Positions 1 through 64,000 of a DNA stretch of 64,000 nucleotides are shown here, one piece after another. The notes beneath the pieces are model-generated. The model was not told where the DNA came from and did not search any database. It was given only the letters and a program-made list of their open reading frames with translations. The translations under genes and the position numbers were made by a program. Within the stretch, counting starts at the first letter, position 1. Each line of letters opens with the position of its first letter. The DNA comes from Candidatus Binatia bacterium (GTDB lineage: Bacteria; Desulfobacterota; Binatia; HRBIN30), in NCBI GenBank assembly GCA_026415395.1, contig JAOAHD010000002.1:248001-312000 (forward strand). The letters run 5' to 3'.

Positions 1-120
1 CGCCGCCAAGAGTCGCTACGGCGCACATGGGAAAGACGCCCCGATTTGCTCGCCCGTGCTCAACTCACCGCCGAAGATCGCGAATTCTTACGATCCCTAG
101 GGGCAGTGATCGATGGCTGA
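1..120 (+). CDS. trmD: tRNA (guanine-N1)-methyltransferase TrmD, C-terminal end only
   Basis: Open from the left edge of the window and ending at TGA 118-120. The 39 visible residues contain RRPDLLARAQL followed by an acidic D..FL stretch, which is the conserved C-terminal signature of TrmD, the enzyme that makes m1G37 in tRNA. The stop overlaps the start of the next gene (ATGGCTGA), so the two are translationally coupled. The order trmD, methyltransferase, rplS matches the usual rpsP-rimM-trmD-rplS ribosomal operon. Identification rests on a short tail plus the gene order. Confidence 0.85.
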   Translation, partial: RRQESLRRTWERRPDLLARAQLTAEDREFLRSLGAVIDG

Positions 121-673
121 CCTGTACCTAGCCTTACTCCATCACCCAATGCTGGACAAAAATGGTCAGATCGTTGCCACCGCGCTGACCAACATGGACA
201 TCCACGATATCGCCCGCAGTGCGCTCACCTACGGGGTGCGGCGTTTTTATGTGGCCCACCCGGTGCGCGCGCTACGCCTGCTGGCACAAAAGATCATCGA
301 CCATTGGCAAACCGGCTACGGTGCCAGTTACAACGAAACGCGTAAAGAAGCCCTGGAAATTGTAAGCCTAGAAACCGATTTGGACGGGGTTTTGCTGGCA
401 ATCGAGCGAGAAGGTGGGCGCCGACCCCTGGTCGTGGCCACGTCGGCAAAACGAGGACTTGGGCGGGTGAGCTTTGCGGAACTGCGGAGGCGCTTAGAAA
501 CCGATTCGGATCCCTACCTGCTCGTGCTCGGTACGGGATGGGGGTTAGCCCCGGAATTGATTGCCCGCTGCGACCTATTTCTCGAACCGATCGAAGGAGT
601 TGGAGATTACAATCATTTGTCGGTGCGCTCTGCAGCGGCGATCATGCTTGACCGATTGCGCGGCCAGCGCTAG
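113..673 (+). CDS. SAM-dependent RNA methyltransferase (SPOUT-like, PF09936 type)
   Basis: 186 aa protein starting MADLYLALLHHPMLDKNGQ and containing HDIARSALTYGVRRFYV, LVVATSAK and a late LLVLGTGWGLAPELI glycine-rich loop. These fit the small family of RNA methyltransferases found beside, or fused to, TrmD in deltaproteobacteria and Thermotogae. The family has a SPOUT-like knotted fold with the SAM site near the C terminus. The start overlaps the trmD stop by 8 nt and rplS follows after 45 bp. The RNA target is not known from sequence; tRNA or rRNA is inferred from context. Confidence 0.8.
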   Translation: MADLYLALLHHPMLDKNGQIVATALTNMDIHDIARSALTYGVRRFYVAHPVRALRLLAQKIIDHWQTGYGASYNETRKEALEIVSLETDLDGVLLAIEREGGRRPLVVATSAKRGLGRVSFAELRRRLETDSDPYLLVLGTGWGLAPELIARCDLFLEPIEGVGDYNHLSVRSAAAIMLDRLRGQR

Positions 674-718
674 CAAGCTGGGCTTCGGTTCGCCGACGAG
701 CTTGCAAGGAGAGCCACC

Positions 719-1063
719 ATGAACGTGATCGACGCTATCGAGCAAAAGCAGCTACGGTCGGATATTCCAGACTTTCGCCCGGGTGACACGGTGCGCGTAC
801 ACTGCATCGTGGCGGAAGGGGATAAGGAGCGCATTCAGGTGTTCGAGGGCGTGGTTCTTAGGCGGTCGCGCGGTGCCAACCGGGCTACGTTTACGGTGCG
901 CAAGGTCTCTTACGGGGTCGGCGTGGAGCGAACGTTTCCCCTGCACTCGCCGCGCATCGAAAAGATCGAGGTGGTCAGCCGCGGTAAAGTGCGGCGGGCC
1001 AAGCTCTACTATTTGCGCGGGCGCACGGGCAAGGCAGCACGGATTCAGGAAATTCAGTCCTAG
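719..1063 (+). CDS. rplS: 50S ribosomal protein L19
   Basis: 114 aa, the normal length for L19. Diagnostic segments are [35 protein letters not shown] and [17 protein letters not shown]19 sits at the 30S-50S interface and contacts 16S rRNA. A GGAGAG-type ribosome binding site lies just upstream of the ATG. It is the last gene of the trmD operon here; the next gene converges from the other strand. Confidence 0.98.
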
Positions 1064-1186
1064 CGGCACTGTTCTCTTGAGGCTGTTCGACCGGCGTTTG
1101 GAAGCGCAGCTTGTCAGCCTGGGCTCCGGGCAAAATGCGCGGTGCGGGCAACCGTGGCTGCAGCCCTGGGTTGCGAGCGGCGCCGC

Positions 1187-1975
1187 TCACGTTCCACCGC
1201 CAGCCCGCGGGAACTTGGCGAGCACGAAACCTCGCATCGCAGCGGCAACTTCGGCTCGCTCGTAGTCGAGACTGACCACGTGAAAACTTCTCTGTAGCCG
1301 CAGTATTTGTACCGGACCGGCTAGGTGCTCGCGCAGGTATTCCACCCCTTCCCACAGGCAGGTGTGGTCGAGTTCGGATTGCACAACCAACGTGGGCTGC
1401 GCCACTTCCTTCACCTCGCCGCGCACGACCCTCTGAAGCTTGACGAGTTCGGCCACGGCACGCAGTGGAATCACGTCATAACCGACCCGCGCACTCCGTG
1501 CTGCGGGATCGGCAATGTCGCTTTCTCCTTTGGGCCAATATGGGCGGATGCGGGCCAGCAGTGGCAAGAAGGCTGCGGCCTTTTCGATCCACCACGCGCG
1601 CAGAAATAGGGCGGGTGCGAGCAGGATTAACGCGGCCACCCATCGTGCGCGCGTTGCCGCAAGATGCAACGCGAGCAGTCCCCCGAGCGACTGCCCGACC
1701 ACGACCACCGGCGACCCTTCTGCCCCGGCTTGCCGGGCCGCCTCTTCGGTAGCCGCGTACCACTGCTGCCATGAGGTCACGGCAAGCGCTGCGGGAGAGG
1801 CGCCGTGACCCGGCAACAGCGGAACCAGAGCTTGGTGTCCAGCGCCCGCTGCGGACTCGGCGAGAAACCGCATTTCATCCGGTGTGGCGGTAAACCCATG
1901 CAGAAATAGGTGCGCGGGCGCGCCGCCCGCATAGGTTAAAGCAACCGCTGTCTTGGCAGGAACCGTGTTGTTCAT
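1187..1975 (-). CDS. alpha/beta hydrolase, carboxylesterase/monoacylglycerol lipase-like
   Basis: 262 aa from the ATG at 1975; an in-frame TTG seven codons earlier is possible but weaker. The oxyanion loop HLFLHGFTATPDE, nucleophile elbow VVVGQSLGGLLAL, an acidic segment LVVQSELDHT and the late FHVVSLDYE histidine make a complete Ser-Asp-His triad. The layout resembles Est30/YvaK carboxylesterases that hydrolyse short acyl esters. No signal peptide, so cytoplasmic. It begins 42 bp after the foldase gene on the same strand and may be co-transcribed with it. Substrate unknown. Confidence 0.8.
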   Translation of the reverse strand: MNNTVPAKTAVALTYAGGAPAHLFLHGFTATPDEMRFLAESAAGAGHQALVPLLPGHGASPAALAVTSWQQWYAATEEAARQAGAEGSPVVVVGQSLGGLLALHLAATRARWVAALILLAPALFLRAWWIEKAAAFLPLLARIRPYWPKGESDIADPAARSARVGYDVIPLRAVAELVKLQRVVRGEVKEVAQPTLVVQSELDHTCLWEGVEYLREHLAGPVQILRLQRSFHVVSLDYERAEVAAAMRGFVLAKFPRAGGGT

Positions 1976-2017
1976 ACCGGCTCGGCTACCTGCCAACGGC
2001 TCTTTTTGCTCCAGGAG

Positions 2018-3946
2018 TTAGCGGCGTGTGGCTCCGGGTGCCGCCGCAACTTGAATTGGGCTGAGCTCGATCTTGGCCTTGGCTTGCAAGGAATTCACGA
2101 ACTCTTCCAGCACGTAGGCGCGCCTCTGGGCCATGGTTTGCTGGGCGAGCTGGTCCTTACGCGCGGCAAACTCTTCGTCGGTCGGTTCAACCCGATCGAG
2201 TAAAGCCGCAACGACAAAGCTGTCTCCTACGGGGAATGCACGGGGAACCAACGGAGCCTCGGGAGTGAGATCGAATGCCGCTTGCTTGAGTTCCTGACTG
2301 TCCCCAATTCGCGGGATGAAGGCTCCGTCCCGCCCAAACGCGGGAGTTTCTTCGACTTCGACGCGCTGTGCCTCCGCAACCGACCGCAGGTTCGACTTCT
2401 TAGCTTCCTCCAAGAAGCTTTCTGCCTTTTGTCGCGCGAGCTGACGTGCTTTCGCCAGTTTGGATTTCTCGGCCACCTTGTCCTCGATCTCCGCAAGATC
2501 GGGAATCTTCGACGGAATGCGCTCGAGAACCTTGAACACCACAAACTCCCCGGGGGCGTTGACCACGGGCCCAATTTCTCCTGCGTTCACTTGGAAGGCC
2601 GCGCGCGACAACGGGTGATTGCTCCCGAGACCCTCGATGGTGTCGTGCTCGGCAAACGGAGCGGGAGTGCGAAGGGTGAGGCCGCTGGCCTTGGCAATGG
2701 CTTCGAGTGGCTCTCCATTAGCCGCACGCGTGCGATCGCTGTTCGCTTGCTGCTGTGCCAGCTCGCGCGCTTTGGTGTTTTGCAACTTGGTGCGGATGGT
2801 CTCGCGCACCTCATCGAGAGGTTGCGTGCTCGCTTCCTGCTTCTCCTCGACCTTGACGATGTGGAAGCCGAAGTTGGTTTGCACCAAGTCGCTAATGGTT
2901 CCGGGCGGCAGGGAAAATGCCACGGCATCGAAGGCGGGCACCATTTGACCACGTGGGAAAAATCCAAGGTCACCGCCCTGCGGGCCACTGCCAGGATCTT
3001 CCGAATACGTTCTCGCGAGCTCCGCAAAGTCTTCTCCCTTGCGCGCCTTCTCCAATACCTCCGCAGCCCGCTTGCGGATCGCTTCCTTTTGCTCCGCCGT
3101 GGCATTGGGCTCGACGCGGAACAAAATGTGCCGGGCGTGTACACGCTCCGGCCGCTGAAATTCGCTCTCATGACTTTCGTAGTAGGCGCGAATTTGCTCG
3201 TCGCTCACTTCCGCGCGGGGTTTGAAAGCGTTCTCCTCGTAGGCAATGAATTCCACACGCACCCGCTCGGGCTCACGGAATGATTCCCGATGCTGCTCGT
3301 AGAATTGAGCGACTTCCTCCTTCGATACCGTAATCTCATCCGATAGCTTGGCGGCGTCGAACTCGACAAAAGCCAAGCGGACTTTCTCTTGCTCGTACCG
3401 GAAACGACGCTTGAGATCGTCCTCGCTCGCTTGCACTCCGGCAAGCACAATATCCTGTAATTTGTTTACCAGGATGTCGCGCCGGACATTGTCCTCGAAT
3501 TCCGCTGGCGTGAGGCGATTGGCCCGCAGAACCCGGATGTAAAAGTCACGGTCAAAACGGCCGTCGCGCTGGAAGGAATCCATCTTGGCGATAAATTCGC
3601 GCACCTCGGCGTCGGTCGCCTGAAGTCCCAGGCGCTGCGCCTCTTGGACCATGAGCTCTGTGCGAATCAGGCGGTCCAACGCCTGGGAGCGGATGTCGAT
3701 CCCTTGCAACAACTCAGGACGGAATTGGTCGCCGTACAGGGTGCGATAAAAATTCCGCAGGTTTTCCTCGCCACGCTGCAAGTCTTTGTCCGTAATCGGC
3801 TTCCCGTTCACGCGGGCCACTGCGGTGTAGCGGCTGGTGCCGCGCAGCCCAAAACCAACGCCCCAGTAGATGAACACCGCAGCCAAAACGCCGAACAAAA
3901 CCTTGACCCAGGTGGCGGAGGCATTGCGCCGGATAAACTTCAACAT
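2018..3946 (-). CDS. ppiD: membrane-anchored peptidyl-prolyl isomerase/foldase, PpiD-SurA type
   Basis: 642 aa from the ATG at 3946, chosen because MLKFIRRNASATWVKVLFG followed by a single membrane helix is the typical PpiD N terminus. Next come a SurA-like N-domain (about residues 40-220) and a parvulin domain around residues 270-370 with HARHILFRVEP, YSEDPGSGPQGGDLGFF and NFGFHIVKVEE. A long helical C-terminal chaperone region follows. It acts in the periplasm, assisting folding of exported proteins such as outer-membrane barrels, several of which are encoded in this window. Confidence 0.9.
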   Translation of the reverse strand: MLKFIRRNASATWVKVLFGVLAAVFIYWGVGFGLRGTSRYTAVARVNGKPITDKDLQRGEENLRNFYRTLYGDQFRPELLQGIDIRSQALDRLIRTELMVQEAQRLGLQATDAEVREFIAKMDSFQRDGRFDRDFYIRVLRANRLTPAEFEDNVRRDILVNKLQDIVLAGVQASEDDLKRRFRYEQEKVRLAFVEFDAAKLSDEITVSKEEVAQFYEQHRESFREPERVRVEFIAYEENAFKPRAEVSDEQIRAYYESHESEFQRPERVHARHILFRVEPNATAEQKEAIRKRAAEVLEKARKGEDFAELARTYSEDPGSGPQGGDLGFFPRGQMVPAFDAVAFSLPPGTISDLVQTNFGFHIVKVEEKQEASTQPLDEVRETIRTKLQNTKARELAQQQANSDRTRAANGEPLEAIAKASGLTLRTPAPFAEHDTIEGLGSNHPLSRAAFQVNAGEIGPVVNAPGEFVVFKVLERIPSKIPDLAEIEDKVAEKSKLAKARQLARQKAESFLEEAKKSNLRSVAEAQRVEVEETPAFGRDGAFIPRIGDSQELKQAAFDLTPEAPLVPRAFPVGDSFVVAALLDRVEPTDEEFAARKDQLAQQTMAQRRAYVLEEFVNSLQAKAKIELSPIQVAAAPGATRR

Positions 3947-3999
3947 AAGGCTAGCGACCTCGCGGACCGACGATAGACGAGCCCCCAGGGGAACGCAAT

Positions 4000-4341
4000 T
4001 CAAGGCTCGGAGGAGGGTGGCCGTGCCCCGCCATTGTTGCAGATCAAGCACGTGCACGGCTCGGATACCGTGGCGGCGGAGTGCCATTCCTCGGGTGTTG
4101 CAGCTTGCAAGCGCAAGGCATGCAAGTCGCGACCAATGCGACCGCCGATCGCCCCGTAAACCATGCGATGACGCTCGACTAAGGACTTTCCCTCGAATTC
4201 GGGCGAGACGATGCGAACGAAGTAGTGGCTGCTGCCCCCGCGATCCCCGGGGTGGCCGGCGTGCTGAGCACTTTCATCCTCGATCCACAGGTGCGTGGGT
4301 TTTAGCTCGGTGATCAGAGCCTTGCGCAAACGCTCGGGCAT
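4000..4341 (-). CDS. bolA: BolA family protein
   Basis: 113 aa. The family core is very clear: LKPTHLWIEDESAQHAGH, a short GSSHYFVRIVSPEFEGKSL segment, VERHRMVYGAIG and LHALRLQAATPEEW. BolA proteins partner with monothiol glutaredoxins in [2Fe-2S] handling, and some influence morphology and stress responses. About 20 extra residues with a CTCLIC motif follow the core; two closely spaced Cys there are unusual and could bind metal, or may just be a poorly conserved tail. It lies 53 bp upstream of the foldase gene on the same strand. Confidence 0.92.
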   Translation of the reverse strand: MPERLRKALITELKPTHLWIEDESAQHAGHPGDRGGSSHYFVRIVSPEFEGKSLVERHRMVYGAIGGRIGRDLHALRLQAATPEEWHSAATVSEPCTCLICNNGGARPPSSEP

Positions 4342-4403
4342 GGTGAGTCGCGAAACGGTCTAGCTGGATCGCAGCGTCCGCTACGCGACGCAAGGGGCAA
4401 GAC

Positions 4404-4844
4404 TCATTCGGAGAAGCAGGGAGGGTAACACGCGTTTTGCCTCGTCCAGTAAGTGGCCAGTTGGACAAAGCAGCGCAGATACTGTTCCCAATTGCTCGGC
4501 TTCACCACGTAGCTGTTCGCCCCGGCCTGGTAGCACGCCCCGACCTGAACCGGATTCGCTGACGAAGTGAATATGACCACGGGCAGCGCCGCTGTGTGCG
4601 GGTTGGCACGGATGTGCTCCAACACTCGGAGGCCGTTGAGACCAGGCAAATGAAGGTCCAACACAACGACGCGGGGAAGTTCCTCTCGGCGGCGTCCGCG
4701 CAGCCAAGCGAGTGCCTCATGGCCGTCAGTAAGAGCGAGAATAGCGAGGCCTCCCAATTGGGACCGCGCCAGTTCCAGGATCAACTCCCGGTCGGCCGCA
4801 TCATCCTCGACCCACAACAAATCCACCAATCTCCCGGACTCCAT
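4404..4844 (-). CDS. single-domain response regulator (CheY/Rcp1-like)
   Basis: 146 aa from the ATG at 4844 (MESGRLVDLLWVEDDAADRE); an in-frame upstream start adds 21 residues of unlikely sequence. The receiver domain is complete: acidic pair in WVEDDAADRE, phospho-acceptor Asp in VVLDLHLPGLNG, the Thr/Ser switch in VVIFTSSANP and the invariant Lys in SYVVKPSNW. No output domain. The LLWVEDD start and long alpha4 region resemble Rcp1-type regulators of phytochrome-like kinases. No histidine kinase is next to it, so it is an orphan here. Confidence 0.88.
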   Translation of the reverse strand: MESGRLVDLLWVEDDAADRELILELARSQLGGLAILALTDGHEALAWLRGRRREELPRVVVLDLHLPGLNGLRVLEHIRANPHTAALPVVIFTSSANPVQVGACYQAGANSYVVKPSNWEQYLRCFVQLATYWTRQNACYPPCFSE

Positions 4845-4929
4845 CCGCCCGAATGCCGCCGTCCTCAATTGCTGTGGTGCGCAAGACCATGCGCTGTTCC
4901 AGCGCAAATTGCAAGAACGTTTTTGGCTC

Positions 4930-6930
4930 TCACCCGGCCGGTAAGGTGAGCACCCGGACCCCGTGGGGCGGCACGGAGGGGAGTGTGACTCCCCCGTTGT
5001 GCAGTTCGATTACTTGCCCAGTCCAGTGCTCGAAGGCGTGCGCGAGTTTACTCCCGTGGGCGAACCACTGAGAAAGCGTTGCCTGTCGGGTGGAAGGCAA
5101 GTCGTCGAAATTGAACAGGGCGAGAGCAAATTGGTCGGATGCTCGGGCAATCAAGATGTTCGGTGGATCGGCCGCCATGAGATTTGGCAGGCTCGCTTGG
5201 TAGCGATCGTCTCCCTGGAGCTCGAGGATTAGCCGCAACCGCTCCAGCTCTCGCTGGGTAAGGTGCGAGAGGCGATCACTCAGAACGAGCATCCCGTCGG
5301 TTAACACGATGGCAGTGGCAAGCGTACGAAACTCTTCTTCGGTCAGCCGGGTCCGCTGCGCGCGCACCATCAAACAGTCGGGATCGTTCAGCCACCAACG
5401 GCGATGCAGGAAGGCACGCGTGAGGGTGTTCCGTACCGCGTGCTTGGTGGCGACGCCGTGAAGATCGCGGAGCGGAACACGACTGAGGAAATTGCTCCAG
5501 TAGGGGGCGACGTCGGGGCCAATCCGCATCGCATCCACGATGCCCACGGCCGGACCCAACGGGCACCCGCATCCGATCAGGAAGGCATTGTCGCCGGCAG
5601 CCGCGCGGATCGTCTCCAAACCTCGCCGAAGCGCTTCTGCGCGCGTGGCACCGGCATCGGACCGTTGCCCGGGCAGTGCGGCTGCGTAGAGGAAGTCGAG
5701 CTTGAGGACGGTGAAGTTCCACTTGCGCACCAGGGTGTCGATGACGGAGGCGATCCACTCGAGCGCAGCCGGATGTGTTGTGTCGAGCGCGTAGCAAGGC
5801 GTGCGGCCCCACATGGGGTTCCAGAGGGCAAAGCGGGGTCTCTGGTCGTCGTTGCGGACAAACCACTCTGGATGTTCGGCAAACAACCGAGACTCGCGTT
5901 TGGCAATGAACGGCGCGAGCCAAATGCCAGCCGCAAAACCGGCCGATCGGATTTCGTTGGCCAAACGTGCCATGCCGTGGGGGAACTTTGCGTTTGGCAG
6001 CAACCAGTCGCCAATGGTGGCTTGGTACCCGTCGTCGACCTGGAGGTAGTCGAACGTCACAACCCCCCGGAGGTTGCGCGCCGCGTCGATGTTGTCGCGA
6101 ATCGCACCTTCGTCGATCTCAGTGAAGTATTCGTACCAAGAACACCACCCCACGGGGCTACGCTCGCTTACACGCGCGCCCATATGTTGCCCGCTTCTTT
6201 GGGCGTAGGCAGCGAGCCCACTGTACGCATCCGGCACCACGGCAAGCGCCAGCGGCGGCACGGAAACGGTAGCGCCGGCCGGCAGCGGCTTACTCTCATA
6301 GTGCACGGTGGCGGCCCAACGGCCACAGCGCTCTCCAACGATGGCAAGCTCGATATCGGCAAAGGTAAAACGGGCATCGAGAAAGCCAACAACCAAAACC
6401 TCGCCGCTGTGCAGGTTCGCAATGGCGGTGAATACGTCGGACCGGAAGTGGCCCGGGGTACCCGTGGAGGGACGGGCGATGTCGATGAGCCCGATCTTCA
6501 ACAATCCGGAAAACGGATCCGGATCGGCTTCGTGGGCACGAAAACTCCTTGTGCCCGTCCAGGACTGATAGCCATTGCGAAACACACTCCAGCTTCGGGC
6601 CGATTCCCCGATGCAAACCTCGCCAAAGTCTGGCAGCCACAAGGGCGCGACTGACTGCAGGTGGACCGTCTCGTTGCCCCGGTTCGAAATTCGCGGGTAG
6701 AGCACCAAGAAAAGTTCCTCCGTGCGCACGGTGAACTCGAGGGAAAGACCGTGCTGCTCGCTGGCCGCGCGAACCACACCGTTGCCGCCCTGGTGGAGCA
6801 AGGGACGATAGGAAAACGGCTGGCCCCTGATTTCGTAGCGCACACTTGGCCGCAAGCCCTCGAGGCGCACTGCACCTTCCGCGCTGTAGAAGAACCATCG
6901 CCCGTTTCGAACCTCGTACCGCATGGCCAC
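4930..6930 (-). CDS. alpha-galactosidase/melibiase-like glycoside hydrolase, family GH36
   Basis: About 666 aa; GTGs at 6933 and 6930 and an ATG at 6924 are all possible, and the GGAGG favours 6930. An N-terminal beta-sandwich precedes the (beta/alpha)8 barrel. Key GH36 segments: VGWCSWYEYF, LQVDDGYQ, GIWLAPFIAK, FTVLKLDFLYAA carrying the nucleophile Asp, and VDAMRIGPDVAPYW carrying the acid/base Asp. The enzyme releases terminal alpha-galactose from oligosaccharides. No signal peptide is visible, suggesting a cytoplasmic role. Regulator and BolA genes lie downstream, with no sugar transporter next door. Confidence 0.85.
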   Translation of the reverse strand: MAMRYEVRNGRWFFYSAEGAVRLEGLRPSVRYEIRGQPFSYRPLLHQGGNGVVRAASEQHGLSLEFTVRTEELFLVLYPRISNRGNETVHLQSVAPLWLPDFGEVCIGESARSWSVFRNGYQSWTGTRSFRAHEADPDPFSGLLKIGLIDIARPSTGTPGHFRSDVFTAIANLHSGEVLVVGFLDARFTFADIELAIVGERCGRWAATVHYESKPLPAGATVSVPPLALAVVPDAYSGLAAYAQRSGQHMGARVSERSPVGWCSWYEYFTEIDEGAIRDNIDAARNLRGVVTFDYLQVDDGYQATIGDWLLPNAKFPHGMARLANEIRSAGFAAGIWLAPFIAKRESRLFAEHPEWFVRNDDQRPRFALWNPMWGRTPCYALDTTHPAALEWIASVIDTLVRKWNFTVLKLDFLYAAALPGQRSDAGATRAEALRRGLETIRAAAGDNAFLIGCGCPLGPAVGIVDAMRIGPDVAPYWSNFLSRVPLRDLHGVATKHAVRNTLTRAFLHRRWWLNDPDCLMVRAQRTRLTEEEFRTLATAIVLTDGMLVLSDRLSHLTQRELERLRLILELQGDDRYQASLPNLMAADPPNILIARASDQFALALFNFDDLPSTRQATLSQWFAHGSKLAHAFEHWTGQVIELHNGGVTLPSVPPHGVRVLTLPAG

Positions 6931-7045
6931 CACTCGCCCTCCTCTCCGCGTTGTTGTGCGACGAGCACCGTACTTGCGACCTTACGGCAGTTCCCACTTG
7001 CGAGCCAAGGTGCGCACGTGGAATTGTCGCCGCGGTCAGATCGTT

Positions 7046-8821
7046 TCAAGACAGTGCGGAACCCGGTGGCGGATACGCGAGCGTTCCTCGTAAGGCAGCA
7101 ACCTCCTCCTCGGGAGGGTAGGGCAGCCAGAGTCGATGTTCTTCTCGCCACGCACGCACTTGCGCTTCGGCTTGTGCCCGGCGGGCAGCGTCCAAGCCCG
7201 AGTCTTGCCCGCAGTAAACGGTTTGCGAGGGGAAGGCGAAGCTCGTGCCGCTTTCGGCAACGATGTCCATGATGCGCAAGAATAAGTCCTCGCGCACCGC
7301 GAGGAACTCGTCGTGTTCGGTCGTTTCGATATAGGCGAGGATCTCCAGATCGAGCGAATACGGGCCAAAGCCAACAAAGCGCACGCGTGCGGGATCGGGA
7401 GACACTTTGGGGTGGGCAATCAAAAGCTTCTTGATTTCCACGAGCACGTAACGGAGTTGGTCGGGGGTGGTTTCATAACGCAAACCCAGATTCGCCGTGA
7501 GCCGAATGCGGTCGCGCCGGCTGAAGTTTTCAATTTGCATCGAGGCGAACTCGCCGTTGGGGACCGAGAGCACCGTTCGATCCAAGGTGCGGATGCGGGT
7601 GGAGCGCAGGCCGATGTCTTCTACGACTCCAAGCTTGTCGCCAAAGCGGCAAAACTCGCCCACGCGCACGGGTTGATCGGCAACCAAGGTGATGCCGCCG
7701 AAGAAGTGTTCCAGCGTTTTCTGCCCGGCGAGTGCCACCGCCAAGCCGCCGATCCCGAGACCGGCGAGCACGCTCGTGACGTTGAAGCCGAGGTTCTGTA
7801 ACGCCACGAGCAAGGTGAGGATGGCCAAGAATACCTTGGTGGCACGCCGGCCAAGCGGGAGAAGCGAAACCACTGCTTGCCGATTCGCAGCGCGCTCCTC
7901 GATGGCGCGCGCCGCAACGTCGACCGAGCGCATGAGCAGCCAGGCCGTCAGCAGGATCATGCCGGCGCTGGTGAGCGACTGCACCGCATGCGCAGCACGC
8001 ACCGACAACGCTAGCAACGGAAGCTCGCTGCGGAAGATGGCGAAAGTGAACAGCCCGTGTAACGGTGCGCGCATGACGATGACTGCGTCTTCGCTCAACG
8101 GCACCCAAGACTGCGACACAATTGCTCGTCCGACCCGCACACTGATGCGGGTGAGCACCCAAGCGAGGAGCCAGGCGACGACGGCGAGTATGGCAAAACC
8201 GATCCACTGCCAGAGGCGTACGCCGAGGAATTGCAACTCGAAAAATGGCTTGGGCAGGTAGGTTTCCAGCGGGCCGTAACCGAATTCCTGGTACAAGGCC
8301 GGAATGCGAGCAACCGTGTCGGGCGCCACCCGCCAAATGAGAGCTCCGTCCTCGCGTGGCCCCCGCTCGAGGTAAACACGGGTTGGCTTTTCGGCGGAGG
8401 GGATGACGGCAATGCTCTCGCGCCGCGCAGGCAAGCCGTCGTCCCGGTCGCCCTCGGGAGAATCGCTCACTTGCTCAGGGTCGAGCCATACCGTGCGGTC
8501 GATGACGACGCATAACTGCCGGGCAAGTTGGGGCCCCACCTCTTCCCGCTCGGCCGTGCGGATTCGGCGCAAATCGAGGAACTGCGCTGCCCGCGCGTAG
8601 TCGCGCGCGCCGCACGCCTCGAGGAACCCGCGCACCGTAGAACGCGGCGTGCCCCGCCCGTAGTCGTCGACGGGCCCGGCACTCGTCGGCGTCGGCGGAG
8701 GAGCCATGCCAAGCGGCGTCTCGGTTACTTGCGCGAGTACGGACTGTGGCCGCCCGCCGATCGTGGCCAGGAGAGCACACGCCACTAACCAGCCGCGAGT
8801 CGTGAACCAACGCTGCTTCAT
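7046..8821 (-). CDS. MscS-family mechanosensitive ion channel with signal peptide
   Basis: 591 aa from the ATG at 8821, supported by a GGAGGAGG ribosome binding site; upstream in-frame codons lack one. It opens with a signal peptide (WLVACALLATIGG to VLAQ) and a roughly 150-residue extracytoplasmic domain. Several membrane helices follow, then the pore-lining helix SVLAGLGIGGLAVALAGQK and the beta-domain motif DQPVRVGEFCRFGDKLGVVE. The family opens under membrane tension to release solutes in osmotic downshock. It is divergent from the tRNA-binding protein gene, with 118 bp between. Confidence 0.88.
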   Translation of the reverse strand: MKQRWFTTRGWLVACALLATIGGRPQSVLAQVTETPLGMAPPPTPTSAGPVDDYGRGTPRSTVRGFLEACGARDYARAAQFLDLRRIRTAEREEVGPQLARQLCVVIDRTVWLDPEQVSDSPEGDRDDGLPARRESIAVIPSAEKPTRVYLERGPREDGALIWRVAPDTVARIPALYQEFGYGPLETYLPKPFFELQFLGVRLWQWIGFAILAVVAWLLAWVLTRISVRVGRAIVSQSWVPLSEDAVIVMRAPLHGLFTFAIFRSELPLLALSVRAAHAVQSLTSAGMILLTAWLLMRSVDVAARAIEERAANRQAVVSLLPLGRRATKVFLAILTLLVALQNLGFNVTSVLAGLGIGGLAVALAGQKTLEHFFGGITLVADQPVRVGEFCRFGDKLGVVEDIGLRSTRIRTLDRTVLSVPNGEFASMQIENFSRRDRIRLTANLGLRYETTPDQLRYVLVEIKKLLIAHPKVSPDPARVRFVGFGPYSLDLEILAYIETTEHDEFLAVREDLFLRIMDIVAESGTSFAFPSQTVYCGQDSGLDAARRAQAEAQVRAWREEHRLWLPYPPEEEVAALRGTLAYPPPGSALS

Positions 8822-8939
8822 ACCGTTCCTCCTCCGCAAATTTGCCCCGCGAGCTTGCTGTCTTTGGCAGAGCAACGCAAGGATGCATCCAGTACTCGAG
8901 CCGTTTCCTTGACCCCTGCCTACGGCTAGAGGGCCACTC

Positions 8940-9263
8940 ATGTTGACGATCGAGGAGTTCAGCAAAGTTGAGCTGCGCGTGGGCACGGTGCTTGCCGCCG
9001 AAAACCACCCCAATGCCGATCGGCTTTTGGTCTTGCGCGTGGACCTTGGGAGCGAGGTGCGGCAAATTGTGGCTGGCATTCGCGCGCACTACCGGCCGGA
9101 GGAGCTGGTTGGCCGGCAAATCGTCGTGGTTGCGAACTTGCAACCCGCAACCTTGCGCGGAGTCGAAAGCCAGGGAATGCTGCTCGCGGCCAGCGACGAA
9201 GACGGGAACCTTGCTATCCTCACACCCGACCGTCCGGTACGCCCAGGCGCGCGCGTAAGATAG
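8940..9263 (+). CDS. tRNA-binding OB-fold protein (EMAPII/CsaA/MetG C-terminal type)
   Basis: 107 aa consisting only of the tRNA-binding domain. Signature segments are VELRVGTVLAAENHPNAD, LLVLRVDLG, RQIVAGI, GRQIVVVANLQP and LRGVESQGMLLAA. The same domain is found at the C terminus of many methionyl-tRNA synthetases (as a dimeriser) and in stand-alone CsaA/YtpR-like proteins. A GAGGG ribosome binding site precedes the ATG. No metG lies beside it, so its role is probably as a stand-alone tRNA-binding or chaperone-like protein. Confidence 0.88.
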   Translation: MLTIEEFSKVELRVGTVLAAENHPNADRLLVLRVDLGSEVRQIVAGIRAHYRPEELVGRQIVVVANLQPATLRGVESQGMLLAASDEDGNLAILTPDRPVRPGARVR

Positions 9264-9358
9264 CAAGCCCCCTGAAACCCGCGCCCACCCGCTTGGTTGA
9301 TACGCTCACTCGCGATAAGCACGCGCGTGCACCCAGAGTAGACGAAAGGAGCTTGCCA

Positions 9359-10585
<1,227 letters not shown>

Positions 10586-12154
10586 GGCGTGGTCGGCCAT
10601 TCGCACTGCGTCTAGGGGCTGCTTGGCGGTCGCTTCGGCGTTGTCGTTCGTGTTCTGCGGATGCCGGCAAGCGGATTCCGCTGCGCCGCTTCGCGGGGCC
10701 GACGTCGTTTTGATCGTCGTCGACACCCTGCGGGCCGACCATCTGGGATTCGCGGGCTACGCCCTACCCACATCGCCGTTCTTGGATCGATTGGCCGCGG
10801 AATCCACGGTTTTCACGGATGCGTTAGCGCCCTCGTCGTACACGCGGGAGTCAGTGGCCGGGCTCTTCACGGGCATGTGGCCGGCATGCAGCGGTGCGAT
10901 TGGCTGGAATGCTGCGCCCGAGCAGGTTGCCACCACATTGGCCGAGGAACTTGCGCAGGCTGGTTACGAAACAGTCATGCTTACCCTCACGACGATGCTG
11001 CAAGCTCCACCCTTTGCCCGCGGCTTCGCGCGCGTGGAACACTTGGCTAAGCAGTGGGGCGTTAGCCGTGCGGGTTGGCAACTCACCGAGCGGGCCTTGG
11101 AAATTTGGCGCGAACCACGGAACCGCCCGTTGTTCTTGTACTTGCACTACCTCGATCCCCACGGCCCCTACGACCCGCCGCCGGAAATGCTGGCCCGTTT
11201 TCCGGAGAGATCCGAGGTTGTCTTGGATCTTTATCGCGACGTGCGCCCAAAGCTTCCGCAGCTACGCGCCGCGGGGTTCGACCGCAGCGATCCTCGGTTG
11301 CAAGAAATGGTGCGCCGTTACGACGCGGAAATCGCCCACACGGACCAAGCGTTGGAGCAACTCTTCGCTGGTCTTCGCGCAAGCCAGCGGCGTCCGCTAC
11401 TGGTCGTGGTCACGGCGGATCACGGCGAAGAATTCCTCGAACATGGTTTCGTGGAGCACGCGTGGACACTCTACGAGGAAAGTGTGCGCGTCCCCCTCCT
11501 GTGGTGGTCTCCTGGAAGGCTCCCGCCGCAGCGCTCCTCTGCCCCGGCGTCGCTGGTGGATATATTCCCCACCATCCGAGCGCTGGTGGGCATCGCGCCC
11601 ACCCCGGCGCGCGGGCAAGTTCAAGGTGCGGTGCTGTTTGCGCTGGACCGCGGCAGGTTACGGGTGGCGGAGATGGCGAACCGCCAGCGCTGGGCCGAGT
11701 TGGGCATTACGGAGCGCAATGTCGTGCGCGCGCTTTGGTGGCAAGGCTGGAAGTACGTGGTCGCACGGCGCTGGCTGGATCCGGATCAACGCTCGCACTC
11801 GAGCAAAATCGAAGAGCAACTCAGGTCGACAGGGAACACGCCACCCCTGCCGCCGGCTGGCGCGGAAGTGCGCGAAGAACTGTTCCATCTTGCCAGCGAC
11901 CCGCTAGAGCAGCGCAACAGCATCAGCGATGCCGGTGAGGTGCTCGCGGGGTTGCGCACGCACGCGCGCGACCAGGAGGAGCGCTGCCCGCTGGCTGGGA
12001 CGCGGCCGAAGGCACCCGTCACGTTGGCTCCTCACGAAGCCGAGGCGCTCCGGCAACTCGGCTACTAGCAGGGCGGAGCTCGGTCTTGAGGGGCGTCTGG
12101 AGGGATTCCTCTGCTTGGAATTCTCTCTTACTTTGGGTCGCGTGAGGGAGCAGG

Positions 12155-12170
12155 CCCCTCGTCAGAGGGG
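12155..12170 (+). promoter_or_regulatory. short hairpin in the leader of the Cys-rich gene
   Basis: CCCCTC-GTCA-GAGGGG forms a perfect 6-bp stem with a 4-base loop. It is followed by seven A's and then the GGAGG ribosome binding site of the gene starting at 12188. There is no T-run on the plus strand after the stem, so it is not a standard terminator. It could modulate translation or mRNA stability. Confidence 0.35.
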
Positions 12171-12187
12171 AAAAAAAGGAGGCGACG

Positions 12188-12697
12188 ATGCGCAACGTGC
12201 AACGCATATGGTTGGCGAGCCTTTGCGGGTTGTTGGCCCTGGTCTCTGCGGGGCCGCTGTTTGCAGGCGGTCCGAACCCAGGTTGCGTGGCGGATGCCGC
12301 TCATGAGCGGAACCTCTGCCGCGACCTTTGCCGGGAGAACTTCCAGGCGGCCAAAGACCTGTGTCGCAACATTAATCATGGCTGCGCCGACGCCTGCCGG
12401 GCCATGCGCCAAACTTGCTTAGAGGGTAGCCCGGACAATCCCGGACCGCTGGCCACGCTGCGGAGCTGCATCGACACCTGTAACGCTGCACTCGACGCGG
12501 AGAAAAACCGCTGTCGGACTGAGCAGTGCCCGGAGGGAAGTCCAGATCGCGAAACTTGCCTCGATGCCTGCATCGATGCGGCTCAGGTGGTTGCCTTCCA
12601 CTGTCGCGACGGGTGCCGCGAGCGGGCCCGACCGGGTATTAAGCTTTGTCGCGATTCCTTCCGCGCGTGCATCCGCGCTTGCCCGCCAGCGCCGTAA
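12188..12697 (+). CDS. secreted cysteine-rich protein with six CxxxC motifs, function unknown
   Basis: 169 aa. A clear signal peptide (LASLCGLLALVSAGPLFAG) is followed by about 145 residues with 18 cysteines. Six are arranged as C-x3-C pairs: CRDLC, CADAC, CIDTC, CLDAC, CRDGC and CIRAC. The C-x3-C spacing and intervening charged helices suggest disulfide-linked alpha-hairpins, like twin CX3C proteins, but I do not recognise the family. None of the motifs is CxxCH, so it is not a cytochrome. The start is fixed by AAAAGGAGG nine bases upstream. It stands alone, downstream of the sulfatase-like gene. Confidence 0.75.
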   Translation: MRNVQRIWLASLCGLLALVSAGPLFAGGPNPGCVADAAHERNLCRDLCRENFQAAKDLCRNINHGCADACRAMRQTCLEGSPDNPGPLATLRSCIDTCNAALDAEKNRCRTEQCPEGSPDRETCLDACIDAAQVVAFHCRDGCRERARPGIKLCRDSFRACIRACPPAP

Positions 12698-13038
12698 GCA
12701 TCGTTGCAGCAAAAGTTAGAATGGGGACTGCATCGCGAGGCGTGGCCGACGGTGCGCAATATTCGGCTCGCTTGAGCTCGGCTCCCGCGCGGCCGTGACC
12801 GGCCCGTTTTGGGGGGAGTGGCACGGGCGGGCCGGGGCCGGGGCTTGGTCATCCAAGTGGCTTCTCCCCCCGAATTTTGCGTTGCGGAGAACGAGCGGAA
12901 AACCGTGCTACGCGGCTGGCTCCACTGGTAAGCCTCGTTCGGACTGCCAGCTCAGAGCCCGGAGACAGCTCCCCAGAAGCGTTTTCCAAGAGCGAAGGCG
13001 CGGATTTGTTCTGGTGACCGCTCAGCCACCTTGCTAAC
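12698..13038 (+). other. 341-bp intergenic stretch, nothing recognised
   Basis: GC-rich spacer between the Cys-rich gene and the protease operon. Only short ORFs with arginine-rich, low-similarity translations are present. It contains GC-rich runs near 12810-12845 but no convincing hairpin plus T-run. It probably holds the promoter for the two genes starting at 13039. Confidence 0.4.
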
Positions 13039-13626
13039 GTGAGCGCGGTGTTGTGGCACAAGATTCCGGGGCTGCTCCTGGTGGTGTTGGCGTGGCCGGC
13101 GGCTGCGTCCGCCTTGGTGGTCATCGATCGTGACTTCCGGGAGCTCGTCCAACGCGCGGAGCTGATTGTCGAGGGTACGGTTGCCCGCATCGATGAGGCT
13201 CCGGACGCTGCGGGCATTCAGCGTACGCTCGTCGCCCTCGCAGAGCTCACCGTTCACAAGGGCGAGTGGTCCGAGTCGGAATTCGTTCTCGATGTCGCGG
13301 GCGGGAGCAAGAACGGGCTCCGTGCGCAGGTGTTGGAATTGCCTTCGTTTCGAGTCGGCGAGCAAGTGATCTTGTTCGTTCGCGGCAACGGCCGAGAGGT
13401 GTTTCCTGTAGTTGGGGTGCATCAAGGTTACTTTCGGGTGGTGAAGGCTCTCGATGGGGAGGAGAGGGTAGTGCGCTGTGACGGCCTGCCGGTGGTGGGG
13501 CGCACGCAACGTGCGTTGCGGTTCGCTCCGCGAGCCCCGCGCGGTGAAAGCACGGGCATTTCGCTTCGCGAGTTTCGTTCGTGGATCCACGAGGAGCTCG
13601 ACCGATTGCCGCGAGGTGACGAATGA
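13039..13626 (+). CDS. exported protein of unknown function, paired with matrixin-like protease
   Basis: 195 aa starting at GTG 13039, with a signal peptide (GLLLVVLAWPAAASA). The mature part is a predicted beta-rich domain with AELIVEGTVARIDEA, FRVGEQVILFVRGNG and VVGVHQGYFRVV. Its stop overlaps the start of the protease gene by 4 nt (ATGA), so the two are made together. Pairing and co-export suggest a partner, inhibitor or chaperone for the protease, but that is inference; I do not recognise a named family. Confidence 0.7.
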   Translation: MSAVLWHKIPGLLLVVLAWPAAASALVVIDRDFRELVQRAELIVEGTVARIDEAPDAAGIQRTLVALAELTVHKGEWSESEFVLDVAGGSKNGLRAQVLELPSFRVGEQVILFVRGNGREVFPVVGVHQGYFRVVKALDGEERVVRCDGLPVVGRTQRALRFAPRAPRGESTGISLREFRSWIHEELDRLPRGDE

Positions 13627-14441
13627 ACCGGCTTCTGGCCTGCCTCGTCGGCACCGCGGCACTCGCTTGGTGTTGCGCTCGCGTGCTCGCGTGGGATTGC
13701 ATCCGGCCGAGTCCGTCGGCCTCCTGCATATTCTGGCCGGGCGGGCGCGTCACCGTGAAGTCGTTCTTAGGCGCGCCTAGCCGTGGCCCGCTCCTCAACG
13801 GCACCCGCACTTGGGACGAAAACACCACCTTGGCGGCAAACGAGTGGAATGCGCAAGGCGCGAATGTCTCGATGACGGTGCAGGTCGGCGGGTCGTTCTT
13901 CGATCCGTGCGGGCGCCAAGGGCCCAACCATGCGTGCGATAACACCGGACCGGCAGGGGACAACCCAGTAATGTTTGCCAACGACTTTTGCGGACGGGAC
14001 TTTGGCGACATTATCCAGCTCACCAACAACTGTTACCGCCCGGACACGGGCACCATGGTGAACGCGCCGGTATTCATCAATGCTCGCGTGCGCTGGAATG
14101 CGTACGACGGGCCGCTCCGTTTCGATGTGTCTACGGGCACGCCCGATCCGGTTTACGACATCCGCCGCGTGCTCTTGCACGAGCTCGGGCATGTGCTCGG
14201 GCTGGCGCATCCCGATGAAGCAAACCCGCCGCAAACTGTGGTCGCCATCATGAACTCACGGGTAAGTAACATCGACCGGCTGCAGCCCGACGACGTTGCC
14301 GGCCTTCGTGCCATTTACCCTGCTCCTCCCGCCGTGCAACCGACTCCGTCGCAGGGATGCGCGGTGGCCTCGGGAGGCGACCCGCTCTGGATTTCTGGGT
14401 TGTTGGTTTTGTGGCTGATCGCAACGTTGCGGCAAAGGTGA
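13623..14441 (+). CDS. secreted matrixin-family zinc metalloprotease
   Basis: 272 aa with a signal peptide (LLACLVGTAALAWCCARVLA). The zinc site HELGHVLGLAHPDE is a perfect HExxHxxGxxH metzincin motif, followed by a Met-turn (VAIMNSRV) and a DVAGLRAIYP segment typical of matrixins. Nine or more Cys residues in the mature part imply disulfides. The C terminus has a Pro/Thr linker, GCAVASGG, a hydrophobic helix and RQR, resembling a sorting-tail signal of the CTERM type. Likely an extracellular or surface-anchored endopeptidase. It overlaps the upstream partner gene by ATGA. Confidence 0.85.
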   Translation: MNRLLACLVGTAALAWCCARVLAWDCIRPSPSASCIFWPGGRVTVKSFLGAPSRGPLLNGTRTWDENTTLAANEWNAQGANVSMTVQVGGSFFDPCGRQGPNHACDNTGPAGDNPVMFANDFCGRDFGDIIQLTNNCYRPDTGTMVNAPVFINARVRWNAYDGPLRFDVSTGTPDPVYDIRRVLLHELGHVLGLAHPDEANPPQTVVAIMNSRVSNIDRLQPDDVAGLRAIYPAPPAVQPTPSQGCAVASGGDPLWISGLLVLWLIATLRQR

Positions 14442-14519
14442 GCTGGCTTTCGCGGTGGAGATTCGTTCGGCGCCACTGCAGCAGCAAGCGACGCTCCCGC
14501 CCCAGGGCGTGCTCTGTGG

Positions 14520-15380
14520 TCAGCCGTACAGAGCGATGAGGGCGCTGCCGAAAGCGATCACGCTGGCGCCCGCGAGACGGTAGCGCGTTTCCAATTCGCG
14601 CAGCACGAAGTGCGCGAGCACCACGCCGAAAACGATGCTGCACTGCCGCAATCCCAGGACGTAACTTGCCGGAGCACTGGCGAGCGCCCACAGGATGAGG
14701 AGGTAAGAAAATCCACCGAGCATCCCAGTGGCCGCCATGCGCCAGGCGTTGCGCTGCCATTCGTTGCGAAGCCGGGTGGGCGCTTCGCGCCGAAGGAGAA
14801 ACGCGATCACGCAAGTTTCGCCGAGGCTCACGAAGTACAAGAACACCAGCGGGTGAAGCAGGCTCACGCCTTGTTTATCCACCACAGTGAACAGCGCAAC
14901 GAAGAGCGCGGTGAGTAGTGCGTAGCGGGTGACGGGCGCCCGCAGCACTGCCCGCAAGCCCTGCGCGCGAATGCTCGGCCACTGCAGCACCACCGCGCCG
15001 CCGCCGGCGAGCAGCGCGCCCGCCACACCCGCGGCGGTCACAGGTTCCCCGACAACGAGCGCGTCCCACGCCGCGAGGAGCACCGGGGCCGTGCGACTCA
15101 ACGGGTAGGCGACGGAAAGATCCCCAGCGTCGTATGCCCGCAATAGATAGACCGCGTAGCCCGCATGGGTTGCGACCGACAGGGCCATCCATAACCAACT
15201 GGTTGCGGCGAACGGCTGCGAGACCATCAGCCATAGCGCAAGGGGCGCATAACACACGGCCGCCACGGTTCCTTGGCCGAGGAAGAAAGCCCAACGGTCG
15301 GCACTCCCTTTGTTGAAGAGGTTCCACAGGGCGTGGAGAAACGAGGAGAAGAGCACGGCTGCAAGCGCCCCTGTGGTCAT
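14520..15380 (-). CDS. DMT-superfamily (EamA) permease
   Basis: 286 aa, almost entirely hydrophobic, with about ten predicted helices in two EamA repeats. Typical features are HALWNLFNKG in the first helix, DLSVAYPLSRTAPVLLA at the end of the first half, and FLYFVSLGE and LRQCSIVFGVVLAHFVLRE in the second. EamA carriers export or import amino acids, nucleotides or other metabolites; the substrate cannot be told from sequence. Convergent with the protease gene and divergent from the VOC gene. Confidence 0.85.
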   Translation of the reverse strand: MTTGALAAVLFSSFLHALWNLFNKGSADRWAFFLGQGTVAAVCYAPLALWLMVSQPFAATSWLWMALSVATHAGYAVYLLRAYDAGDLSVAYPLSRTAPVLLAAWDALVVGEPVTAAGVAGALLAGGGAVVLQWPSIRAQGLRAVLRAPVTRYALLTALFVALFTVVDKQGVSLLHPLVFLYFVSLGETCVIAFLLRREAPTRLRNEWQRNAWRMAATGMLGGFSYLLILWALASAPASYVLGLRQCSIVFGVVLAHFVLRELETRYRLAGASVIAFGSALIALYG

Positions 15381-15479
15381 GCCCCGCTGCTAGGGAGCGA
15401 GCCGACCATTTGCAACATCGCGCGCTGAGGGGTTTAGTGGTTCCCCGAACGATCCGAAATCCACTGGAGGATGGGAGCG

Positions 15480-15884
15480 ATGATTGCCGTACGAGGCTTG
15501 GATCATTTCGTCTTGCGGGTGCGCGACCTCGATCGTGCGTTGGCTTTTTACCGCGACGTGCTCGGACTCGACGTTCTCTGCCTCGACGAATTTCGCGCTG
15601 GCACGCGGCCATTTGTCTCCGTGCGGATCGGGGAACAGTTGCTCGACCTCGTTCCTGACCCGAGTTTTGCCGGGCCCGGCGGCGGACCTCATGACGGTTT
15701 TTTGCACTTCTGCGTGCAGGTAGCAGGCAGCGTGAAGCAATACGTGCCGTTGCTGCGCAACCAGGGTGTGGAGATCGTGGACGAGGAGCCCGCATGGCGC
15801 TTGGGCGCGCGCGGTTGGGGTTGGTCGGTCTACGTCCGCGATCCCGACGGATATGTCGTGGAGTTGAAGGAGTGTGAAGCGTGA
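15480..15884 (+). CDS. VOC-family (glyoxalase/dioxygenase superfamily) protein
   Basis: 134 aa from the second ATG (15480), which has GGAGG nine bases upstream; the first ATG at 15471 lies within that site. One glyoxalase-fold domain: GLDHFVLRVRDLDRALAFY, GPHDGFLHFCVQVAG and VYVRDPDGYVVELKE. The His in DHFVLRV, His in LHFCVQ and Glu in VELKE could form the metal site. Reaction unknown; members include lactoylglutathione lyase, methylmalonyl-CoA epimerase and resistance proteins. Stop and next start share TGATG, so it is coupled to the M20 peptidase. Confidence 0.85.
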   Translation: MIAVRGLDHFVLRVRDLDRALAFYRDVLGLDVLCLDEFRAGTRPFVSVRIGEQLLDLVPDPSFAGPGGGPHDGFLHFCVQVAGSVKQYVPLLRNQGVEIVDEEPAWRLGARGWGWSVYVRDPDGYVVELKECEA

Positions 15885-17278
15885 TGTCGAGGTCGAATGC
15901 ACGACAGTGGCCTTGGATGTTGGTGGCGGCGGCGCTGCTCCTCGGCGCTCACAGCCGGGCTGCAGAGATCGACTGGGCTGCGGTCGAGGCGGAGGGCACA
16001 CAGCTCTTGCGCGAGTACTTGCGCATCGACACCACCAATCCGCCGGGCAACGAGCTCGCCGCAGCGCGCTTTTGGGAGGAGAAATTTCGCGCCGCCGGAC
16101 TCTCCCCCCAAGTGTTCGAAACCTCGCCGGGCCGTGGTGGCGTGTGGGCGCGGCTTTCCGGGCGCGGAATGGGTGGGGCTGTGGTGCTGTTGCATCACCT
16201 CGACGTTGTGCCGGCAGAGCCCTCGCAATGGAAACACCCGCCGTTTGCCGCGAAGGAAGAGGGCGGATACGTGTATGGGCGTGGAGCCGTGGACGCTAAG
16301 GGCCTCGGCGTCGTACAAGCCCTGGCGGTGTTGCTGCTGCACCGCCAGGGGATCGTGCCCGCACGCGACGTCCTATTCGTGGCCACACCCGACGAAGAAG
16401 CTGGCGGTCGCCTCGGAGCAGGCTGGTTCGTGGAGCACTTGCTGCCCCGCTTGGGAAGGGTGGAATTCGTGTTGAACGAGGGTGGCCATATTCGTCCGAT
16501 GCCTTCCGGCAAACTTGCCTTCGAGGTGGCGGTTGCGGAGAAAACCCCGCTGTGGTTGCGTTTGACCGCGCGGGGTAGAGCCGGCCACGGTTCGGTCCCC
16601 CCGGCAGAGACCGCTGTGACCAAACTCATCCAAGCGCTCGCTCGGGTGCATGCCACGCCGCGCGCGCTGCGTGTGACCGACGAGGTGCAGCGCTACTTTG
16701 CCGCCCTTGCGCCACTTCAGGTGGGTGGCCAAGCGGCGGCCTTCGCCGACTTGCGCGCCTCGCTTGTGGAGGAACGCTTTCGCCAGCAGTTTTTGCTCGA
16801 GCCCCGGCAGGCTGCATTGGTACAGGACACTATTGCCATCACCGTGCTCCAAGGCAGCCCGAAAACCAACGTGATCCCCGCCACTGCGGTGGCTGAGCTC
16901 GACTGCCGGCTCCTGCCGGGAACGGAGCCGCAGGCTTTCCTCGAACGGCTGATGCAAGCGATTGCTGATCCGACGATTCAGGTCGAAACCTTGCTGCAAT
17001 TCCCACCCTCTTCATCGTCCGTCGATACGGCCCTGTACGCCGCCATCGAGCGGGTTGCCGAACGGGAAAACGGGCGCGTGGTGCCCAGCGTGCTTACTGG
17101 CTTTACCGACAGCCACTACTTCCGCGAGCGGGGAATCGTGAGCTACGGCTTTGCCCCCTTCGTCATGACCGAAACCGAGCTGCAAGGGATGCATGGCATC
17201 GACGAACGCATCAGCAAGAAAAACCTGCGCGACGGCACCCGCCGCCTAATCGAAATCCTCAGCGAGCTGGGCAAATGA
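15884..17278 (+). CDS. M20-family metallopeptidase, exported
   Basis: 464 aa from the ATG at 15884 (TGATG overlap with the VOC gene); a GTG one codon earlier is an alternative. N-terminal signal peptide (WMLVAAALLLGAHSRA). The dizinc catalytic motifs are present: VVLLHHLDVVPAE, YGRGAVDAKG, TPDEEAGGRLG and VLNEGGHI. The dimerisation lid contains RGRAGHGSVPP. The GAVDAKG metal Asp is in place. It resembles the carboxypeptidase PM20/CPS1 branch, which cleaves N-acyl or dipeptide substrates. Secreted location suggests peptide scavenging. Confidence 0.88.
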   Translation: MSRSNARQWPWMLVAAALLLGAHSRAAEIDWAAVEAEGTQLLREYLRIDTTNPPGNELAAARFWEEKFRAAGLSPQVFETSPGRGGVWARLSGRGMGGAVVLLHHLDVVPAEPSQWKHPPFAAKEEGGYVYGRGAVDAKGLGVVQALAVLLLHRQGIVPARDVLFVATPDEEAGGRLGAGWFVEHLLPRLGRVEFVLNEGGHIRPMPSGKLAFEVAVAEKTPLWLRLTARGRAGHGSVPPAETAVTKLIQALARVHATPRALRVTDEVQRYFAALAPLQVGGQAAAFADLRASLVEERFRQQFLLEPRQAALVQDTIAITVLQGSPKTNVIPATAVAELDCRLLPGTEPQAFLERLMQAIADPTIQVETLLQFPPSSSSVDTALYAAIERVAERENGRVVPSVLTGFTDSHYFRERGIVSYGFAPFVMTETELQGMHGIDERISKKNLRDGTRRLIEILSELGK

Positions 17279-17380
17279 TCTCTTCTAAGGGACTGCGGGC
17301 AGACTGACCCTTAAGAGACACACAACACGTCAAGGCACTGGTGTCCGGGATCGGCTCGGAAGGGCCGGCCAGAGGGGGCG

Positions 17381-18127
17381 CTACGGCTCCAGCAGAGTGG
17401 CGCGCAGGTAGTCGCGGTTCAGGCGGGCGATGAAGCGCACGCTAATTTGCTTGGGGCACACGGCTTCGCACTCGAAGGTGTTCGTGCAGCCGCCGAATCC
17501 CTCCTTATCCATCTGCGCCACCATGTTGCGCACGCGGCGATAACGCTCCGGTTGTCCTTGCGGCAGCAGGCCCAGGTGCGACACCTTTGCGGCCACGAAC
17601 AACATCGCGGAGGCATTTTTGCACGCCGCCACACAGGCCCCACAGCCGATGCATGCGGCTGCATCCATAGCGAGCTCCTGTGCTTGTTTGGGCACCAGGA
17701 TGGTGTTGGCGTCGGGGGCACCACCGGTGTTCACCGAAATGAACCCGCCGGCCTGCATGATGCGGTCGAACGCACTGCGGTCGACGACTAGGTCGCGCAG
17801 CACCGGGAAAGGCTTCGCGCGAAACGGCTCCACGGTGATCGTGTCGCCGTCGCGGAAGTGGCGCATGTACAGTTGGCAACTGGCCTTTCCCCGCCCAGGG
17901 CCATGAGGAATGCCGTTGATCACCAGCGAGCAGGATCCGCAAATGCCCTCGCGGCAGTCGCTTTCGAAGGCAACCGGTTCTTCCCCGCGCTCGACGAGCT
18001 CGCGGTTGAGGGCATCGAGCATTTCAAGAAAGGACATGTCGGGCACGACGTTGTCCTTCACGTACATCACGAAGTTGCCCGGCGAAGAGGCGTTCTTTTG
18101 CCGCCAGATCCGCAACGTGAGCCGCAT
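17381..18127 (-). CDS. sdhB: succinate dehydrogenase/fumarate reductase iron-sulfur subunit
   Basis: 248 aa from the ATG at 18127, which overlaps the SdhA stop by one base (TAATG). The N-terminal [2Fe-2S] plant-type domain has [16 protein letters not shown] and ASCQLYM. The C-terminal part carries [16 protein letters not shown] for the [4Fe-4S] cluster and [15 protein letters not shown] for further cluster ligands. It carries electrons from the flavin subunit to the membrane quinone site. A much longer upstream in-frame ORF exists but lies inside sdhA and is not used. Confidence 0.95.
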
Positions 18128-20040
18128 TACTTGTAACTCCTCGTGGTGAGCTGCACGAACTCGAAGCGCAACGGTTCGATGTGGCGAACCGGCCGCTCGT
18201 TCGGCCCTTGGTATTCCCAAGCCGCCACGTGGCAGAAGTTCTCGTCGTCCCGCTTGGCCTCGCCGTCTTCGGTTTGGAACTCCTCGCGAAAGTGCCCGCC
18301 GCAGGATTCCCGGCGCTCCAAGGCATCGAGACACATGAGCTCCGCAAACTCCAGAAAATCGGCCACGCGCCCAGCACGCTCCAGAGCTTGGTTGAGTTCC
18401 TCCGGACCGCCGGTCACCCGGGCCTCGCTCCAAAAGCGCTCGCGAATTTTCGGAATTTCTTCGAGTGCGTGGCGCAAGCTCGCCTCGCTGCGCGACATGC
18501 CGCAGTTGTCCCACAAGAGTTTGCCGAGTTGGCGGTGAAAGACGTCCACCGGATGCTTGCCATTGATGCTGAGCAAACGCTCGATTCCCTTGCGGGTCTG
18601 TGCTTCGGCCTCGCGGAACTCCGGCGCATCCACACTCGGACGCGGCTGCTTGCTGCGGGCCAAGTAGTCGCCGATTGTGTACGGGAGAATAAAGTAGCCG
18701 TCGGCCAGCCCTTGCATCAGCGCGCTCGCTCCCAGCCGGTTGGCCCCGTGGTCGGAAAAGTTCGCTTCTCCGATTACGAACAGCCCGGGCAAATTGCTCA
18801 TGAGGTTGTAGTCCACCCAGAGACCGCCCATCGTGTAGTGCACCGCCGGATAAATCCGCATCGGTACCTTGTACGGGTCCTCGTTGGTGATCTCCCGGTA
18901 CATGTCGAACAAGTTGCCATAACGCTCGCGCACGACGTCGATCCCCAGGCGGCGAATGGCATCGCTGAAGTCAAGGTAGACCCCGAGCCCTCCCGGGCCG
19001 ACGCCGCGCCCCTCGTCGCACACGCGCTTGGCTGCTCGCGACGCGATGTCGCGCGGCGCCAAGTTACCGTAGCTTGGATACATGCGCTCGAGGAAGTAAT
19101 CGCGCTCGTCCTCGGGAATTTGATCGGGCGGCCTCGTATCCCCCTTCTTTTTCGGCACCCACACGCGACCATCGTTGCGCAAGGATTCCGACATGAGGGT
19201 GAGTTTGCTCTGGTGGTCGCCGCTCACGGGAATGCAGGTGGGGTGAATTTGCGTAAAGCACGGGTTCGCGAAAAACGCGCCGCGTTTATACGCCCGATAG
19301 GTGGCAGTGACGTTGGAGTTCACCGCATTGGTCGACAAGTAAAACACGTTGCCGTACCCGCCGGTGGCGAGCACCACGGCATCGGCCGCGTGCCGTTGGA
19401 TCTCACCGGTGAGGAGGTTGCGCGTGATGATGCCCTTGGCGTGACCGTTGACCACCACTAGGTCCAGCATTTCTGTGCGCGGATACATTTTCACCTGGCC
19501 GAGACCGATTTGGCGGCAGAGAGCCGAATACGCGCCGAGCAAGAGTTGTTGTCCGGTCTGGCCGCGCGCATAAAACGTGCGCGATACTTGCGCGCCACCG
19601 AAAGAGCGGTTCGCCAAGAGCCCACCGTACTCGCGGGCAAACGGAACCCCCTGCGCAACGCACTGGTCGATAATGTTCACTGAGACCTGTGCGAGCCGAT
19701 ACACGTTGGCTTCGCGCGAGCGGAAGTCGCCGCCTTTGATCGTGTCGTAAAACAGCCGCCACACGCTGTCGCCGTCGTTTTGGTAGTTCTTTGCCGCGTT
19801 GATCCCCCCTTGGGCAGCAATGCTGTGCGCCCGCCGCGGGCTATCGTGAAAACAAAAAGCCGACACCTGGTAGCCCAGCTCCGCCAAGCTCGCCGCAGCC
19901 GATGCACCCGCAAGCCCAGTGCCGACAACGATGATGTGAAACTTGCGCTTGTTGGCGGGGTTGACCAACGCCAGCTCGTTGCGATGGCGATCCCACTTTT
20001 GCTCCAGGGGACCCGGCGGTACGCGTCCGTCCAAAATCAT
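18127..20040 (-). CDS. sdhA: succinate dehydrogenase/fumarate reductase flavoprotein subunit
   Basis: 637 aa from the ATG at 20040, which overlaps the SdhC stop (TGATG). The dinucleotide fold [18 protein letters not shown] is followed by the FAD-linking histidine in [18 protein letters not shown], the [11 protein letters not shown] substrate loop, and [19 protein letters not shown] second FAD-binding stretch, [18 protein letters not shown], comes late. Size and motifs match the Wolinella/Bacillus-type enzyme. It oxidises succinate (or reduces fumarate) in the cytoplasm, attached to the membrane through SdhC. Confidence 0.96.
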
Positions 20041-20735
20041 CACCTTCCCACCACGGGATAAGGAATCCAGCCAGCCAGCACGGCAAGCGGAATGGAACAG
20101 TTGCCGAAGAACACGATGAGCCCAACGATCGGCCCCAAGGCACGGATCACGGCATTGTAGCGCGGGTGGTTGATCCCGAAGGTTTGCAAGAAGCTCGAGA
20201 CACCATGCTGGAGGTGCAGCATTAACGGCAGCATGGCGAAGAGGTATGTGAGGGACACGAGCGGCTGCCGAAAACCTAACACGACCATGGCATACACGTC
20301 GTGCCGCCCCTTGGCATCGTGAAGCTTGAAATGCTCCGGGTGCGTTAGCCCGAAAGTGAAGTGCGCGAGGTGGTAGAGGACAAAGCCAGCCAAAATGAGC
20401 CCACCCATGAACATGGTGCGCGCGGCATAGGTGGTGACCTGCGGCGACCACACCTCGTACGGCTGCGGGCGTGCGGCCCGATTCCACTGCGTGATGCGAA
20501 ACGCGGAAAACACATGCAGCACGAAGGCAACGAGGAGAACGATGCGAGCCGTCCACAACAGTGCTGGCATTTTGCGCAGCGACTCCGCATACGCATTGAT
20601 TGCGTCGGGACCGAGGTAGATTTGCAAGTTGCCGAGCATGTGCACGACCACGAAGCCGGACAGGATGAGCCCGGTCAGGCCCATGAGCCATTTCAATCCC
20701 ACGGTCGACTGGAACAGGCTGCCCAGTTTGCTCAT
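20040..20735 (-). CDS. sdhC: succinate dehydrogenase cytochrome b558 subunit (single-subunit, dihaem type)
   Basis: 231 aa with five predicted membrane helices. The helices carry His candidates for haem b: [27 protein letters not shown] and [10 protein letters not shown]. This is the one-polypeptide, two-haem membrane anchor of type B enzymes (Bacillus subtilis SdhC, Wolinella FrdC), so no sdhD is expected and none is found. Type B enzymes reduce menaquinone or work as fumarate reductases, which suggests a low-potential quinone in this organism. First gene of sdhCAB. Confidence 0.93.
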
Positions 20736-20879
20736 CTTGTGCTTGCCTGGTTTCAGGTTCCTACCAAAGCTGAACAGTCGTTCAACCGAAACGGACTTCG
20801 ATTCTTTTCATGCAAGCTATTAGGAGACTCGCGCGGGTACGGCGCGATGAATGCGGGCGCGGGGAATCCGCCACGGGGC

Positions 20880-20955
20880 GGCGAGTGGCCAGTAGCGAGT
20901 GGCGAGTGGTGGATCGCAGATTAGCGACTAGCGAATGGCGAGTGGCGAAATGGGG
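20880..20955. repeat. degenerate tandem repeat, GCGAGTGGCGA/TAGCGA units
   Basis: Several near-copies of a 7-8 base unit (AGTAGCGA, GTGGCGA, TTAGCGA, CTAGCGA, ATGGCGA) run in succession. A similar block occurs 200 bp later, and a reverse-complement version (CACTCGCCGCTCGCTGC) occurs near 24065. Confidence 0.6.
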
Positions 20956-21030
20956 AACACGTCGATTGGCGATGGTGTTGTCACCGGCGCCGCGCGCGTT
21001 GCCATCTTGGCGCCCGGCACCAACACCAGC

Positions 21031-21056
21031 GTAGGGGCAGCCCTTGTGGCTGCCCT
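21031..21056. repeat. GTAGGGGC palindrome, copy 1
   Basis: AGGGGCAGCC and GGCTGCCCT flank a short CTTGT loop, giving a strong hairpin. It shares the GTAGGGGC start with three further palindromes in the window. Confidence 0.6.
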
Positions 21057-21105
21057 CGTTGCCGGCCACCACGCCGCGACGGCATCTTTGCAACGAGACG
21101 CAACC

Positions 21106-21132
21106 CGTAGGGGCGACTCATGCGTCGCCCGT
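21106..21132. repeat. GTAGGGGC palindrome, copy 2
   Basis: GTAGGGGCGAC and GTCGCCCGT flank the loop TCATGC. Same outer sequence as copy 1 but a different inner arm. Confidence 0.6.
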
Positions 21133-21162
21133 GGGGCTGAGTGGAGCATTTGCAGCGAATAG

Positions 21163-21210
21163 ATTCGCGAGTGGCGAATTGCGAATAGCGAATGGCGAGT
21201 GGGGAATGGG
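21163..21210. repeat. second tandem block of GCGAGTGGCGA/GCGAATAGCGA units
   Basis: Repeated GCGAGTGGCGAAT, TGCGAATAGCGAAT and GGCGAGTGGGGAAT units in tandem, matching the block at 20880. Confidence 0.6.
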
Positions 21211-21242
21211 CCCGCTGGGGGGACCGGCGTTCGCGCGTGTTG

Positions 21243-22217
21243 CTACGATGTGCGCCGCAGCACAGGCACGACTTCGCGGGCCAGTGCCTGCGCCAGGTCT
21301 TGCAGCAAGGCGGGCAGTTCACATCCAGCGGCTGCTGGATGGCCGCCACCACCGAGGCGCTTGGCAATTTGCGAGACATCTACGCTGCAATCCGGCGAAC
21401 GGCGAAAACTCACGCTGTGTGCGCGCAAGTCGAACAAGGCAAACACCGTGCGCTCGGCCGATCGATTCCAATGGTCCGCAACCTCGCTCGGGTAGCCGTC
21501 GCACACCGCGGTCACCAACACCACGCCGACTTCCGGGACCGCCAGTTCCACTCGGCTCCGCTCGGCCAGCGCGATGCTGCGGCTTACATCTTGCCGTGCT
21601 GTGGCGTAGGCAGCCCGTAAACGCTCACTCCACTTCCCCGTGCGCGCGAAGGCGAGCAGTTCGTCGTAAGCTGAAGGGCTATTCATGGCATTGACCGCCA
21701 ACGCCAGCGCGTGCGAGTCGGGGATTTGGTGCAACCAGCGGTCGTTGTCGTCAGCCATGGCAACGAGCTTGGACAACGCAGAGGGTTCTGCCGCCAGCGG
21801 GCGTGTTCGGCGCAGGTAGTCGTACACCAAGCGCGAGGCCGCAAAGGACTCGTCCAACACCAAGTCCGTAAAGGGCACGTGGACTCCGCCGCTGCGGTAA
21901 CGTTCCAGGGCCGTGCGGTGGTGGTCGATCCAGTACAGCCGCACGCCTTGTTTTTGCAGCTCGGTCAAATGCTGATCGACCTCAGGTTCCACCCAAGAGA
22001 TGTCCGTGATCCAAATTTCGTGTTCCGCCTCCTTGGGTTCGCAGCGGAATTCGCGCAGGGTGTGGTTGACACCGGTGTTGCTGCAAAATACCGCTTCGAC
22101 CTCGCACTGCGGGTGGAAGCTCGCCAGGACGACAGCGGCGGTGACACCGTCGAGGCATTGCGGGCCGTGGCTGACGACGTGAAGATAGCGGGGCCGATTT
22201 TCCTGAGTCACGAACAA
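21243..22217 (-). CDS. DHH/DHHA1-family phosphoesterase
   Basis: 324 aa. An N-terminal segment HVVSHGPQCLDGVTAAVVLAS matches motif I with one ligand altered (SHGPQCLDG where HxDxDG is usual). WITDISWV supplies an Asp and YWIDHHRTALE is the DHH motif. The C-terminal DHHA1 domain ends with the substrate loop RLGGGGHPAAAGCELP. Family members are NrnA-like oligoribonucleases, cyclic-di-AMP phosphodiesterases and exopolyphosphatase-like enzymes. The substituted motif I makes the exact activity uncertain. Divergent from the SDR gene 45 bp away. Confidence 0.8.
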   Translation of the reverse strand: MFVTQENRPRYLHVVSHGPQCLDGVTAAVVLASFHPQCEVEAVFCSNTGVNHTLREFRCEPKEAEHEIWITDISWVEPEVDQHLTELQKQGVRLYWIDHHRTALERYRSGGVHVPFTDLVLDESFAASRLVYDYLRRTRPLAAEPSALSKLVAMADDNDRWLHQIPDSHALALAVNAMNSPSAYDELLAFARTGKWSERLRAAYATARQDVSRSIALAERSRVELAVPEVGVVLVTAVCDGYPSEVADHWNRSAERTVFALFDLRAHSVSFRRSPDCSVDVSQIAKRLGGGGHPAAAGCELPALLQDLAQALAREVVPVLRRTS

Positions 22218-22262
22218 CGATTATGGCGCAACCAGCGCAACTGCAAAAGGAGGAATCAGCGG

Positions 22263-23078
22263 ATGAAGCTTTCTGACCGGCGGGCTCTGGTGACGGGCGC
22301 AGGCTCGGGCCTGGGCCGTGCGATCGCCCTGCGTTTTGCCAATGAAGGAGCACACGTGGCGATCAACGACATTTACCGCGACCGCGCCGAACGGGTTGCG
22401 GAAGAAATCCGTTCCTTGGGCAGAGAGACCCTGGTGTTCGTTGCCGACGTTTCCGATTCCGTCGAGGTCCGCGCCGTTTTCGAAGAACTCAGCACCCACT
22501 GGCCCAGGCTGGATATTCTGGTCAACAACGCCGGTATTGTCACGCTCGACCCGGCAGCGCAACAGCGGCTTGTGGCCGCGCAAATGGAGCGGCTTGCTGG
22601 CGCGGCGCCAGCGCAGCCGCTCGCGATCACGCAAAGCGTGTCCGACATGGATTGGCGCCGCACTCTCGCCGTGCACCTCGACGGCACCTTTTACTGCACC
22701 CGCGAGGCGCTGAAGATCATGGAGGCCCAGCGCTACGGCAAGATCATCAACATGGCTTCCGTTGCCGGGCTCGGTGGCCTGGCAGGAGCGGCAGCCTACT
22801 CTGCCGCCAAGGCTGGAATCATCGGCCTTACGAAAGCGGTAGCGCGGGAGGCGATTTATGCCGGCGTGTACGTGAATGCGATTGCCCCTGGATTTATCGA
22901 CACGCCCCTCCTCGAGGACCTCGATCCGCAATTGAAGCGAGCCATTGCATTGCAAACGCCGATTGGCCGCTTCGGAACTGCCGACGAAGTTGCAGCGCTG
23001 GCGCTATATCTGGCAAGTGACGAATCGAGCTACACCGTCGGGCAAGTGCTGTCGCCCAATGGGGGCGTGTACATGTGA
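22263..23078 (+). CDS. short-chain dehydrogenase/reductase, FabG-like
   Basis: 271 aa from the ATG at 22263, fixed by AGGAGG eight bases upstream. Rossmann motif ALVTGAGSGLGRAIALRF, ADVSD for cofactor, ILVNNAGIV, catalytic Ser in INMASVAG and YSAAKAGIIGLTK give a complete NAD(P)-binding SDR. An insertion of about 30 residues rich in Ala/Gln (near residues 97-126) follows NNAGIV and is unusual for FabG. It probably reduces or oxidises a 3-oxoacyl or similar alcohol/ketone. Neighbours on both sides are lipid or phosphoester enzymes. Confidence 0.88.
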   Translation: MKLSDRRALVTGAGSGLGRAIALRFANEGAHVAINDIYRDRAERVAEEIRSLGRETLVFVADVSDSVEVRAVFEELSTHWPRLDILVNNAGIVTLDPAAQQRLVAAQMERLAGAAPAQPLAITQSVSDMDWRRTLAVHLDGTFYCTREALKIMEAQRYGKIINMASVAGLGGLAGAAAYSAAKAGIIGLTKAVAREAIYAGVYVNAIAPGFIDTPLLEDLDPQLKRAIALQTPIGRFGTADEVAALALYLASDESSYTVGQVLSPNGGVYM

Positions 23079-23091
23079 AGAACGCGATTCT

Positions 23092-23883
23092 TCAGCGGCC
23101 GCGAAAATTGGGCTTGCGCTTTTGGAGAAACGCCTCGACGCCCTCGCGGTAATCCTCGCTGGCAAAGCAGCGCCGAATTTTTTCCTCCACCCCCTGTGCC
23201 GCGGGCGGCAACTCCCGCATGAGAGCTCGAATCGCTGCTTTATGTGCGGCCATGGTGAGGGGAGCGTTCTCGACCAACCGCTGCGCATACGCGTGGGTTT
23301 CGGCTCGCAGGTCGGGCCGAGGCACGACGCGGGTGAGCAAGCCGACGCGCAGGGCTTCGTCTGCGCTGAGGACCCGCCCAGACAGCAGCAAATCGGCTGC
23401 AGCGGTGGGACCGACCGTGCGCACCAAAGGGGCAATCCCCATGTGCAGCGGATACGACAACCCTAAGCGCACCGCTGGCACACAAAAGCGTGCTTCCGAC
23501 GCCCCCAGGCGCACGTCGCACGCCAGGGCCAGCGCTACGCCGCCACCGAAACAGAGGCCATTGATCATGGCAATCACGGGTTGGTCGAGCTCGGCGATCG
23601 CAGCGAGTGCGCGGTGGCTGGTGCGATCGTATTCCAGTGCTTGCTCCGGGTTGGCGCGGGCCGCCGGAAACTCGCGGATGTCGGCCCCGGACACGAACGC
23701 CTCTTCGCCACCGCCGGTGAGCACCACGACCCGAAATGGTTGCGTGCGCACCCAGCTCACGACTGCGTAAAGTTCATTCCACGTCTGCAAGCTCAACGCG
23801 TTGCGGCAATCGGGCCGGTCGATCGTCACCCATAACGTCCCGCCGTCTCCGTTCAGCCTTAGATGCTCGCAGTTTGGCGCCAT
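23092..23883 (-). CDS. enoyl-CoA hydratase/isomerase family protein
   Basis: 263 aa crotonase-fold enzyme. The oxyanion-hole loops are EEAFVSGADIREF and INGLCFGGGVALALACDVRLG, followed by ARFCVPAVRLGLSYP. The second catalytic Glu position of hydratases (the GxxP Glu region) reads VPAVRLGL, lacking Glu, so a true hydratase may be less likely than an isomerase or other crotonase-type reaction. C-terminal helices include NAPLTMAAHKAAIR and EGVEAFLQKRKPNFRG, common to the family. Convergent with the SDR gene 13 bp away, sharing lipid-type metabolism. Confidence 0.87.
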   Translation of the reverse strand: MAPNCEHLRLNGDGGTLWVTIDRPDCRNALSLQTWNELYAVVSWVRTQPFRVVVLTGGGEEAFVSGADIREFPAARANPEQALEYDRTSHRALAAIAELDQPVIAMINGLCFGGGVALALACDVRLGASEARFCVPAVRLGLSYPLHMGIAPLVRTVGPTAAADLLLSGRVLSADEALRVGLLTRVVPRPDLRAETHAYAQRLVENAPLTMAAHKAAIRALMRELPPAAQGVEEKIRRCFASEDYREGVEAFLQKRKPNFRGR

Positions 23884-24015
23884 GGCGTCGCGGCTCTACC
23901 AAAACACAGGGAGCGCGTCAGCTTTCTGCACACAGAGCTCGCTGCCTCTGCGCCCGGTCCCCGTCCGCCAGTGCCAACGCATTGGTGACTCTCCCCACCC
24001 CGAACTACCACTCAA

Positions 24016-24045
24016 CGTAGGGGCCGACCCGCCGGTCCCCCTATG
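24016..24045. repeat. GTAGGGGC palindrome, copy 3
   Basis: GTAGGGGCCGACCC with GGTCCCCCTAT around a GCC loop. It sits in the 329-bp gap (23884-24212) between the enoyl-CoA hydratase start and the decayed gene; that gap otherwise contains a reverse-oriented CTCGCC tandem near 24065 and nothing coding. Confidence 0.6.
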
Positions 24046-24123
24046 GTGTGGTTTTCATGCGCACCACTCGCCGCTCGCTGCTCGCCGACTGTTCGTGCGT
24101 GGAGGCATTCCGCCCTAACGGTA

Positions 24124-24152
24124 ACGGGGGCGACCGACGGTCGCCCCTACGT
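24124..24152. repeat. GTAGGGGC palindrome, copy 4
   Basis: ACGGGGGCGACCG and CGGTCGCCCCTACGT, a nearly perfect inverted repeat with almost no loop. The best preserved of the four copies. Confidence 0.65.
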
Positions 24153-24212
24153 CCCCTATCCATCGGGCACCACGTGCGCTGTCGAGATGCGCGGTCCTTT
24201 GCCGCGAGGCCT

Positions 24213-25786
24213 TCACTCCGGGCAGCCCTGCAACGCGAAACCGACCGCCCGAATCACCGTCGTAATGTCGACCTCCGCGCCCCGGGCATGTCCCTCAGCG
24301 CAGCTTCCCGCAGGGAGGAAACCGAGAATCATGTTGATCAGAGTGACGATCTCCTCCACGGTCACGGAGCGATCGCCGCTACAGTCGCCGATGCACGGAG
24401 CGACGGCGACGGTCGGACTCGGAGTGGCCGTTGGTTCGTTGGGGATCGTTGGCGTCGGCGTCGCTCCGGCGCACCGCTGATCTCAAGCGCGAAGCTCGCT
24501 TGAATTTGCTCGCCGACAGCGTCAGAAGCCGCGAGCGCGAAGTGGAATTCGCCGCCCGCAGTCGGTGTTCCCGAGAGCGTTCCGCTGTCTTGGTTGAGGT
24601 GAAGCCCGGGCGGAAGCACACCGTCGGCGAGCGCGAGTCGATAGGGTGGAGAGCCACCGTAAACAAGCACGGCGGGTCCGTACGCTTGTCCACGGGCGCC
24701 TGCGGGCAAGTTTTAGTCGGCAGCGGACAGCCCAACATCCACCGCGACATTTTGTGCACCGACGAACTCGCCCAAGTCCGAACAGCCGTTCACCGGTGCT
24801 TCGGCCGCCGTGGGAGTGTCGTCAGCCACGCAGGGCATCGCCTCGTTATTCTCCGGATCGCGTGGGCCTGTGTAGCGGTAGAACTCATAGCGGCGCACCA
24901 CCGCTCGCCGCCCTCGTGGCGAGGCTCCTTCGCGAATGTCAGCGTCTTCCTGATCCCCCTCCGCGTTGCCCGGCTTGGATTGATTGAGTTTCCACTCGGT
25001 TTCTACTTCGGTTTCGCCCGGGACGATACTGTCCCGCGCGCCGAGCAGTAGGCGCACGAGATCCGCCGGTTCTAGTTTCTCCTCGGATTCCACCTTGAAG
25101 ACCCTGAGCCACTGCGGCTCGCCATATTGCCCTTCGTGTTCCTCTTCGAGCGGCTCGAGCTCTGCCCGTACCGCGGCGGCCGCCACATTGCCGGGTGCTG
25201 GTCCGACTGCCGGCGGTTGCACATCCCACACCGGCACCGGCAGCGCGACCGTCACCGGCGAGGGAGCAAACGAAGTGTTTTGATTGACGGGCTCGGCTGC
25301 GACGAGCCAGCGGTAGGTGACCCGACTGGGATTGGCACGCAAGCTTACTCCGAAACGCTCGCAGTCGCTCTGTTCGTAGTTGCCTACGGGGCCACCGGCA
25401 AAACAGTCGTGCCCGTGCGGTTGGATCGCTTGGGCCACCGGCGTCGATGCCCATGCAGAGCCGCTCCAGCGGCGGTAACGCACTACGACCGTGGACGTTC
25501 CTGCAGGCACACTGGCGATTTCAGGGTCGCCATAGCGGCTGTACGTGCCACCGAAGGTGTAGGTGACATCCTCGGGATGAAGGCCTTCGATCTCGATTTC
25601 GAACCCGTGCGTGGGCTCGCCAGTGTCGTTCACAACGTCGAAATTCGCCAGCGTACCCACGGCTGGGCTTGCGCACGTAGCACGGGCGAACACAAGAACG
25701 GTGCAGGCAGCTAGCGTTGGTCCGATGCGGCCACGTAGCCGTCCGCGATGACGGCGTGCGGCGGCAACCTTGCGACGAGAAACCAT
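24213..25786 (-). pseudogene. decayed secreted protein with Ig-like and dockerin-like domains
   Basis: One ancestral gene appears split three ways. Positions 25786-24713 encode 357 aa with an N-terminal export segment and a beta-rich domain with Cys residues, ending LSAAD-TAA. Reading continues in the same frame past the stop as NLPAGARGQAYGPAVLVYGG, the start of an Ig-like putative domain (SGTLSGTPTAGGEF). Near 24465 the frame changes; in the new frame a TP-rich linker (GATPTPTIPNEPTATPSPT) runs into CIGDCSGDRSVTVEEIVTLI and ends FALQGCPE at 24213, a dockerin-like tail. One in-frame stop plus one frameshift explain the pieces. Sequencing error is possible at the frameshift but does not explain both. 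Confidence 0.75.
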
Positions 25787-25968
25787 GCGGCATTGTTGGC
25801 CCGCGATCCGGATCCGTTAAGCCACGAAATTTCAACTGGGAGCCAGCGGTCGGATCGGCTTGCGAGCGGTCCGGCAGCGCAGCTTGCACTCCCTCGCCCG
25901 AAGTTTGCCCGATTGTGTGTCCTCTCGCACCCTGCAGGCCGCAGCCGTGCACTGCGTAGGGGGCCGGC

Positions 25969-27204
25969 TCACTCGATGTAGCCCAAGGCCCGCAAGCGCT
26001 CCTTCGTGGCTTGGTCTACTTGATCCACAACATCTCCAGCCACACGCGCGCGTCCCTCGACCGCGGGAAGCCGGCTATAACGCCGGCGGTTTTCCAGAGC
26101 AGCGAAATCGCGACTGCCAGGGCGAAATGCTTGACGCAAAATGGTTCCTTGGGCGCCCTCGGGCAGTGGCGAGTCCACCAGAGCAAGCAAGGTCGGCAGC
26201 ACGTCGAGTGGGCTTACCTCGCCCAATTTTGTTCCCGGTTGGATTGCGGGTCCGATTAGCAACAAAACGCCGGCATCCGCGGCTTCTTTGCTTTCGTGAA
26301 CGCCACGAGGCTCCCCGTTGGGGTTCGCTTCAAAACCATGGTCCGACAGCACCACGAGGTGAGCGCGTTCCCCGGCCCAGGACAGCAAACGAGCCACGTA
26401 GCCATCCACAGTGTGCATGTGTTCACGCACCTCCGATCCACCAAGTCTCTCAGGATCGGCGGCGTCCCACGTCATGTGGGAAACACGGTCGAGCCCGTTG
26501 AGGTACACCAACAAAACATCTACCGGCACGATCCGCACAGCCGCGTAAGCCAAGTTCAACATTGCCCCATCGAGCATAGCCGCCTCGTTTGCAGACAGTA
26601 CTCTGGGGAGCTTTTCCGCGCGCGAAGCGCCTAAACGTCCAACGAGTTCCACTGGGTATACGGCGGGGGCCTCCTTATGCGTCGTTCGTCCGTGCGTAAT
26701 GGCCGAAAGGCCCTCGACTTCCGATTCGAAATAACGATCCGACACCACAAACCCACGCACCGCCTCCGGGGGGAACGAAAACCACCAATTTACCACTCCA
26801 ATGGTCTTTTCGGCCTCGGATAGCATCTCCCATATTGCCGGAACTTTCCGGTCCAACGAACGAAACAACTCCCAAGCTCCTTCTGGCGTCTCAAACACGA
26901 AACCGTGCACTCCGTGTTGCTCGTGCGTGACGCCCGTAACATAGGTTGTCCAAATCGCTGGCGAGATCGCCGGCAAACCGAGATCGGAATTCCGCACAGT
27001 GCCCACCGCGCCCCTCCGGTAAAGCTGCGCCAGCGCCGGCAACTCACCCCTGGCGATCATGCCCTCCGCCACTCGATGGTCCAACCCATCAACACCAAGA
27101 ACGATCAGCTTTGGTGCTGGTGGGTTCGAAAGTTTCTTCCAGACCAGCGTTGCACCTAAAAGCAGAGCGACCAATGCGACGGTGACAATTGATAACTTTC
27201 CCAT
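25969..27204 (-). CDS. membrane-anchored phosphodiesterase, alkaline-phosphatase superfamily
   Basis: 411 aa with an N-terminal anchor (LSIVTVALVALLLGATLVW). LIVLGVDGLDHRVAEGMIA provides the first metal Asp; LPAISPAIWTTYVTGVTHEQHGVHGF the nucleophile Thr/Ser region; a later GLDRVSHMTWDAAD and LVVLSDHGFEANP the remaining metal ligands. This is the nucleotide pyrophosphatase/phosphodiesterase-type layout. C-terminal ERLRALGYIE resembles the end of the sulfatase-like protein at 12068. Likely periplasmic hydrolysis of phospho- or sulfoesters, substrate unknown. Confidence 0.8.
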   Translation of the reverse strand: MGKLSIVTVALVALLLGATLVWKKLSNPPAPKLIVLGVDGLDHRVAEGMIARGELPALAQLYRRGAVGTVRNSDLGLPAISPAIWTTYVTGVTHEQHGVHGFVFETPEGAWELFRSLDRKVPAIWEMLSEAEKTIGVVNWWFSFPPEAVRGFVVSDRYFESEVEGLSAITHGRTTHKEAPAVYPVELVGRLGASRAEKLPRVLSANEAAMLDGAMLNLAYAAVRIVPVDVLLVYLNGLDRVSHMTWDAADPERLGGSEVREHMHTVDGYVARLLSWAGERAHLVVLSDHGFEANPNGEPRGVHESKEAADAGVLLLIGPAIQPGTKLGEVSPLDVLPTLLALVDSPLPEGAQGTILRQAFRPGSRDFAALENRRRYSRLPAVEGRARVAGDVVDQVDQATKERLRALGYIE

Positions 27205-27500
27205 CTTGAAGATGCCGGTGCGGGTAACGATTGCGGAACGCCAATGAACCGTACGTTGGTTACCTTAAGAAACTGCTTCGGCCAAGGGGTCAATTGCCGT
27301 TCACAACAGTTCATGGGGGCCTCATGGGTGCCACTTGTCCCACAAGCCTGCTGGGTCACGCAAAGAGAAGGCCGGGAGGACTTTGGAGAGTCATGAAGAA
27401 GTTCGAGAGGAACCCTGCGAGGCTTCCTACACTCGCTCGCGAACACCCGTGAATTCGGCAGCTATCTCTCGCATCATCAGATTGAAAGGCGCACAGACCT

Positions 27501-28994
27501 ATGGGTAGTTACTCGGTAGACCGAACTATGCTCATTTCGCGTCGTCGCATCCTGTCGCCCTTGGTCTTAGCTCTGGCGGCAACGGCAATCGTGGTTCAAG
27601 CGCGAGTGTACGACTGGAAACTCGACGATGCGTACATCACGTTTGCCTACGCACGCAATTGGGTGGAAGGCCACGGCATCGACTTCAACGTCGGCGAGCG
27701 CGTGGAGGGCTACACTTGCGTTCTCTGGGTGGTGCTGAGTGCGCTCGGCCTCTGGGTGGGTTTTTCGATCGAACCGTGGAGCACTTGGCTAGGCGTTACG
27801 TTCGCTGTGGGTAGTGCGCTCGCTGCTGCTGGCCTTGCCGCAGAGTTACTGCCCGCCAACTGGCGCCGCGCTGCTGTCGGGGCAGCACTGCTGGTGCCTC
27901 TCGGGCCGCCGTTATCGTGGCGGGCTGCCTCTGGGATGGAAACCACGCTATTTGCCTTTCTGGTAACCAGTTCCTTTTGGATGCACGTGCGCACCAGCGG
28001 CCGCTCCCCTTGGGTGGGGGTGCTGGCAGCACTGGCTGCACTGACGCGCCCCGAGGGGTGGCTCCTCGGCGTGCTCCTTTCCGCCGACGCTCTCCGTCAT
28101 CAAGGCCGGAAGGGTGTCGGCGTAGGGCTCGCCTTTGCTGCCATCTTTGCGCCGTACTTTGCCTGGCGGGTTTGGTACTACGGCTACCTGTTGCCCAACA
28201 CGTTCTACGCCAAGGTGGGCAGCACCGCTGAGCAAGTTGCTCGCGGTTGGGTGTACTTAAAGTTGTTTCTGTGGGACTGGGGGTTGGTACTGTTACTGGC
28301 GTCGTGGATTCCATTGCTGACCACGGGCTGGCGCCCCCTCATAGGCATTTACACCTTCTTGGCTCTTTATGCGGCGTACGTGGTCTCCGTAGGTGGAGAC
28401 GTGTTCCATTTCTTCCGCTTCTGGACCCCAATCGTGCCCACACTCTGCGCGCTCACCTATGCCGGAGTACTGACAATGCTGCAGCGCAGCCCGATCTGGC
28501 AAGATCGCCCGCTGCCTGCGGCCGTCACGGTGATGGCCGCCTGCTGGTTAGCCACAAGTACGGCAAAAGCGGTCTCGGCGCATTTACAGCATCGGAAAGC
28601 GGAGAATTTCCTCGTTGGAGCGAGCACCAACGTGTGCCGTTGTTTGCTGCGAAAAACCACAGCCGACGATCGCATCGCCGCGCTCGGCATCGGTGTGCTC
28701 AAGTGGTGCTCGAACCGGCACATCGTCGACATGCTGGGGCTTACCGACCTGCACATCGCACGATACAGCAAGGTTCCCATGGGCGGGGGCTTGGCTGGGC
28801 ACGAGAAGTACGACTCCCGGTACGTGTTGTCGCTGAAACCCAAGTACATTTTGCTGCCCCCACTAGAGCCGCACGGGCTCAGTCTCCCCGCGCAGCGGGA
28901 CATGTGGGGACAACCGGAGTTCTTGGAAATGTACCAAAAGGACGAATGCGGATACCGCCGCAAGGAAGGCGCCGAAGGGTTGCCGCCGCCTTGA
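27501..28994 (+). CDS. multi-pass GT-C-type glycosyltransferase-like membrane protein
   Basis: 497 aa with about ten membrane helices. The first extracytoplasmic loop has WKLDDAYITFAYARNWVEGHG with the LDD acidic pair of GT-C enzymes, followed by NVGERVEGYTCVLW. A C-terminal periplasmic domain of about 120 residues contains TADDRIAALGIGVLKW and DMLGLTDLHIARYSK. The pattern resembles AftB-like arabinofuranosyl- and mannosyltransferases that use lipid-linked sugars. Upstream AAAGG supports the ATG at 27501. An acyltransferase gene follows convergently, which fits cell-surface glycan modification. Confidence 0.75.
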   Translation: MGSYSVDRTMLISRRRILSPLVLALAATAIVVQARVYDWKLDDAYITFAYARNWVEGHGIDFNVGERVEGYTCVLWVVLSALGLWVGFSIEPWSTWLGVTFAVGSALAAAGLAAELLPANWRRAAVGAALLVPLGPPLSWRAASGMETTLFAFLVTSSFWMHVRTSGRSPWVGVLAALAALTRPEGWLLGVLLSADALRHQGRKGVGVGLAFAAIFAPYFAWRVWYYGYLLPNTFYAKVGSTAEQVARGWVYLKLFLWDWGLVLLLASWIPLLTTGWRPLIGIYTFLALYAAYVVSVGGDVFHFFRFWTPIVPTLCALTYAGVLTMLQRSPIWQDRPLPAAVTVMAACWLATSTAKAVSAHLQHRKAENFLVGASTNVCRCLLRKTTADDRIAALGIGVLKWCSNRHIVDMLGLTDLHIARYSKVPMGGGLAGHEKYDSRYVLSLKPKYILLPPLEPHGLSLPAQRDMWGQPEFLEMYQKDECGYRRKEGAEGLPPP

Positions 28995-29001
28995 CCCGGG
29001 C

Positions 29002-30048
29002 TTAACCGAATAACAGGCGCGCCTTGGGGCCGAGTGCGCGGCGAATCAACCAAACAAAGGCAACCGACAGCATCAGCGCGCCACCGAATGCGAAAGTTCT
29101 GACAGTGACGCTGGGCCACGGAGGGGTTGGCGGCAACAGGCCGCGAACGAAAAACAGATGATAGAGGTAGATCGAGTAGGAGGCTTCGCTCAGCCAGGAA
29201 ATAGGCACGACTGGTGGCAGCAACCTGCCCCAAGCCAACAGTGCGACAATCGTTGCCCAAATGAGCGAGAGCTGGGCGACGGCGCGGGAAGCGGAAAGTG
29301 TCGGTAGCTGAACAGTAAGGCCGAGTAGCGCAATCGCCGACATCGACAACAACAAGGCGCACATCAGCACGCGGGGAACTGCCCAGATCTGCGTCCTCTC
29401 TAACCATGGTCGTGCGACAATACCGGCAACGTAAAAACTGCCCCAGCGTAGCGGATTTCTAAATGCCCAGAAAAGCGAACGAACGCCAAATAACGGGTAA
29501 TGTTCGAACCAATAGGTGCAGACCAGCAAGAGGATGCAAAAAACAACAAGCAGCCGGAAGGGCAGTCGCAACATGAAGGGTGTAACCAAAACCAAAGCCA
29601 CAAGCACAAACACAAAGTAATACGGCCCCCAGGCGGAGGCGAATAACAGGGCAAACACCACATCTCCAATGCTACGCGCGCCACCATCGCTGAATCCGCT
29701 CAACAAGGTAATCGCGCTCGCAATCACGTAAGGGACCAGCAACCGTTGGAGTCTGCTGCGAATGTACAACGCAGGCGAAGCCACTGGACCCCGCGCGGCA
29801 AGAAAGCCAGCCACAAAGAAAAATGCGGGAACAGCAAAACGGGTTCCGACGGCCAAGACATCCAGCGAGGCGGGCCGTGCTTTCTCCCCAAAAAAGAGAA
29901 ATGAGTGGATCGCAACTACCGCCACGATGGAAATAGCTCTGACGAAATCAATCTCAGGCACCCGCTGCGATTGCGAAGAGGCAGGGGAAGCTTGTTTCTG
30001 GGATCCAGGCGGACCGACCTCCAGGACTGCTGTCTCGCGCCCCGCCAT
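29002..30048 (-). CDS. acyltransferase 3 family membrane protein (OafA-like)
   Basis: 348 aa with about ten helices. The first helix carries the family signature VPEIDFVRAISIVAVVAIHS (Arg then His about ten residues on), followed by FAVPAFFFVAGFLAARG and PYVIASAITLLSG. A second half has SWLSEASYSIYLYHLFFVRG, also typical. OafA/NolL-type proteins acetylate surface polysaccharides, oligosaccharides or glycans. The first 30 residues are polar and may be a cytoplasmic tail. Positioned next to a putative glycosyltransferase. Confidence 0.85.
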   Translation of the reverse strand: MAGRETAVLEVGPPGSQKQASPASSQSQRVPEIDFVRAISIVAVVAIHSFLFFGEKARPASLDVLAVGTRFAVPAFFFVAGFLAARGPVASPALYIRSRLQRLLVPYVIASAITLLSGFSDGGARSIGDVVFALLFASAWGPYYFVFVLVALVLVTPFMLRLPFRLLVVFCILLLVCTYWFEHYPLFGVRSLFWAFRNPLRWGSFYVAGIVARPWLERTQIWAVPRVLMCALLLSMSAIALLGLTVQLPTLSASRAVAQLSLIWATIVALLAWGRLLPPVVPISWLSEASYSIYLYHLFFVRGLLPPTPPWPSVTVRTFAFGGALMLSVAFVWLIRRALGPKARLLFG

Positions 30049-30227
30049 GCAAAAAACCCCGCTTTGGGGGCACGCTTACACCACAACGAGGCACCACCGC
30101 AACTGTGCCCCACCCTGGCTTGAAGACACCCGCAGCCTAGCCTGGTTTTGCACGTTGTGCATCGCCGTCAACCTTCCGCTGGCCTGCGCAGCCCTGTGCG
30201 AACGGTCGATCGTCGCCGCCCAGGGAG

Positions 30228-30905
30228 TCAGAGCACCAACTGGTTGCGGCGCGGGAAGTACCCGCAGGTGCGGCCGGCGATCAGCTCGTTCCCGATCACT
30301 CCGCGCGCCTGGCTCAAGAGCAATGAAAAAGCCGCTGCCAAAACGCCCGGGAGCTTGCCGCAACGAAGAGTCACAGCAATTGGCCCCACCATCATAGGCA
30401 CGGCGTACGTGTCGGTCTCGAACGCGCCAATTGTCGGATAGAAATCCTCCACGCGGCCGAGGAAGGGGAACTGGAACAACGCATCGTCCTCGAAATAGGA
30501 AACGAACGCACCGGTATCGAAAAACATTCGATGCCGTGCGCCAGAAATGGACACCTCGATCACGGGCAGGCCACCCACACGCTCCAAAGGAATTGCCGCG
30601 CCGGCGCAGTCGAGCACATCGCTCGACACGACCAGCTTGCCACCCACCGTGTCGAGGATCAAATCGAACCGATCGAGGACATCGACGCCGATGAGTCCGC
30701 GACAAACAACACCCACGAAGCGCCCGATGTCACTTGCCGAAACACCAAGGCCGCGAGTGCTGACCGGAAACTCCTCGCCGGCAATACGGAGTTGCGGGTC
30801 TTCGCCAAACGTGATCGGTGAGCCTGTATCCAACAGCCACAGCCCACCCGGCAAACGCACAAACCAATGCCCGTGATGGCACTCGAGCGGGAATTCTTCC
30901 ACCAT
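30228..30905 (-). CDS. small aspartyl-protease-like protein with two DTG motifs
   Basis: 225 aa. Two retropepsin-like active-site triplets are present, LLDTGSP near residue 25 and FFDTGAF near residue 132, so a single chain could make a complete two-lobed site. A flap-like RGLIGVDVLDRFDLILDT lies between. Pepsin-like enzymes are usually over 300 residues, whereas retropepsins dimerise; this would be a compact fused version. No signal peptide or membrane helix is obvious. The repeat of fold-halves argues for internal duplication. Activity is inferred from the motifs only. Confidence 0.65.
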   Translation of the reverse strand: MVEEFPLECHHGHWFVRLPGGLWLLDTGSPITFGEDPQLRIAGEEFPVSTRGLGVSASDIGRFVGVVCRGLIGVDVLDRFDLILDTVGGKLVVSSDVLDCAGAAIPLERVGGLPVIEVSISGARHRMFFDTGAFVSYFEDDALFQFPFLGRVEDFYPTIGAFETDTYAVPMMVGPIAVTLRCGKLPGVLAAAFSLLLSQARGVIGNELIAGRTCGYFPRRNQLVL

Positions 30906-30942
30906 CGCAGCTTCCTCTCCGCCAGCCCCCGACGACGCCCGT

Positions 30943-31332
30943 TCACCTGTGCCGAGGAAACTCCAGTACGACGAACCCGGGCAAATCAGCAGCGTACAAC
31001 ACCGAACGTACCACCGGCGGGAGCAAGCGATATGCCTCGTCTCGCCCCACGATGCGCGGGTTGACGAGTTCGTGTTTCCGCCCGAGTTGCTCTACCAATC
31101 CGCGACGCGCCTTTATGAGATTTTGCGCCCAATCCACATCCCGCCCGTAGGTGAGCGGGATGACGAACCCCTTTTCCGTGCGAAAAGCCACCACCGGCGT
31201 GCGGTAAGGCCGCCCGCTTTTTCGCCCCACGTGGTGCACGATTGCCAGCGGCGGCACGACCCACGCAATCGAGCGCATGAGCGGATTCGTGAACACCCGA
31301 TTCACTCGCCGCATGAAGTACGGAAAGTGCAT
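30943..31332 (-). CDS. F420/flavin-dependent nitroreductase-like protein (DUF385/Ddn family)
   Basis: 129 aa from the ATG at 31332, where family members normally begin (MHFPYFMRRVNRVFTNPLM). The core AIVHHVGRKSGRPYRTPVVAF, then FVIPLTYGRDVDWAQNLI and the C-terminal PRIVGRDEAY are the split-barrel Ddn/DUF385 pattern. Many relatives in actinobacteria use F420; others bind FMN or haem, so the cofactor is uncertain. An upstream in-frame extension to 31695 lacks family similarity. The two-DTG protein follows 37 bp downstream on the same strand, so the two may be co-transcribed. Confidence 0.8.
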   Translation of the reverse strand: MHFPYFMRRVNRVFTNPLMRSIAWVVPPLAIVHHVGRKSGRPYRTPVVAFRTEKGFVIPLTYGRDVDWAQNLIKARRGLVEQLGRKHELVNPRIVGRDEAYRLLPPVVRSVLYAADLPGFVVLEFPRHR

Positions 31333-31731
31333 ACGCTTCGTGTACCCCGACTCGCGCCCGTGCACAAGAGGAGCGGCTTTCCCGAGCAGCGATAGGAAGC
31401 GCTCCCGCTCCAATAAAACCTGCGGCAACACCTGCAGCTTTGTCGCAACGGCGCCCCTCAGGCGATCGTCATCTTTCTGTTCGAGCGGATTCGAGGCCGG
31501 CAAAACCCACCGGAGTCCCTGTACTGCCCGGCTCCACTCCGCACCCGACAAGCGAGCATCCTTAGCTCGACGGCAAAAACGACGCCGAGCAAAGAACGAC
31601 CGCCCACTTCCGCTGCTTGCAAGACCAACGCAACGCGCGGTGCCACACCGCCCGCAAAGGTACACCCTCCGCCTCGGCTCCCGCCCTTGCGCCACCGCCG
31701 GTGGCGTTGCCGAAGCACCAGTCCCTGGCGT
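31333..31731 (-). other. 399-bp gap, no confident gene
   Basis: Lies between two minus-strand genes. The nitroreductase reading frame stays open through it, but the translation is Arg-rich and unlike the family, and no ribosome binding site supports a start there. It may be leader or a decayed fragment. No repeats or terminator were recognised. Confidence 0.4.
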
Positions 31732-32823
31732 TCACCGTTGGTTGTTGTCGACCAGGTAGCGGACTCCGGGGGGAACGGAGTCCGGACCAAGAAAGAGGGC
31801 GAACCGGTGGTCACCGCCGACGAACGAGAGGAGAAAAGGCACAGCAAAGCGAAGAGCGTAAAGGTGGGCCTCTGCCGCGCTCAGGCTCTCCGGTGTGCAC
31901 TCGAGACAAAAGTCGGAAAAGGGAGAATGGGTCATGCGCTCGATTTCCACCAGCATGCGGGTGCCGGCAAGCAAGTCGTAGCCAAGCCGCGCATCGGCAA
32001 GCAATGAATCTAACGTTCCCACTTGAATCATCGTCGGTTGGTGAACGGAGCGGACCTCGTCCTGGATCGTCCGCACCACAGGGGCCAACGCTAAACCAGC
32101 GATGAATCGTGCGTCGCGAGCGAGCACCCGTAATGTCGTTAATCCTCCAAACGAATGGCCAAGCACGCCGATCCGCTCTGGATTGATGCGTCGGAACCAA
32201 AACGAATCTGGGTCGGCGTTTTCTTGTAGCATACGGTCGAGCACGGCAATGATGTCAGCCGGCCGGTTGACGAACGATTCGGCCAGCGCTGCCGGGGTCA
32301 TGCACGTTTGAAATTCCGATGTCGTGTTCCCCGGGTGCGGGGGGGCGGCGACGATAAAGCCCCAAGTGGCCAAGCGGCGCACGAGAAAGATCGACTGCCG
32401 ATCGAAGCCGCAGGATCCATGCGAAAACAGCAACAAGGGTAATGGGGCATTCAGGTCGGGGGCAAACGGGGCGAGGGCTTGTCCGCCGGGCATGCTGTCC
32501 GACGGAAAAGTTCCTGGAGCAGCCGGATACCACACGCTGGTCAGCAAGCGCCGAGATTCGCCGGCTCGGGTTTCCGACGGCTTAATGACATCGATCCGGC
32601 GGAAGCCCGTGCCATACGGACCGTCCTCGGTGGGATTCTTGTGCCCCAACACTTTGCCCACAAGGTCTGCGGCCGTCGCGCGCCCGTCGGCATTCGTATC
32701 TCCAGCCGCGTCGCCAACCACGGGGCGAAAGATTTGGCTCGCTGTGTACGCAACGCTCGCTTCGCTGCCTGTGGCTCCCCAGAAAACGAGGAACAAGACA
32801 AACGGAGCGTGTTGCGAACTCAT
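31732..32823 (-). CDS. exported PAF-acetylhydrolase/chlorophyllase-like hydrolase with an EF-hand motif
   Basis: 363 aa from the ATG at 32823; the ATG at 32838 is an alternative, with GGAG upstream. A short export segment (FVLFLVFWGATGSEA) is followed by GDTNADGRATAADLVGKVLG near residues 41-60, one dockerin-like EF-hand. The hydrolase part has LLLFSHGSCGFDRQS, the elbow VLGHSFGGLTTLR, an Asp in MIQVGTLDSLLA and a late GGDHRF His, a full triad. It resembles platelet-activating-factor acetylhydrolase-like enzymes. Secreted; substrate unknown. The EF-hand half-repeat lies at the N terminus, unlike usual dockerins. Confidence 0.78.
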   Translation of the reverse strand: MSSQHAPFVLFLVFWGATGSEASVAYTASQIFRPVVGDAAGDTNADGRATAADLVGKVLGHKNPTEDGPYGTGFRRIDVIKPSETRAGESRRLLTSVWYPAAPGTFPSDSMPGGQALAPFAPDLNAPLPLLLFSHGSCGFDRQSIFLVRRLATWGFIVAAPPHPGNTTSEFQTCMTPAALAESFVNRPADIIAVLDRMLQENADPDSFWFRRINPERIGVLGHSFGGLTTLRVLARDARFIAGLALAPVVRTIQDEVRSVHQPTMIQVGTLDSLLADARLGYDLLAGTRMLVEIERMTHSPFSDFCLECTPESLSAAEAHLYALRFAVPFLLSFVGGDHRFALFLGPDSVPPGVRYLVDNNQR

Positions 32824-32932
32824 TCTCCTTTGGCACATGATTCTCACTTTGCGCCAACTCGCGCTCGCAAGCAAACACGCGCAAGCGCTGCAGCGTTGAA
32901 TCTCCTGGGTGGCAACTGTATGCGGTGCGGAA

Positions 32933-34261
32933 ATGAATCGGCCGGTCACCATGGAGAAAATCGTGAATCTCGCCAAACGGCGAGGCTTCGCCTTCCAATC
33001 GAGCGAAATTTACGGCGGTTTAGCGAGCTGTTGGGACTATGGCCCCATAGGCGTCGAGTTAAAGCGTAACGTTAAAGATGCTTGGTGGCGTGACATGGTT
33101 ATGCGCCGCGCCGACATCGTCGGCATCGATTGCTCCATCCTTATGCACCCGCGGGTGTGGGAAGCCTCCGGACACGTGGCGGGCTTCACCGATCCGCTGG
33201 TGGACTGCAAGCTTTGCAAGGAACGGTTTCGGGCGGACAAACTCATGGATGCGCAATGCCCGCGCAAACCATCGAAACACCCCGGCGAATGCGAGGGGGA
33301 ACTGACGGAAGCACGTCAGTTCAATCTGATGTTCAAAACCTTCATGGGTCCGGTGGAAGACACCGCCAGCGTCGTCTTCATGCGCCCGGAAACAGCGCAA
33401 GGCATTTTCGTCAACTTCCTCAACGTCCTCCACACTTCGCGGCAAAAGGTTCCCTTCGGCATTGCGCAAATCGGCAAGTCGTTTCGCAACGAAATTACGC
33501 CCGGCAATTTTCTCTTCCGCACCCGCGAATTCGAGCAAATGGAGATGGAATTTTTCGTGCGTCCGGGCGAGGACGAGAAATGGTACGAGTACTGGCGGGA
33601 GGAGCGCTTGCGCTGGTACACGAAATACGGCATTCGCCGCGAAAATTTGCGCCTGCGCGAGCACGCTCCCGACGAACTGGCGCATTACGCCAAAGCGTGT
33701 GTGGACGTGGAATACCACTTCCCCTTCGGCTGGTCGGAGCTCGAAGGCATTGCCAACCGCACGGATTTCGATTTGCGTCGCCACGCTGAGTACAGCGGCA
33801 AGGATTTGAGCTACTACGACGAGGAAACCAAGGAGCGCTTTTACCCCTACGTGATCGAGCCGGCAGCCGGAGCCGACCGGGCAACGCTGGCGTTCTTGGT
33901 TGACGCATACGACGAGGATGTTGCCGACGGCGAGCCACGCGTGGTGCTGCGGTTTCATCCACGTATCGCGCCGGTAAAAGTTGCCGTGTTCCCCTTACTC
34001 CGTAAAGAAGGCCAGCCGGAGAAGGCCATGGAGATTGCGGATCTCTTGCGACAGCACTTCACGGTGCAGTACGACCAGTCGGGTTCCATCGGTCGCCGCT
34101 ACCGGCGGCAGGATGAAATCGGCACTCCCTTCGGTGTTACCGTGGATCATCAAACGATGCAGGATGGTACGGTTACCTTGCGCGACCGTGACACCATGCA
34201 GCAGGAGCGCATTCCGGTGGAGCGTTTGGTGGAAGAACTCAAGAGGCGGATCGAGGTATGA
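32933..34261 (+). CDS. glyS: glycyl-tRNA synthetase, alpha-2 type (eukaryote/archaeal-like single chain)
   Basis: 442 aa from the ATG at 32933; the ATG at 32951 is also possible. Class II motifs are present: motif 1 around [11 protein letters not shown] and [11 protein letters not shown], motif 2 [25 protein letters not shown], motif 3 near [31 protein letters not shown]. The C-terminal anticodon-binding part includes [14 protein letters not shown]. This single-subunit dimeric form is distinct from the alpha2-beta2 GlyQS. It charges tRNA-Gly. The stop overlaps the PPDK start (ATGA). Confidence 0.95.
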
Positions 34262-37203
34262 AGAAAAAGGGGAGCAAGCAAGGCAAGAAAACAACTCGCA
34301 GCCTGAAAACAGCCGGGCGGAAAAAAACCAGTGCAAGAACCGTGGCCGGGAAGAAGGTAGCCGCGGCGCGCCAGCGCCGGGCGCGCGCGCACCCACGGGC
34401 TGTGGCGGCGCTCGACCGCGCCCAGCCCTCGCCTCCGTTAGCGAAAACCCGACCGCAACCGAGCAAAAAGCCGCGCTACGTGTACTTCTTTGGCGGCGGG
34501 CGCGCTGACGGCAATGCGCAAATGAAGGATTTGCTCGGCGGCAAGGGGGCCAATTTGGCGGAAATGGCTGGGCTCGGTTTGCCGGTGCCGCCAGGGTTCA
34601 CGATCACAACCGAGGTCTGCACTTACTACTATGCACACAACCAAACCTACCCGCCTGGCTTGCGCGAGGAAGTGGAACGGGCGCTCGCTCATGTAGAGCA
34701 GCTTGTCGGTCGCCGCTTCGGAGATCTGGACAATCCGTTGCTCGTTTCGGTGCGCTCGGGCGCCCGCGCCTCTATGCCGGGCATGATGGATACAGTGCTC
34801 AACCTCGGCCTCAATGACAGCACCGTGCAAGGCCTCATCAAAATGAGCGGCAACGAGCGCTTTGCTTACGACGCCTACCGCCGTTTCGTGGCGATGTATG
34901 GCGATGTGGTGTTGGGGCTCAAGCCGCAGTCGAAAACCGAGATCGACCCCTTCGAAGCCATCCTGCAGCGCAAAAAGGAGCAGCGCGGTGTGCGCCTCGA
35001 TACCGAGCTCACCGCTGCGGATTTGCGCGAGCTCGTGATGGAGTTCAAACAGGCGATTCGCGACCGCCTGGGCGTGAACTTTCCCGAGGACCCGCAGGAA
35101 CAATTGTGGGGCGCGATCGGCGCTGTGTTTCGTTCTTGGATGAACGAGCGCGCCATCGTCTACCGCAAGCTCAACAACATTCCGGAAGATTGGGGCACGG
35201 CGGTCAATGTGCAGTCGATGGTGTTCGGCAACTTGGGGGAAGATTCCGGCACCGGCGTGGCCTTCACGCGCGACCCGGCCACGGGGGAAAACGTACTTTA
35301 CGGCGAGTTCCTGATGAACGCGCAAGGGGAAGACGTCGTCGCCGGTATCCGCACGCCCATTCCGATCGCCGCGCTCGAACGGGAAAACCCGCGCGCGTAT
35401 GAGCAACTCCTGCAAATTCGCCGCATTCTCGAGCGCCATTATCGCGACATGATGGACATCGAGTTCACCATCGAGCGCGGCAAGCTGTACATGTTGCAGT
35501 GTCGTGTCGGAAAACGCACCGGCGTGGCGGCGCTGCGCATTGCCGTCGACATGGTGCGGGAGCGCTTGATTTCCGCCCGCGAAGCGTTGCTTCGAGTAGA
35601 ACCCGAACAACTCGAGCAGCTCTTGCGTCCGACCTTTGTCCCCGCAGCCAAACAGCAAGCCATTGCCGAACATCGCCTCCTCGCCAAGGGGCTGAACGCT
35701 GGCCCTGGGGCGGCAACCGGACGCATCTACTTCCACGCAGAAGATGCTGAAGCCGCCAAGGCGCGGGGAGAAAAAGTGATTCTCGTGCGCATCGAAACCT
35801 CACCGGAAGACATCCGGGGGATGGCAGCGGCCGAAGGGATTCTCACGGCGCGCGGCGGCATGACCTCGCACGCCGCGCTGGTCGGCCGGCAAATGGGCAA
35901 GGTGTGCGTGGTGGGCTGCGAAGCTTTGCAAATCGACTACGCCGCCGGAGAAATGCGCGTCGCCGGCACGCCGCACGTTCTGCGCACGGGCGATGCCATC
36001 GCCATCGACGGCACAACCGGTGAGGTGTTCCTCGGGGAAATTGCCACACAGCCGAGCGACATCGTGCGCGTGCTGGTGGATAAGACCCTGGCACCGAGCG
36101 ACTCGCCGCTGTACGAGCGTTTTGCGCAGCTCATGCAGTGGGCCGACCGCGAGCGCAAACTCGGCGTGTGGGCCAATGCCGACCTTGCCGAACAATGCGC
36201 GCAAGCAGTGGCGTTCGGGGCGGAAGGGATTGGGCTCTGTCGCACCGAGCACATGTTTTTCGGCGAAGGCAAGATCGGCCCGATGCGCCAAATGATTTTG
36301 GCGGAAACCGCCGAGGAGCGGCGCGCGGCGCTCGCCAAGCTCTTGCCGCTTCAGCGCAGCGACTTCGAAGGGATCTTTCGCGTGATGCGCGGCAAACCCG
36401 TGACCATCCGCACCCTCGATCCGCCGCTGCACGAATTCCTACCGCATGACGAACAAGGTCAGCGTGAGCTCGCGGCGGAAATGGGTATCCCGTTCGAGCG
36501 CGTGCGCGCGCGTGTGGAAGCGCTGCACGAGTTCAACCCAATGTTGGGCTTCCGCGGTTGCCGGCTTGGCATTGTGTATCCCGAAATCACCGAAATGCAG
36601 GCACGAGCAATTTTCGAAGCTGCAGCGAATGTGGCACAGGAAGGCATCCCCGTGATGCCCGAGGTGATGATTCCGTTGGTCGGACACCGAAAGGAACTCG
36701 AGCTGCAAGCCCAAGTGGTGCGGCGGGTGGCGGAAGAGGTGTGCCGCGAACGGGGCGTCAAACTGCGGTACCACGTCGGCACCATGATTGAAGTCCCGCG
36801 CGGTGCGGTGACGGCCGACGAAATTGCTCAGGAAGCCGAATTTTTCTCCTTCGGGACCAATGACCTCACGCAAATGACTCTGGGGGTGTCGCGCGACGAT
36901 GCCGGGCGTTTTTTGGTCCGCTACGTGGCCGATTTCGAAATCTACCCGCGGGATCCGTTCGAGTCGCTTGACGTCGCTGGCGTCGGCGCACTGATGCGGA
37001 TCGCTGTGGAAAAGGGCCGGCGGGTGAAACCCAAGCTAAAGATCGGGATCTGCGGCGAGCATGGGGGCGATCCGGCGAGCATCAAGTTTTGCCACGCTCT
37101 CGGGTTGGATTACGTGTCGTGCTCACCGTTCCGCGTGGCCATCGCTCGGCTAGCCGCTGCTCACGCGGCGCTGACCGGCGCACAAGCGCGCGCTGGCGAC
37201 TGA
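34258..37203 (+). CDS. ppdK: pyruvate, phosphate dikinase with a basic N-terminal extension
   Basis: 981 aa. The usual core (about residue 73 on) has [25 protein letters not shown] for ATP grasping, the phospho-His domain [21 protein letters not shown], and the TIM-barrel parts [17 protein letters not shown] and [17 protein letters not shown], with the proton-transfer Cys in [10 protein letters not shown]. It interconverts pyruvate/ATP/Pi and PEP. The first 72 residues are unusual: lysine- and arginine-rich ([28 protein letters not shown]) with alanine repeats, resembling a histone-H1-like tail. ATGA overlap with glyS indicates co-translation. PEP feeds the nearby DAHP synthase. Confidence 0.95.
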
Positions 37204-37236
37204 ACCTGGGCACGCTCTGGAATCCCGCTGCGACTG

Positions 37237-38136
37237 ATGGTCAGACGGCAACCCCGGGCGCGAACGGTTAAACGCACGGGGATCGAAGGCGTCACCGTGC
37301 GGGGCTCGACGCGCGTCGTGGGCATTGTCGGAGATCCTGTCGCGCACTCGCTATCGCCGGTGATGCACAATGCCGCTTTTGCCGCACTCGGGCTCGACTG
37401 GGTATACGTGGCTTTTCCAGTAAAGGCCGTTGGGCTCCGCGCCGCGCTGCGTGCCCTGCCTGCTCTCGGCATTGCTGGGGTGAATGTCACCGTGCCGCAC
37501 AAGGAGGCCGCGTTGTCGATCGTTGACGAAGCTTCGCCTCTTGCACAGCGAGTGGGCGCTGTGAACACCATCGTGGTGCGCGGCAGCCGTTTGTGGGGAG
37601 AGAACACCGACGTCTTCGGCGTCCGCCAATCGTTGCGGCGGCTGCGGTTGCGCGGTAGCACGGCGGTAGTCATCGGCGCAGGCGGCGCGGCGCGCGCTGT
37701 TCTCGCGGCACTCGAGCAAGCCGGTGTGCAACGGGTGGTGCTTGCCAATCGCACCCTGGCCCGCGCCCAGGCATTGCGCCGCCGCTTTTCGACGGGGGAG
37801 TTTATCGTCGAAGCGCATCCGCTTGCAGCGCTGCGCAACCCAGCTTCGTTGCAGCACGCGCGGCTGGTGATCAACACGACATCGGTGGGCTTGCACGGCG
37901 AGCCGTTCCCGCCAATGGCTATCGAAGCCACCCCGCCGAATTGCCTGTTCTTCGATTTGATTTACGGGCGGGAAACTGCCTTTTTGCAGCAGGCGGCCCG
38001 CTTCCGACGCCCGACGCTCGATGGCGTGGAGATGCTGCTGCATCAAGGGGCCGCGGCGTTCCGACTGTGGACCGGGCGCCGTCCGCCTTTGGCAGTGATG
38101 CGGCAAGCCTTGCAAGCGGCAATCCTGCATAGGTGA
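37237..38136 (+). CDS. aroE: shikimate dehydrogenase
   Basis: 299 aa. Substrate-binding motif DPVAHSLSPVMHNAAF, catalytic Lys in NVTVPHKEAA, Asp in NTDVFGV, and NADP-fold AVVIGAGGAARAVLAAL with NRTLARA give a complete AroE. Ends VEMLLHQGAAAFRLWTG as in the family. About 20 basic residues precede the core. It reduces 3-dehydroshikimate to shikimate. It starts 33 bp after ppdK on the same strand. DAHP synthase, another shikimate-pathway enzyme, lies about 6.7 kb further on. Confidence 0.95.
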   Translation: MVRRQPRARTVKRTGIEGVTVRGSTRVVGIVGDPVAHSLSPVMHNAAFAALGLDWVYVAFPVKAVGLRAALRALPALGIAGVNVTVPHKEAALSIVDEASPLAQRVGAVNTIVVRGSRLWGENTDVFGVRQSLRRLRLRGSTAVVIGAGGAARAVLAALEQAGVQRVVLANRTLARAQALRRRFSTGEFIVEAHPLAALRNPASLQHARLVINTTSVGLHGEPFPPMAIEATPPNCLFFDLIYGRETAFLQQAARFRRPTLDGVEMLLHQGAAAFRLWTGRRPPLAVMRQALQAAILHR

Positions 38137-38224
38137 GGGATCAAGGCGCGGTAGCGCACCGGCACCTCGGGCGACGCCTGCGTTGCTCCGAGGAAACGCC
38201 GCAAGGCCCCACCGCCGTTCGCCA

Positions 38225-39781
38225 TTACATTGGCGGGCAGCCGGACAGTGCGTGGCTTACGGCGAGCAAGATCTCGTCGATCGTCACGCTGCCGTCGCCA
38301 TCCTGATCCATTGTGGGGCATTGCGTGACCGGCGCCTCACCGAGCGCGGCTCGCACGCCGGCGACGATTTCGTCCACAGTTACGGTGCCGTCGCCATTGC
38401 AGTCGCCGCCGCAGGCCGCTGGCGGCGCACCAGGCACCTCCACGATCATTTCCCGTGGCCAGCCTAGGTTCCCGGCTTCATCGCGCAGCCGGACCTTGAC
38501 GATGGTTCGCCCCGGCCGAAACGCCCATGCCGAGGACATGACTGCGCAGAACTGCACCGTGCTACGGGGAGAGACGAAGTGGTCGGAACCATCGGGGAAC
38601 GACGTGCAGGCAAAATCCGCTTCGTCGCGGCCAAGCGGAGCTCCGGTCCCGTCGTCTACCCGGCAGCCGAAGTCATTGACCACGCGGATGACACCTTCCA
38701 AATCGAGAAATTCCAGCGACGGAGTGGCGGGAACGCCGCCAACCGTCGGGCGCCGCGTGTCGCACAACACAGGGCTTCCGTCACCTAGAGGACGCGACAA
38801 GAGAACTTGCAGGTCCGGCCAGCCATCGTCCACAAATGCGCGCAGGCCTACAGGTGCGCCGCTGCGACCGGGCCGGCCCTCGACAACAAAGAAAAAGCCG
38901 CTGCCTTGGGAAACTCGGTAAATCGGGCGGCCTTCGCTGTCGTATTCGTCGGGCGCGAACGGCCGCCCATCGGCGCGGGCCAAGCCCAAGTAAGTCAGCT
39001 CTGGTCCTGCCGGGCACGTCGGGGCATCGAAGGCAATCCAGTATGGCTGGTTCTCCGGCTTGCCGCAGCTACTCACGAGCAAGGTATACTGGCCAGTCAC
39101 AGGCGCCCGCCCGCTGAGGCGACCACCACAGGAATCACCGCGCGTCAGTGGCGTGCCATCCGGTTGAAACAACCGCAAGCGCATACGTTGCTCGCCGGCG
39201 CGCGGGAGCCCTTGCCCCGCCCACACGTCGATCTCGTCGCCCGCGCGCGCAAAAAAGCTGTACGCGTGGGTTTCGCCCACGGTCGCAAACCGGCGCACGA
39301 AGGGTACGGTGCCACAGGGGAGCGGCTCGCTGCAGTTACCCGCGCCCGCGGAGACCACCGAGGCGGTGATCACGAACGAACCACGATCGCGGCCAAAGCA
39401 ATCGGAGACCTCGATCTCGACATCCTCGTTGCGTCGCGCCTGAACGATGGCGGACCCAGTGCAAGTTGTTCCGCGGCCCACTTGCAGCTTGAGCAGGTCC
39501 AAGGTTCCGGAAACATCGACCGCATCGACCACCACCACGCTGTCGGCAGCTTGGGGCAAGAGAACGTAAGAGCGTTCCTTGCCGCTGTCCCGGTCCAACG
39601 TGCCGACCACGGGCTGCCCGCAGGCGAGGGGAATGGCATCGTCAGCAACCGCTGCCGAGGCCAAGGCAAACGCGGCCGTCCCGGCAGCCACGAAGCATAG
39701 AGCGACGCGTTGGCCGAGGCGCGCAATCCTCCCCTTCGGAAGTAAAGGTCGGTTTAACGAAAGGCGTCCTGTTCCACCCAT
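38225..39781 (-). CDS. secreted protein with PPC-like domains and C-terminal dockerin-like repeats
   Basis: 518 aa with a signal peptide (VALCFVAAGTAAFALASAAVA). Two beta-sandwich segments resemble pre-peptidase C-terminal (PPC) domains, one near residues 53-140 (ACGQPVVGTLDRDSGKERSY), the other about 150-260 (CGTVPFVRRFATVGETHAYS). The last 60 residues are a pair of EF-hand loops: GDCNGDGTVTVDEIVAGVRA and DQDGDGSVTIDEILLAVSHA, ending LSGCPPM. No catalytic domain was recognised. Its start overlaps the anti-sigma stop by 28 bp, so it is likely the third gene of the sigma operon. Confidence 0.75.
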   Translation of the reverse strand: MGGTGRLSLNRPLLPKGRIARLGQRVALCFVAAGTAAFALASAAVADDAIPLACGQPVVGTLDRDSGKERSYVLLPQAADSVVVVDAVDVSGTLDLLKLQVGRGTTCTGSAIVQARRNEDVEIEVSDCFGRDRGSFVITASVVSAGAGNCSEPLPCGTVPFVRRFATVGETHAYSFFARAGDEIDVWAGQGLPRAGEQRMRLRLFQPDGTPLTRGDSCGGRLSGRAPVTGQYTLLVSSCGKPENQPYWIAFDAPTCPAGPELTYLGLARADGRPFAPDEYDSEGRPIYRVSQGSGFFFVVEGRPGRSGAPVGLRAFVDDGWPDLQVLLSRPLGDGSPVLCDTRRPTVGGVPATPSLEFLDLEGVIRVVNDFGCRVDDGTGAPLGRDEADFACTSFPDGSDHFVSPRSTVQFCAVMSSAWAFRPGRTIVKVRLRDEAGNLGWPREMIVEVPGAPPAACGGDCNGDGTVTVDEIVAGVRAALGEAPVTQCPTMDQDGDGSVTIDEILLAVSHALSGCPPM

Positions 39782-40356
39782 CCTTCGGTGCCATCAGGCA
39801 GCGACACCCGATACCATTCTCGCTCCTCGCTTCCAACCGTAACGGCATCACCGCGTCGCAACGTGGCCACCACTTCGGCCTGTGGATGCGGCTCGCGGCG
39901 TACCAGCGCGGTGGCCGCGGATACTCTGATTGGTTGCTCGACGACCACCGCGCGGGTCCTCCGCTCGGGTGCGCGCGTCACCTGCCAGCTCCCGATTTGC
40001 ACGCCCACCACCAGCAGAACGCCCGCGGCCAGCGCCCAAGACAACACTGGTCGCGGGGGGAGCGGTAGGCGGACACGCCGAGCAAGGGTTGCTGCAGGCG
40101 CGTCCGCCACCGCTGTGGCAGCCGCACGGTGGGGGGTGGCTGCCACCTGCTCCACGATGTGCGGCGGCACCGCGATGCCGCCGGCACTCTCGAGTTGCCG
40201 CAACCGCTGGCGTGCGAGGGCCAAGGCACTCAAACAGGCATCGCAGTGCTCGAGGTGATGTTCGACCGAGCCCGCGGTTTCCTCATCGGCCAAGCCCAAG
40301 CCGTAAGCCAGCAAGCTTTCTTCCTCAGGGCAGCTTTGCTCTCGTTCAAGCTCCAT
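39754..40356 (-). CDS. anti-sigma factor with zinc-finger motif and C-terminal SH3-like domain
   Basis: 200 aa. N-terminal cytoplasmic ZAS-type motif HHLEHCDACLSAL (H-x3-C-x2-C) near residues 33-45, typical of anti-sigma factors. A membrane helix follows (VLSWALAAGVLLVVGVQIG, about 103-121). The periplasmic part ends with an SH3b-like domain (ATALVRREPHPQAEVVATL through EGWVEQDAFR), which could bind peptidoglycan or a ligand. It lies 3 bp after the sigma gene, so sigma and anti-sigma are made together. A ligand-sensing role is inferred from the domain layout. Confidence 0.8.
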   Translation of the reverse strand: MELEREQSCPEEESLLAYGLGLADEETAGSVEHHLEHCDACLSALALARQRLRQLESAGGIAVPPHIVEQVAATPHRAAATAVADAPAATLARRVRLPLPPRPVLSWALAAGVLLVVGVQIGSWQVTRAPERRTRAVVVEQPIRVSAATALVRREPHPQAEVVATLRRGDAVTVGSEEREWYRVSLPDGTEGWVEQDAFR

Positions 40357-40359
40357 CGT

Positions 40360-41301
40360 TCACACTCCTCGCTCGCGATCTTTCGGCAGGGGTTCGAGTG
40401 CGCCGAGGTGGCGGGCCAGTTCTTTGCGCACGCGCAAAATTTGCGAGGCTACGTTGCCAATCGTCGTGCCGAGCAACCGGGCGATTTCCTTGTACGGTGT
40501 GGTCACTTTGCGGCGCTGGAGTTGTTGCACGAGACGTTGCCTTTGTTGTTCGCGCCATTTGAGTTTGCGTTCGAGCTCGCAACGCTCGGCGGCAATTTTT
40601 TGCGCGGCTGGTGAGCCCGGGGCCGCGCCTGCGGCATCGGCCTCGAGACGGGCCAAGCGACGCCGATACAAACGCATCCAGCCTTGGATCGATTCCAACT
40701 GATCGTCCAACCGGCGGAGCATGGTTTCACGTTCGCGCACGATCGCCCGCAGCCGTTCGATCTCGTCGATCACCCCGCGCAGCGTCTGGCCGCTCGCCTT
40801 CGCCAAGTAACGCAGCTCCTCCGGTACGAATTCTGCGTCCTCCACGTGCAACAGCTTCAGCACAATGGCTCTTTGCAGCGGTAGTTTGGCGAGCGCCTCT
40901 TCCCACGATGGCCGTGCACCGTCCTCAGCCGGTGCATCGGCAGCGAGTTCGGCAGCGAAACCGCGATCTTGCTCTGCCAGCGAATCCAGCGAAACCGTTT
41001 CCAGCGTGCGCTCTCGCCGCTTCCATTCCAGTACCAAGTGGTCGAGCACGAAGCCAGCCAGGTAACTGCGCAAGGGCACCTTGCCAGCATACGTGCGCAG
41101 GCGCCGGAACAAACGCCCGTCTTCAAATGCGAAGAGGTAAAAATCGCCCGCTTCTTCCGCCGGCACGCGATAGGCGCGTATGGGAAACGCATAAATGAGT
41201 TCGCCGAACAGCTCTTGGAATTGCCGCACAGCGGCGCCGTCCCCGGCGATGCAGCGTTGTACAAGCGCTCGGTCCTCCTCCCAGGTTGTTTGCCGCGGCA
41301 T
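40360..41301 (-). CDS. ECF-type RNA polymerase sigma factor with a long linker
   Basis: 313 aa from the ATG at 41301, with GGGGAGAAC upstream; the longer ORF to 41769 is not needed. Region 2-like sequence lies at about residues 10-95 (DRALVQRCIAGDGAAVRQF, VPLRSYLAGFVLDHLVLEW). A helix-turn-helix region 4 lies near the C terminus (YKEIARLLGTTIGNVASQIL). Between them are about 165 residues, including a Gln/Arg-rich coiled coil, much longer than the usual ECF linker. It directs transcription; its likely target promoters include the divergent caspase/barrel genes, by inference. Confidence 0.8.
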   Translation of the reverse strand: MPRQTTWEEDRALVQRCIAGDGAAVRQFQELFGELIYAFPIRAYRVPAEEAGDFYLFAFEDGRLFRRLRTYAGKVPLRSYLAGFVLDHLVLEWKRRERTLETVSLDSLAEQDRGFAAELAADAPAEDGARPSWEEALAKLPLQRAIVLKLLHVEDAEFVPEELRYLAKASGQTLRGVIDEIERLRAIVRERETMLRRLDDQLESIQGWMRLYRRRLARLEADAAGAAPGSPAAQKIAAERCELERKLKWREQQRQRLVQQLQRRKVTTPYKEIARLLGTTIGNVASQILRVRKELARHLGALEPLPKDRERGV

Positions 41302-41462
41302 GTTCTCCCCACCGTGTAGCCACCGACAACTTAGTGGCAAAGAGAGGCCGCGCCGCCGCGCACCTTGGCCTGCCCGGCCCTCTTCGCGTTGCATCCGTAC
41401 TGCCTGCGTGCTTAGCACTCCCACTCCCTCGCTGGCCTCTCGAGTATTGGCAAGACAGTAGG
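41302..41462. promoter_or_regulatory. divergent regulatory region, sigma operon / caspase-barrel operon
   Basis: 161 bp between the sigma factor start and the first ATG of the caspase-fold gene. The arrangement implies promoters on both strands. I could not assign -35/-10 elements by eye. If the caspase gene starts later than 41463, this region is longer. Confidence 0.4.
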
Positions 41463-43454
41463 ATGCGGGAAAATCTTCTTTTATTGCCCCGACCCTCACC
41501 GCCGGTGCAATTTTCTCTCGACTTTTCTCGCCTTGGAGCGTGGTTCTCTTCCTTCCTTTCCTCGTACCGATCGCGGTGCTCGGCGGGCTGCTCCGCCAGG
41601 GGCCGCGGGTGGCGGCGTGGTCGCTTGCCATTGAGCACGTTGCTGGTTTGGTTCGTTTGTCACGCATTGCCTGGCATCGGTTGGCTCCTGCTGGCTGGGG
41701 CGCAAACTCCGACCGGGGGCAGAGGGGCGCAGCTCTGGGTGCTTGCCGTTGGAGTCGGGCAATATGCACAGCCCGAGTTGCGCCTGCGATTTGCGGCGGG
41801 CGACGCGCGTGCGGTGGCGTCGGCGTTGGAAAAACAAGCCGGGGGCCCGTTGTACGAGGCGGTCCATACGCGGGTGCTCGTGGATGAGCAGGTTACGCGC
41901 GAGTCGATCCTCGAAGGCATGGTGCGCTTTCTTGGGCAAGCACGCCCGAACGATGTGGCAGTGCTGTTCCTCGCTGGCCACGGCGTCCAGGATCGCTCCA
42001 CTGGCAGCTACTACTTCCTGCCCGCGCCTGCCACACCCGCGAACTATGTGAGCACGGGTTTGCGCATGACCGACCTCGACGAAATGCTCCGCCTGGTGCG
42101 GCGCAGTGCGCGTGGCGTCGTGGTTATGCTCGACACCTGCCATGCGGGCGCACTGCGCGTAGCCGCCCCGCAACTCCAAGCGCTCGACGATCCGGCCGCT
42201 CGCTTGAACGCGGGCGAGGGCTTTTTCCTGCTCGCGGCCAGCAAACCAGGCGAAGAATCCGAGGAGCGGTCCGACCTCGGCCACGGCGCGTTCACTTACG
42301 GGATTTTGCGGGGACTCGCGGGCGCCGCCGACGCTGACCACAACGGCGAAATCACGGTAACGGAGCTGTTCGGCTACGTCACCCGCACGGTGGCAGCGAT
42401 CACTGCGGAACGGCAACACCCGTACTACAAAGTCGAGGGCACTGACTTCAGCTTTGTTGCCGTGCGCCCGGGCATGGCGTCGCTGCCCACACCCGCATCG
42501 GTGGGTCATGCGGATCGCCCGGCCTCTACCGGGCAAGCCGAGGCCAACTCAGTGGCAGTGATGACGTTCCAAAATTTACGGTCAGACCCGGAGCACGACT
42601 GGGTGGGAATTGCGCTGCGCACGGCGTTCAACACCGAGCTCAGCAAGGTCAAAGCGTTGCAAGTCTATGCTCCGGAGTTAGTCGATCGGGCGCTCGCTCA
42701 GCGCGGGGGGGATTTGCTGGCGGTGGCGCGTCAGCTCGGCATTGAGCGCTTGATCACCGGCTCGTTCAGCATCGTCGGCGGTGAAATCCGCATCGACGCT
42801 CACATCGTTTACAGCCGCACCGGGTTGCAAGAGGGCTCCGACAGCGTGCAGGGTTCGCTCGACGACTTTTTCACGTTGCAAAAGCACCTCGTTTACAGCT
42901 TGCTTCGCCGCATGCACGTGGCGGCACCGAGCGATACGAGTGGCGGCGAGAAAACCAGCCTCGATGCCTTGCGACTGCTGCTGGAAAGCGAAGGAGAAAT
43001 CGAAGTTCCTCCGGAACGGGTCCCTCGGCCATCGCCGACGCGCCCGCGCCCCGCGCGCAAAACGAGTTGGTTCGACCTCTGGCCACCGGTGTCGCTGGTC
43101 TCTTTGGCATGGGCCGAGGAGCCAGGGTCGGCCGAGCAGGAAGCGGTGGCCCTCATCGAGCGCTACCGGCAGGCGCTCGTGAGCAAGGATGTCGAAGCCT
43201 TTGCCCGCTTGTACGTCGACTTCCCGACGCAGCGTCGCGCCACGTTGGCGCGCTACTTCGAGAACGCCGTGGACTTGCGGGTGGAGATTGACGACGTGCG
43301 TGTGGACAAGCAGGGCGAGGACGTGGTGGTTTCCTTCCTCCGGCGCGATCGTTTTGTGGACCGCGAGAGCGGCAAACCGATTACCCTGGAGGTGCGGCTC
43401 ACCCGCCGGCTCGTGCGCACACCGCGCGGCTGGCTCATTGCCGGCAAGCCGTAG
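41463..43454 (+). CDS. exported caspase-fold (peptidase C14) protein fused to TolB/FlgO-like and NTF2-like domains
   Basis: 663 aa from the ATG at 41463; the true start may be a downstream TTG near 41625, ahead of a hydrophobic segment (STLLVWFVCHALPGIGWLL). The caspase/metacaspase core has catalytic His in VLFLAGHGVQDRST and Cys in VVMLDTCHAGALR. A DADHNGEITVTELFGYV EF-hand-like loop follows. Then comes a TolB/FlgO-type domain (SVAVMTFQNLRSDPEHDWVG to IERLITGSFSIVGG), a Pro/Arg-rich linker, and a C-terminal NTF2-like domain (VALIERYRQALVSKDVEAF). Likely an envelope cysteine protease or sensor. It is followed by an outer-membrane barrel gene after 9 bp. Confidence 0.8.
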   Translation: MRENLLLLPRPSPPVQFSLDFSRLGAWFSSFLSSYRSRCSAGCSARGRGWRRGRLPLSTLLVWFVCHALPGIGWLLLAGAQTPTGGRGAQLWVLAVGVGQYAQPELRLRFAAGDARAVASALEKQAGGPLYEAVHTRVLVDEQVTRESILEGMVRFLGQARPNDVAVLFLAGHGVQDRSTGSYYFLPAPATPANYVSTGLRMTDLDEMLRLVRRSARGVVVMLDTCHAGALRVAAPQLQALDDPAARLNAGEGFFLLAASKPGEESEERSDLGHGAFTYGILRGLAGAADADHNGEITVTELFGYVTRTVAAITAERQHPYYKVEGTDFSFVAVRPGMASLPTPASVGHADRPASTGQAEANSVAVMTFQNLRSDPEHDWVGIALRTAFNTELSKVKALQVYAPELVDRALAQRGGDLLAVARQLGIERLITGSFSIVGGEIRIDAHIVYSRTGLQEGSDSVQGSLDDFFTLQKHLVYSLLRRMHVAAPSDTSGGEKTSLDALRLLLESEGEIEVPPERVPRPSPTRPRPARKTSWFDLWPPVSLVSLAWAEEPGSAEQEAVALIERYRQALVSKDVEAFARLYVDFPTQRRATLARYFENAVDLRVEIDDVRVDKQGEDVVVSFLRRDRFVDRESGKPITLEVRLTRRLVRTPRGWLIAGKP

Positions 43455-43463
43455 GAGCAGCCG

Positions 43464-44750
43464 ATGCGGCAGCGTTGTGGCAGCCAGCCCCGCCCGCGAG
43501 CGCGGCGAGCAATCGCAGCGAGCGCTCGGCTTACGAGCGTGGTGGTCCTGGCGCTGTGCGCGGGCTTGTCCTTGAGTGCGTGGGCTCAGCCGCTCAACGA
43601 GCGCATCCCCTCGCTCTTCGGCGGCGCGTTTCGCACCTCGATTACTCCCCTCGCCTTTAACGACGTGCAACAGCCGCGCGTGGCCGATCAATTTCGCGCC
43701 CTCTCGGCTGCACTCGCCACAGCCCGTGCCCAAGTGCCCCCGCCGTCAGCCACCGGCGCCTTCCGCTTCGAGTTCGACGACGCTTCCGAAAGCTATGTGC
43801 GGCGAGCGCAAAGCTTAGGGCCGAGCTTGGCGGAGCGCGCCACCACGCTCGGTGCGCGCACCATCTCGCTGGGCTTTTCCTACACCCGCATCGACTTCGA
43901 CACCCTCGAGGGATCCTCGCTCCGCCACCTGCGCAGCGTGCAACCGGCGCTGTCCGCCGGCTTTCTCGAACAATTGCCGGAAGAGGATCGCCTCCGGGCC
44001 GCGGACAACTTGTTGGAGACCAATCTCGACTTCCGGCTCGGGTTCGACTTGTGGTTTCTCACCGCTGCCTACGGACTGACGGATTCGATCGACGTCAGCA
44101 TCAGCCTCTCGCTGGCGCGCGCGCGGATGAAAGCGGATGCGCGCGCCGTGATCCGCGACCCCAACGGCGACGGCGGAGTGTTTTTCACCGTCGATCAGCG
44201 TGGCGTGGTGGTGGACAACCTCGGCACTTGTCCGGGGGAATTTTTGTGCGCTGTCGACCACTTCGATGCCAACGCCTTCGGTACCGGCGACATTTACTTG
44301 CGCAGCAAATGGCATGTCGGGGAATTTCGTTGGGCCGACGTGGCGCTGGCGCAAGTGACGACCTTGCCCACCGGCCGCGCGTCCGACCTGCTCGGCTTTC
44401 GCGACCCCACTTTTACGCCCTGGTTGATTCTCTCCAAGCAAGTCGGCGATTGGGAGCCCCACCTGAACTTGGGCTACGCATTGCGCAGCCGGAAGGATGT
44501 AAGTCAGGCACAATGGATTGCCGGGGCCGACTGGCGTGCCGCCCCCTGGCTCACCTTGGCTGTGGACTTCCTCGGCTTCCACGACGACTGGCGCGATGGC
44601 GTCAATGACAACGTGTTCCAGAGCGCGCTCGGTTTCAAAGCCAATCCGTTCGGCCAGTGGGTCGTCGGGGGCAACGTGCAGCTTCCCCTCAATCGCGATG
44701 GCCTACGCGCCGATGTGATTTACTCCGTCCAGTTAGAGTACGCCTGGTAA
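43464..44750 (+). CDS. predicted outer-membrane beta-barrel protein
   Basis: 428 aa with a long basic N-terminal tail then a signal peptide (LTSVVVLALCAGLSLSAWA). The mature part alternates short hydrophobic/aromatic strands (ARTISLGFSYTRIDF, LDFRLGFDLWFLTAAYG, DIYLRSKWHVGEFRW), turns rich in Gly/Asp/Asn, and ends SVQLEYAW, an aromatic last residue as in barrel-assembly substrates. It resembles small outer-membrane transport/phenol-meta-pathway type barrels, but I cannot name the family. Ribosome binding site GGAGCAG and the 9-bp spacing indicate co-expression with the caspase-fold protein. Confidence 0.78.
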   Translation: MRQRCGSQPRPRARRAIAASARLTSVVVLALCAGLSLSAWAQPLNERIPSLFGGAFRTSITPLAFNDVQQPRVADQFRALSAALATARAQVPPPSATGAFRFEFDDASESYVRRAQSLGPSLAERATTLGARTISLGFSYTRIDFDTLEGSSLRHLRSVQPALSAGFLEQLPEEDRLRAADNLLETNLDFRLGFDLWFLTAAYGLTDSIDVSISLSLARARMKADARAVIRDPNGDGGVFFTVDQRGVVVDNLGTCPGEFLCAVDHFDANAFGTGDIYLRSKWHVGEFRWADVALAQVTTLPTGRASDLLGFRDPTFTPWLILSKQVGDWEPHLNLGYALRSRKDVSQAQWIAGADWRAAPWLTLAVDFLGFHDDWRDGVNDNVFQSALGFKANPFGQWVVGGNVQLPLNRDGLRADVIYSVQLEYAW

Positions 44751-44821
44751 CTGCGCTTGCGCCCGCTAGGTGCCCCTCGCTAACCGTAGTGAGGATTCGT
44801 TCTGGAGGAACGGGCAGAAGT

Positions 44822-45961
44822 ATGATCATCGTGATGAAAGCCGACGTCGACCCGGACTCGGCCGCGGTGCGGGAAGTCGTCAAAGTGGCCGAGCGTTACC
44901 CCGAAGTGCGTGCGGTGGTGCGCAAGATCCAGGGTGCAACGCGCGTGCTCACCGAAGTCTACTTGCTTGGCCCCACAACCTCGATTCCGGTCGAACCCTT
45001 CGAGGAAATGGAAGCCGTGGAAAAGGTGATCCGCATTCACGAAAAATACCGCGCCATCGGGCGGCACGAGGGCCAAGCCGAGGTGGTGGGTTTCGAATAC
45101 AACGGGTTGCAGTTTACCCAGGACACATTCCATGTGTTCGCCGGCCTATGTGCGGTGGACACGCGGGAAAATGTGGAGCTCATGTTTCGGGCGCTGCGCG
45201 ATGTCGGACTCACGACCACGCGGGCGGGCGCATACAAACCGCGGACGAGTCCTTATGACTTCCAAGGCCACGGCAAGAACTGCCTACCCTACGTATTCGA
45301 ATTGGCGGGCAAATACGGCATCAAGATTATCGCGATGGAGGTTACGCACGAGTCGCACGTCGACGAAATCCGCAACGCCCTCGCTGCGGCTGGCAACCCC
45401 ACCGGAGTGATGTTGCAAATCGGTACCCGGAATGCGCAAAACTTCGAGCTACTCAAAGCGGTGGGCCAGCAACAGGATTTCCCCATCCTGTTTAAGCGCG
45501 GCATGGGAATTACACTCGATGAATCGCTCAATGCGTGCGAATATCTGGCCACTGGCGGCAACCACCGGATCGTGTTTTGCCTGCGTGGGATGAAAACGCA
45601 TCTTGGCGACCCGCACCGGAACTTTGTCGACTTCGCGCACGTGCCGGTGGTCAAACGCCTGACGCGGCTCCCCGTGTGCATCGACCCCTCGCACTCCGTA
45701 GGCAAGAAGGCCATGGCGCCGGACGGAATTTTGGACATCGCGCACGTGACCGCGCAGGGGATCATCGCTGGCGCGAATATGGTCTTGGTGGATTTCCACC
45801 CACGGCCCGAGGAGGCACTGTGCGACGGGCCGCAAGCGCTCTTGCTCTCGGAACTTGAGCCGTTTTTGCGCGACGTCGAACTGGTGCGCAAAACCTACCT
45901 CGAACGGCTGCGCATTTACGCCCACGCGGAAGTTGCCCCGCGCGCCACGGGAACCGCGTAA
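44822..45961 (+). CDS. aroF: 3-deoxy-7-phosphoheptulonate (DAHP) synthase, FBD-containing type
   Basis: 379 aa from the ATG at 44822 with GGAGG upstream. Residues 1-70 form the ferredoxin-like regulatory domain that starts MIIVMKADVDPDSA. The catalytic TIM barrel has FAGLCAVDTRENVELMF, TTRAGAYKPRTSPYDFQG, LQIGTRNAQNFELL, FPILFKRGMG, VCIDPSHSVGKK and NMVLVDFHPRPEEALCDGPQ. It condenses PEP and erythrose 4-phosphate, the first step of aromatic amino-acid synthesis; the regulatory domain usually senses aromatic end products. aroE and a PEP-making PPDK lie close by. Confidence 0.95.
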   Translation: MIIVMKADVDPDSAAVREVVKVAERYPEVRAVVRKIQGATRVLTEVYLLGPTTSIPVEPFEEMEAVEKVIRIHEKYRAIGRHEGQAEVVGFEYNGLQFTQDTFHVFAGLCAVDTRENVELMFRALRDVGLTTTRAGAYKPRTSPYDFQGHGKNCLPYVFELAGKYGIKIIAMEVTHESHVDEIRNALAAAGNPTGVMLQIGTRNAQNFELLKAVGQQQDFPILFKRGMGITLDESLNACEYLATGGNHRIVFCLRGMKTHLGDPHRNFVDFAHVPVVKRLTRLPVCIDPSHSVGKKAMAPDGILDIAHVTAQGIIAGANMVLVDFHPRPEEALCDGPQALLLSELEPFLRDVELVRKTYLERLRIYAHAEVAPRATGTA

Positions 45962-46314
45962 GCATCAACACCCAAAGGCGTTCTGCATTTGCCCGCCGGG
46001 AGCGGGAATTTCCGCACCCCCATGGGTTCCCCAACATTCACCCGACGGGTAAAGGCAGGCCTTGCACCAGCTCCGCGTGGGGTAGCGCGGGCTCACGGCC
46101 ACATGAGAAGTCGCGATACTGTGTCCGGCGAAAACCGGGGATCAAGGGTTGCCCCTACAACCCGACGGGGGCGTCGCTGGCGACGTAACGCTGGGATGTC
46201 TTGGGACCATTCGTATGGCAGTGAAAGGCTGACCCGATCGATGGGAGCCCAACCGGCACCGAAACTGCGTCCGCTATTCGCCATTCCGTATTCGCCCCCG
46301 CACCGGTACACCCC
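45962..46314. other. 353-bp gap with palindromic remnants
   Basis: Convergent gap between DAHP synthase and the ImcH-like gene. It contains short inverted repeats such as CGTCGC-TG-GCGACG (46172-46185) and a GGTAAAGGCAGGCCTTGCACC stretch near 46048-46070 similar in style to the GTAGGGGC palindromes. No confident gene. The hairpins could act as a shared terminator, though there is no clear T-run. Confidence 0.45.
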
Positions 46315-47817
46315 TCACGGGGCAGCGCCGGAATGGCACTCGTGGCAGGGCGATTCTTTCCAATCCGAGCCGACATCGGCCGGGTGCTCGAACTCGAGGC
46401 CCGCGGCTGTGGTGGCGTACTGCTTTTTCTCGGGAGGCCCTTGTGCCCGAACGATGTGGCACAAGTTGCACTCACTGCGGATGATTCGGCCATCGTCGGC
46501 CGCGTGCTTTCCGGCATGGCAGCGAAAGCAGCCTGGCGAAAATAAATGGCTGGCGTGAGAGGGGTAGGCATCCCACCGCACCTTCATCTCCGGGAAGAAA
46601 TTTTCTGCATAAATCCGCTGCAGCTCGCGGACTGCCCGACCGATAGCATCGGTCTCTCGCTCGGCGACCTCGGGAAAGTTCGCACGGTAGTACGCTGGCA
46701 AACCATCCGCGATTGCGGCCAGCGCCGTCGCTCGATCAGGGTAATCCTCGGTTAGCAGCTCGATCGCTTCTTGTTTCAGCGAGGGCAGCCGCGGATCGAG
46801 CACACCCGCGGCCAAGGCCTCGTTTACAGTATCGCGAGGCGAACGGAATACGTGGGCGGGACGGTTGTGACAGTCGATGCAGTCCATCGTACGCCACTTC
46901 GCATCCGGCGGCGGATCCCCCTCAGCCTCGGCGGAACGGTAGAGTACGCGCTCACCGGTCGAGCGGTTCGTCGCCCGCACCCACAAGATCGTCGAACGGC
47001 TTTCATCCCCGGCGACGTATTCCACCACGTTCTCAACCTGCATGTGCCAGTGAATACCACTAGCGGCCGGTGTACCCGGCCGTCCGCCGCCGACCAGCAA
47101 TTCCAGGTCAGTTTCCCAGCGGCTGTTTTGCTCGTCGGCTAAGAAGTACACGTAACGGCGCCCGACGACGCCGTACGATTTTTCCGGCCAGTGGCAGGTT
47201 TGGCATGTCTCCGTAGCGGGGCGCAAGTTGTGAATCGGCACGGGAATGGGGCGCGCGTAGCGATGGGTGAGGTAGGCATACAGTTGCCGCACCCCGGAGA
47301 CTTTCGACCGAATGTACCAGTCGGCCCCCGAGCCGACATGGCACTCCACGCACGCGACCCGCGCGTGCGGCGAAATCTGATAGGCAGCGTACTCCGGCCC
47401 CATTACATGGTGGCACAACGCCCCGCAAAACGTCACCGACTCAGTGGCCTCGTACGCTTGGAAGGCACCGAACGCCGACAAGAACAAAAATCCGGTGCCC
47501 GCAGCGGCTGCGCCAGCCACCGCCCGACGGGTCGCGGCGCGATTCAAGTCGATCACCGGCCACTCTAACACCCAAGGCGCCCCGGTGCGCTTCCAGCGCC
47601 GCCAGCTCCACCACCAGCCTACCGGCACCAGCGCCAAACCGAAGAGCAAAAAAGCCGGGGTTACGATGAAGATGACAATGCCCGCATACGGCGCTGAAGG
47701 ACCGGGGGCTAGAGTGTCGTACAGCCACAGGAACACGAAGGCGACCAGGGCGAGAGCAGCAATGGCCCAGCCGGCCGTCGACAGGGGATTTCGCCACAAG
47801 GACGGACGCTCGCTCAT
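46315..47817 (-). CDS. NapC/NirT-family heptahaem inner-membrane cytochrome, ImcH-like
   Basis: 500 aa from the ATG at 47817, overlapping the upstream stop (ATGA). Three predicted membrane helices (about 15-35, 45-67 and 100-120) precede a periplasmic domain with seven haem sites: a CX3CH at Cys131 (CGALCHHVM), then CxxCH at 156, 205, 313, 430, 450 and 491. VACVECHVGSGADWYIRSK and RPIPVPIHNLRPATETCQTC match quinol-oxidising NapC/ImcH proteins. ImcH of Geobacter is, from memory, also a seven-haem inner-membrane quinol oxidase that feeds extracellular electron transfer at high potential. Likely the entry point of the cluster. Confidence 0.82.
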   Translation of the reverse strand: MSERPSLWRNPLSTAGWAIAALALVAFVFLWLYDTLAPGPSAPYAGIVIFIVTPAFLLFGLALVPVGWWWSWRRWKRTGAPWVLEWPVIDLNRAATRRAVAGAAAAGTGFLFLSAFGAFQAYEATESVTFCGALCHHVMGPEYAAYQISPHARVACVECHVGSGADWYIRSKVSGVRQLYAYLTHRYARPIPVPIHNLRPATETCQTCHWPEKSYGVVGRRYVYFLADEQNSRWETDLELLVGGGRPGTPAASGIHWHMQVENVVEYVAGDESRSTILWVRATNRSTGERVLYRSAEAEGDPPPDAKWRTMDCIDCHNRPAHVFRSPRDTVNEALAAGVLDPRLPSLKQEAIELLTEDYPDRATALAAIADGLPAYYRANFPEVAERETDAIGRAVRELQRIYAENFFPEMKVRWDAYPSHASHLFSPGCFRCHAGKHAADDGRIIRSECNLCHIVRAQGPPEKKQYATTAAGLEFEHPADVGSDWKESPCHECHSGAAP

Positions 47818-49988
47818 GGTCGCACCGAAAACCCCAAAGCATGCGGGTGGCAAGTGAAACAAGGGAACGTGAAGTGCGGCTCTCCGCCGCCGTCGCTGCG
47901 GAAGAAACGCGTGGCTGTGTGGCACACTTCGCAAAGCCCGGATCCGGGCTCGGACACGCTGGTGAAGCCCGCATCGTCTTGTCCGCGCAGGTTTTCGAGG
48001 CGGAGCGGGCGCTCGCCGCCAGCGGGGGACACGATCCGATCACGAATCAGGAACAAGTTCGGGCTCCCGTGCGGTTGGTGGCAGTTGGCACACTCGGAGT
48101 CAGTGCCAGAAGCGGGGTCGTGGTGGGTCTTGCGCTCGCTGCCATGACACTCGACGCACGCCACGATGGACTGATGTCCCTCGCCATAGCGAGCGCCCGT
48201 GTTCGCCATGTGACACTTCTCGCACTCAATTACCAGCGTGCCATGAGTGAACTGCCAGGCGCGGTCGGCCGTGCTGCTATGACAAAACGTACAAGTCCCG
48301 AACACGCGCCGCGCACCGCTGTCGTGCGCTACACCGACAAAGCTCGGCACCAACTCCGCTGTTGGCAACGACCGATGTGCCGGACCGAAATCGCCGAGCC
48401 GCTGATCATGGCAAACGACACAGCCCAGCTCGGCCGCATTGCTGGCAGCCACGCGCTCAGACAAGTCGCGATGGCAGTACGCACACGTCCCGAAGGGCTG
48501 CCAAATCCCAAGCGCGTGGTCCGCACCGACGAACGCCGGCACCAGGGTGGCGTCAGGCATCCGTCGATGCCCCGGCCCGTAGACACCCGCCGTCACTTCT
48601 CGATGGCACACGGTGCAAGACAATTCCGCCGTCACCGGCGCGAGATTCGTCGCCAGTTGGGCGTGGCAATAGGCACAACTTCCCGAGCGCGCCACCGCAG
48701 CGCTCGGCCGATGGGGATCCGCAGGTGGATTGGGCACCAGCGCCGACGACGGCCGGCGGCGATGTCCCGGCGCGAACATGCCCGGGAGGGCATCGGCATG
48801 GCACGTGTCGCAACGAACGTCCGACGGCGGCCCAAGCACACTTTCCAGCGCGCGCGTCTGTTCGTTGTGGCACAAGGCGCAAGCGCCCCAAACCCGCTCG
48901 GGCCCCGGGGCGTGGGGGTCGGCGGCCGGCACGGGCACGAGATCCGGTCGGGGTAAATCGAAGTGTCCGGGACCGAACTGCCCGGGAATTTGCTCACGGT
49001 GGCAGGTGCTGCAAGCGAGCCCCTCTGCCGCCCCACCCAAGGCGTGCATTTGTTGTGCAACCTTGTTGTGACACAGGGCGCACGTTCCCCAGGTGCGCTC
49101 TGCATCAGGTCGATGCGGCTCGCTCGGTGGGTTCGGCACAACGGTGGCCGGGGGGAGGGTATAATGGCCGGGACCGAAGCGGCCGGGCGTTTGCTCGCTG
49201 TGGCACGTGCTGCAGGAGAGCTCGAACTGCGAGCCGAATGCCTCTTGCAGATCGCGCGCGACCTGGTTGTGGCAAAGTGAGCACGAGCCCCAGGCGCGTT
49301 CGTCACCGAGAGCGTGCGGGTGTGTTGCAGGTTCGGGTACGACCTCGTCTCCGGGCAAAGTGAAATGGCCGCGACCAAACTGACCTGGGGTTTGCTCACG
49401 ATGGCAGGTGCTGCACGCGAGCTCACGGGCGACCGGGCCGAGGGCCTGCATTTGTCGCGCGACCTCGTTGTGGCACAAGGAACAAGAACCCCAGGCCCGT
49501 TCCGCCCCAGGAGCATGGGGATCCGCTGCCGCTTGCGGAACGATGCTGGTGTTCGGAAGGCTGCGGTGTCGGGGGCCGAACGCGGCGGTGATTGCAGTCG
49601 GGTGGCAGGTTTCGCAGCGCACCGTGTCGGCAAACGCGAGCATCGCTCCACCGGTGGCATTGTGGCAAAAGGCGCAGGCGCCGAACACGGCTTCTGCTCG
49701 CAGGCGGTGGCCAGCCGGGGGGAAGGAAGGAACGAGCACCGTGGAGGGAATTGCGCGGTGTCCAGGACCGGCAACCCCCGGGCGCGCATCGGCGTGACAG
49801 GTGGTACACGCGAGCACGTTGGCCACCGGTAACACGCCGTTGGCCTCGTCGGCATGGCAAAATGCGCAAGTGCCGAAAGCGGTCGCGACCGGCGGCGGGC
49901 TGCCGGAATACTGCGGAGCGCCCGGGTCGCCGCAACTCGTGGCCAGCCAGGCGATCCCGGCAATCGTGAGGGAACGCACGCGAATCAC
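47814..49988 (-). CDS. 22-haem lipoprotein cytochrome built of nine dihaem repeats
   Basis: 724 aa starting at GTG 49988 with GGAGGGAGG upstream, overlapping the previous stop (GTGA). Signal peptide with lipobox IAWLATSC (Cys19 lipidated). Twenty-two CxxCH motifs: first-of-pair Cys at 41, 105, 169, 236, 303, 370, 438, 502 and 566; second at 61, 125, 192, 259, 327, 393, 458, 523 and 589; then 611, 633, 686 and 710. Repeat unit looks like WGSCSLCHN, CSTCHREQTPGQFG-GH, then P-HAPG. Each unit also supplies two more His (GH and PH), enough for bis-His ligation. Probably a long electron-carrying wire on an envelope membrane. Confidence 0.9.
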   Translation of the reverse strand: MIRVRSLTIAGIAWLATSCGDPGAPQYSGSPPPVATAFGTCAFCHADEANGVLPVANVLACTTCHADARPGVAGPGHRAIPSTVLVPSFPPAGHRLRAEAVFGACAFCHNATGGAMLAFADTVRCETCHPTAITAAFGPRHRSLPNTSIVPQAAADPHAPGAERAWGSCSLCHNEVARQMQALGPVARELACSTCHREQTPGQFGRGHFTLPGDEVVPEPATHPHALGDERAWGSCSLCHNQVARDLQEAFGSQFELSCSTCHSEQTPGRFGPGHYTLPPATVVPNPPSEPHRPDAERTWGTCALCHNKVAQQMHALGGAAEGLACSTCHREQIPGQFGPGHFDLPRPDLVPVPAADPHAPGPERVWGACALCHNEQTRALESVLGPPSDVRCDTCHADALPGMFAPGHRRRPSSALVPNPPADPHRPSAAVARSGSCAYCHAQLATNLAPVTAELSCTVCHREVTAGVYGPGHRRMPDATLVPAFVGADHALGIWQPFGTCAYCHRDLSERVAASNAAELGCVVCHDQRLGDFGPAHRSLPTAELVPSFVGVAHDSGARRVFGTCTFCHSSTADRAWQFTHGTLVIECEKCHMANTGARYGEGHQSIVACVECHGSERKTHHDPASGTDSECANCHQPHGSPNLFLIRDRIVSPAGGERPLRLENLRGQDDAGFTSVSEPGSGLCEVCHTATRFFRSDGGGEPHFTFPCFTCHPHALGFSVRP
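48174..49877 (-). repeat. coding tandem repeat, nine dihaem modules of about 64-68 codons
   Basis: Inside the 22-haem gene. The middle modules repeat at 201 bp (for example, equivalent CxxCH codons near 49471, 49270, 49069 and 48868), the outer ones at 192 bp. Similar DNA between modules shows that the gene grew by duplication of one dihaem unit. Confidence 0.85.
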
Positions 49989-50560
49989 CGCCCGCCTCCC
50001 TCCTTTTCGTGGCAAGCCACGCAAAGTTCGTTGCCGCCAATCGGCAGCCGCAAAAAGCCAGTGGATTTGGGCGCGAACGACCACTCGACGTCTCCGGCTT
50101 CTGCTCGGGTGGCGAGCAATGCGTGAATCTTCTCCTCAAGCGCCTGGCGGATTTCCATTGCCAGGCCCTCGCTCGGGAGCGTGCGTGGGGCGGCCAAAGT
50201 CACCTCGTCAACGCGCGGGTCGTGAAACAAGTGACAAGTCCCACAGTACATGCGGCCGTCCTCAGCGAGCGGGAACTCCAGCCGTACCTTTTCCTTAGGT
50301 GGCAGCAAGCGCTCCACTTGCGCTGCGGTGGCACGCAAATGCTCAGCCGAGCCACTGTGCAACGTGCGGTCGTGGCAGCTCAGGCAGGTCTCTTCTTTCG
50401 AGGAGAGCAAGTTTTTGTCCTCGTCGTGGCAAATGGCGCACTTCTCCTCGTCAGCCTCCCCATCGGGCTTGAGCATCCAGTGGGGGTTGTCCTCGTTGCT
50501 CGCTGCCCGCGCGGGCGTGCTCAGCAGGAACAGCAACCATAGCCATACGACGCGTTTCAT
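49985..50560 (-). CDS. tetrahaem periplasmic cytochrome c
   Basis: 191 aa from the ATG at 50560, overlapping the previous stop (ATGA). Cleavable signal peptide (VVWLWLLFLLSTPARAA), no lipobox Cys. Four CxxCH motifs at Cys41 (CAICH), 59 (CLSCH), 106 (CGTCH) and 180 (CVACH). Charged helical stretches between suggest a soluble shuttle. It lies between the dihaem and 22-haem lipoproteins and could carry electrons across the periplasm. No family name is certain. Confidence 0.85.
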   Translation of the reverse strand: MKRVVWLWLLFLLSTPARAASNEDNPHWMLKPDGEADEEKCAICHDEDKNLLSSKEETCLSCHDRTLHSGSAEHLRATAAQVERLLPPKEKVRLEFPLAEDGRMYCGTCHLFHDPRVDEVTLAAPRTLPSEGLAMEIRQALEEKIHALLATRAEAGDVEWSFAPKSTGFLRLPIGGNELCVACHEKEGGGR

Positions 50561-50865
50561 CGCCCGACTCCATTGTCGCCGTGGCACGCGCTGCAGCTTG
50601 CCTCGCCCTGGTTTGCAACGACCTGGCGGATAAACGTGAGGTCCAGGTCGGGGATGCCGGTGCGATTCACCAGGTGTAGCTTGTGTGGCGGGTGGCAAGC
50701 AAAACAGTCGGCACGGCCCCAGCCTGAGGGATGTTCCTCCGCAACCAAAATCAACCCCGCAGGCGACTCCAACAAATTTCCGTAGTTCTCGCTGGTCGGA
50801 GGCGCATCTTCCCCGCAGGCTGCCAGCCAGCAGACAAACACGACTCCCCATAGCCGTCGCATCAT
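50557..50865 (-). CDS. small dihaem lipoprotein cytochrome
   Basis: 102 aa from the ATG at 50865, overlapping the previous gene stop (ATGA); a second ATG follows directly. Lipobox VCWLAACGED with Cys17 lipidated. Two haem sites, CFACH at Cys54 and CSACH at Cys91. The HKLHLVNRTGIPDL stretch supplies extra His. Small size suggests a connector or capping subunit of a larger complex. Confidence 0.82.
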   Translation of the reverse strand: MMRRLWGVVFVCWLAACGEDAPPTSENYGNLLESPAGLILVAEEHPSGWGRADCFACHPPHKLHLVNRTGIPDLDLTFIRQVVANQGEASCSACHGDNGVGR

Positions 50866-51515
50866 CCGCCCCCTCCGATGCCGCTCATGCGATGGCACTG
50901 AATACAGAAATCCGCCCGGTGACAACTGCTGCATTGCATCGGGTTGGCCCACGCTTCGATGGAGTGAAAGAAGCGAAAACCACGCTCGTGGACACGGGTA
51001 TCGATGGTGTCGCGGCGCGCGTGGCAGTCCGCGCACTCTTGCTCGTGGTGGCAATCTTGGCAGCGCTGGTTGTCGGCCTGGCTTACCGTGGCGTGTGCCG
51101 TTTGCCAGCCGGCACGATGATCGTCGGGAAGCAAAGGCCACAAGTTGCCGTGACAAGCGAGACACCGCCGCGGTGCCGCCAGCATTTTGTATTCGCCCGA
51201 TAAATGGCACGAATGGCAGGCCGTGCTGCCGGGGTGGAATGCGTAGGCGGACAAAGTTTTCGCCAGCTCTTCATCGTCGGTTTCGATCCGCAAGGCAAAG
51301 GAGTGGCAGTCCACGCACACCACGCCGCGCTCCTGCAGGGCACGGCGATGCGCGGCGTGATCGAAGCGCTGCCGCGCATCGCGGGTGCTCATCCGCCTCG
51401 CTGCTTCGGTTCGCGGTTGCAGATAAGCAGTCGTCGGTAGCCATTGCCGGCAACCGCTAACTAAAGGGATTGCCACGGCGGCCACGAAAGCGACCAGGAC
51501 CAGCCGACGCGTCAC
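50862..51515 (-). CDS. heptahaem lipoprotein cytochrome
   Basis: 217 aa. Start chosen as GTG 51515, which overlaps the barrel stop (GTGA) and has AGGAGG nine bases upstream; a longer GTG start at 51524 lies too close to that site. Signal peptide with lipobox IPLVSGC, Cys22 lipidated. Haem Cys at 67 (CVDCH), 100 (CHSCH), 118 (CLACH), 152 (CQDCH), 161 (CADCH), 195 (CSSCH) and 204 (CIQCH). Directly after the barrel gene, it may be the periplasm-side cytochrome plugging the barrel, as OmaB does in Geobacter porin-cytochrome complexes; that role is inference. Confidence 0.85.
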   Translation of the reverse strand: MTRRLVLVAFVAAVAIPLVSGCRQWLPTTAYLQPRTEAARRMSTRDARQRFDHAAHRRALQERGVVCVDCHSFALRIETDDEELAKTLSAYAFHPGSTACHSCHLSGEYKMLAAPRRCLACHGNLWPLLPDDHRAGWQTAHATVSQADNQRCQDCHHEQECADCHARRDTIDTRVHERGFRFFHSIEAWANPMQCSSCHRADFCIQCHRMSGIGGGG

Positions 51516-52849
51516 CCAGCCCACCCTCCTGGATAACGTAACACTGGACGTTCGATCGTAGGCGTCTGCCAGCCGTTGCGGTAACGGAGATTGTACGTGA
51601 GGAACAATCCGAGCCGGAATTCCCGATCGAAGCGCGGTGAGCGGTTGCCCTCGAAATTCACTTCCATCAACAAGCCCGGGGACAGCTCGTAGCCGACGCC
51701 TAAGCGACCACTCACTACCGTGTCCTGTTCATGAGTTCGCTTATCGAAGCGAGCAATCTCGATCTTGGTGCGAAACAAAATCTTCTGGTAAACGCGGTTC
51801 TCGTAATAGGCCCGCAGCGCAGCCAAGCTTCCGCCGCGGCTGTCGGTAACCGCAAACTCAGCGCGAACGACTTCCAGCCCGTCGCCTTCTGGAAGCCAGA
51901 GCAAACCCACGCTGCCCTGGTTGCCTTCCACCCCCTGTCCCGGAGATGTTTCGAACGATTGAAAGCCATAGTCGAGCGAGCACGACAAGTTTGCACGCAG
52001 TTGATACTGCAAGCCTGCCCGCGCTTGACGCAAGGCACTTACGGAAAAGAGCGAGAATAGCGGATCCGCGAAGCGGTCGAGTCCAGGCAAAATCGCGCCC
52101 GAGCGTTGCTCTGGTTTGTAATACGTTCCCTCGAGGCGAGCGAAAACGCGCGGATGCAGCACCAGCCCCGCACCGGCTGTGGCTTGTTGGAAATTCCGTT
52201 CCGCGGTGTCGTAAGCGGCCAAAGCGTAAGTCTGCGGACGCAGTGGCAACTGCGCAAATGATTGTGCCCAAGTAAGACCGGCAAGCTGGCTCACGCGCTG
52301 CTGCTCGCGTTGGACCTGGGCGAAACTCGCGACCAACTGCCCCAGCGGGCGCGATCGCCAACGCGCCGAACCACCGAACACTTGCTCGTCTTGCGAAACC
52401 AACTCAGGTCCGCGCAGCGGCTCGAAATAGCGCGGTTGTCCCCCGAATACGGAGACAGCAAGCGGACCGCCACGGTCGATGCGCAACCTCCCGGCATCGG
52501 CAACGGTGATCGCGCCAGGCACTTCGTCAATCAGTTGTCGGCCCAAGGAAAGCTCGATGCCGCGGATTGGCACACGGGCAAAGCCAAGGTAAAAGTCGGA
52601 CGCACTGTCCGCCCGGCTCCAATCGCGCGCCAAGCGGAAATAGGTCTCTCCACCGACGCCGTGGTGCAGATCAGGAGCCAAGATTGCACCGTACAAGTTG
52701 GTCGGCGCTTCTGTGGAGTCGCGGGCAAAGCCCTCGCGCAGTTGGCTGTTTCCGGTCATACCCGCCGAGAAATCCGCAGCGCTCGCTCCGGCTGCCCACA
52801 GCCCTGCTACCGCAGCCCACCCGAGCACCACCCGAAACGGCCACCGCAT
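51512..52849 (-). CDS. outer-membrane beta-barrel, putative porin of a cytochrome conduit
   Basis: 445 aa from the ATG at 52849; GTG 52864 adds five residues. Signal peptide (VVLGWAAVAGLWAAGASA). The mature part of about 420 residues alternates amphipathic beta strands (GETYFRLARDWSRAD, GIELSLGRQL, RVFARLEGTYYKPEQ, ILFRTKIEIARFDKR, LGLFLTYNLRYRNGW), roughly enough for 18-20 strands. No haem motifs. It is much shorter than MtrB/PioB (about 700 aa and 26 strands). Position between an extracellular decahaem gene and lipid-anchored cytochromes argues for a porin-cytochrome conduit, similar in idea to OmbB, but sequence similarity was not recognised. Confidence 0.78.
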   Translation of the reverse strand: MRWPFRVVLGWAAVAGLWAAGASAADFSAGMTGNSQLREGFARDSTEAPTNLYGAILAPDLHHGVGGETYFRLARDWSRADSASDFYLGFARVPIRGIELSLGRQLIDEVPGAITVADAGRLRIDRGGPLAVSVFGGQPRYFEPLRGPELVSQDEQVFGGSARWRSRPLGQLVASFAQVQREQQRVSQLAGLTWAQSFAQLPLRPQTYALAAYDTAERNFQQATAGAGLVLHPRVFARLEGTYYKPEQRSGAILPGLDRFADPLFSLFSVSALRQARAGLQYQLRANLSCSLDYGFQSFETSPGQGVEGNQGSVGLLWLPEGDGLEVVRAEFAVTDSRGGSLAALRAYYENRVYQKILFRTKIEIARFDKRTHEQDTVVSGRLGVGYELSPGLLMEVNFEGNRSPRFDREFRLGLFLTYNLRYRNGWQTPTIERPVLRYPGGWAG

Positions 52850-52953
52850 TGGATTACCCGGCACTGCCGATTGCTCACGCGCCCGGCGACATGGTCTGCC
52901 TCGATCCGCTGGAACCCCTGCTTCGCTCGTGCACCAGCTTGCTTAAGCCATCT

Positions 52954-55476
52954 TCAGAACGCCCGTGCATGCGCACCCGAAACCGGGAACGAGCGTCCCT
53001 CCGCGTGGCAGACTGCACAGGCTTCGTGTCCGGCGCTTGTCGTTTGCGTGGCAGCATGGGCTTTGGCCACTGCACCATCGTGGCACGAGGTGCATGCCGA
53101 TGTGATCGGTCCTTCGCGTCCGTCGACGACCTCGTTGCCAGTAACCGGATCGAGATGGGTGAGCAGCGAGCCCTTGGCAGGTCCGGGGAACGGCGGGATC
53201 AAATACGTGCTGGCCAGGTGGCAGGTGCGGCAATTGCGCCGATCGCCAGGGAACAGAACCTCGGAGAAATCGAAGCGCGTGAAGTTAACCGGTGGCGGGC
53301 CGAAGCCATACACGATGTAAGGCTTTTGCTCCAACTCTTCGCCGGTGTGGATTTTGTGAATCAGCACTTTGAAATCGATGGTGGCCGTAGCATCGCCGGC
53401 CGCTACCGCTGCTGAATCCCGCCGGCGGCGCGCCACGTCGGTTTGATCGGGATTGTGGCACATGACGCAGTACTCCATGGAGTTGCGGAGATTCCCGTGC
53501 ACGCTGAAATCGACGGAAAAGTCGCCGTGGCACTGCGCGCAAAGCTGATCATCCACGACTGCCCGACGCACCACTGGCGCAGAGCCGTCGACGCTAAAGG
53601 TCACCACCGGGTTCGATGCCGCTTCCTGAAACGTCTTCGGGCCAATCGGATCGATCCCCGCCAAGGTGACCTGCCGCCGCGCCTCAGCGCCGATCGCCCA
53701 GGTGCCGCTTGCACTCGCAGGGATGGGGAACGGGAAGCGGTAAGTAAAGAGGCCGCTCTCGTCGGGGCCGGCCAACGTGCCTGACGCCCCTGCCCCGGCG
53801 GCTACCGCCACGAGCATGCTTGCGTACTCTGTCGTGGGTCCACTCAAGGTAAAGGCCAATCGGTTAAGGCGGGAGAGATCGGTCAAAGCAGTGCCATTGC
53901 GGTCGGTCACCCGGAACGACACCGTCGGCCTTTGTCCAGCACCGTGATCGCGAAGGCCGACGATGTTCACTGCCAAGCCAGCAAGCTGGCGCGAGCGACC
54001 CGGGACCACGTGCGCACCAGCAACGGAGACATCGAATTCTCGCCCGGAGTCGGCCTCGTGGCAAAAAGCACAGTCGCCATCCTCGAACCCACGTCCTTGG
54101 AAGTGATTGGTTCCCGGCTCGCCCGCTGCAGTCGGTTGCGTGGATGGATTCACATCGTCGTGGCATGACGTGCAAGCTGCAGTGCTCGGGCGGGTAAGGT
54201 GGTATGAAGCCGTGGCGCCGTCGCTGTGGCATACAGCGCAGTACTCGATGGCACGCGGGAAGCCGACACCAGTGACCGTTCCGTCCGCATGCTTTTCGGC
54301 AAACACGATATCCTGGCGCTGAAAGCTGCTGTAGATGGCGTACTTGGTTCCCGGCGGCCCGGAAACAACCGAGGGCAGCTCCTTGCCGCGGTGAATTTTA
54401 TGCACCATCACGCCCATATCCACGCTGCGCCCGCGTTCATCCACGGCCTCCTGGGTGTGGCACAGCGTGCACAGGCGGAGTTCGCGCCGATTGCCGTGGG
54501 CAACGAGAGGATCGTGGCAACTATTGCATTGTGCCGTGGTGCTGCCGGCGCGAATTTGCGGAGTGCCACCCCCCGGCACGAAGTCGAACACCGGGTTGGC
54601 GCTACGCTGCACGCCCTCGAGGAGTCGGTCGACTTGCAGTCCGACGGTGTAGGTGGCACCGGCAACCACATTTTCGAGTGTCCGCCGGAAGGTGTAGCGG
54701 TAGAGACCGCGGGTGGCGTCCACCGTTTCCAGCGTGCCGCCCGAGTCGTACGCCGGCCGCGTGCGGTTGATGTCGTTCACATACCGGTCAAAGGAGCGGT
54801 TGAACTCCCCGCCGCCGGCGTACTCTTCGATGTGCGCTAGCGTAAAACGCACCCGTGCCTGCGCCGGGTTTTGCGTCGCAGTCAAGACTGGAGTGAGAGG
54901 CGTGCCATCGTCCGCCGTCAAGGTAAACAGCACGCGCAAGCGGCGGCTGTCATCGAAACTTGCGTCGACAATCGCGGATTTCACCCCTTGGCCCACGGGT
55001 GTGGGGAGAACGATCGGGGTGGCCGTCCGCGATGCAGTGGGAGAAGGAGTTTCCGGTGGCGATGGAGTCGGCGTCGCCGTGAACGCTGCAGCCGTGGGCG
55101 TCGGTGTCGGCTCGGCCACGGTAGGACTGGGAGAAAAAGGCGCGATCGTGGGCGTGGGCGTTGGCTCCGCGGCAGTAGGGGTCGCGGTTGGCGACGCCTG
55201 CGGGCATCCCTGCAACACGGCGATCACTGCTTGCAGGATCTCCTCGATGGAGACCGTTTGATCCCCATTGCTGTCGGCTGCCGGGCAGGCGGCGATGGCA
55301 GCCGAGCCGAGCGCGATGTTCACAGCAGTCACAACTTCGTCCACCGTCACCTCGCCATCGCCATTGCAATCGCTGACGCAGATCGCCCCTGCTGGTCGAG
55401 AGGATGCACCCAGGGCAAAAGCTACCACGGCCGCAATCACGAGCCCTTCGAACCACCGCATAGCCGATCCACTCAT
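52954..55476 (-). CDS. OmcA/MtrC-like decahaem cytochrome with N-terminal dockerin-like domain
   Basis: 840 aa from the ATG at 55476, with AAAGGGGG upstream. Signal peptide 1-31 (ends RPAGA). Residues 33-92 hold two EF-hand loops, CVSDCNGDGEVTVDEVV and ADSNGDQTVSIEEIL, ending LQGCP. A Thr/Pro-rich linker covers 93-160. Two beta-domain plus pentahaem units follow: haem Cys at 317, 336, 413, 435, 469 and at 646, 670, 749, 795, 820. VMVHKIHRGKELP and VLIHKIHTGEELE match OmcA/MtrC decahaem proteins, which reduce metals outside the cell. No lipobox, unlike MtrC. First gene of the cluster. Confidence 0.9.
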   Translation of the reverse strand: MSGSAMRWFEGLVIAAVVAFALGASSRPAGAICVSDCNGDGEVTVDEVVTAVNIALGSAAIAACPAADSNGDQTVSIEEILQAVIAVLQGCPQASPTATPTAAEPTPTPTIAPFSPSPTVAEPTPTPTAAAFTATPTPSPPETPSPTASRTATPIVLPTPVGQGVKSAIVDASFDDSRRLRVLFTLTADDGTPLTPVLTATQNPAQARVRFTLAHIEEYAGGGEFNRSFDRYVNDINRTRPAYDSGGTLETVDATRGLYRYTFRRTLENVVAGATYTVGLQVDRLLEGVQRSANPVFDFVPGGGTPQIRAGSTTAQCNSCHDPLVAHGNRRELRLCTLCHTQEAVDERGRSVDMGVMVHKIHRGKELPSVVSGPPGTKYAIYSSFQRQDIVFAEKHADGTVTGVGFPRAIEYCAVCHSDGATASYHLTRPSTAACTSCHDDVNPSTQPTAAGEPGTNHFQGRGFEDGDCAFCHEADSGREFDVSVAGAHVVPGRSRQLAGLAVNIVGLRDHGAGQRPTVSFRVTDRNGTALTDLSRLNRLAFTLSGPTTEYASMLVAVAAGAGASGTLAGPDESGLFTYRFPFPIPASASGTWAIGAEARRQVTLAGIDPIGPKTFQEAASNPVVTFSVDGSAPVVRRAVVDDQLCAQCHGDFSVDFSVHGNLRNSMEYCVMCHNPDQTDVARRRRDSAAVAAGDATATIDFKVLIHKIHTGEELEQKPYIVYGFGPPPVNFTRFDFSEVLFPGDRRNCRTCHLASTYLIPPFPGPAKGSLLTHLDPVTGNEVVDGREGPITSACTSCHDGAVAKAHAATQTTSAGHEACAVCHAEGRSFPVSGAHARAF

Positions 55477-55706
55477 GCACGTTCCCCCTTTCCTCAGATG
55501 AAGTGCTACCCCACGCCAGCGATGCGGCTGCGGGCAGCAAAGATCCCGCAACGCGCCCCAAATGAATCGCGAGACCTGACCCGGGAGTGCTGCCTTCATA
55601 GCATCTAGCTGCCATATCCAGGCCAAGTCGTGAAGGGGTTTTCCTATTTTTCTTGCTGGCAATTGGTTTGTGTCGAGCGGTGATTTAGTGGTACGAGAGC
55701 AGCGCT
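55477..55706. promoter_or_regulatory. divergent intergenic region, decahaem operon / dockerin-hydrolase
   Basis: 230 bp between two divergent starts. It should contain the promoter of the whole cytochrome cluster and that of the hydrolase gene. An A/T-rich patch lies around 55640-55670 (TTTTCCTATTTTTCTTGC), a feature rare in this window. Individual -35/-10 boxes were not assigned. Confidence 0.4.
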
Positions 55707-57893
55707 ATGCCAGGGTTTGGTCGTGCGGCGTCGGCGCTGTTCTTGGGTTGCGCATTTTTCGCGGCTGGAGCGCGGGCGCTCTGTCCGGGGGATTGCAACC
55801 GCAACGGTGAGGTCACCGTGGATGAAGTGATCCTCAGCGTGCGCTTGGTCCTACAGGAAGAGAGCCTTGGAGCGTGCGCGGCGGCGGACGCCAACGGCAA
55901 CGGTGAGGTTACGGTAGACGAAATTGTGCGCGCGGTGCGCGCGGTGCTGGAGGGCTGTCCCGGGTCGGTGGTCTACTACGACCGCGAAGACCTGCGCCGC
56001 ACGAATCCGTTCCCGGATGACTACTGGCTCGCGGACGATGCGAATCAGCCGACGGGGGTGCGGTTGAACATTGCGCCCCCGGTTGCCACCAGCGATGTAA
56101 ACGGCATCTTCCGCATTTTGCTCCGCGAGGTAAACCGCCTCGATGGCTTTAGCCCCATTGCCCATTTTGTCATCGAGCTGAGCGACGCGCCCGATCTCCA
56201 ATCCCTGCCGCTTACGCCCGCGGAATCTTTGGAAAGCGGGCAGAGCATCGGCTTGTTCGATCTCACCCCTGGATCGCCCACGTTCGGCCAGCGCGTGCCG
56301 TTTCGGATCATGGTGCGCGATGAAGCCAGCGTGCTCGGCGTGCGCAGCCACAGTCTCTTGCTCTTCCCTTCCATCTCGTTAACGCCGGGGGGACGGTACG
56401 GCTTGGTGGTGGCTGCGCCGCTGCGGAATGTCGCGGGAGAGCCGTTTCGCCCCACGCCGTTTTTCCGGCGCGTGCTCGGAGCCGAGCAAGCGGGCGACAG
56501 CGCTGCGGTACGCAAGGTGCGAGCGCTCAGCCGTGAGGTGCTCAGTGTGGTCGCAGAGCGAGAACCGGCGCTTGCGAGCTCTGCCTTGCTAGCCGTTCGC
56601 TTGTCGGTGCGCAGCATGCGCAGCATTGCTGACGACTTGCTGGCCATCAAAGAGCAGGTGGACAACGCCCCGCCGCCTCGATTCGAGGTCTCTCTGGTCA
56701 CGCCGGAAAGTTCACCGACGAGTGCTGTGGCTGCCATTGTGCGAGGCACCTGGGAGGCGCCGGATTGGCGCGACGGCTTGTACTTGGCGCGCGACGCCAA
56801 TGGGCGCCCGCGGCAAACCAAGACCAATCGCGTCGGCTTCGTTCTGGCGTTGCCCAAAGCCAGCCTGGAGCGGCCTGCGCCCATTACCATGTACCAGCAT
56901 GGCAACCCGGGAAGCGCGGAGCGTGAGGTGCCCATCGAGGCGCGCGATTATCTGGCAAGCGCGGGATTTGCGGTGGCAGGGTTTACCGACAATTTGAATC
57001 GCGAAGTCAGCGCCGGCGCAACCAACCAGGAAGAGGCCATTGTGCGGCAGGTGACCGCAGTGTTCTTCGCTCTCGTGCAAGATCGCCGCATCCCCGATTA
57101 CTGGACGGAGCTCAACGCCGAACAACTGGCTTTCGTGCGCTTGCTCAAAAGCCTCGGCTCGTTGGACGTGCTGCCGGTGGGGGCGCCGGACGGAGTGCCG
57201 GATCTCGATCCTTCGCTGCCCCTTACCTACGTAGGCATCAGTCAGGGTGCAAATTATGCCCCGGGCTTGTTGCCGTACGCACCCGAAATTGGCGCGGCTG
57301 CGTTGGTAGTTGGCGGGGCGCGTCTCACGGAAACGTTGATCCACCAGCGGCCCGATGACTTCGTGCGTCTGCTCGGCCAAGTGTTCCCCAACATGACGCC
57401 GGCCGATATTTGGACCGCCATGTCGCTCTTCCAGCACGGCTTCGATCGGCAAGACGAACACAATCACGGCCGTTTTTTGTATCGCGAACCGTTGGAAGTG
57501 GCCGGCACACGCAAAAAAGCGAGCGTGTTGCTCACCGAGGGCTTGGAAGATTCGCTAGTTCCCAACCACACCACCGAAGCCTTGGCCTGGCTCATGGGAC
57601 CCATTCCCCACCTTGCCCCGGTGCAACGCCCGGTGCCGTTTTTGTCAGTCGTCAGCGGACCCTTGCAGGGCAACATCGATGCCCAGACCACCGCTGCCTT
57701 TTTCCAGTTCGTCCCCACCGGAATTCCTAATCTACCCCCGACACCCGGCTGCGCGGCACTCTCGCCGGCCATCGGCAGTGAAGGCCATTACTGTGCGCAA
57801 GACGCAGCCGAAGCCCGCCGCCAACGCATCGAATTCCTGCGCTCCGCCCTAGAAGGAGCGGCCCCGCGCATCATCGACCCGTTCGCTCCGTAG
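55707..57893 (+). CDS. secreted alpha/beta hydrolase-like protein with N-terminal dockerin-like domain
   Basis: 728 aa. Signal peptide (ALFLGCAFFAAGARA). Residues 26-85 form two EF-hand loops, CPGDCNRNGEVTVDEVI and ADANGNGEVTVDEIV, ending LEGCPG. After a beta-rich region come hydrolase features: PITMYQHGNPGSAER, a Ser elbow LTYVGISQGANYAPG, ASVLLTEGLEDSLVPNHTTE with an acidic residue and His. The triad order fits the fold, but the elbow GISQG is slightly non-standard. Likely an extracellular esterase or lipase-like enzyme. Divergent from the cytochrome cluster and sharing its dockerin-like domain. Confidence 0.75.
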   Translation: MPGFGRAASALFLGCAFFAAGARALCPGDCNRNGEVTVDEVILSVRLVLQEESLGACAAADANGNGEVTVDEIVRAVRAVLEGCPGSVVYYDREDLRRTNPFPDDYWLADDANQPTGVRLNIAPPVATSDVNGIFRILLREVNRLDGFSPIAHFVIELSDAPDLQSLPLTPAESLESGQSIGLFDLTPGSPTFGQRVPFRIMVRDEASVLGVRSHSLLLFPSISLTPGGRYGLVVAAPLRNVAGEPFRPTPFFRRVLGAEQAGDSAAVRKVRALSREVLSVVAEREPALASSALLAVRLSVRSMRSIADDLLAIKEQVDNAPPPRFEVSLVTPESSPTSAVAAIVRGTWEAPDWRDGLYLARDANGRPRQTKTNRVGFVLALPKASLERPAPITMYQHGNPGSAEREVPIEARDYLASAGFAVAGFTDNLNREVSAGATNQEEAIVRQVTAVFFALVQDRRIPDYWTELNAEQLAFVRLLKSLGSLDVLPVGAPDGVPDLDPSLPLTYVGISQGANYAPGLLPYAPEIGAAALVVGGARLTETLIHQRPDDFVRLLGQVFPNMTPADIWTAMSLFQHGFDRQDEHNHGRFLYREPLEVAGTRKKASVLLTEGLEDSLVPNHTTEALAWLMGPIPHLAPVQRPVPFLSVVSGPLQGNIDAQTTAAFFQFVPTGIPNLPPTPGCAALSPAIGSEGHYCAQDAAEARRQRIEFLRSALEGAAPRIIDPFAP

Positions 57894-58124
57894 GGAGTTT
57901 TGCAGCCGGCCGCTACCGAACATCCATTGAATCGAGGCGATGCATGCCGGCGCGATGCTCAATCCCGCATGCCCGGCAAACCTCCGGGCGACACGCACCG
58001 TGATCGGCCAAGGTGGCGGCAACGCAGGCGTCGCCCGAACGGTCCGATGCGCTGCATGCGGGCGGCGGGGCGAACATGTTGGAGGCGAGGGCCGTGCGCC
58101 CGGAGAGGGCCGAGGTGGCGGTTC

Positions 58125-60488
58125 TCAGCGGCACACTGATTTGTAGAGAGCGTCTAGGCGGGCGCGGAGCTCGTGGTCACTGAGGCCAGGCATGGCTGGC
58201 TTGAGCTCTTGTAAGCGGGCACACGCAGCTTTCGTGGCGCCATTTTCCTGATCCAAGCGGGCGAGTTGGTATTGACCTTCGTACCAGGGGGCATCCCCCG
58301 GCCGGGCCGCTTCGGTGTAGCGCTTCCACAATTGCACGGCCTCTTCGCGGCGGCCGCGCGCTTCTACCAGGCGCGCCAGTGCACGCAGCAACGGCAGCGA
58401 ATTCGGTTTGGCTTCCAACGCTCGACGATAAAGCTGCTCGGCGCGTTCGAGGTCTCCAGTGTTTTCGTAAAGGCGCGTCAAGGTCAGTTCGCCGCTTTCG
58501 TTCAATGCGCCCGCTTCCGCCAGCGCACGGTACAACTGCAGCGCCACCCTCTGAGCAGCCACGTCGGCACTGGCATCGCCGGCATTGCGCAGGGCGGTGC
58601 CCTTGCGGATGAACTTGATTGCTAACTGTTCCACTTCCTCTTTTCCGTACTGCTGCAGGAGCTTGGCCCCGTTGCGGCCGGCTTCCTGTTCCGCGGCCGG
58701 GAACTGCGCCAGTTCAGCCAATGCCAACAAGCGCAGCCGCACCACCGCGGGTACAAGCTCCGCCTGCTGCGGGTAACGTTGCTCGAAGCCATCCAACATT
58801 TGGGCAATCGCCTGCCAATTGGGTTCCGGCTGCCAACTTTCCCACGCGGCTTGCAGCAACACGAGCTTCGCCCGCATGCTGCTCAGCGCCTGTTTGTCCA
58901 TGGTCTTGCCTTCCTCCGCGCGTGCCAGCTCAGCACTCAAGGCCCGCAGTTCCTCGCCAACCTCTTGCATAGCCGACTCGCTCGGACGCCCTCTCGTTCC
59001 GAGCAAAGCCACGCGACACTGCAACGCACCGAAGCGAGCGCGGAGCTTGAATTCGGCATCGCCGGTAACGTTGCGGTAGTACTCGAGCGCCTCGGCGCAC
59101 TGCTGCCGGCGCTGCAGGAGCTCGCCAAGGCGAAAATACGCTTCGTAAGCAAATCGGTGCTGGGGGAAGCGTTCTACGTAATCGCGCAGCGCCCGTTCGT
59201 ATTCGGGCGTGTCCGCCGCTTCGGGTTTGTCGGCGGCAAGCTTCTCGCGGGCTTTAAAGCGCAAGTAGGCAGCTTCGGCCGCGTCTTCTTTCCGTTGCAG
59301 GGTGAGGGCTTGCTCGAGCTCGCGAGCCGCTGCCTCCCACGAACCGAGCTGAAAATAGGCCAAGCCCAGCAAATACCTCCGCTCGGCGTCGAGAGCAGGC
59401 GAAAGTTGCGTCCCTTTGGCCATGTCCTCCAGAGTGCGCACGGCCTGCGTGAACTCTTTTCGCTGCAACATCATCTTCACTAGCTCCAAACGCGCCCGCG
59501 GGCTGGTGGCATCTTGCGCGTACTTGGTGGGATCGTCCACCGATGCGAGCAGCAACTGCTGCGCTCGCTCTTCCCACGCCCCACCGGCACGCCGCACGCG
59601 TTCCAGCAAGGCCACGGCTTCCTTGCGCTGGCGTTCGCCGTCCGGGCCCGCGCTTTTCTTCGCCAGCTCGAGCAATGCACGAGCCCGCAAAAATAAAGCG
59701 CGGGGATCTCCGCTATCGGGTCCAGCGAGTGCGGCGGACACCTTCACCGCTTCGGCGTAGCGTCCGTTGCGCACTAAGCCATCGAGGAGCGCAAGCCGTG
59801 CCTTCAGGCGGCGGTCGGGCGGGTTTTGCGGGTCATCGGCAACTGCTTGCAAGTCCTCGATCGCAGCGTCGAACTCGCCAAGCTCGAGGGCACACAACCC
59901 GCGGCCGAGCAAGCTTTCTCGTTGTAAGTCGGTGGTCTTCTCCCCGCCGAGAAAGCTCGCGAAACCGCTCGCCGCCTTTTCGAGCAGCGCCTTGCGCTGC
60001 GCCCCGTCGAACAGGCGAGCGCCGTAAAACCGCACCCAGTTCAAGTAATACAACGCCTGCGCGCCGATCGCTTGCCCTTGGCGATACTCCGGGGAATCGT
60101 AAAGCGCCTCGAGGTCGCCATCTTCCTCGATGACCCTTTTCACCATCCGTTCGAGCTGGCCGCCGGTTTTTTCGTAAATCGCTTCCAACGGCTGGCTCAC
60201 GGTACGGTACGCTTCGAGCAATGTGGCGCGATCCTTTCCTTCGGTGCCGCTTTGTATCCCGCGGTCCATCAACGCGATGAACTGGAGCGCCGCAGGGCCG
60301 AGACGTTCCACTGCGGCCTGCAAGGCTGCCGGCTCCGCCGGTGGCTGACCAGCAGGCCAGTGGGCAATCGCGCGCCGAACCTCGGCTTGGATCTCGCTCG
60401 CGCTTTGGGCGTACACCGCGGCGCCCCCGAAACCTGCAAGGAGCGCGCAGGCAAGGGCAGCCGCGCAGCGTGGGACCACGAAACTCAC
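58125..60488 (-). CDS. exported tetratricopeptide-repeat protein
   Basis: 787 aa starting with GTG 60488, which overlaps the previous stop (GTGA). Signal peptide (LACALLAGFGGAAVYA). Most of the protein is helical repeats with typical TPR spacing and residues (YLLGLAYFQLGSWEAAARELEQA, LTLTRLYENTGDLERAEQLYRRALEA). It likely acts in the periplasm as a scaffold. Last gene of the ExbB-ExbD-vWA-TPR operon. Function by itself unknown; similar TPR proteins go with Bat-type and Tol/gliding machines. Confidence 0.82.
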   Translation of the reverse strand: MSFVVPRCAAALACALLAGFGGAAVYAQSASEIQAEVRRAIAHWPAGQPPAEPAALQAAVERLGPAALQFIALMDRGIQSGTEGKDRATLLEAYRTVSQPLEAIYEKTGGQLERMVKRVIEEDGDLEALYDSPEYRQGQAIGAQALYYLNWVRFYGARLFDGAQRKALLEKAASGFASFLGGEKTTDLQRESLLGRGLCALELGEFDAAIEDLQAVADDPQNPPDRRLKARLALLDGLVRNGRYAEAVKVSAALAGPDSGDPRALFLRARALLELAKKSAGPDGERQRKEAVALLERVRRAGGAWEERAQQLLLASVDDPTKYAQDATSPRARLELVKMMLQRKEFTQAVRTLEDMAKGTQLSPALDAERRYLLGLAYFQLGSWEAAARELEQALTLQRKEDAAEAAYLRFKAREKLAADKPEAADTPEYERALRDYVERFPQHRFAYEAYFRLGELLQRRQQCAEALEYYRNVTGDAEFKLRARFGALQCRVALLGTRGRPSESAMQEVGEELRALSAELARAEEGKTMDKQALSSMRAKLVLLQAAWESWQPEPNWQAIAQMLDGFEQRYPQQAELVPAVVRLRLLALAELAQFPAAEQEAGRNGAKLLQQYGKEEVEQLAIKFIRKGTALRNAGDASADVAAQRVALQLYRALAEAGALNESGELTLTRLYENTGDLERAEQLYRRALEAKPNSLPLLRALARLVEARGRREEAVQLWKRYTEAARPGDAPWYEGQYQLARLDQENGATKAACARLQELKPAMPGLSDHELRARLDALYKSVCR

Positions 60489-61624
60489 AGAAGCTCCTTC
60501 ACGTACTTTGCCATTTCAGTTTTCCAACGAGAGCCGAACGTCAGCTCGAGGATGGTCCGCATCAGCACCTTGTTGTTTCCGAGCTGGACCATCTCCCCGC
60601 CGCCGAGTTTGCTCAGTTCGCCGAACACGCGCGCCACCTCTTTGTAATGCTCGGGCATGGGTGACGGCTTGTACGGCTCGCTGCCGTGCAAAGAGCGCCA
60701 CATGAAACGATCGAAGATTTCGTGCGATGGTTGGGTCACGTCAATGGCGCTGAAGTACCCGCCTTGTTGGCGAAACTCGCGCACGATCCGTTTCACTTCG
60801 TCGACCTCCCACGAATGCGGCGGAGCATCGCCGACCAAAATGATCACCTTCTTTGCTTGCTTGCGCCACTTGAGCTCGTGCACCGCGGTATCGAGTGCAT
60901 CTTTGACGGCTTCCTCCCAATCGCCCCCACCGCCGGCTTGGATGGTGGAAAGAAAGTCGACCAACTTTTGGGTGTTGAAACTCAGGTCGGTCCATTTGAC
61001 CACGTAGTCGTCGCCCTTGTCCCGAAAGACGACGATGCCCACGCGTGTGGTCGGCACCAATCTTTGCAGGGTGGCAACGAACTCCTTCAAACGTCCGCGA
61101 ACTTCGTCGATCACGAACTGCATGCTGTGGGTGGTATCGATGACCAAAACCACATCGAGCCCCACCTTGCGCAATCCGCCCACGTACTCGCCAAAGCGCC
61201 CGCCGAGGCCGCCAATGCCACCTCCGCCCGCGCCAAACGACACCGGCACCGCCATGTCGACTACCGGTCCACCAATTTTCGGCCCGAAGCCCCCGATGCT
61301 GGGCAGTTCCGGTGCACGCACCCCTTGCACCGCGGGGCTTCCCGCCTGCGCCTTTTGCGGGAGTGCAGTCTCGGGCTTGAGCGCCCCAGCCACATCCCGC
61401 AGGGAATCGGCACCTTCGAAGACCTCCTCACCGGGAACCGCTTCCTCCTCCACTTTTACGCGGATTTGTTCGATCTTTTGAATGACCGTCAGCGTGACCG
61501 TCGCGAATACGAACAAGAGCCCCACGTGCACCAATCCCGACACCACGAACCAACGGGCGGTGCGCCCCGGGCGCGGCGCCCACGGATCGAAAGGTTTTTG
61601 CGGCGAAGCAGGTGCAGCGGGCAT
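60485..61624 (-). CDS. membrane-anchored vWA-domain protein, TonB-like topology
   Basis: 379 aa. Short cytoplasmic tail, one membrane helix (WFVVSGLVHVGLLFVFATVTL, about residues 25-45), then a Pro/Gly-rich periplasmic stretch as in TonB, followed by a von Willebrand A domain: metal site DVVLVIDTTHSMQFV (DxTxS rather than DxSxS), VGIVVFRDKG and IILVGDAPPHSW. It sits directly after ExbD and could replace TonB/TolA as the load-bearing component driven by the ExbBD motor. That role is inferred from position and topology. Stop overlaps the TPR start. Confidence 0.8.
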   Translation of the reverse strand: MPAAPASPQKPFDPWAPRPGRTARWFVVSGLVHVGLLFVFATVTLTVIQKIEQIRVKVEEEAVPGEEVFEGADSLRDVAGALKPETALPQKAQAGSPAVQGVRAPELPSIGGFGPKIGGPVVDMAVPVSFGAGGGGIGGLGGRFGEYVGGLRKVGLDVVLVIDTTHSMQFVIDEVRGRLKEFVATLQRLVPTTRVGIVVFRDKGDDYVVKWTDLSFNTQKLVDFLSTIQAGGGGDWEEAVKDALDTAVHELKWRKQAKKVIILVGDAPPHSWEVDEVKRIVREFRQQGGYFSAIDVTQPSHEIFDRFMWRSLHGSEPYKPSPMPEHYKEVARVFGELSKLGGGEMVQLGNNKVLMRTILELTFGSRWKTEMAKYVKELL

Positions 61625-61639
61625 AGAGAGCAGGCGAGC

Positions 61640-62056
61640 TTAGTTCAGACGCCGTCGCTCAGCGGCAATGGCAATTTGCGTGGCCCCGGCTTTTTGGGCA
61701 AGCGACAGGATTTTCACCGCTTGACCAAAGAGCACATCGCGATCGCCCTCGAGGACCACGGGCACGTCAGGCCGCGCTTGGATGAGCTGGCGCAGCGTGT
61801 CTTCGAGCTGCTCGTAGGGAGTGAGTTGTGCGTTCACGTAAATGTCGTTCTGAGGTGTCACCGTGATCGTGATTTCCCGCGGTTGCGCGGCGGTGGCATC
61901 CACTTCCGGTAGGCTGATCTTGGCTCCGGACTCGACCATAGCCGCGCTGGTGACCATGAAGATAATCAGCAACACGAGGAAAATATCGGTGAGCGGCGTG
62001 ATGTTGATTTCCGAGACAATGCCCTTGAGGCCACGATGCCGAGTACTAAACGCCAC
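61640..62056 (-). CDS. exbD: ExbD/TolR-family biopolymer transport protein
   Basis: 138 aa starting at GTG 62056 with GGGAGG upstream. One membrane helix with the conserved Asp of the proton pathway (NITPLTDIFLVLLIIFMV), then a periplasmic domain ending VKILSLAQKAGATQIAIAAE. Partner of ExbB in the proton-driven motor. It overlaps the ExbB stop by 11 nt. Confidence 0.92.
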   Translation of the reverse strand: MAFSTRHRGLKGIVSEINITPLTDIFLVLLIIFMVTSAAMVESGAKISLPEVDATAAQPREITITVTPQNDIYVNAQLTPYEQLEDTLRQLIQARPDVPVVLEGDRDVLFGQAVKILSLAQKAGATQIAIAAERRRLN

Positions 62057-62687
62057 GGGCCTTCCTCCCTAGGTGGATGGCATCGAGAACACGATTGCAC
62101 GCAATCGTGAGCGCAGCTTCGATGCGTTCAATCTGGGTTTGGAAAAAGTTGTAAAACACGAGTGCAACGATGGCGACGCCTAGGCCCAAGGCCGTGGCCA
62201 CGAGCGCTTCGGAAATCCCGGCGGCGACTACAGAAAAGCCGCCGCTGCCCATCACCGCCATGCTGTGAAACGCTTTGATAATGCCCACCACTGTGCCGAA
62301 CAGACCAATAAACGGCGCGGAGCTGCTCACCGTGCCAAGCACCCAAAGCGGCCCCTTAAGAGCTTCGATCTCTTCAAAGCGCTTGTCCTCGGTCAAATCC
62401 GACAAGTACTCGAGCGAGTCGGTGGCGTGCCGCGCAATCACGTCGGAAAAGATTCGCCCGGCTGGCGTACTCGCTTGAGCTTGTGTCGCTTGGAGTGCGG
62501 TTTGGAAGTCGCCGCTTTCCAGCGGCGAGCGGATGGCCTCAGCCAATTGCAAGGTTTGCGGAATGATTCCGCGCAGCGACCACGCGCGTTCTAGGATAAT
62601 CGTTACCGTTGCCACGGAAAACGCGAGCAAGGGGTAGGTGGCAATCCACCCTTGCTGAATCATGTCGAGTACACTTAGACCCTCCAC
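62046..62687 (-). CDS. exbB: ExbB/TolQ-family proton channel (MotA/TolQ/ExbB)
   Basis: 213 aa from GTG 62687, preferred because AGGAGG lies seven bases upstream; TTG 62705 would be six codons longer. Three helices. The conserved pore helix is SSSAPFIGLFGTVVGIIKAF, with a second GISEALVATALGLGVAIVAL. ExbB pentamers with ExbD use the proton gradient to energise periplasmic partners. First gene of this operon. Confidence 0.92.
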   Translation of the reverse strand: MEGLSVLDMIQQGWIATYPLLAFSVATVTIILERAWSLRGIIPQTLQLAEAIRSPLESGDFQTALQATQAQASTPAGRIFSDVIARHATDSLEYLSDLTEDKRFEEIEALKGPLWVLGTVSSSAPFIGLFGTVVGIIKAFHSMAVMGSGGFSVVAAGISEALVATALGLGVAIVALVFYNFFQTQIERIEAALTIACNRVLDAIHLGRKARGV

Positions 62688-63066
62688 AGTGCTTCCTCCT
62701 GACAAACGCTATCTTGTGCGAGCCATGCGAGTTTCATCGGGGCAAATTAGCGAGGGGAACTAGGTAGCGCGATACGGGCAAGGATCGGCGCAACACGATC
62801 GGGCAAGACGCCGCCATTACCTGGGCCTCGCTCCTCAGCGCAGGCCGCTACTGAAAGGCACCGCCGGTGGCAAGCATAAAGCGGCGGACCTGCTCCAACG
62901 GCCACCTGTGCGGTTTGCCGATGGGTGCCAACTGCACCGCGATCCGCGAACGGCGCCGATCGAGTCGGCCAGTGGCCAAGCCGATCGATGAACAGGTGAG
63001 GCTGGATGCTTTGGCAGAATTCGCTTGCACGGGGCCAACACTGTTGTTACGCGGCTGCATAAACGC
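62688..63066. other. 379-bp gap upstream of MBL-fold gene, nothing recognised
   Basis: Divergent gap between exbB and the MBL-fold gene, so both promoters should lie here. Short ORFs on both strands give Arg-rich or biased translations without family similarity. No convincing repeat or terminator was found. Confidence 0.4.
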
Positions 63067-63936
63067 ATGGGGTCGGATGTTGAGCGGAGCGCGCAGCTCA
63101 AGCTGCGTTTTTGGGGAGTGCGGGGAAGCTATCCGACTCCGGGGGCCAGCACTGCTCGTATCGGCGGCAATTCGGTGTGCATGGAGGTCGAGGCGGGCGG
63201 GGTTTCGCTCGCGTTCGACGCTGGCACTGGCCTCATTGCCCTGGGGCAGCGGCTCGTCAAGGAGCGCACGCGTGGCACGGTGCACGTGTTTCTCAGCCAC
63301 TACCATCACGATCACATCGAGGGACTGAGGTTTTTTCAACCAGCGTACCACCCCAACTGGCGCACGGTGGTTTACGGCCCGGCCTTGCCCGGTGCGCGGG
63401 TCGAGCAGGCATTGTCGTTAAGCATGGCGCCGCCATTTTTTCCTGTGGCCCTTCACGAGTTATCCGGCGTCGTCAAACTGCACTCGCTGCATCACGGGCA
63501 AGAGGTACGCCTCGGCACCAAGCCTGCGGTGAAAGTGCGCCTATTTGTGAGCCGAGCGCACCCAAAACTGGGCGTCGGCCTCTATCGCGTGGAGTGCGCG
63601 GGGAATAGAGTCGTATACGCCACCGACATCGAAAGCGCACGGGGCGGACTGGAAGACGTGGTCACGCTCGCCCGTGGTGCCGATGTTCTCGTACACGACG
63701 CCCAGTACACCGACGAGGAATACCGCGACGCCCTGCGCAGCCGTGTGGGCTGGGGTCACAGTACGGTGGCCATGGCTTGTGAGGCGGCGCGCTTAGCCGG
63801 CGTGCGGCGGCTCGTTCTGTACCATCACGACCCGAGTCACGACGATGCCACAATGCGCGCCCTCGATCGTGATGCCCGCCGTTTGTTCCGCGCTAGCGTG
63901 ATTGCGCGGGAGGGCATGGAAATAGAGGTGAAGTAG
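63067..63936 (+). CDS. MBL-fold metallo-hydrolase
   Basis: 289 aa from the ATG at 63067; an ATG at 63025 adds 14 residues. Metallo-beta-lactamase fold with the metal motif FLSHYHHDHIEGL, ligands GVGLYRVEC to YATDIES, and VLVHDAQYTDEEYRD and GWGHSTVAMACE for further ligands. FWGVRGSYPTPG near the N terminus is common in MBL proteins related to phosphodiesterases and RNase Z/PhnP-like enzymes. Substrate unknown; a cyclic nucleotide or phosphodiester is a reasonable guess. Confidence 0.82.
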   Translation: MGSDVERSAQLKLRFWGVRGSYPTPGASTARIGGNSVCMEVEAGGVSLAFDAGTGLIALGQRLVKERTRGTVHVFLSHYHHDHIEGLRFFQPAYHPNWRTVVYGPALPGARVEQALSLSMAPPFFPVALHELSGVVKLHSLHHGQEVRLGTKPAVKVRLFVSRAHPKLGVGLYRVECAGNRVVYATDIESARGGLEDVVTLARGADVLVHDAQYTDEEYRDALRSRVGWGHSTVAMACEAARLAGVRRLVLYHHDPSHDDATMRALDRDARRLFRASVIAREGMEIEVK

Positions 63937-64000
63937 CCTTGTCTGCGCTCCGGTCCGCATCGCGCGTGCAACCGTCAGCCCTCTACCGCTGCGCCGCCGG

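Follow-up and report, generated by a model that had tools for sequence, protein, structure and literature searches.

The window, the whole 64,000-nucleotide stretch of DNA that was analysed, contains a gene for a multihaem cytochrome at positions 52954-55476. The plus strand of this segment is interrupted by stops, and the reading frame of 840 codons lies on the minus strand. The gene and its parts are as follows.

52954..55476, minus strand: decahaem c-type cytochrome of the OmcA/MtrC family with an N-terminal dockerin-like module, 840 aa (TIGR03507, PF22113, ten CXXCH)
55384..55476, minus strand: signal peptide, residues 1-31, predicted cleavage AGA-IC, without a lipobox (read from the sequence)
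55201..55380, minus strand: four-Cys twin EF-hand, dockerin-like module, residues 33-92 (profile, predicted fold, Cys typing)
54991..55200, minus strand: T/P-rich linker, residues 93-162 (80% T/P/S/A)
54058..54528, minus strand: first pentahaem unit, CXXCH at 317, 336, 413, 435 and 469 (motif count)
53005..53541, minus strand: second pentahaem unit, CXXCH at 646, 670, 749, 795 and 820 (motif count; PF22113)

The original prediction, made from the letters of the DNA, had described an OmcA/MtrC-like decahaem protein in which residues 33-92 form two EF-hand loops ending GCP, followed by a T/P-rich linker and two pentahaem units, with no lipobox Cys after the signal peptide. Each part of this description held up. 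The protein scored 361.8 bits against TIGR03507, whose cut-off is 209.3, and 164.2 bits against PF22113. Its ten CXXCH motifs fall into two groups of five, at residues 317-469 and 646-820, and four fifths of the linker is T, P, S or A. Of the protein's 24 Cys, 20 belong to haem motifs and the remaining four all lie inside the EF-hand module, which spans Cys33 to Pro92 (ending GCP), contains the two 12-residue loops DCNGDGEVTVDE and DSNGDQTVSIEE, and was found again by profile matches across the genome. Among named genomes, those of Bacterium HR30 and a Candidatus Binatia bacterium come nearest, with 81% and 80% identity in the cytochrome core.

The signal peptide ends in ...SSRPAGA-IC..., where Ile precedes the first Cys, hence there is no lipobox. 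The two same-genus orthologues (G001 and G002), whose signal peptides end in ...STAQA-VC and ...SLAQA-AC, also have the module after a signal peptide without a lipobox, so that the site for an MtrC/OmcA-type lipid anchor is missing in three of the three genus members. These calls were made by eye and with a crude pattern, without a signal-peptide program. The original prediction would have been undone if the module were cleaved off with the signal peptide, but the module lies past the predicted cleavage site and so would not be removed with it. A wrong start codon or an artefact could also hide a real lipoprotein, and the reading frame does continue upstream of the chosen start; we give this hardly any credence, as a signal peptide and the module stand at the same place of the cytochrome in three species, the two others being further species of the genus.

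Downstream of the decahaem gene, on the same strand, are a beta-barrel-like reading frame and five cytochrome reading frames with 7, 2, 4, 22 and 6 CXXCH.

51512..52864, minus strand: 450-aa outer-membrane beta-barrel-like protein, candidate conduit porin (barrel from sequence character only)
50862..51524, minus strand: cytochrome with 7 CXXCH and a lipobox-like VSGC (Pfam scan, motif count)
50557..51210, minus strand: reading frame with 2 CXXCH and a lipobox-like LAAC, its likely start internal to the reading frame (translation, motif count)
49985..50851, minus strand: cytochrome with 4 CXXCH (Pfam scan, motif count)
47814..50084, minus strand: cytochrome with 22 CXXCH and a lipobox-like ATSC (Pfam scan, motif count)
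46315..47934, minus strand: NapC/NirT-type cytochrome with 6 CXXCH, candidate inner-membrane quinol-side member (PF03264, 37.5 bits; motif count)

The barrel-like protein matched nothing in Pfam or NCBIfam. Together these six genes would have the composition of a trans-outer-membrane conduit. The lipobox-like starts in three of the cytochrome reading frames suggest that the organism probably makes lipoproteins.

The module was found at three other places in the window.

55707..57893, plus strand: divergent neighbour of the cytochrome gene, 728 aa, module straight after the signal peptide (Pfam: only sub-cut-off EF-hand matches)
55779..55961, plus strand: module copy within this divergent neighbour (profile search)
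38234..38416, minus strand: module copy at the C-terminus of the reading frame 38228-39793 (profile search)
24219..24395, minus strand: module copy at the C-terminus of the 89-aa reading frame 24216-24482, whose upstream part is apparently in another frame

A search profile was built from three module copies of the window and run on the organism's own 3.69-Mb genome. It found 60 matches, the three profile copies included; those three came top (E about 1e-34), and the next match had E 2.1e-26. A domain specific to cytochromes is ruled out by this number. The original prediction had proposed looking for the EF-hand type on other multihaem cytochromes, and it was found on the two same-genus orthologues, but it is a genome-wide tag and not a cytochrome feature: among the 60 module reading frames, the decahaem protein is the sole one with more than two CXXCH. 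Position was counted in the 50 reading frames whose copy scored at least 40 bits, the 10 with weaker copies being left out, and the module was N-terminal in 17, C-terminal in 29 and internal in 4. A crude pattern saw a signal-peptide-like start in 40 of these 50 and none in the other 10. The cargo of 20 module proteins scanned with Pfam includes a trypsin-like protease, a matrixin-type protease, a DUF3604 protein, YCF48, NHL and FG-GAP propellers, and a cytochrome P460 domain. A tag that is functional at either end does not fit sorting of the sortase or exosortase type, and the occurrence of the module at either terminus argues against such cut sorting signals. Across the class, the module was found in all 15 genomes of one order and in none of 133 others (E up to 1e-6, with at most 43 matches scored per genome). 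The order is probably HRBin30 of Binatota, an order described in PMC8262859, as far as the excerpted text of that paper goes.

Lipidation at the module's own first Cys was considered and rejected, since the residue ahead of it is not conserved (I, L, S, A, R, W, Q and others occur) and C-terminal copies have this Cys as well. When 53 module copies were typed by their Cys, with 8 left untyped, the second and third Cys were almost invariant (both present in 51 of 53) and vary too little for any inference on their pairing. In 3 copies the first and fourth were both lost, and in 5 just one of them was (Fisher p 0.006), which is suggestive, from the pattern of losses, of the two forming a pair. The two halves of the module have a mean identity of 47% over 51 copies, compared with 9% for shuffles, and such internal symmetry is typical of dockerins. 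Type I dockerins have Asp at calcium-loop position 12, while the module has Glu there in 49 of 51 copies in loop 1 and in 48 of 51 in loop 2.

The structure of the module was predicted with AlphaFold2 from 43 copies, namely 41 of the genome's own 47 copies of at least 55 bits (six were dropped by choice) and 2 of relatives. The model has pLDDT 94.5 and pTM 0.79. The first 15 Foldseek matches in the PDB are all dockerins, with E of 0.015-0.08 and none below 0.001. VIA-align 2 gave dockerins as 27 of 28 entries, the sole exception being another EF-hand at Z 3.0; the best dockerin match aligned 61 residues at 2.9 A with Z 7.3, a value below 8 and so in the range where a chance common arrangement is possible. 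In the model the fold is that of a dockerin, with two loop-helix calcium motifs and no entering E-helix, and a domain so folded should work like a dockerin. The sequence profile leans the other way and favours calmodulin-type EF-hands (a PDB sequence search brought up calmodulin-like proteins). The cytochrome's module scored 13.6 bits against Pfam Dockerin_1 (PF00404), under the gathering cut-off of 22.9; Dockerin_1 matched 25 of the 43 copies at E up to 1, the best at 5e-4, while EF-hand_1 matched 43 of 43. We keep the module apart from the Pfam type I dockerins, as in its letters it resembles an ordinary EF-hand.

Orthologues of the cytochrome were sought in 58 genomes, the organism's own included, and were found both with and without the module. 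In five of them (G012, G005, G019, G003 and G011) and in one named locus (L114) the cytochrome has both a lipobox and a linker; a readable N-terminus was not obtained for the G006 orthologue, which was counted as unreadable. A tree was built from 29 core sequences, hand-picked from 111 core reading frames in 107 loci, some of which are the same gene twice. In this tree the three module carriers form a clade with 100/100 support, nested in a ten-member clade that also has 100/100 support. Among the other members of the larger clade, six are readable and all have a lipobox, and one is unreadable. The label of L121 as a lipoprotein on the tree was given by eye, not by pattern. The simplest account of these sequences would be one replacement of lipobox by module, in this genus. 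The original prediction had stated that it would fall if homologues lacked the domain. Outside the genus they do lack it, yet the readable ones of the enclosing clade carry a lipobox instead, which favours reading the module as an anchor.

A wider scan of named genomes gave 79 homologues, taken from the best 80 of 239 matches. The crude pattern flagged 14 of these as having a lipobox; 2 carry the module, these being the other genus members, and 63 show neither by this pattern. Many of the 63 are from Acidobacteria, and 3 of them were without a readable N-terminal hydrophobic stretch. The family can therefore manage without either element, at least among these best 80 matches.

This bears on how the protein stays on the cell. 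MtrC and OmcA were named as lipoproteins in the original prediction, and the excerpted text of PMC6929479 agrees, giving Shewanella MtrC, OmcA and MtrF as lipid-anchored, and OmcA and MtrF that lack the lipid anchor as released into the medium. If the present cytochrome is to stay, another anchor is needed. It may also be released: the module would then be a calcium-dependent element for stability or for secretion (e.g. by type II secretion), and the cytochrome would not be held by the cell. Both the secreted, lipobox-less Shewanella proteins and the 63 of 79 homologues (within the best 80 of 239) with neither lipobox nor module are consistent with this, but it is quite unlikely given that the module occurs at either end, on unrelated cargo and in the place of an anchor.

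It was also considered that a porin partner holds the cytochrome, as MtrC is held by MtrAB, and that the module provides further contacts, either with other proteins of the surface or with adjacent cells. The beta-barrel-like reading frame and the five cytochrome reading frames that adjoin the gene would suit such an arrangement, and excerpts of PMC9012536 and PMC10553843 propose that cohesin and dockerin proteins act as adhesins of ANME archaea and of the bacteria that partner with them. It would give no reason for the lipobox to be missing in just those cytochromes that have the module, and we regard it as very improbable.

A dockerin-like anchor would call for a cohesin, and the original prediction had suggested a search for a cohesin-like receptor in the genome. 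Pfam Cohesin was found (E up to 0.001) in 14 of the 15 genomes of the order and in 6 of the 133 others, with a Fisher p of 4e-14 that is uncorrected for descent; over the curated cut-off the counts are 13 of 15 and 5 of 133. As only this one order has the module, and cohesin too is mostly found there, this co-occurrence comes near to one evolutionary event.

The two same-genus relatives G001 and G002 each have a predicted lipoprotein (L205 and L206) with a lipobox-like TGC or IGC, a 200-residue N-domain, a long T/P-rich stalk and three C-terminal cohesins. These proteins scored 93.9 and 96.4 bits against Pfam Cohesin PF00963, whose cut-off is 24.1. The model of the first cohesin of L205 has pLDDT 98 and pTM 0.90, and it aligned with solved cohesins at Z 18.5 over 131 residues and 1.8 A. 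PDB 5nrm tops both Foldseek lists, that of the relative's cohesin and that of the module. With several cohesins and a cell anchor, the lipoprotein is a predicted cell-surface scaffoldin. Within the order, 12 of the 15 genomes have its N-domain; elsewhere 3 of the 133 gave weak matches. Cohesin-like repeats follow the N-domain in eight genomes (G001, G002, G003, G004, G007, G008, G010 and G012), a count that rests partly on repeats read by eye because Pfam missed some in full-length scans: no family was assigned to L218 or L219, and L230 scored 19.2 bits, under the cut-off. In the Pfam scan of genomes the G010 cohesin scored 35.3 bits and the G008 cohesin 24.5 bits with its neighbours.

The organism's own genome turned out differently. 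One cohesin was found in it (29.3 bits; 24.6 in the full-length scan), on a protein that consists of a signal peptide, the cohesin, about 500 T/P-rich residues and a C-terminal module. The receptor search thus gave a tandem-cohesin lipoprotein in relatives, and in the genome itself a single cohesin that is itself module-ended. No multi-cohesin lipoprotein was found in the assembly, which is 95.8% complete. Its two relatives of the scaffold N-domain have no cohesin, and close relatives of the two genes that flank the G001 scaffold are absent from it, the best matches having 36% and 39% identity. Both an assembly gap and a loss are possible for the missing scaffold locus. Pfam Dockerin_1 was matched 7 times in the genome, 6 times above the cut-off, and these Pfam-type dockerins may be the real partners of the cohesins.

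The rival we take most seriously starts from these numbers. The module would be a general surface anchor whose ligand is not cohesin but, for instance, lipopolysaccharide or a surface polysaccharide via calcium, and the cohesins would serve the Pfam-type dockerins. There are 60 module matches and one cohesin in the genome, and the seven Dockerin_1 matches could supply the cohesin's cargo. SLH domains are the anchors at the stalk base of clostridial scaffolds, and the module at the far end of the organism's own cohesin protein resembles such an anchor. We nevertheless consider a general anchor unlikely, since the predicted fold of the module is that of a dockerin, whose known partner is cohesin, and since in eight relatives the cohesin-like repeats follow an N-domain with a lipobox, where a second anchor is unneeded.

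We are led to a cohesin-based anchor as a reasonably probable reading: a noncovalent, calcium-dependent, dockerin-like anchor has replaced the lipid anchor of the cytochrome, acting through a cohesin on a lipid-anchored scaffold. The original prediction's idea of the EF-hand domain as an anchor or docking element gains from the predicted dockerin fold, the position in place of the clade's lipobox and the cohesin proteins of the order, but it is set back by the single cohesin and the absent scaffold in the genome itself. In the proposed mechanism the module would be a dockerin-like docking domain, presumably braced by disulphides, which now does the work of the lipid anchor. The cytochrome would be exported by its ordinary signal peptide and would then cross the outer membrane. 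Its N-terminal module, with calcium bound, would plug into a cohesin on the T/P-rich stalk of the lipid-anchored scaffold and so hold the cytochrome at the surface, and the linker of about 70 residues would let the ten-haem wire swing between the adjacent porin-cytochrome conduit and acceptors outside. The same plug would serve many further exported proteins in this order. We infer the calcium binding, cohesin binding, surface location and electron flow of the cytochrome in this scheme. A broader picture, which is quite possible but which we hold more tentatively, is that HRBin30 of Binatota has a Gram-negative-type counterpart of the cellulosome with a purpose other than cellulose, in which stalked lipoproteins with cohesin arrays gather some of about 60 disulphide-locked, dockerin-tagged proteins (among them proteases, propellers and, in this genus, the decahaem cytochrome), electron-transfer wires sit in exchangeable arrays, and the lipid anchor of the cytochrome has become dispensable.

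Several known systems resemble parts of this arrangement. Clostridial cell-surface scaffoldins anchored by SLH domains carry their cohesins on a linker-rich surface protein; the relatives' scaffold is anchored by a lipobox instead, and the organism's own sole cohesin protein ends in a module. The type I cohesin-dockerin pairs of cellulosomes (PDB 5nrm, 1ohz and 6kgc) match the predicted folds of the module and of the relative's cohesin. Unlike type I cellulosome dockerins, the module has four Cys, Glu at loop position 12 and a sub-cut-off Dockerin_1 score, and unlike in cellulosomes the relatives' scaffold is a lipoprotein and the cargo, in the proteins scanned, comprises a cytochrome, proteases and propellers. 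Shewanella MtrC, OmcA and MtrF are of the same family (TIGR03507, PF22113) and have ten haems in two pentahaem units; they are lipid-anchored in the excerpted PMC6929479, whereas the cytochrome here has an N-terminal dockerin-like module and a T/P-rich linker and lacks a lipobox.

ANME archaea and syntrophic sulphate reducers likewise combine many dockerin and cohesin proteins, multi-cohesin proteins among them, with extracellular electron transfer. The excerpts of PMC5244752, PMC9012536 and PMC10553843 link these proteins to surface attachment and put forward a part in multihaem-cytochrome adhesion as a hypothesis. The cargo that these excerpts name consists of ABC-type binding proteins, S-layer proteins and adhesins, and they describe no MtrC-type cytochrome as cargo and no swap of anchors. 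In the open-licence PMC literature we found no dockerin on an MtrC-type cytochrome in the text available to us, which does not imply its absence from print, no description of this tag in Binatota, and no paper that brings together dockerin, EF-hand and multiheme cytochrome; PMC12133095 mentions neither dockerin nor Binat-. Going by these partial texts, dockerin and cohesin proteins outside cellulosomes are already known, and the dockerin-like module on an MtrC-type cytochrome would be new.

If the cohesin-based anchor is real, an electron-transfer protein has naturally exchanged its covalent lipid anchor for a noncovalent plug, and the pairing of cohesins with dockerins beyond cellulose breakdown gains a definite cargo and a definite receptor. 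Such an anchor would make testable the function of non-cellulosomal dockerins, the surface organisation of uncultured Binatota and the mounting of cytochromes in arrays, and it would supply natural building blocks for the display of decahaem cytochromes by other cells.

The divergent neighbour does not appear to be the source of the cytochrome's module: the two copies are 52% identical, and other aligned copies of the genome 42-62%. The neighbour's orthologues in six genomes, the organism's own included (L252-L257), all have the module, and no second swap of module and lipobox was found among them; in a second copy of the gene in G004 (L258) the module was not seen, and the start of L258 is outside the stretch viewed. 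A general exclusion between module and lipobox was not confirmed, as a permissive pattern flagged a lipobox in 5 of the 50 module reading frames. By eye, the flagged site is inside the protein in L065 and is the module's own Cys in L048, and the one flagged in the divergent neighbour was not seen in its two same-genus orthologues; the remaining two are L047 and L053. The sister pair G021/G041 has a different Cys-rich domain before the decahaem core, with no lipobox seen, and a profile of this N-terminal domain found matches in 54 of 148 genomes.

Two genomes of a sister clade, G021 and G041, encode decahaem-core proteins with a different Cys-rich domain at the N-terminus:

L091:241-3693, G021, decahaem-core ORF with the different Cys-rich N-terminal domain
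L110:958-3804, G041, decahaem-core ORF with the different Cys-rich N-terminal domain

In both, this domain, which differs from the dockerin-like module, is followed by a T-rich linker and precedes the decahaem core, and no lipobox was seen in either protein. A profile search matched the domain in 54 of 148 genomes of the class, at no more than 12 matches per genome. Like the module, the domain may serve as a tag, which would make it the second of this kind.

Near the decahaem gene in the window lies a cytochrome ORF (47814-50084, minus strand) that has a lipobox-like start and contains 22 CXXCH motifs. A beta-barrel-like protein of 450 aa (51512-52864, minus strand), which has no match in Pfam or NCBIfam, is a candidate for the porin of the conduit.

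One protein of the window's own genome carries both a cohesin and the module:

L065:2893-5214, minus strand, contig C16, cohesin and module protein

The cohesin comes first, followed by about 500 residues of T/P-rich sequence and then the module; this protein is possibly an adaptor scaffold. Two cysteines are invariant in all 21 cohesins of alignment A6, and perhaps form a disulphide.

One module copy in the window sits on a short ORF:

24216-24482, minus strand, short ORF with a C-terminal module copy

What is probably the upstream part of the protein, extending to about 26000, reads in another frame, so that either the gene carries a frameshift or the assembly is wrong here.

A longer variant of the module, with six cysteines, was seen in G001, of the same genus, at the N-terminus of the gene after that for the multi-cohesin lipoprotein:

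L242:10427-12292, plus strand, G001, gene starting with the module variant

A similar variant is found in the window's own genome (L048:1507-2976).
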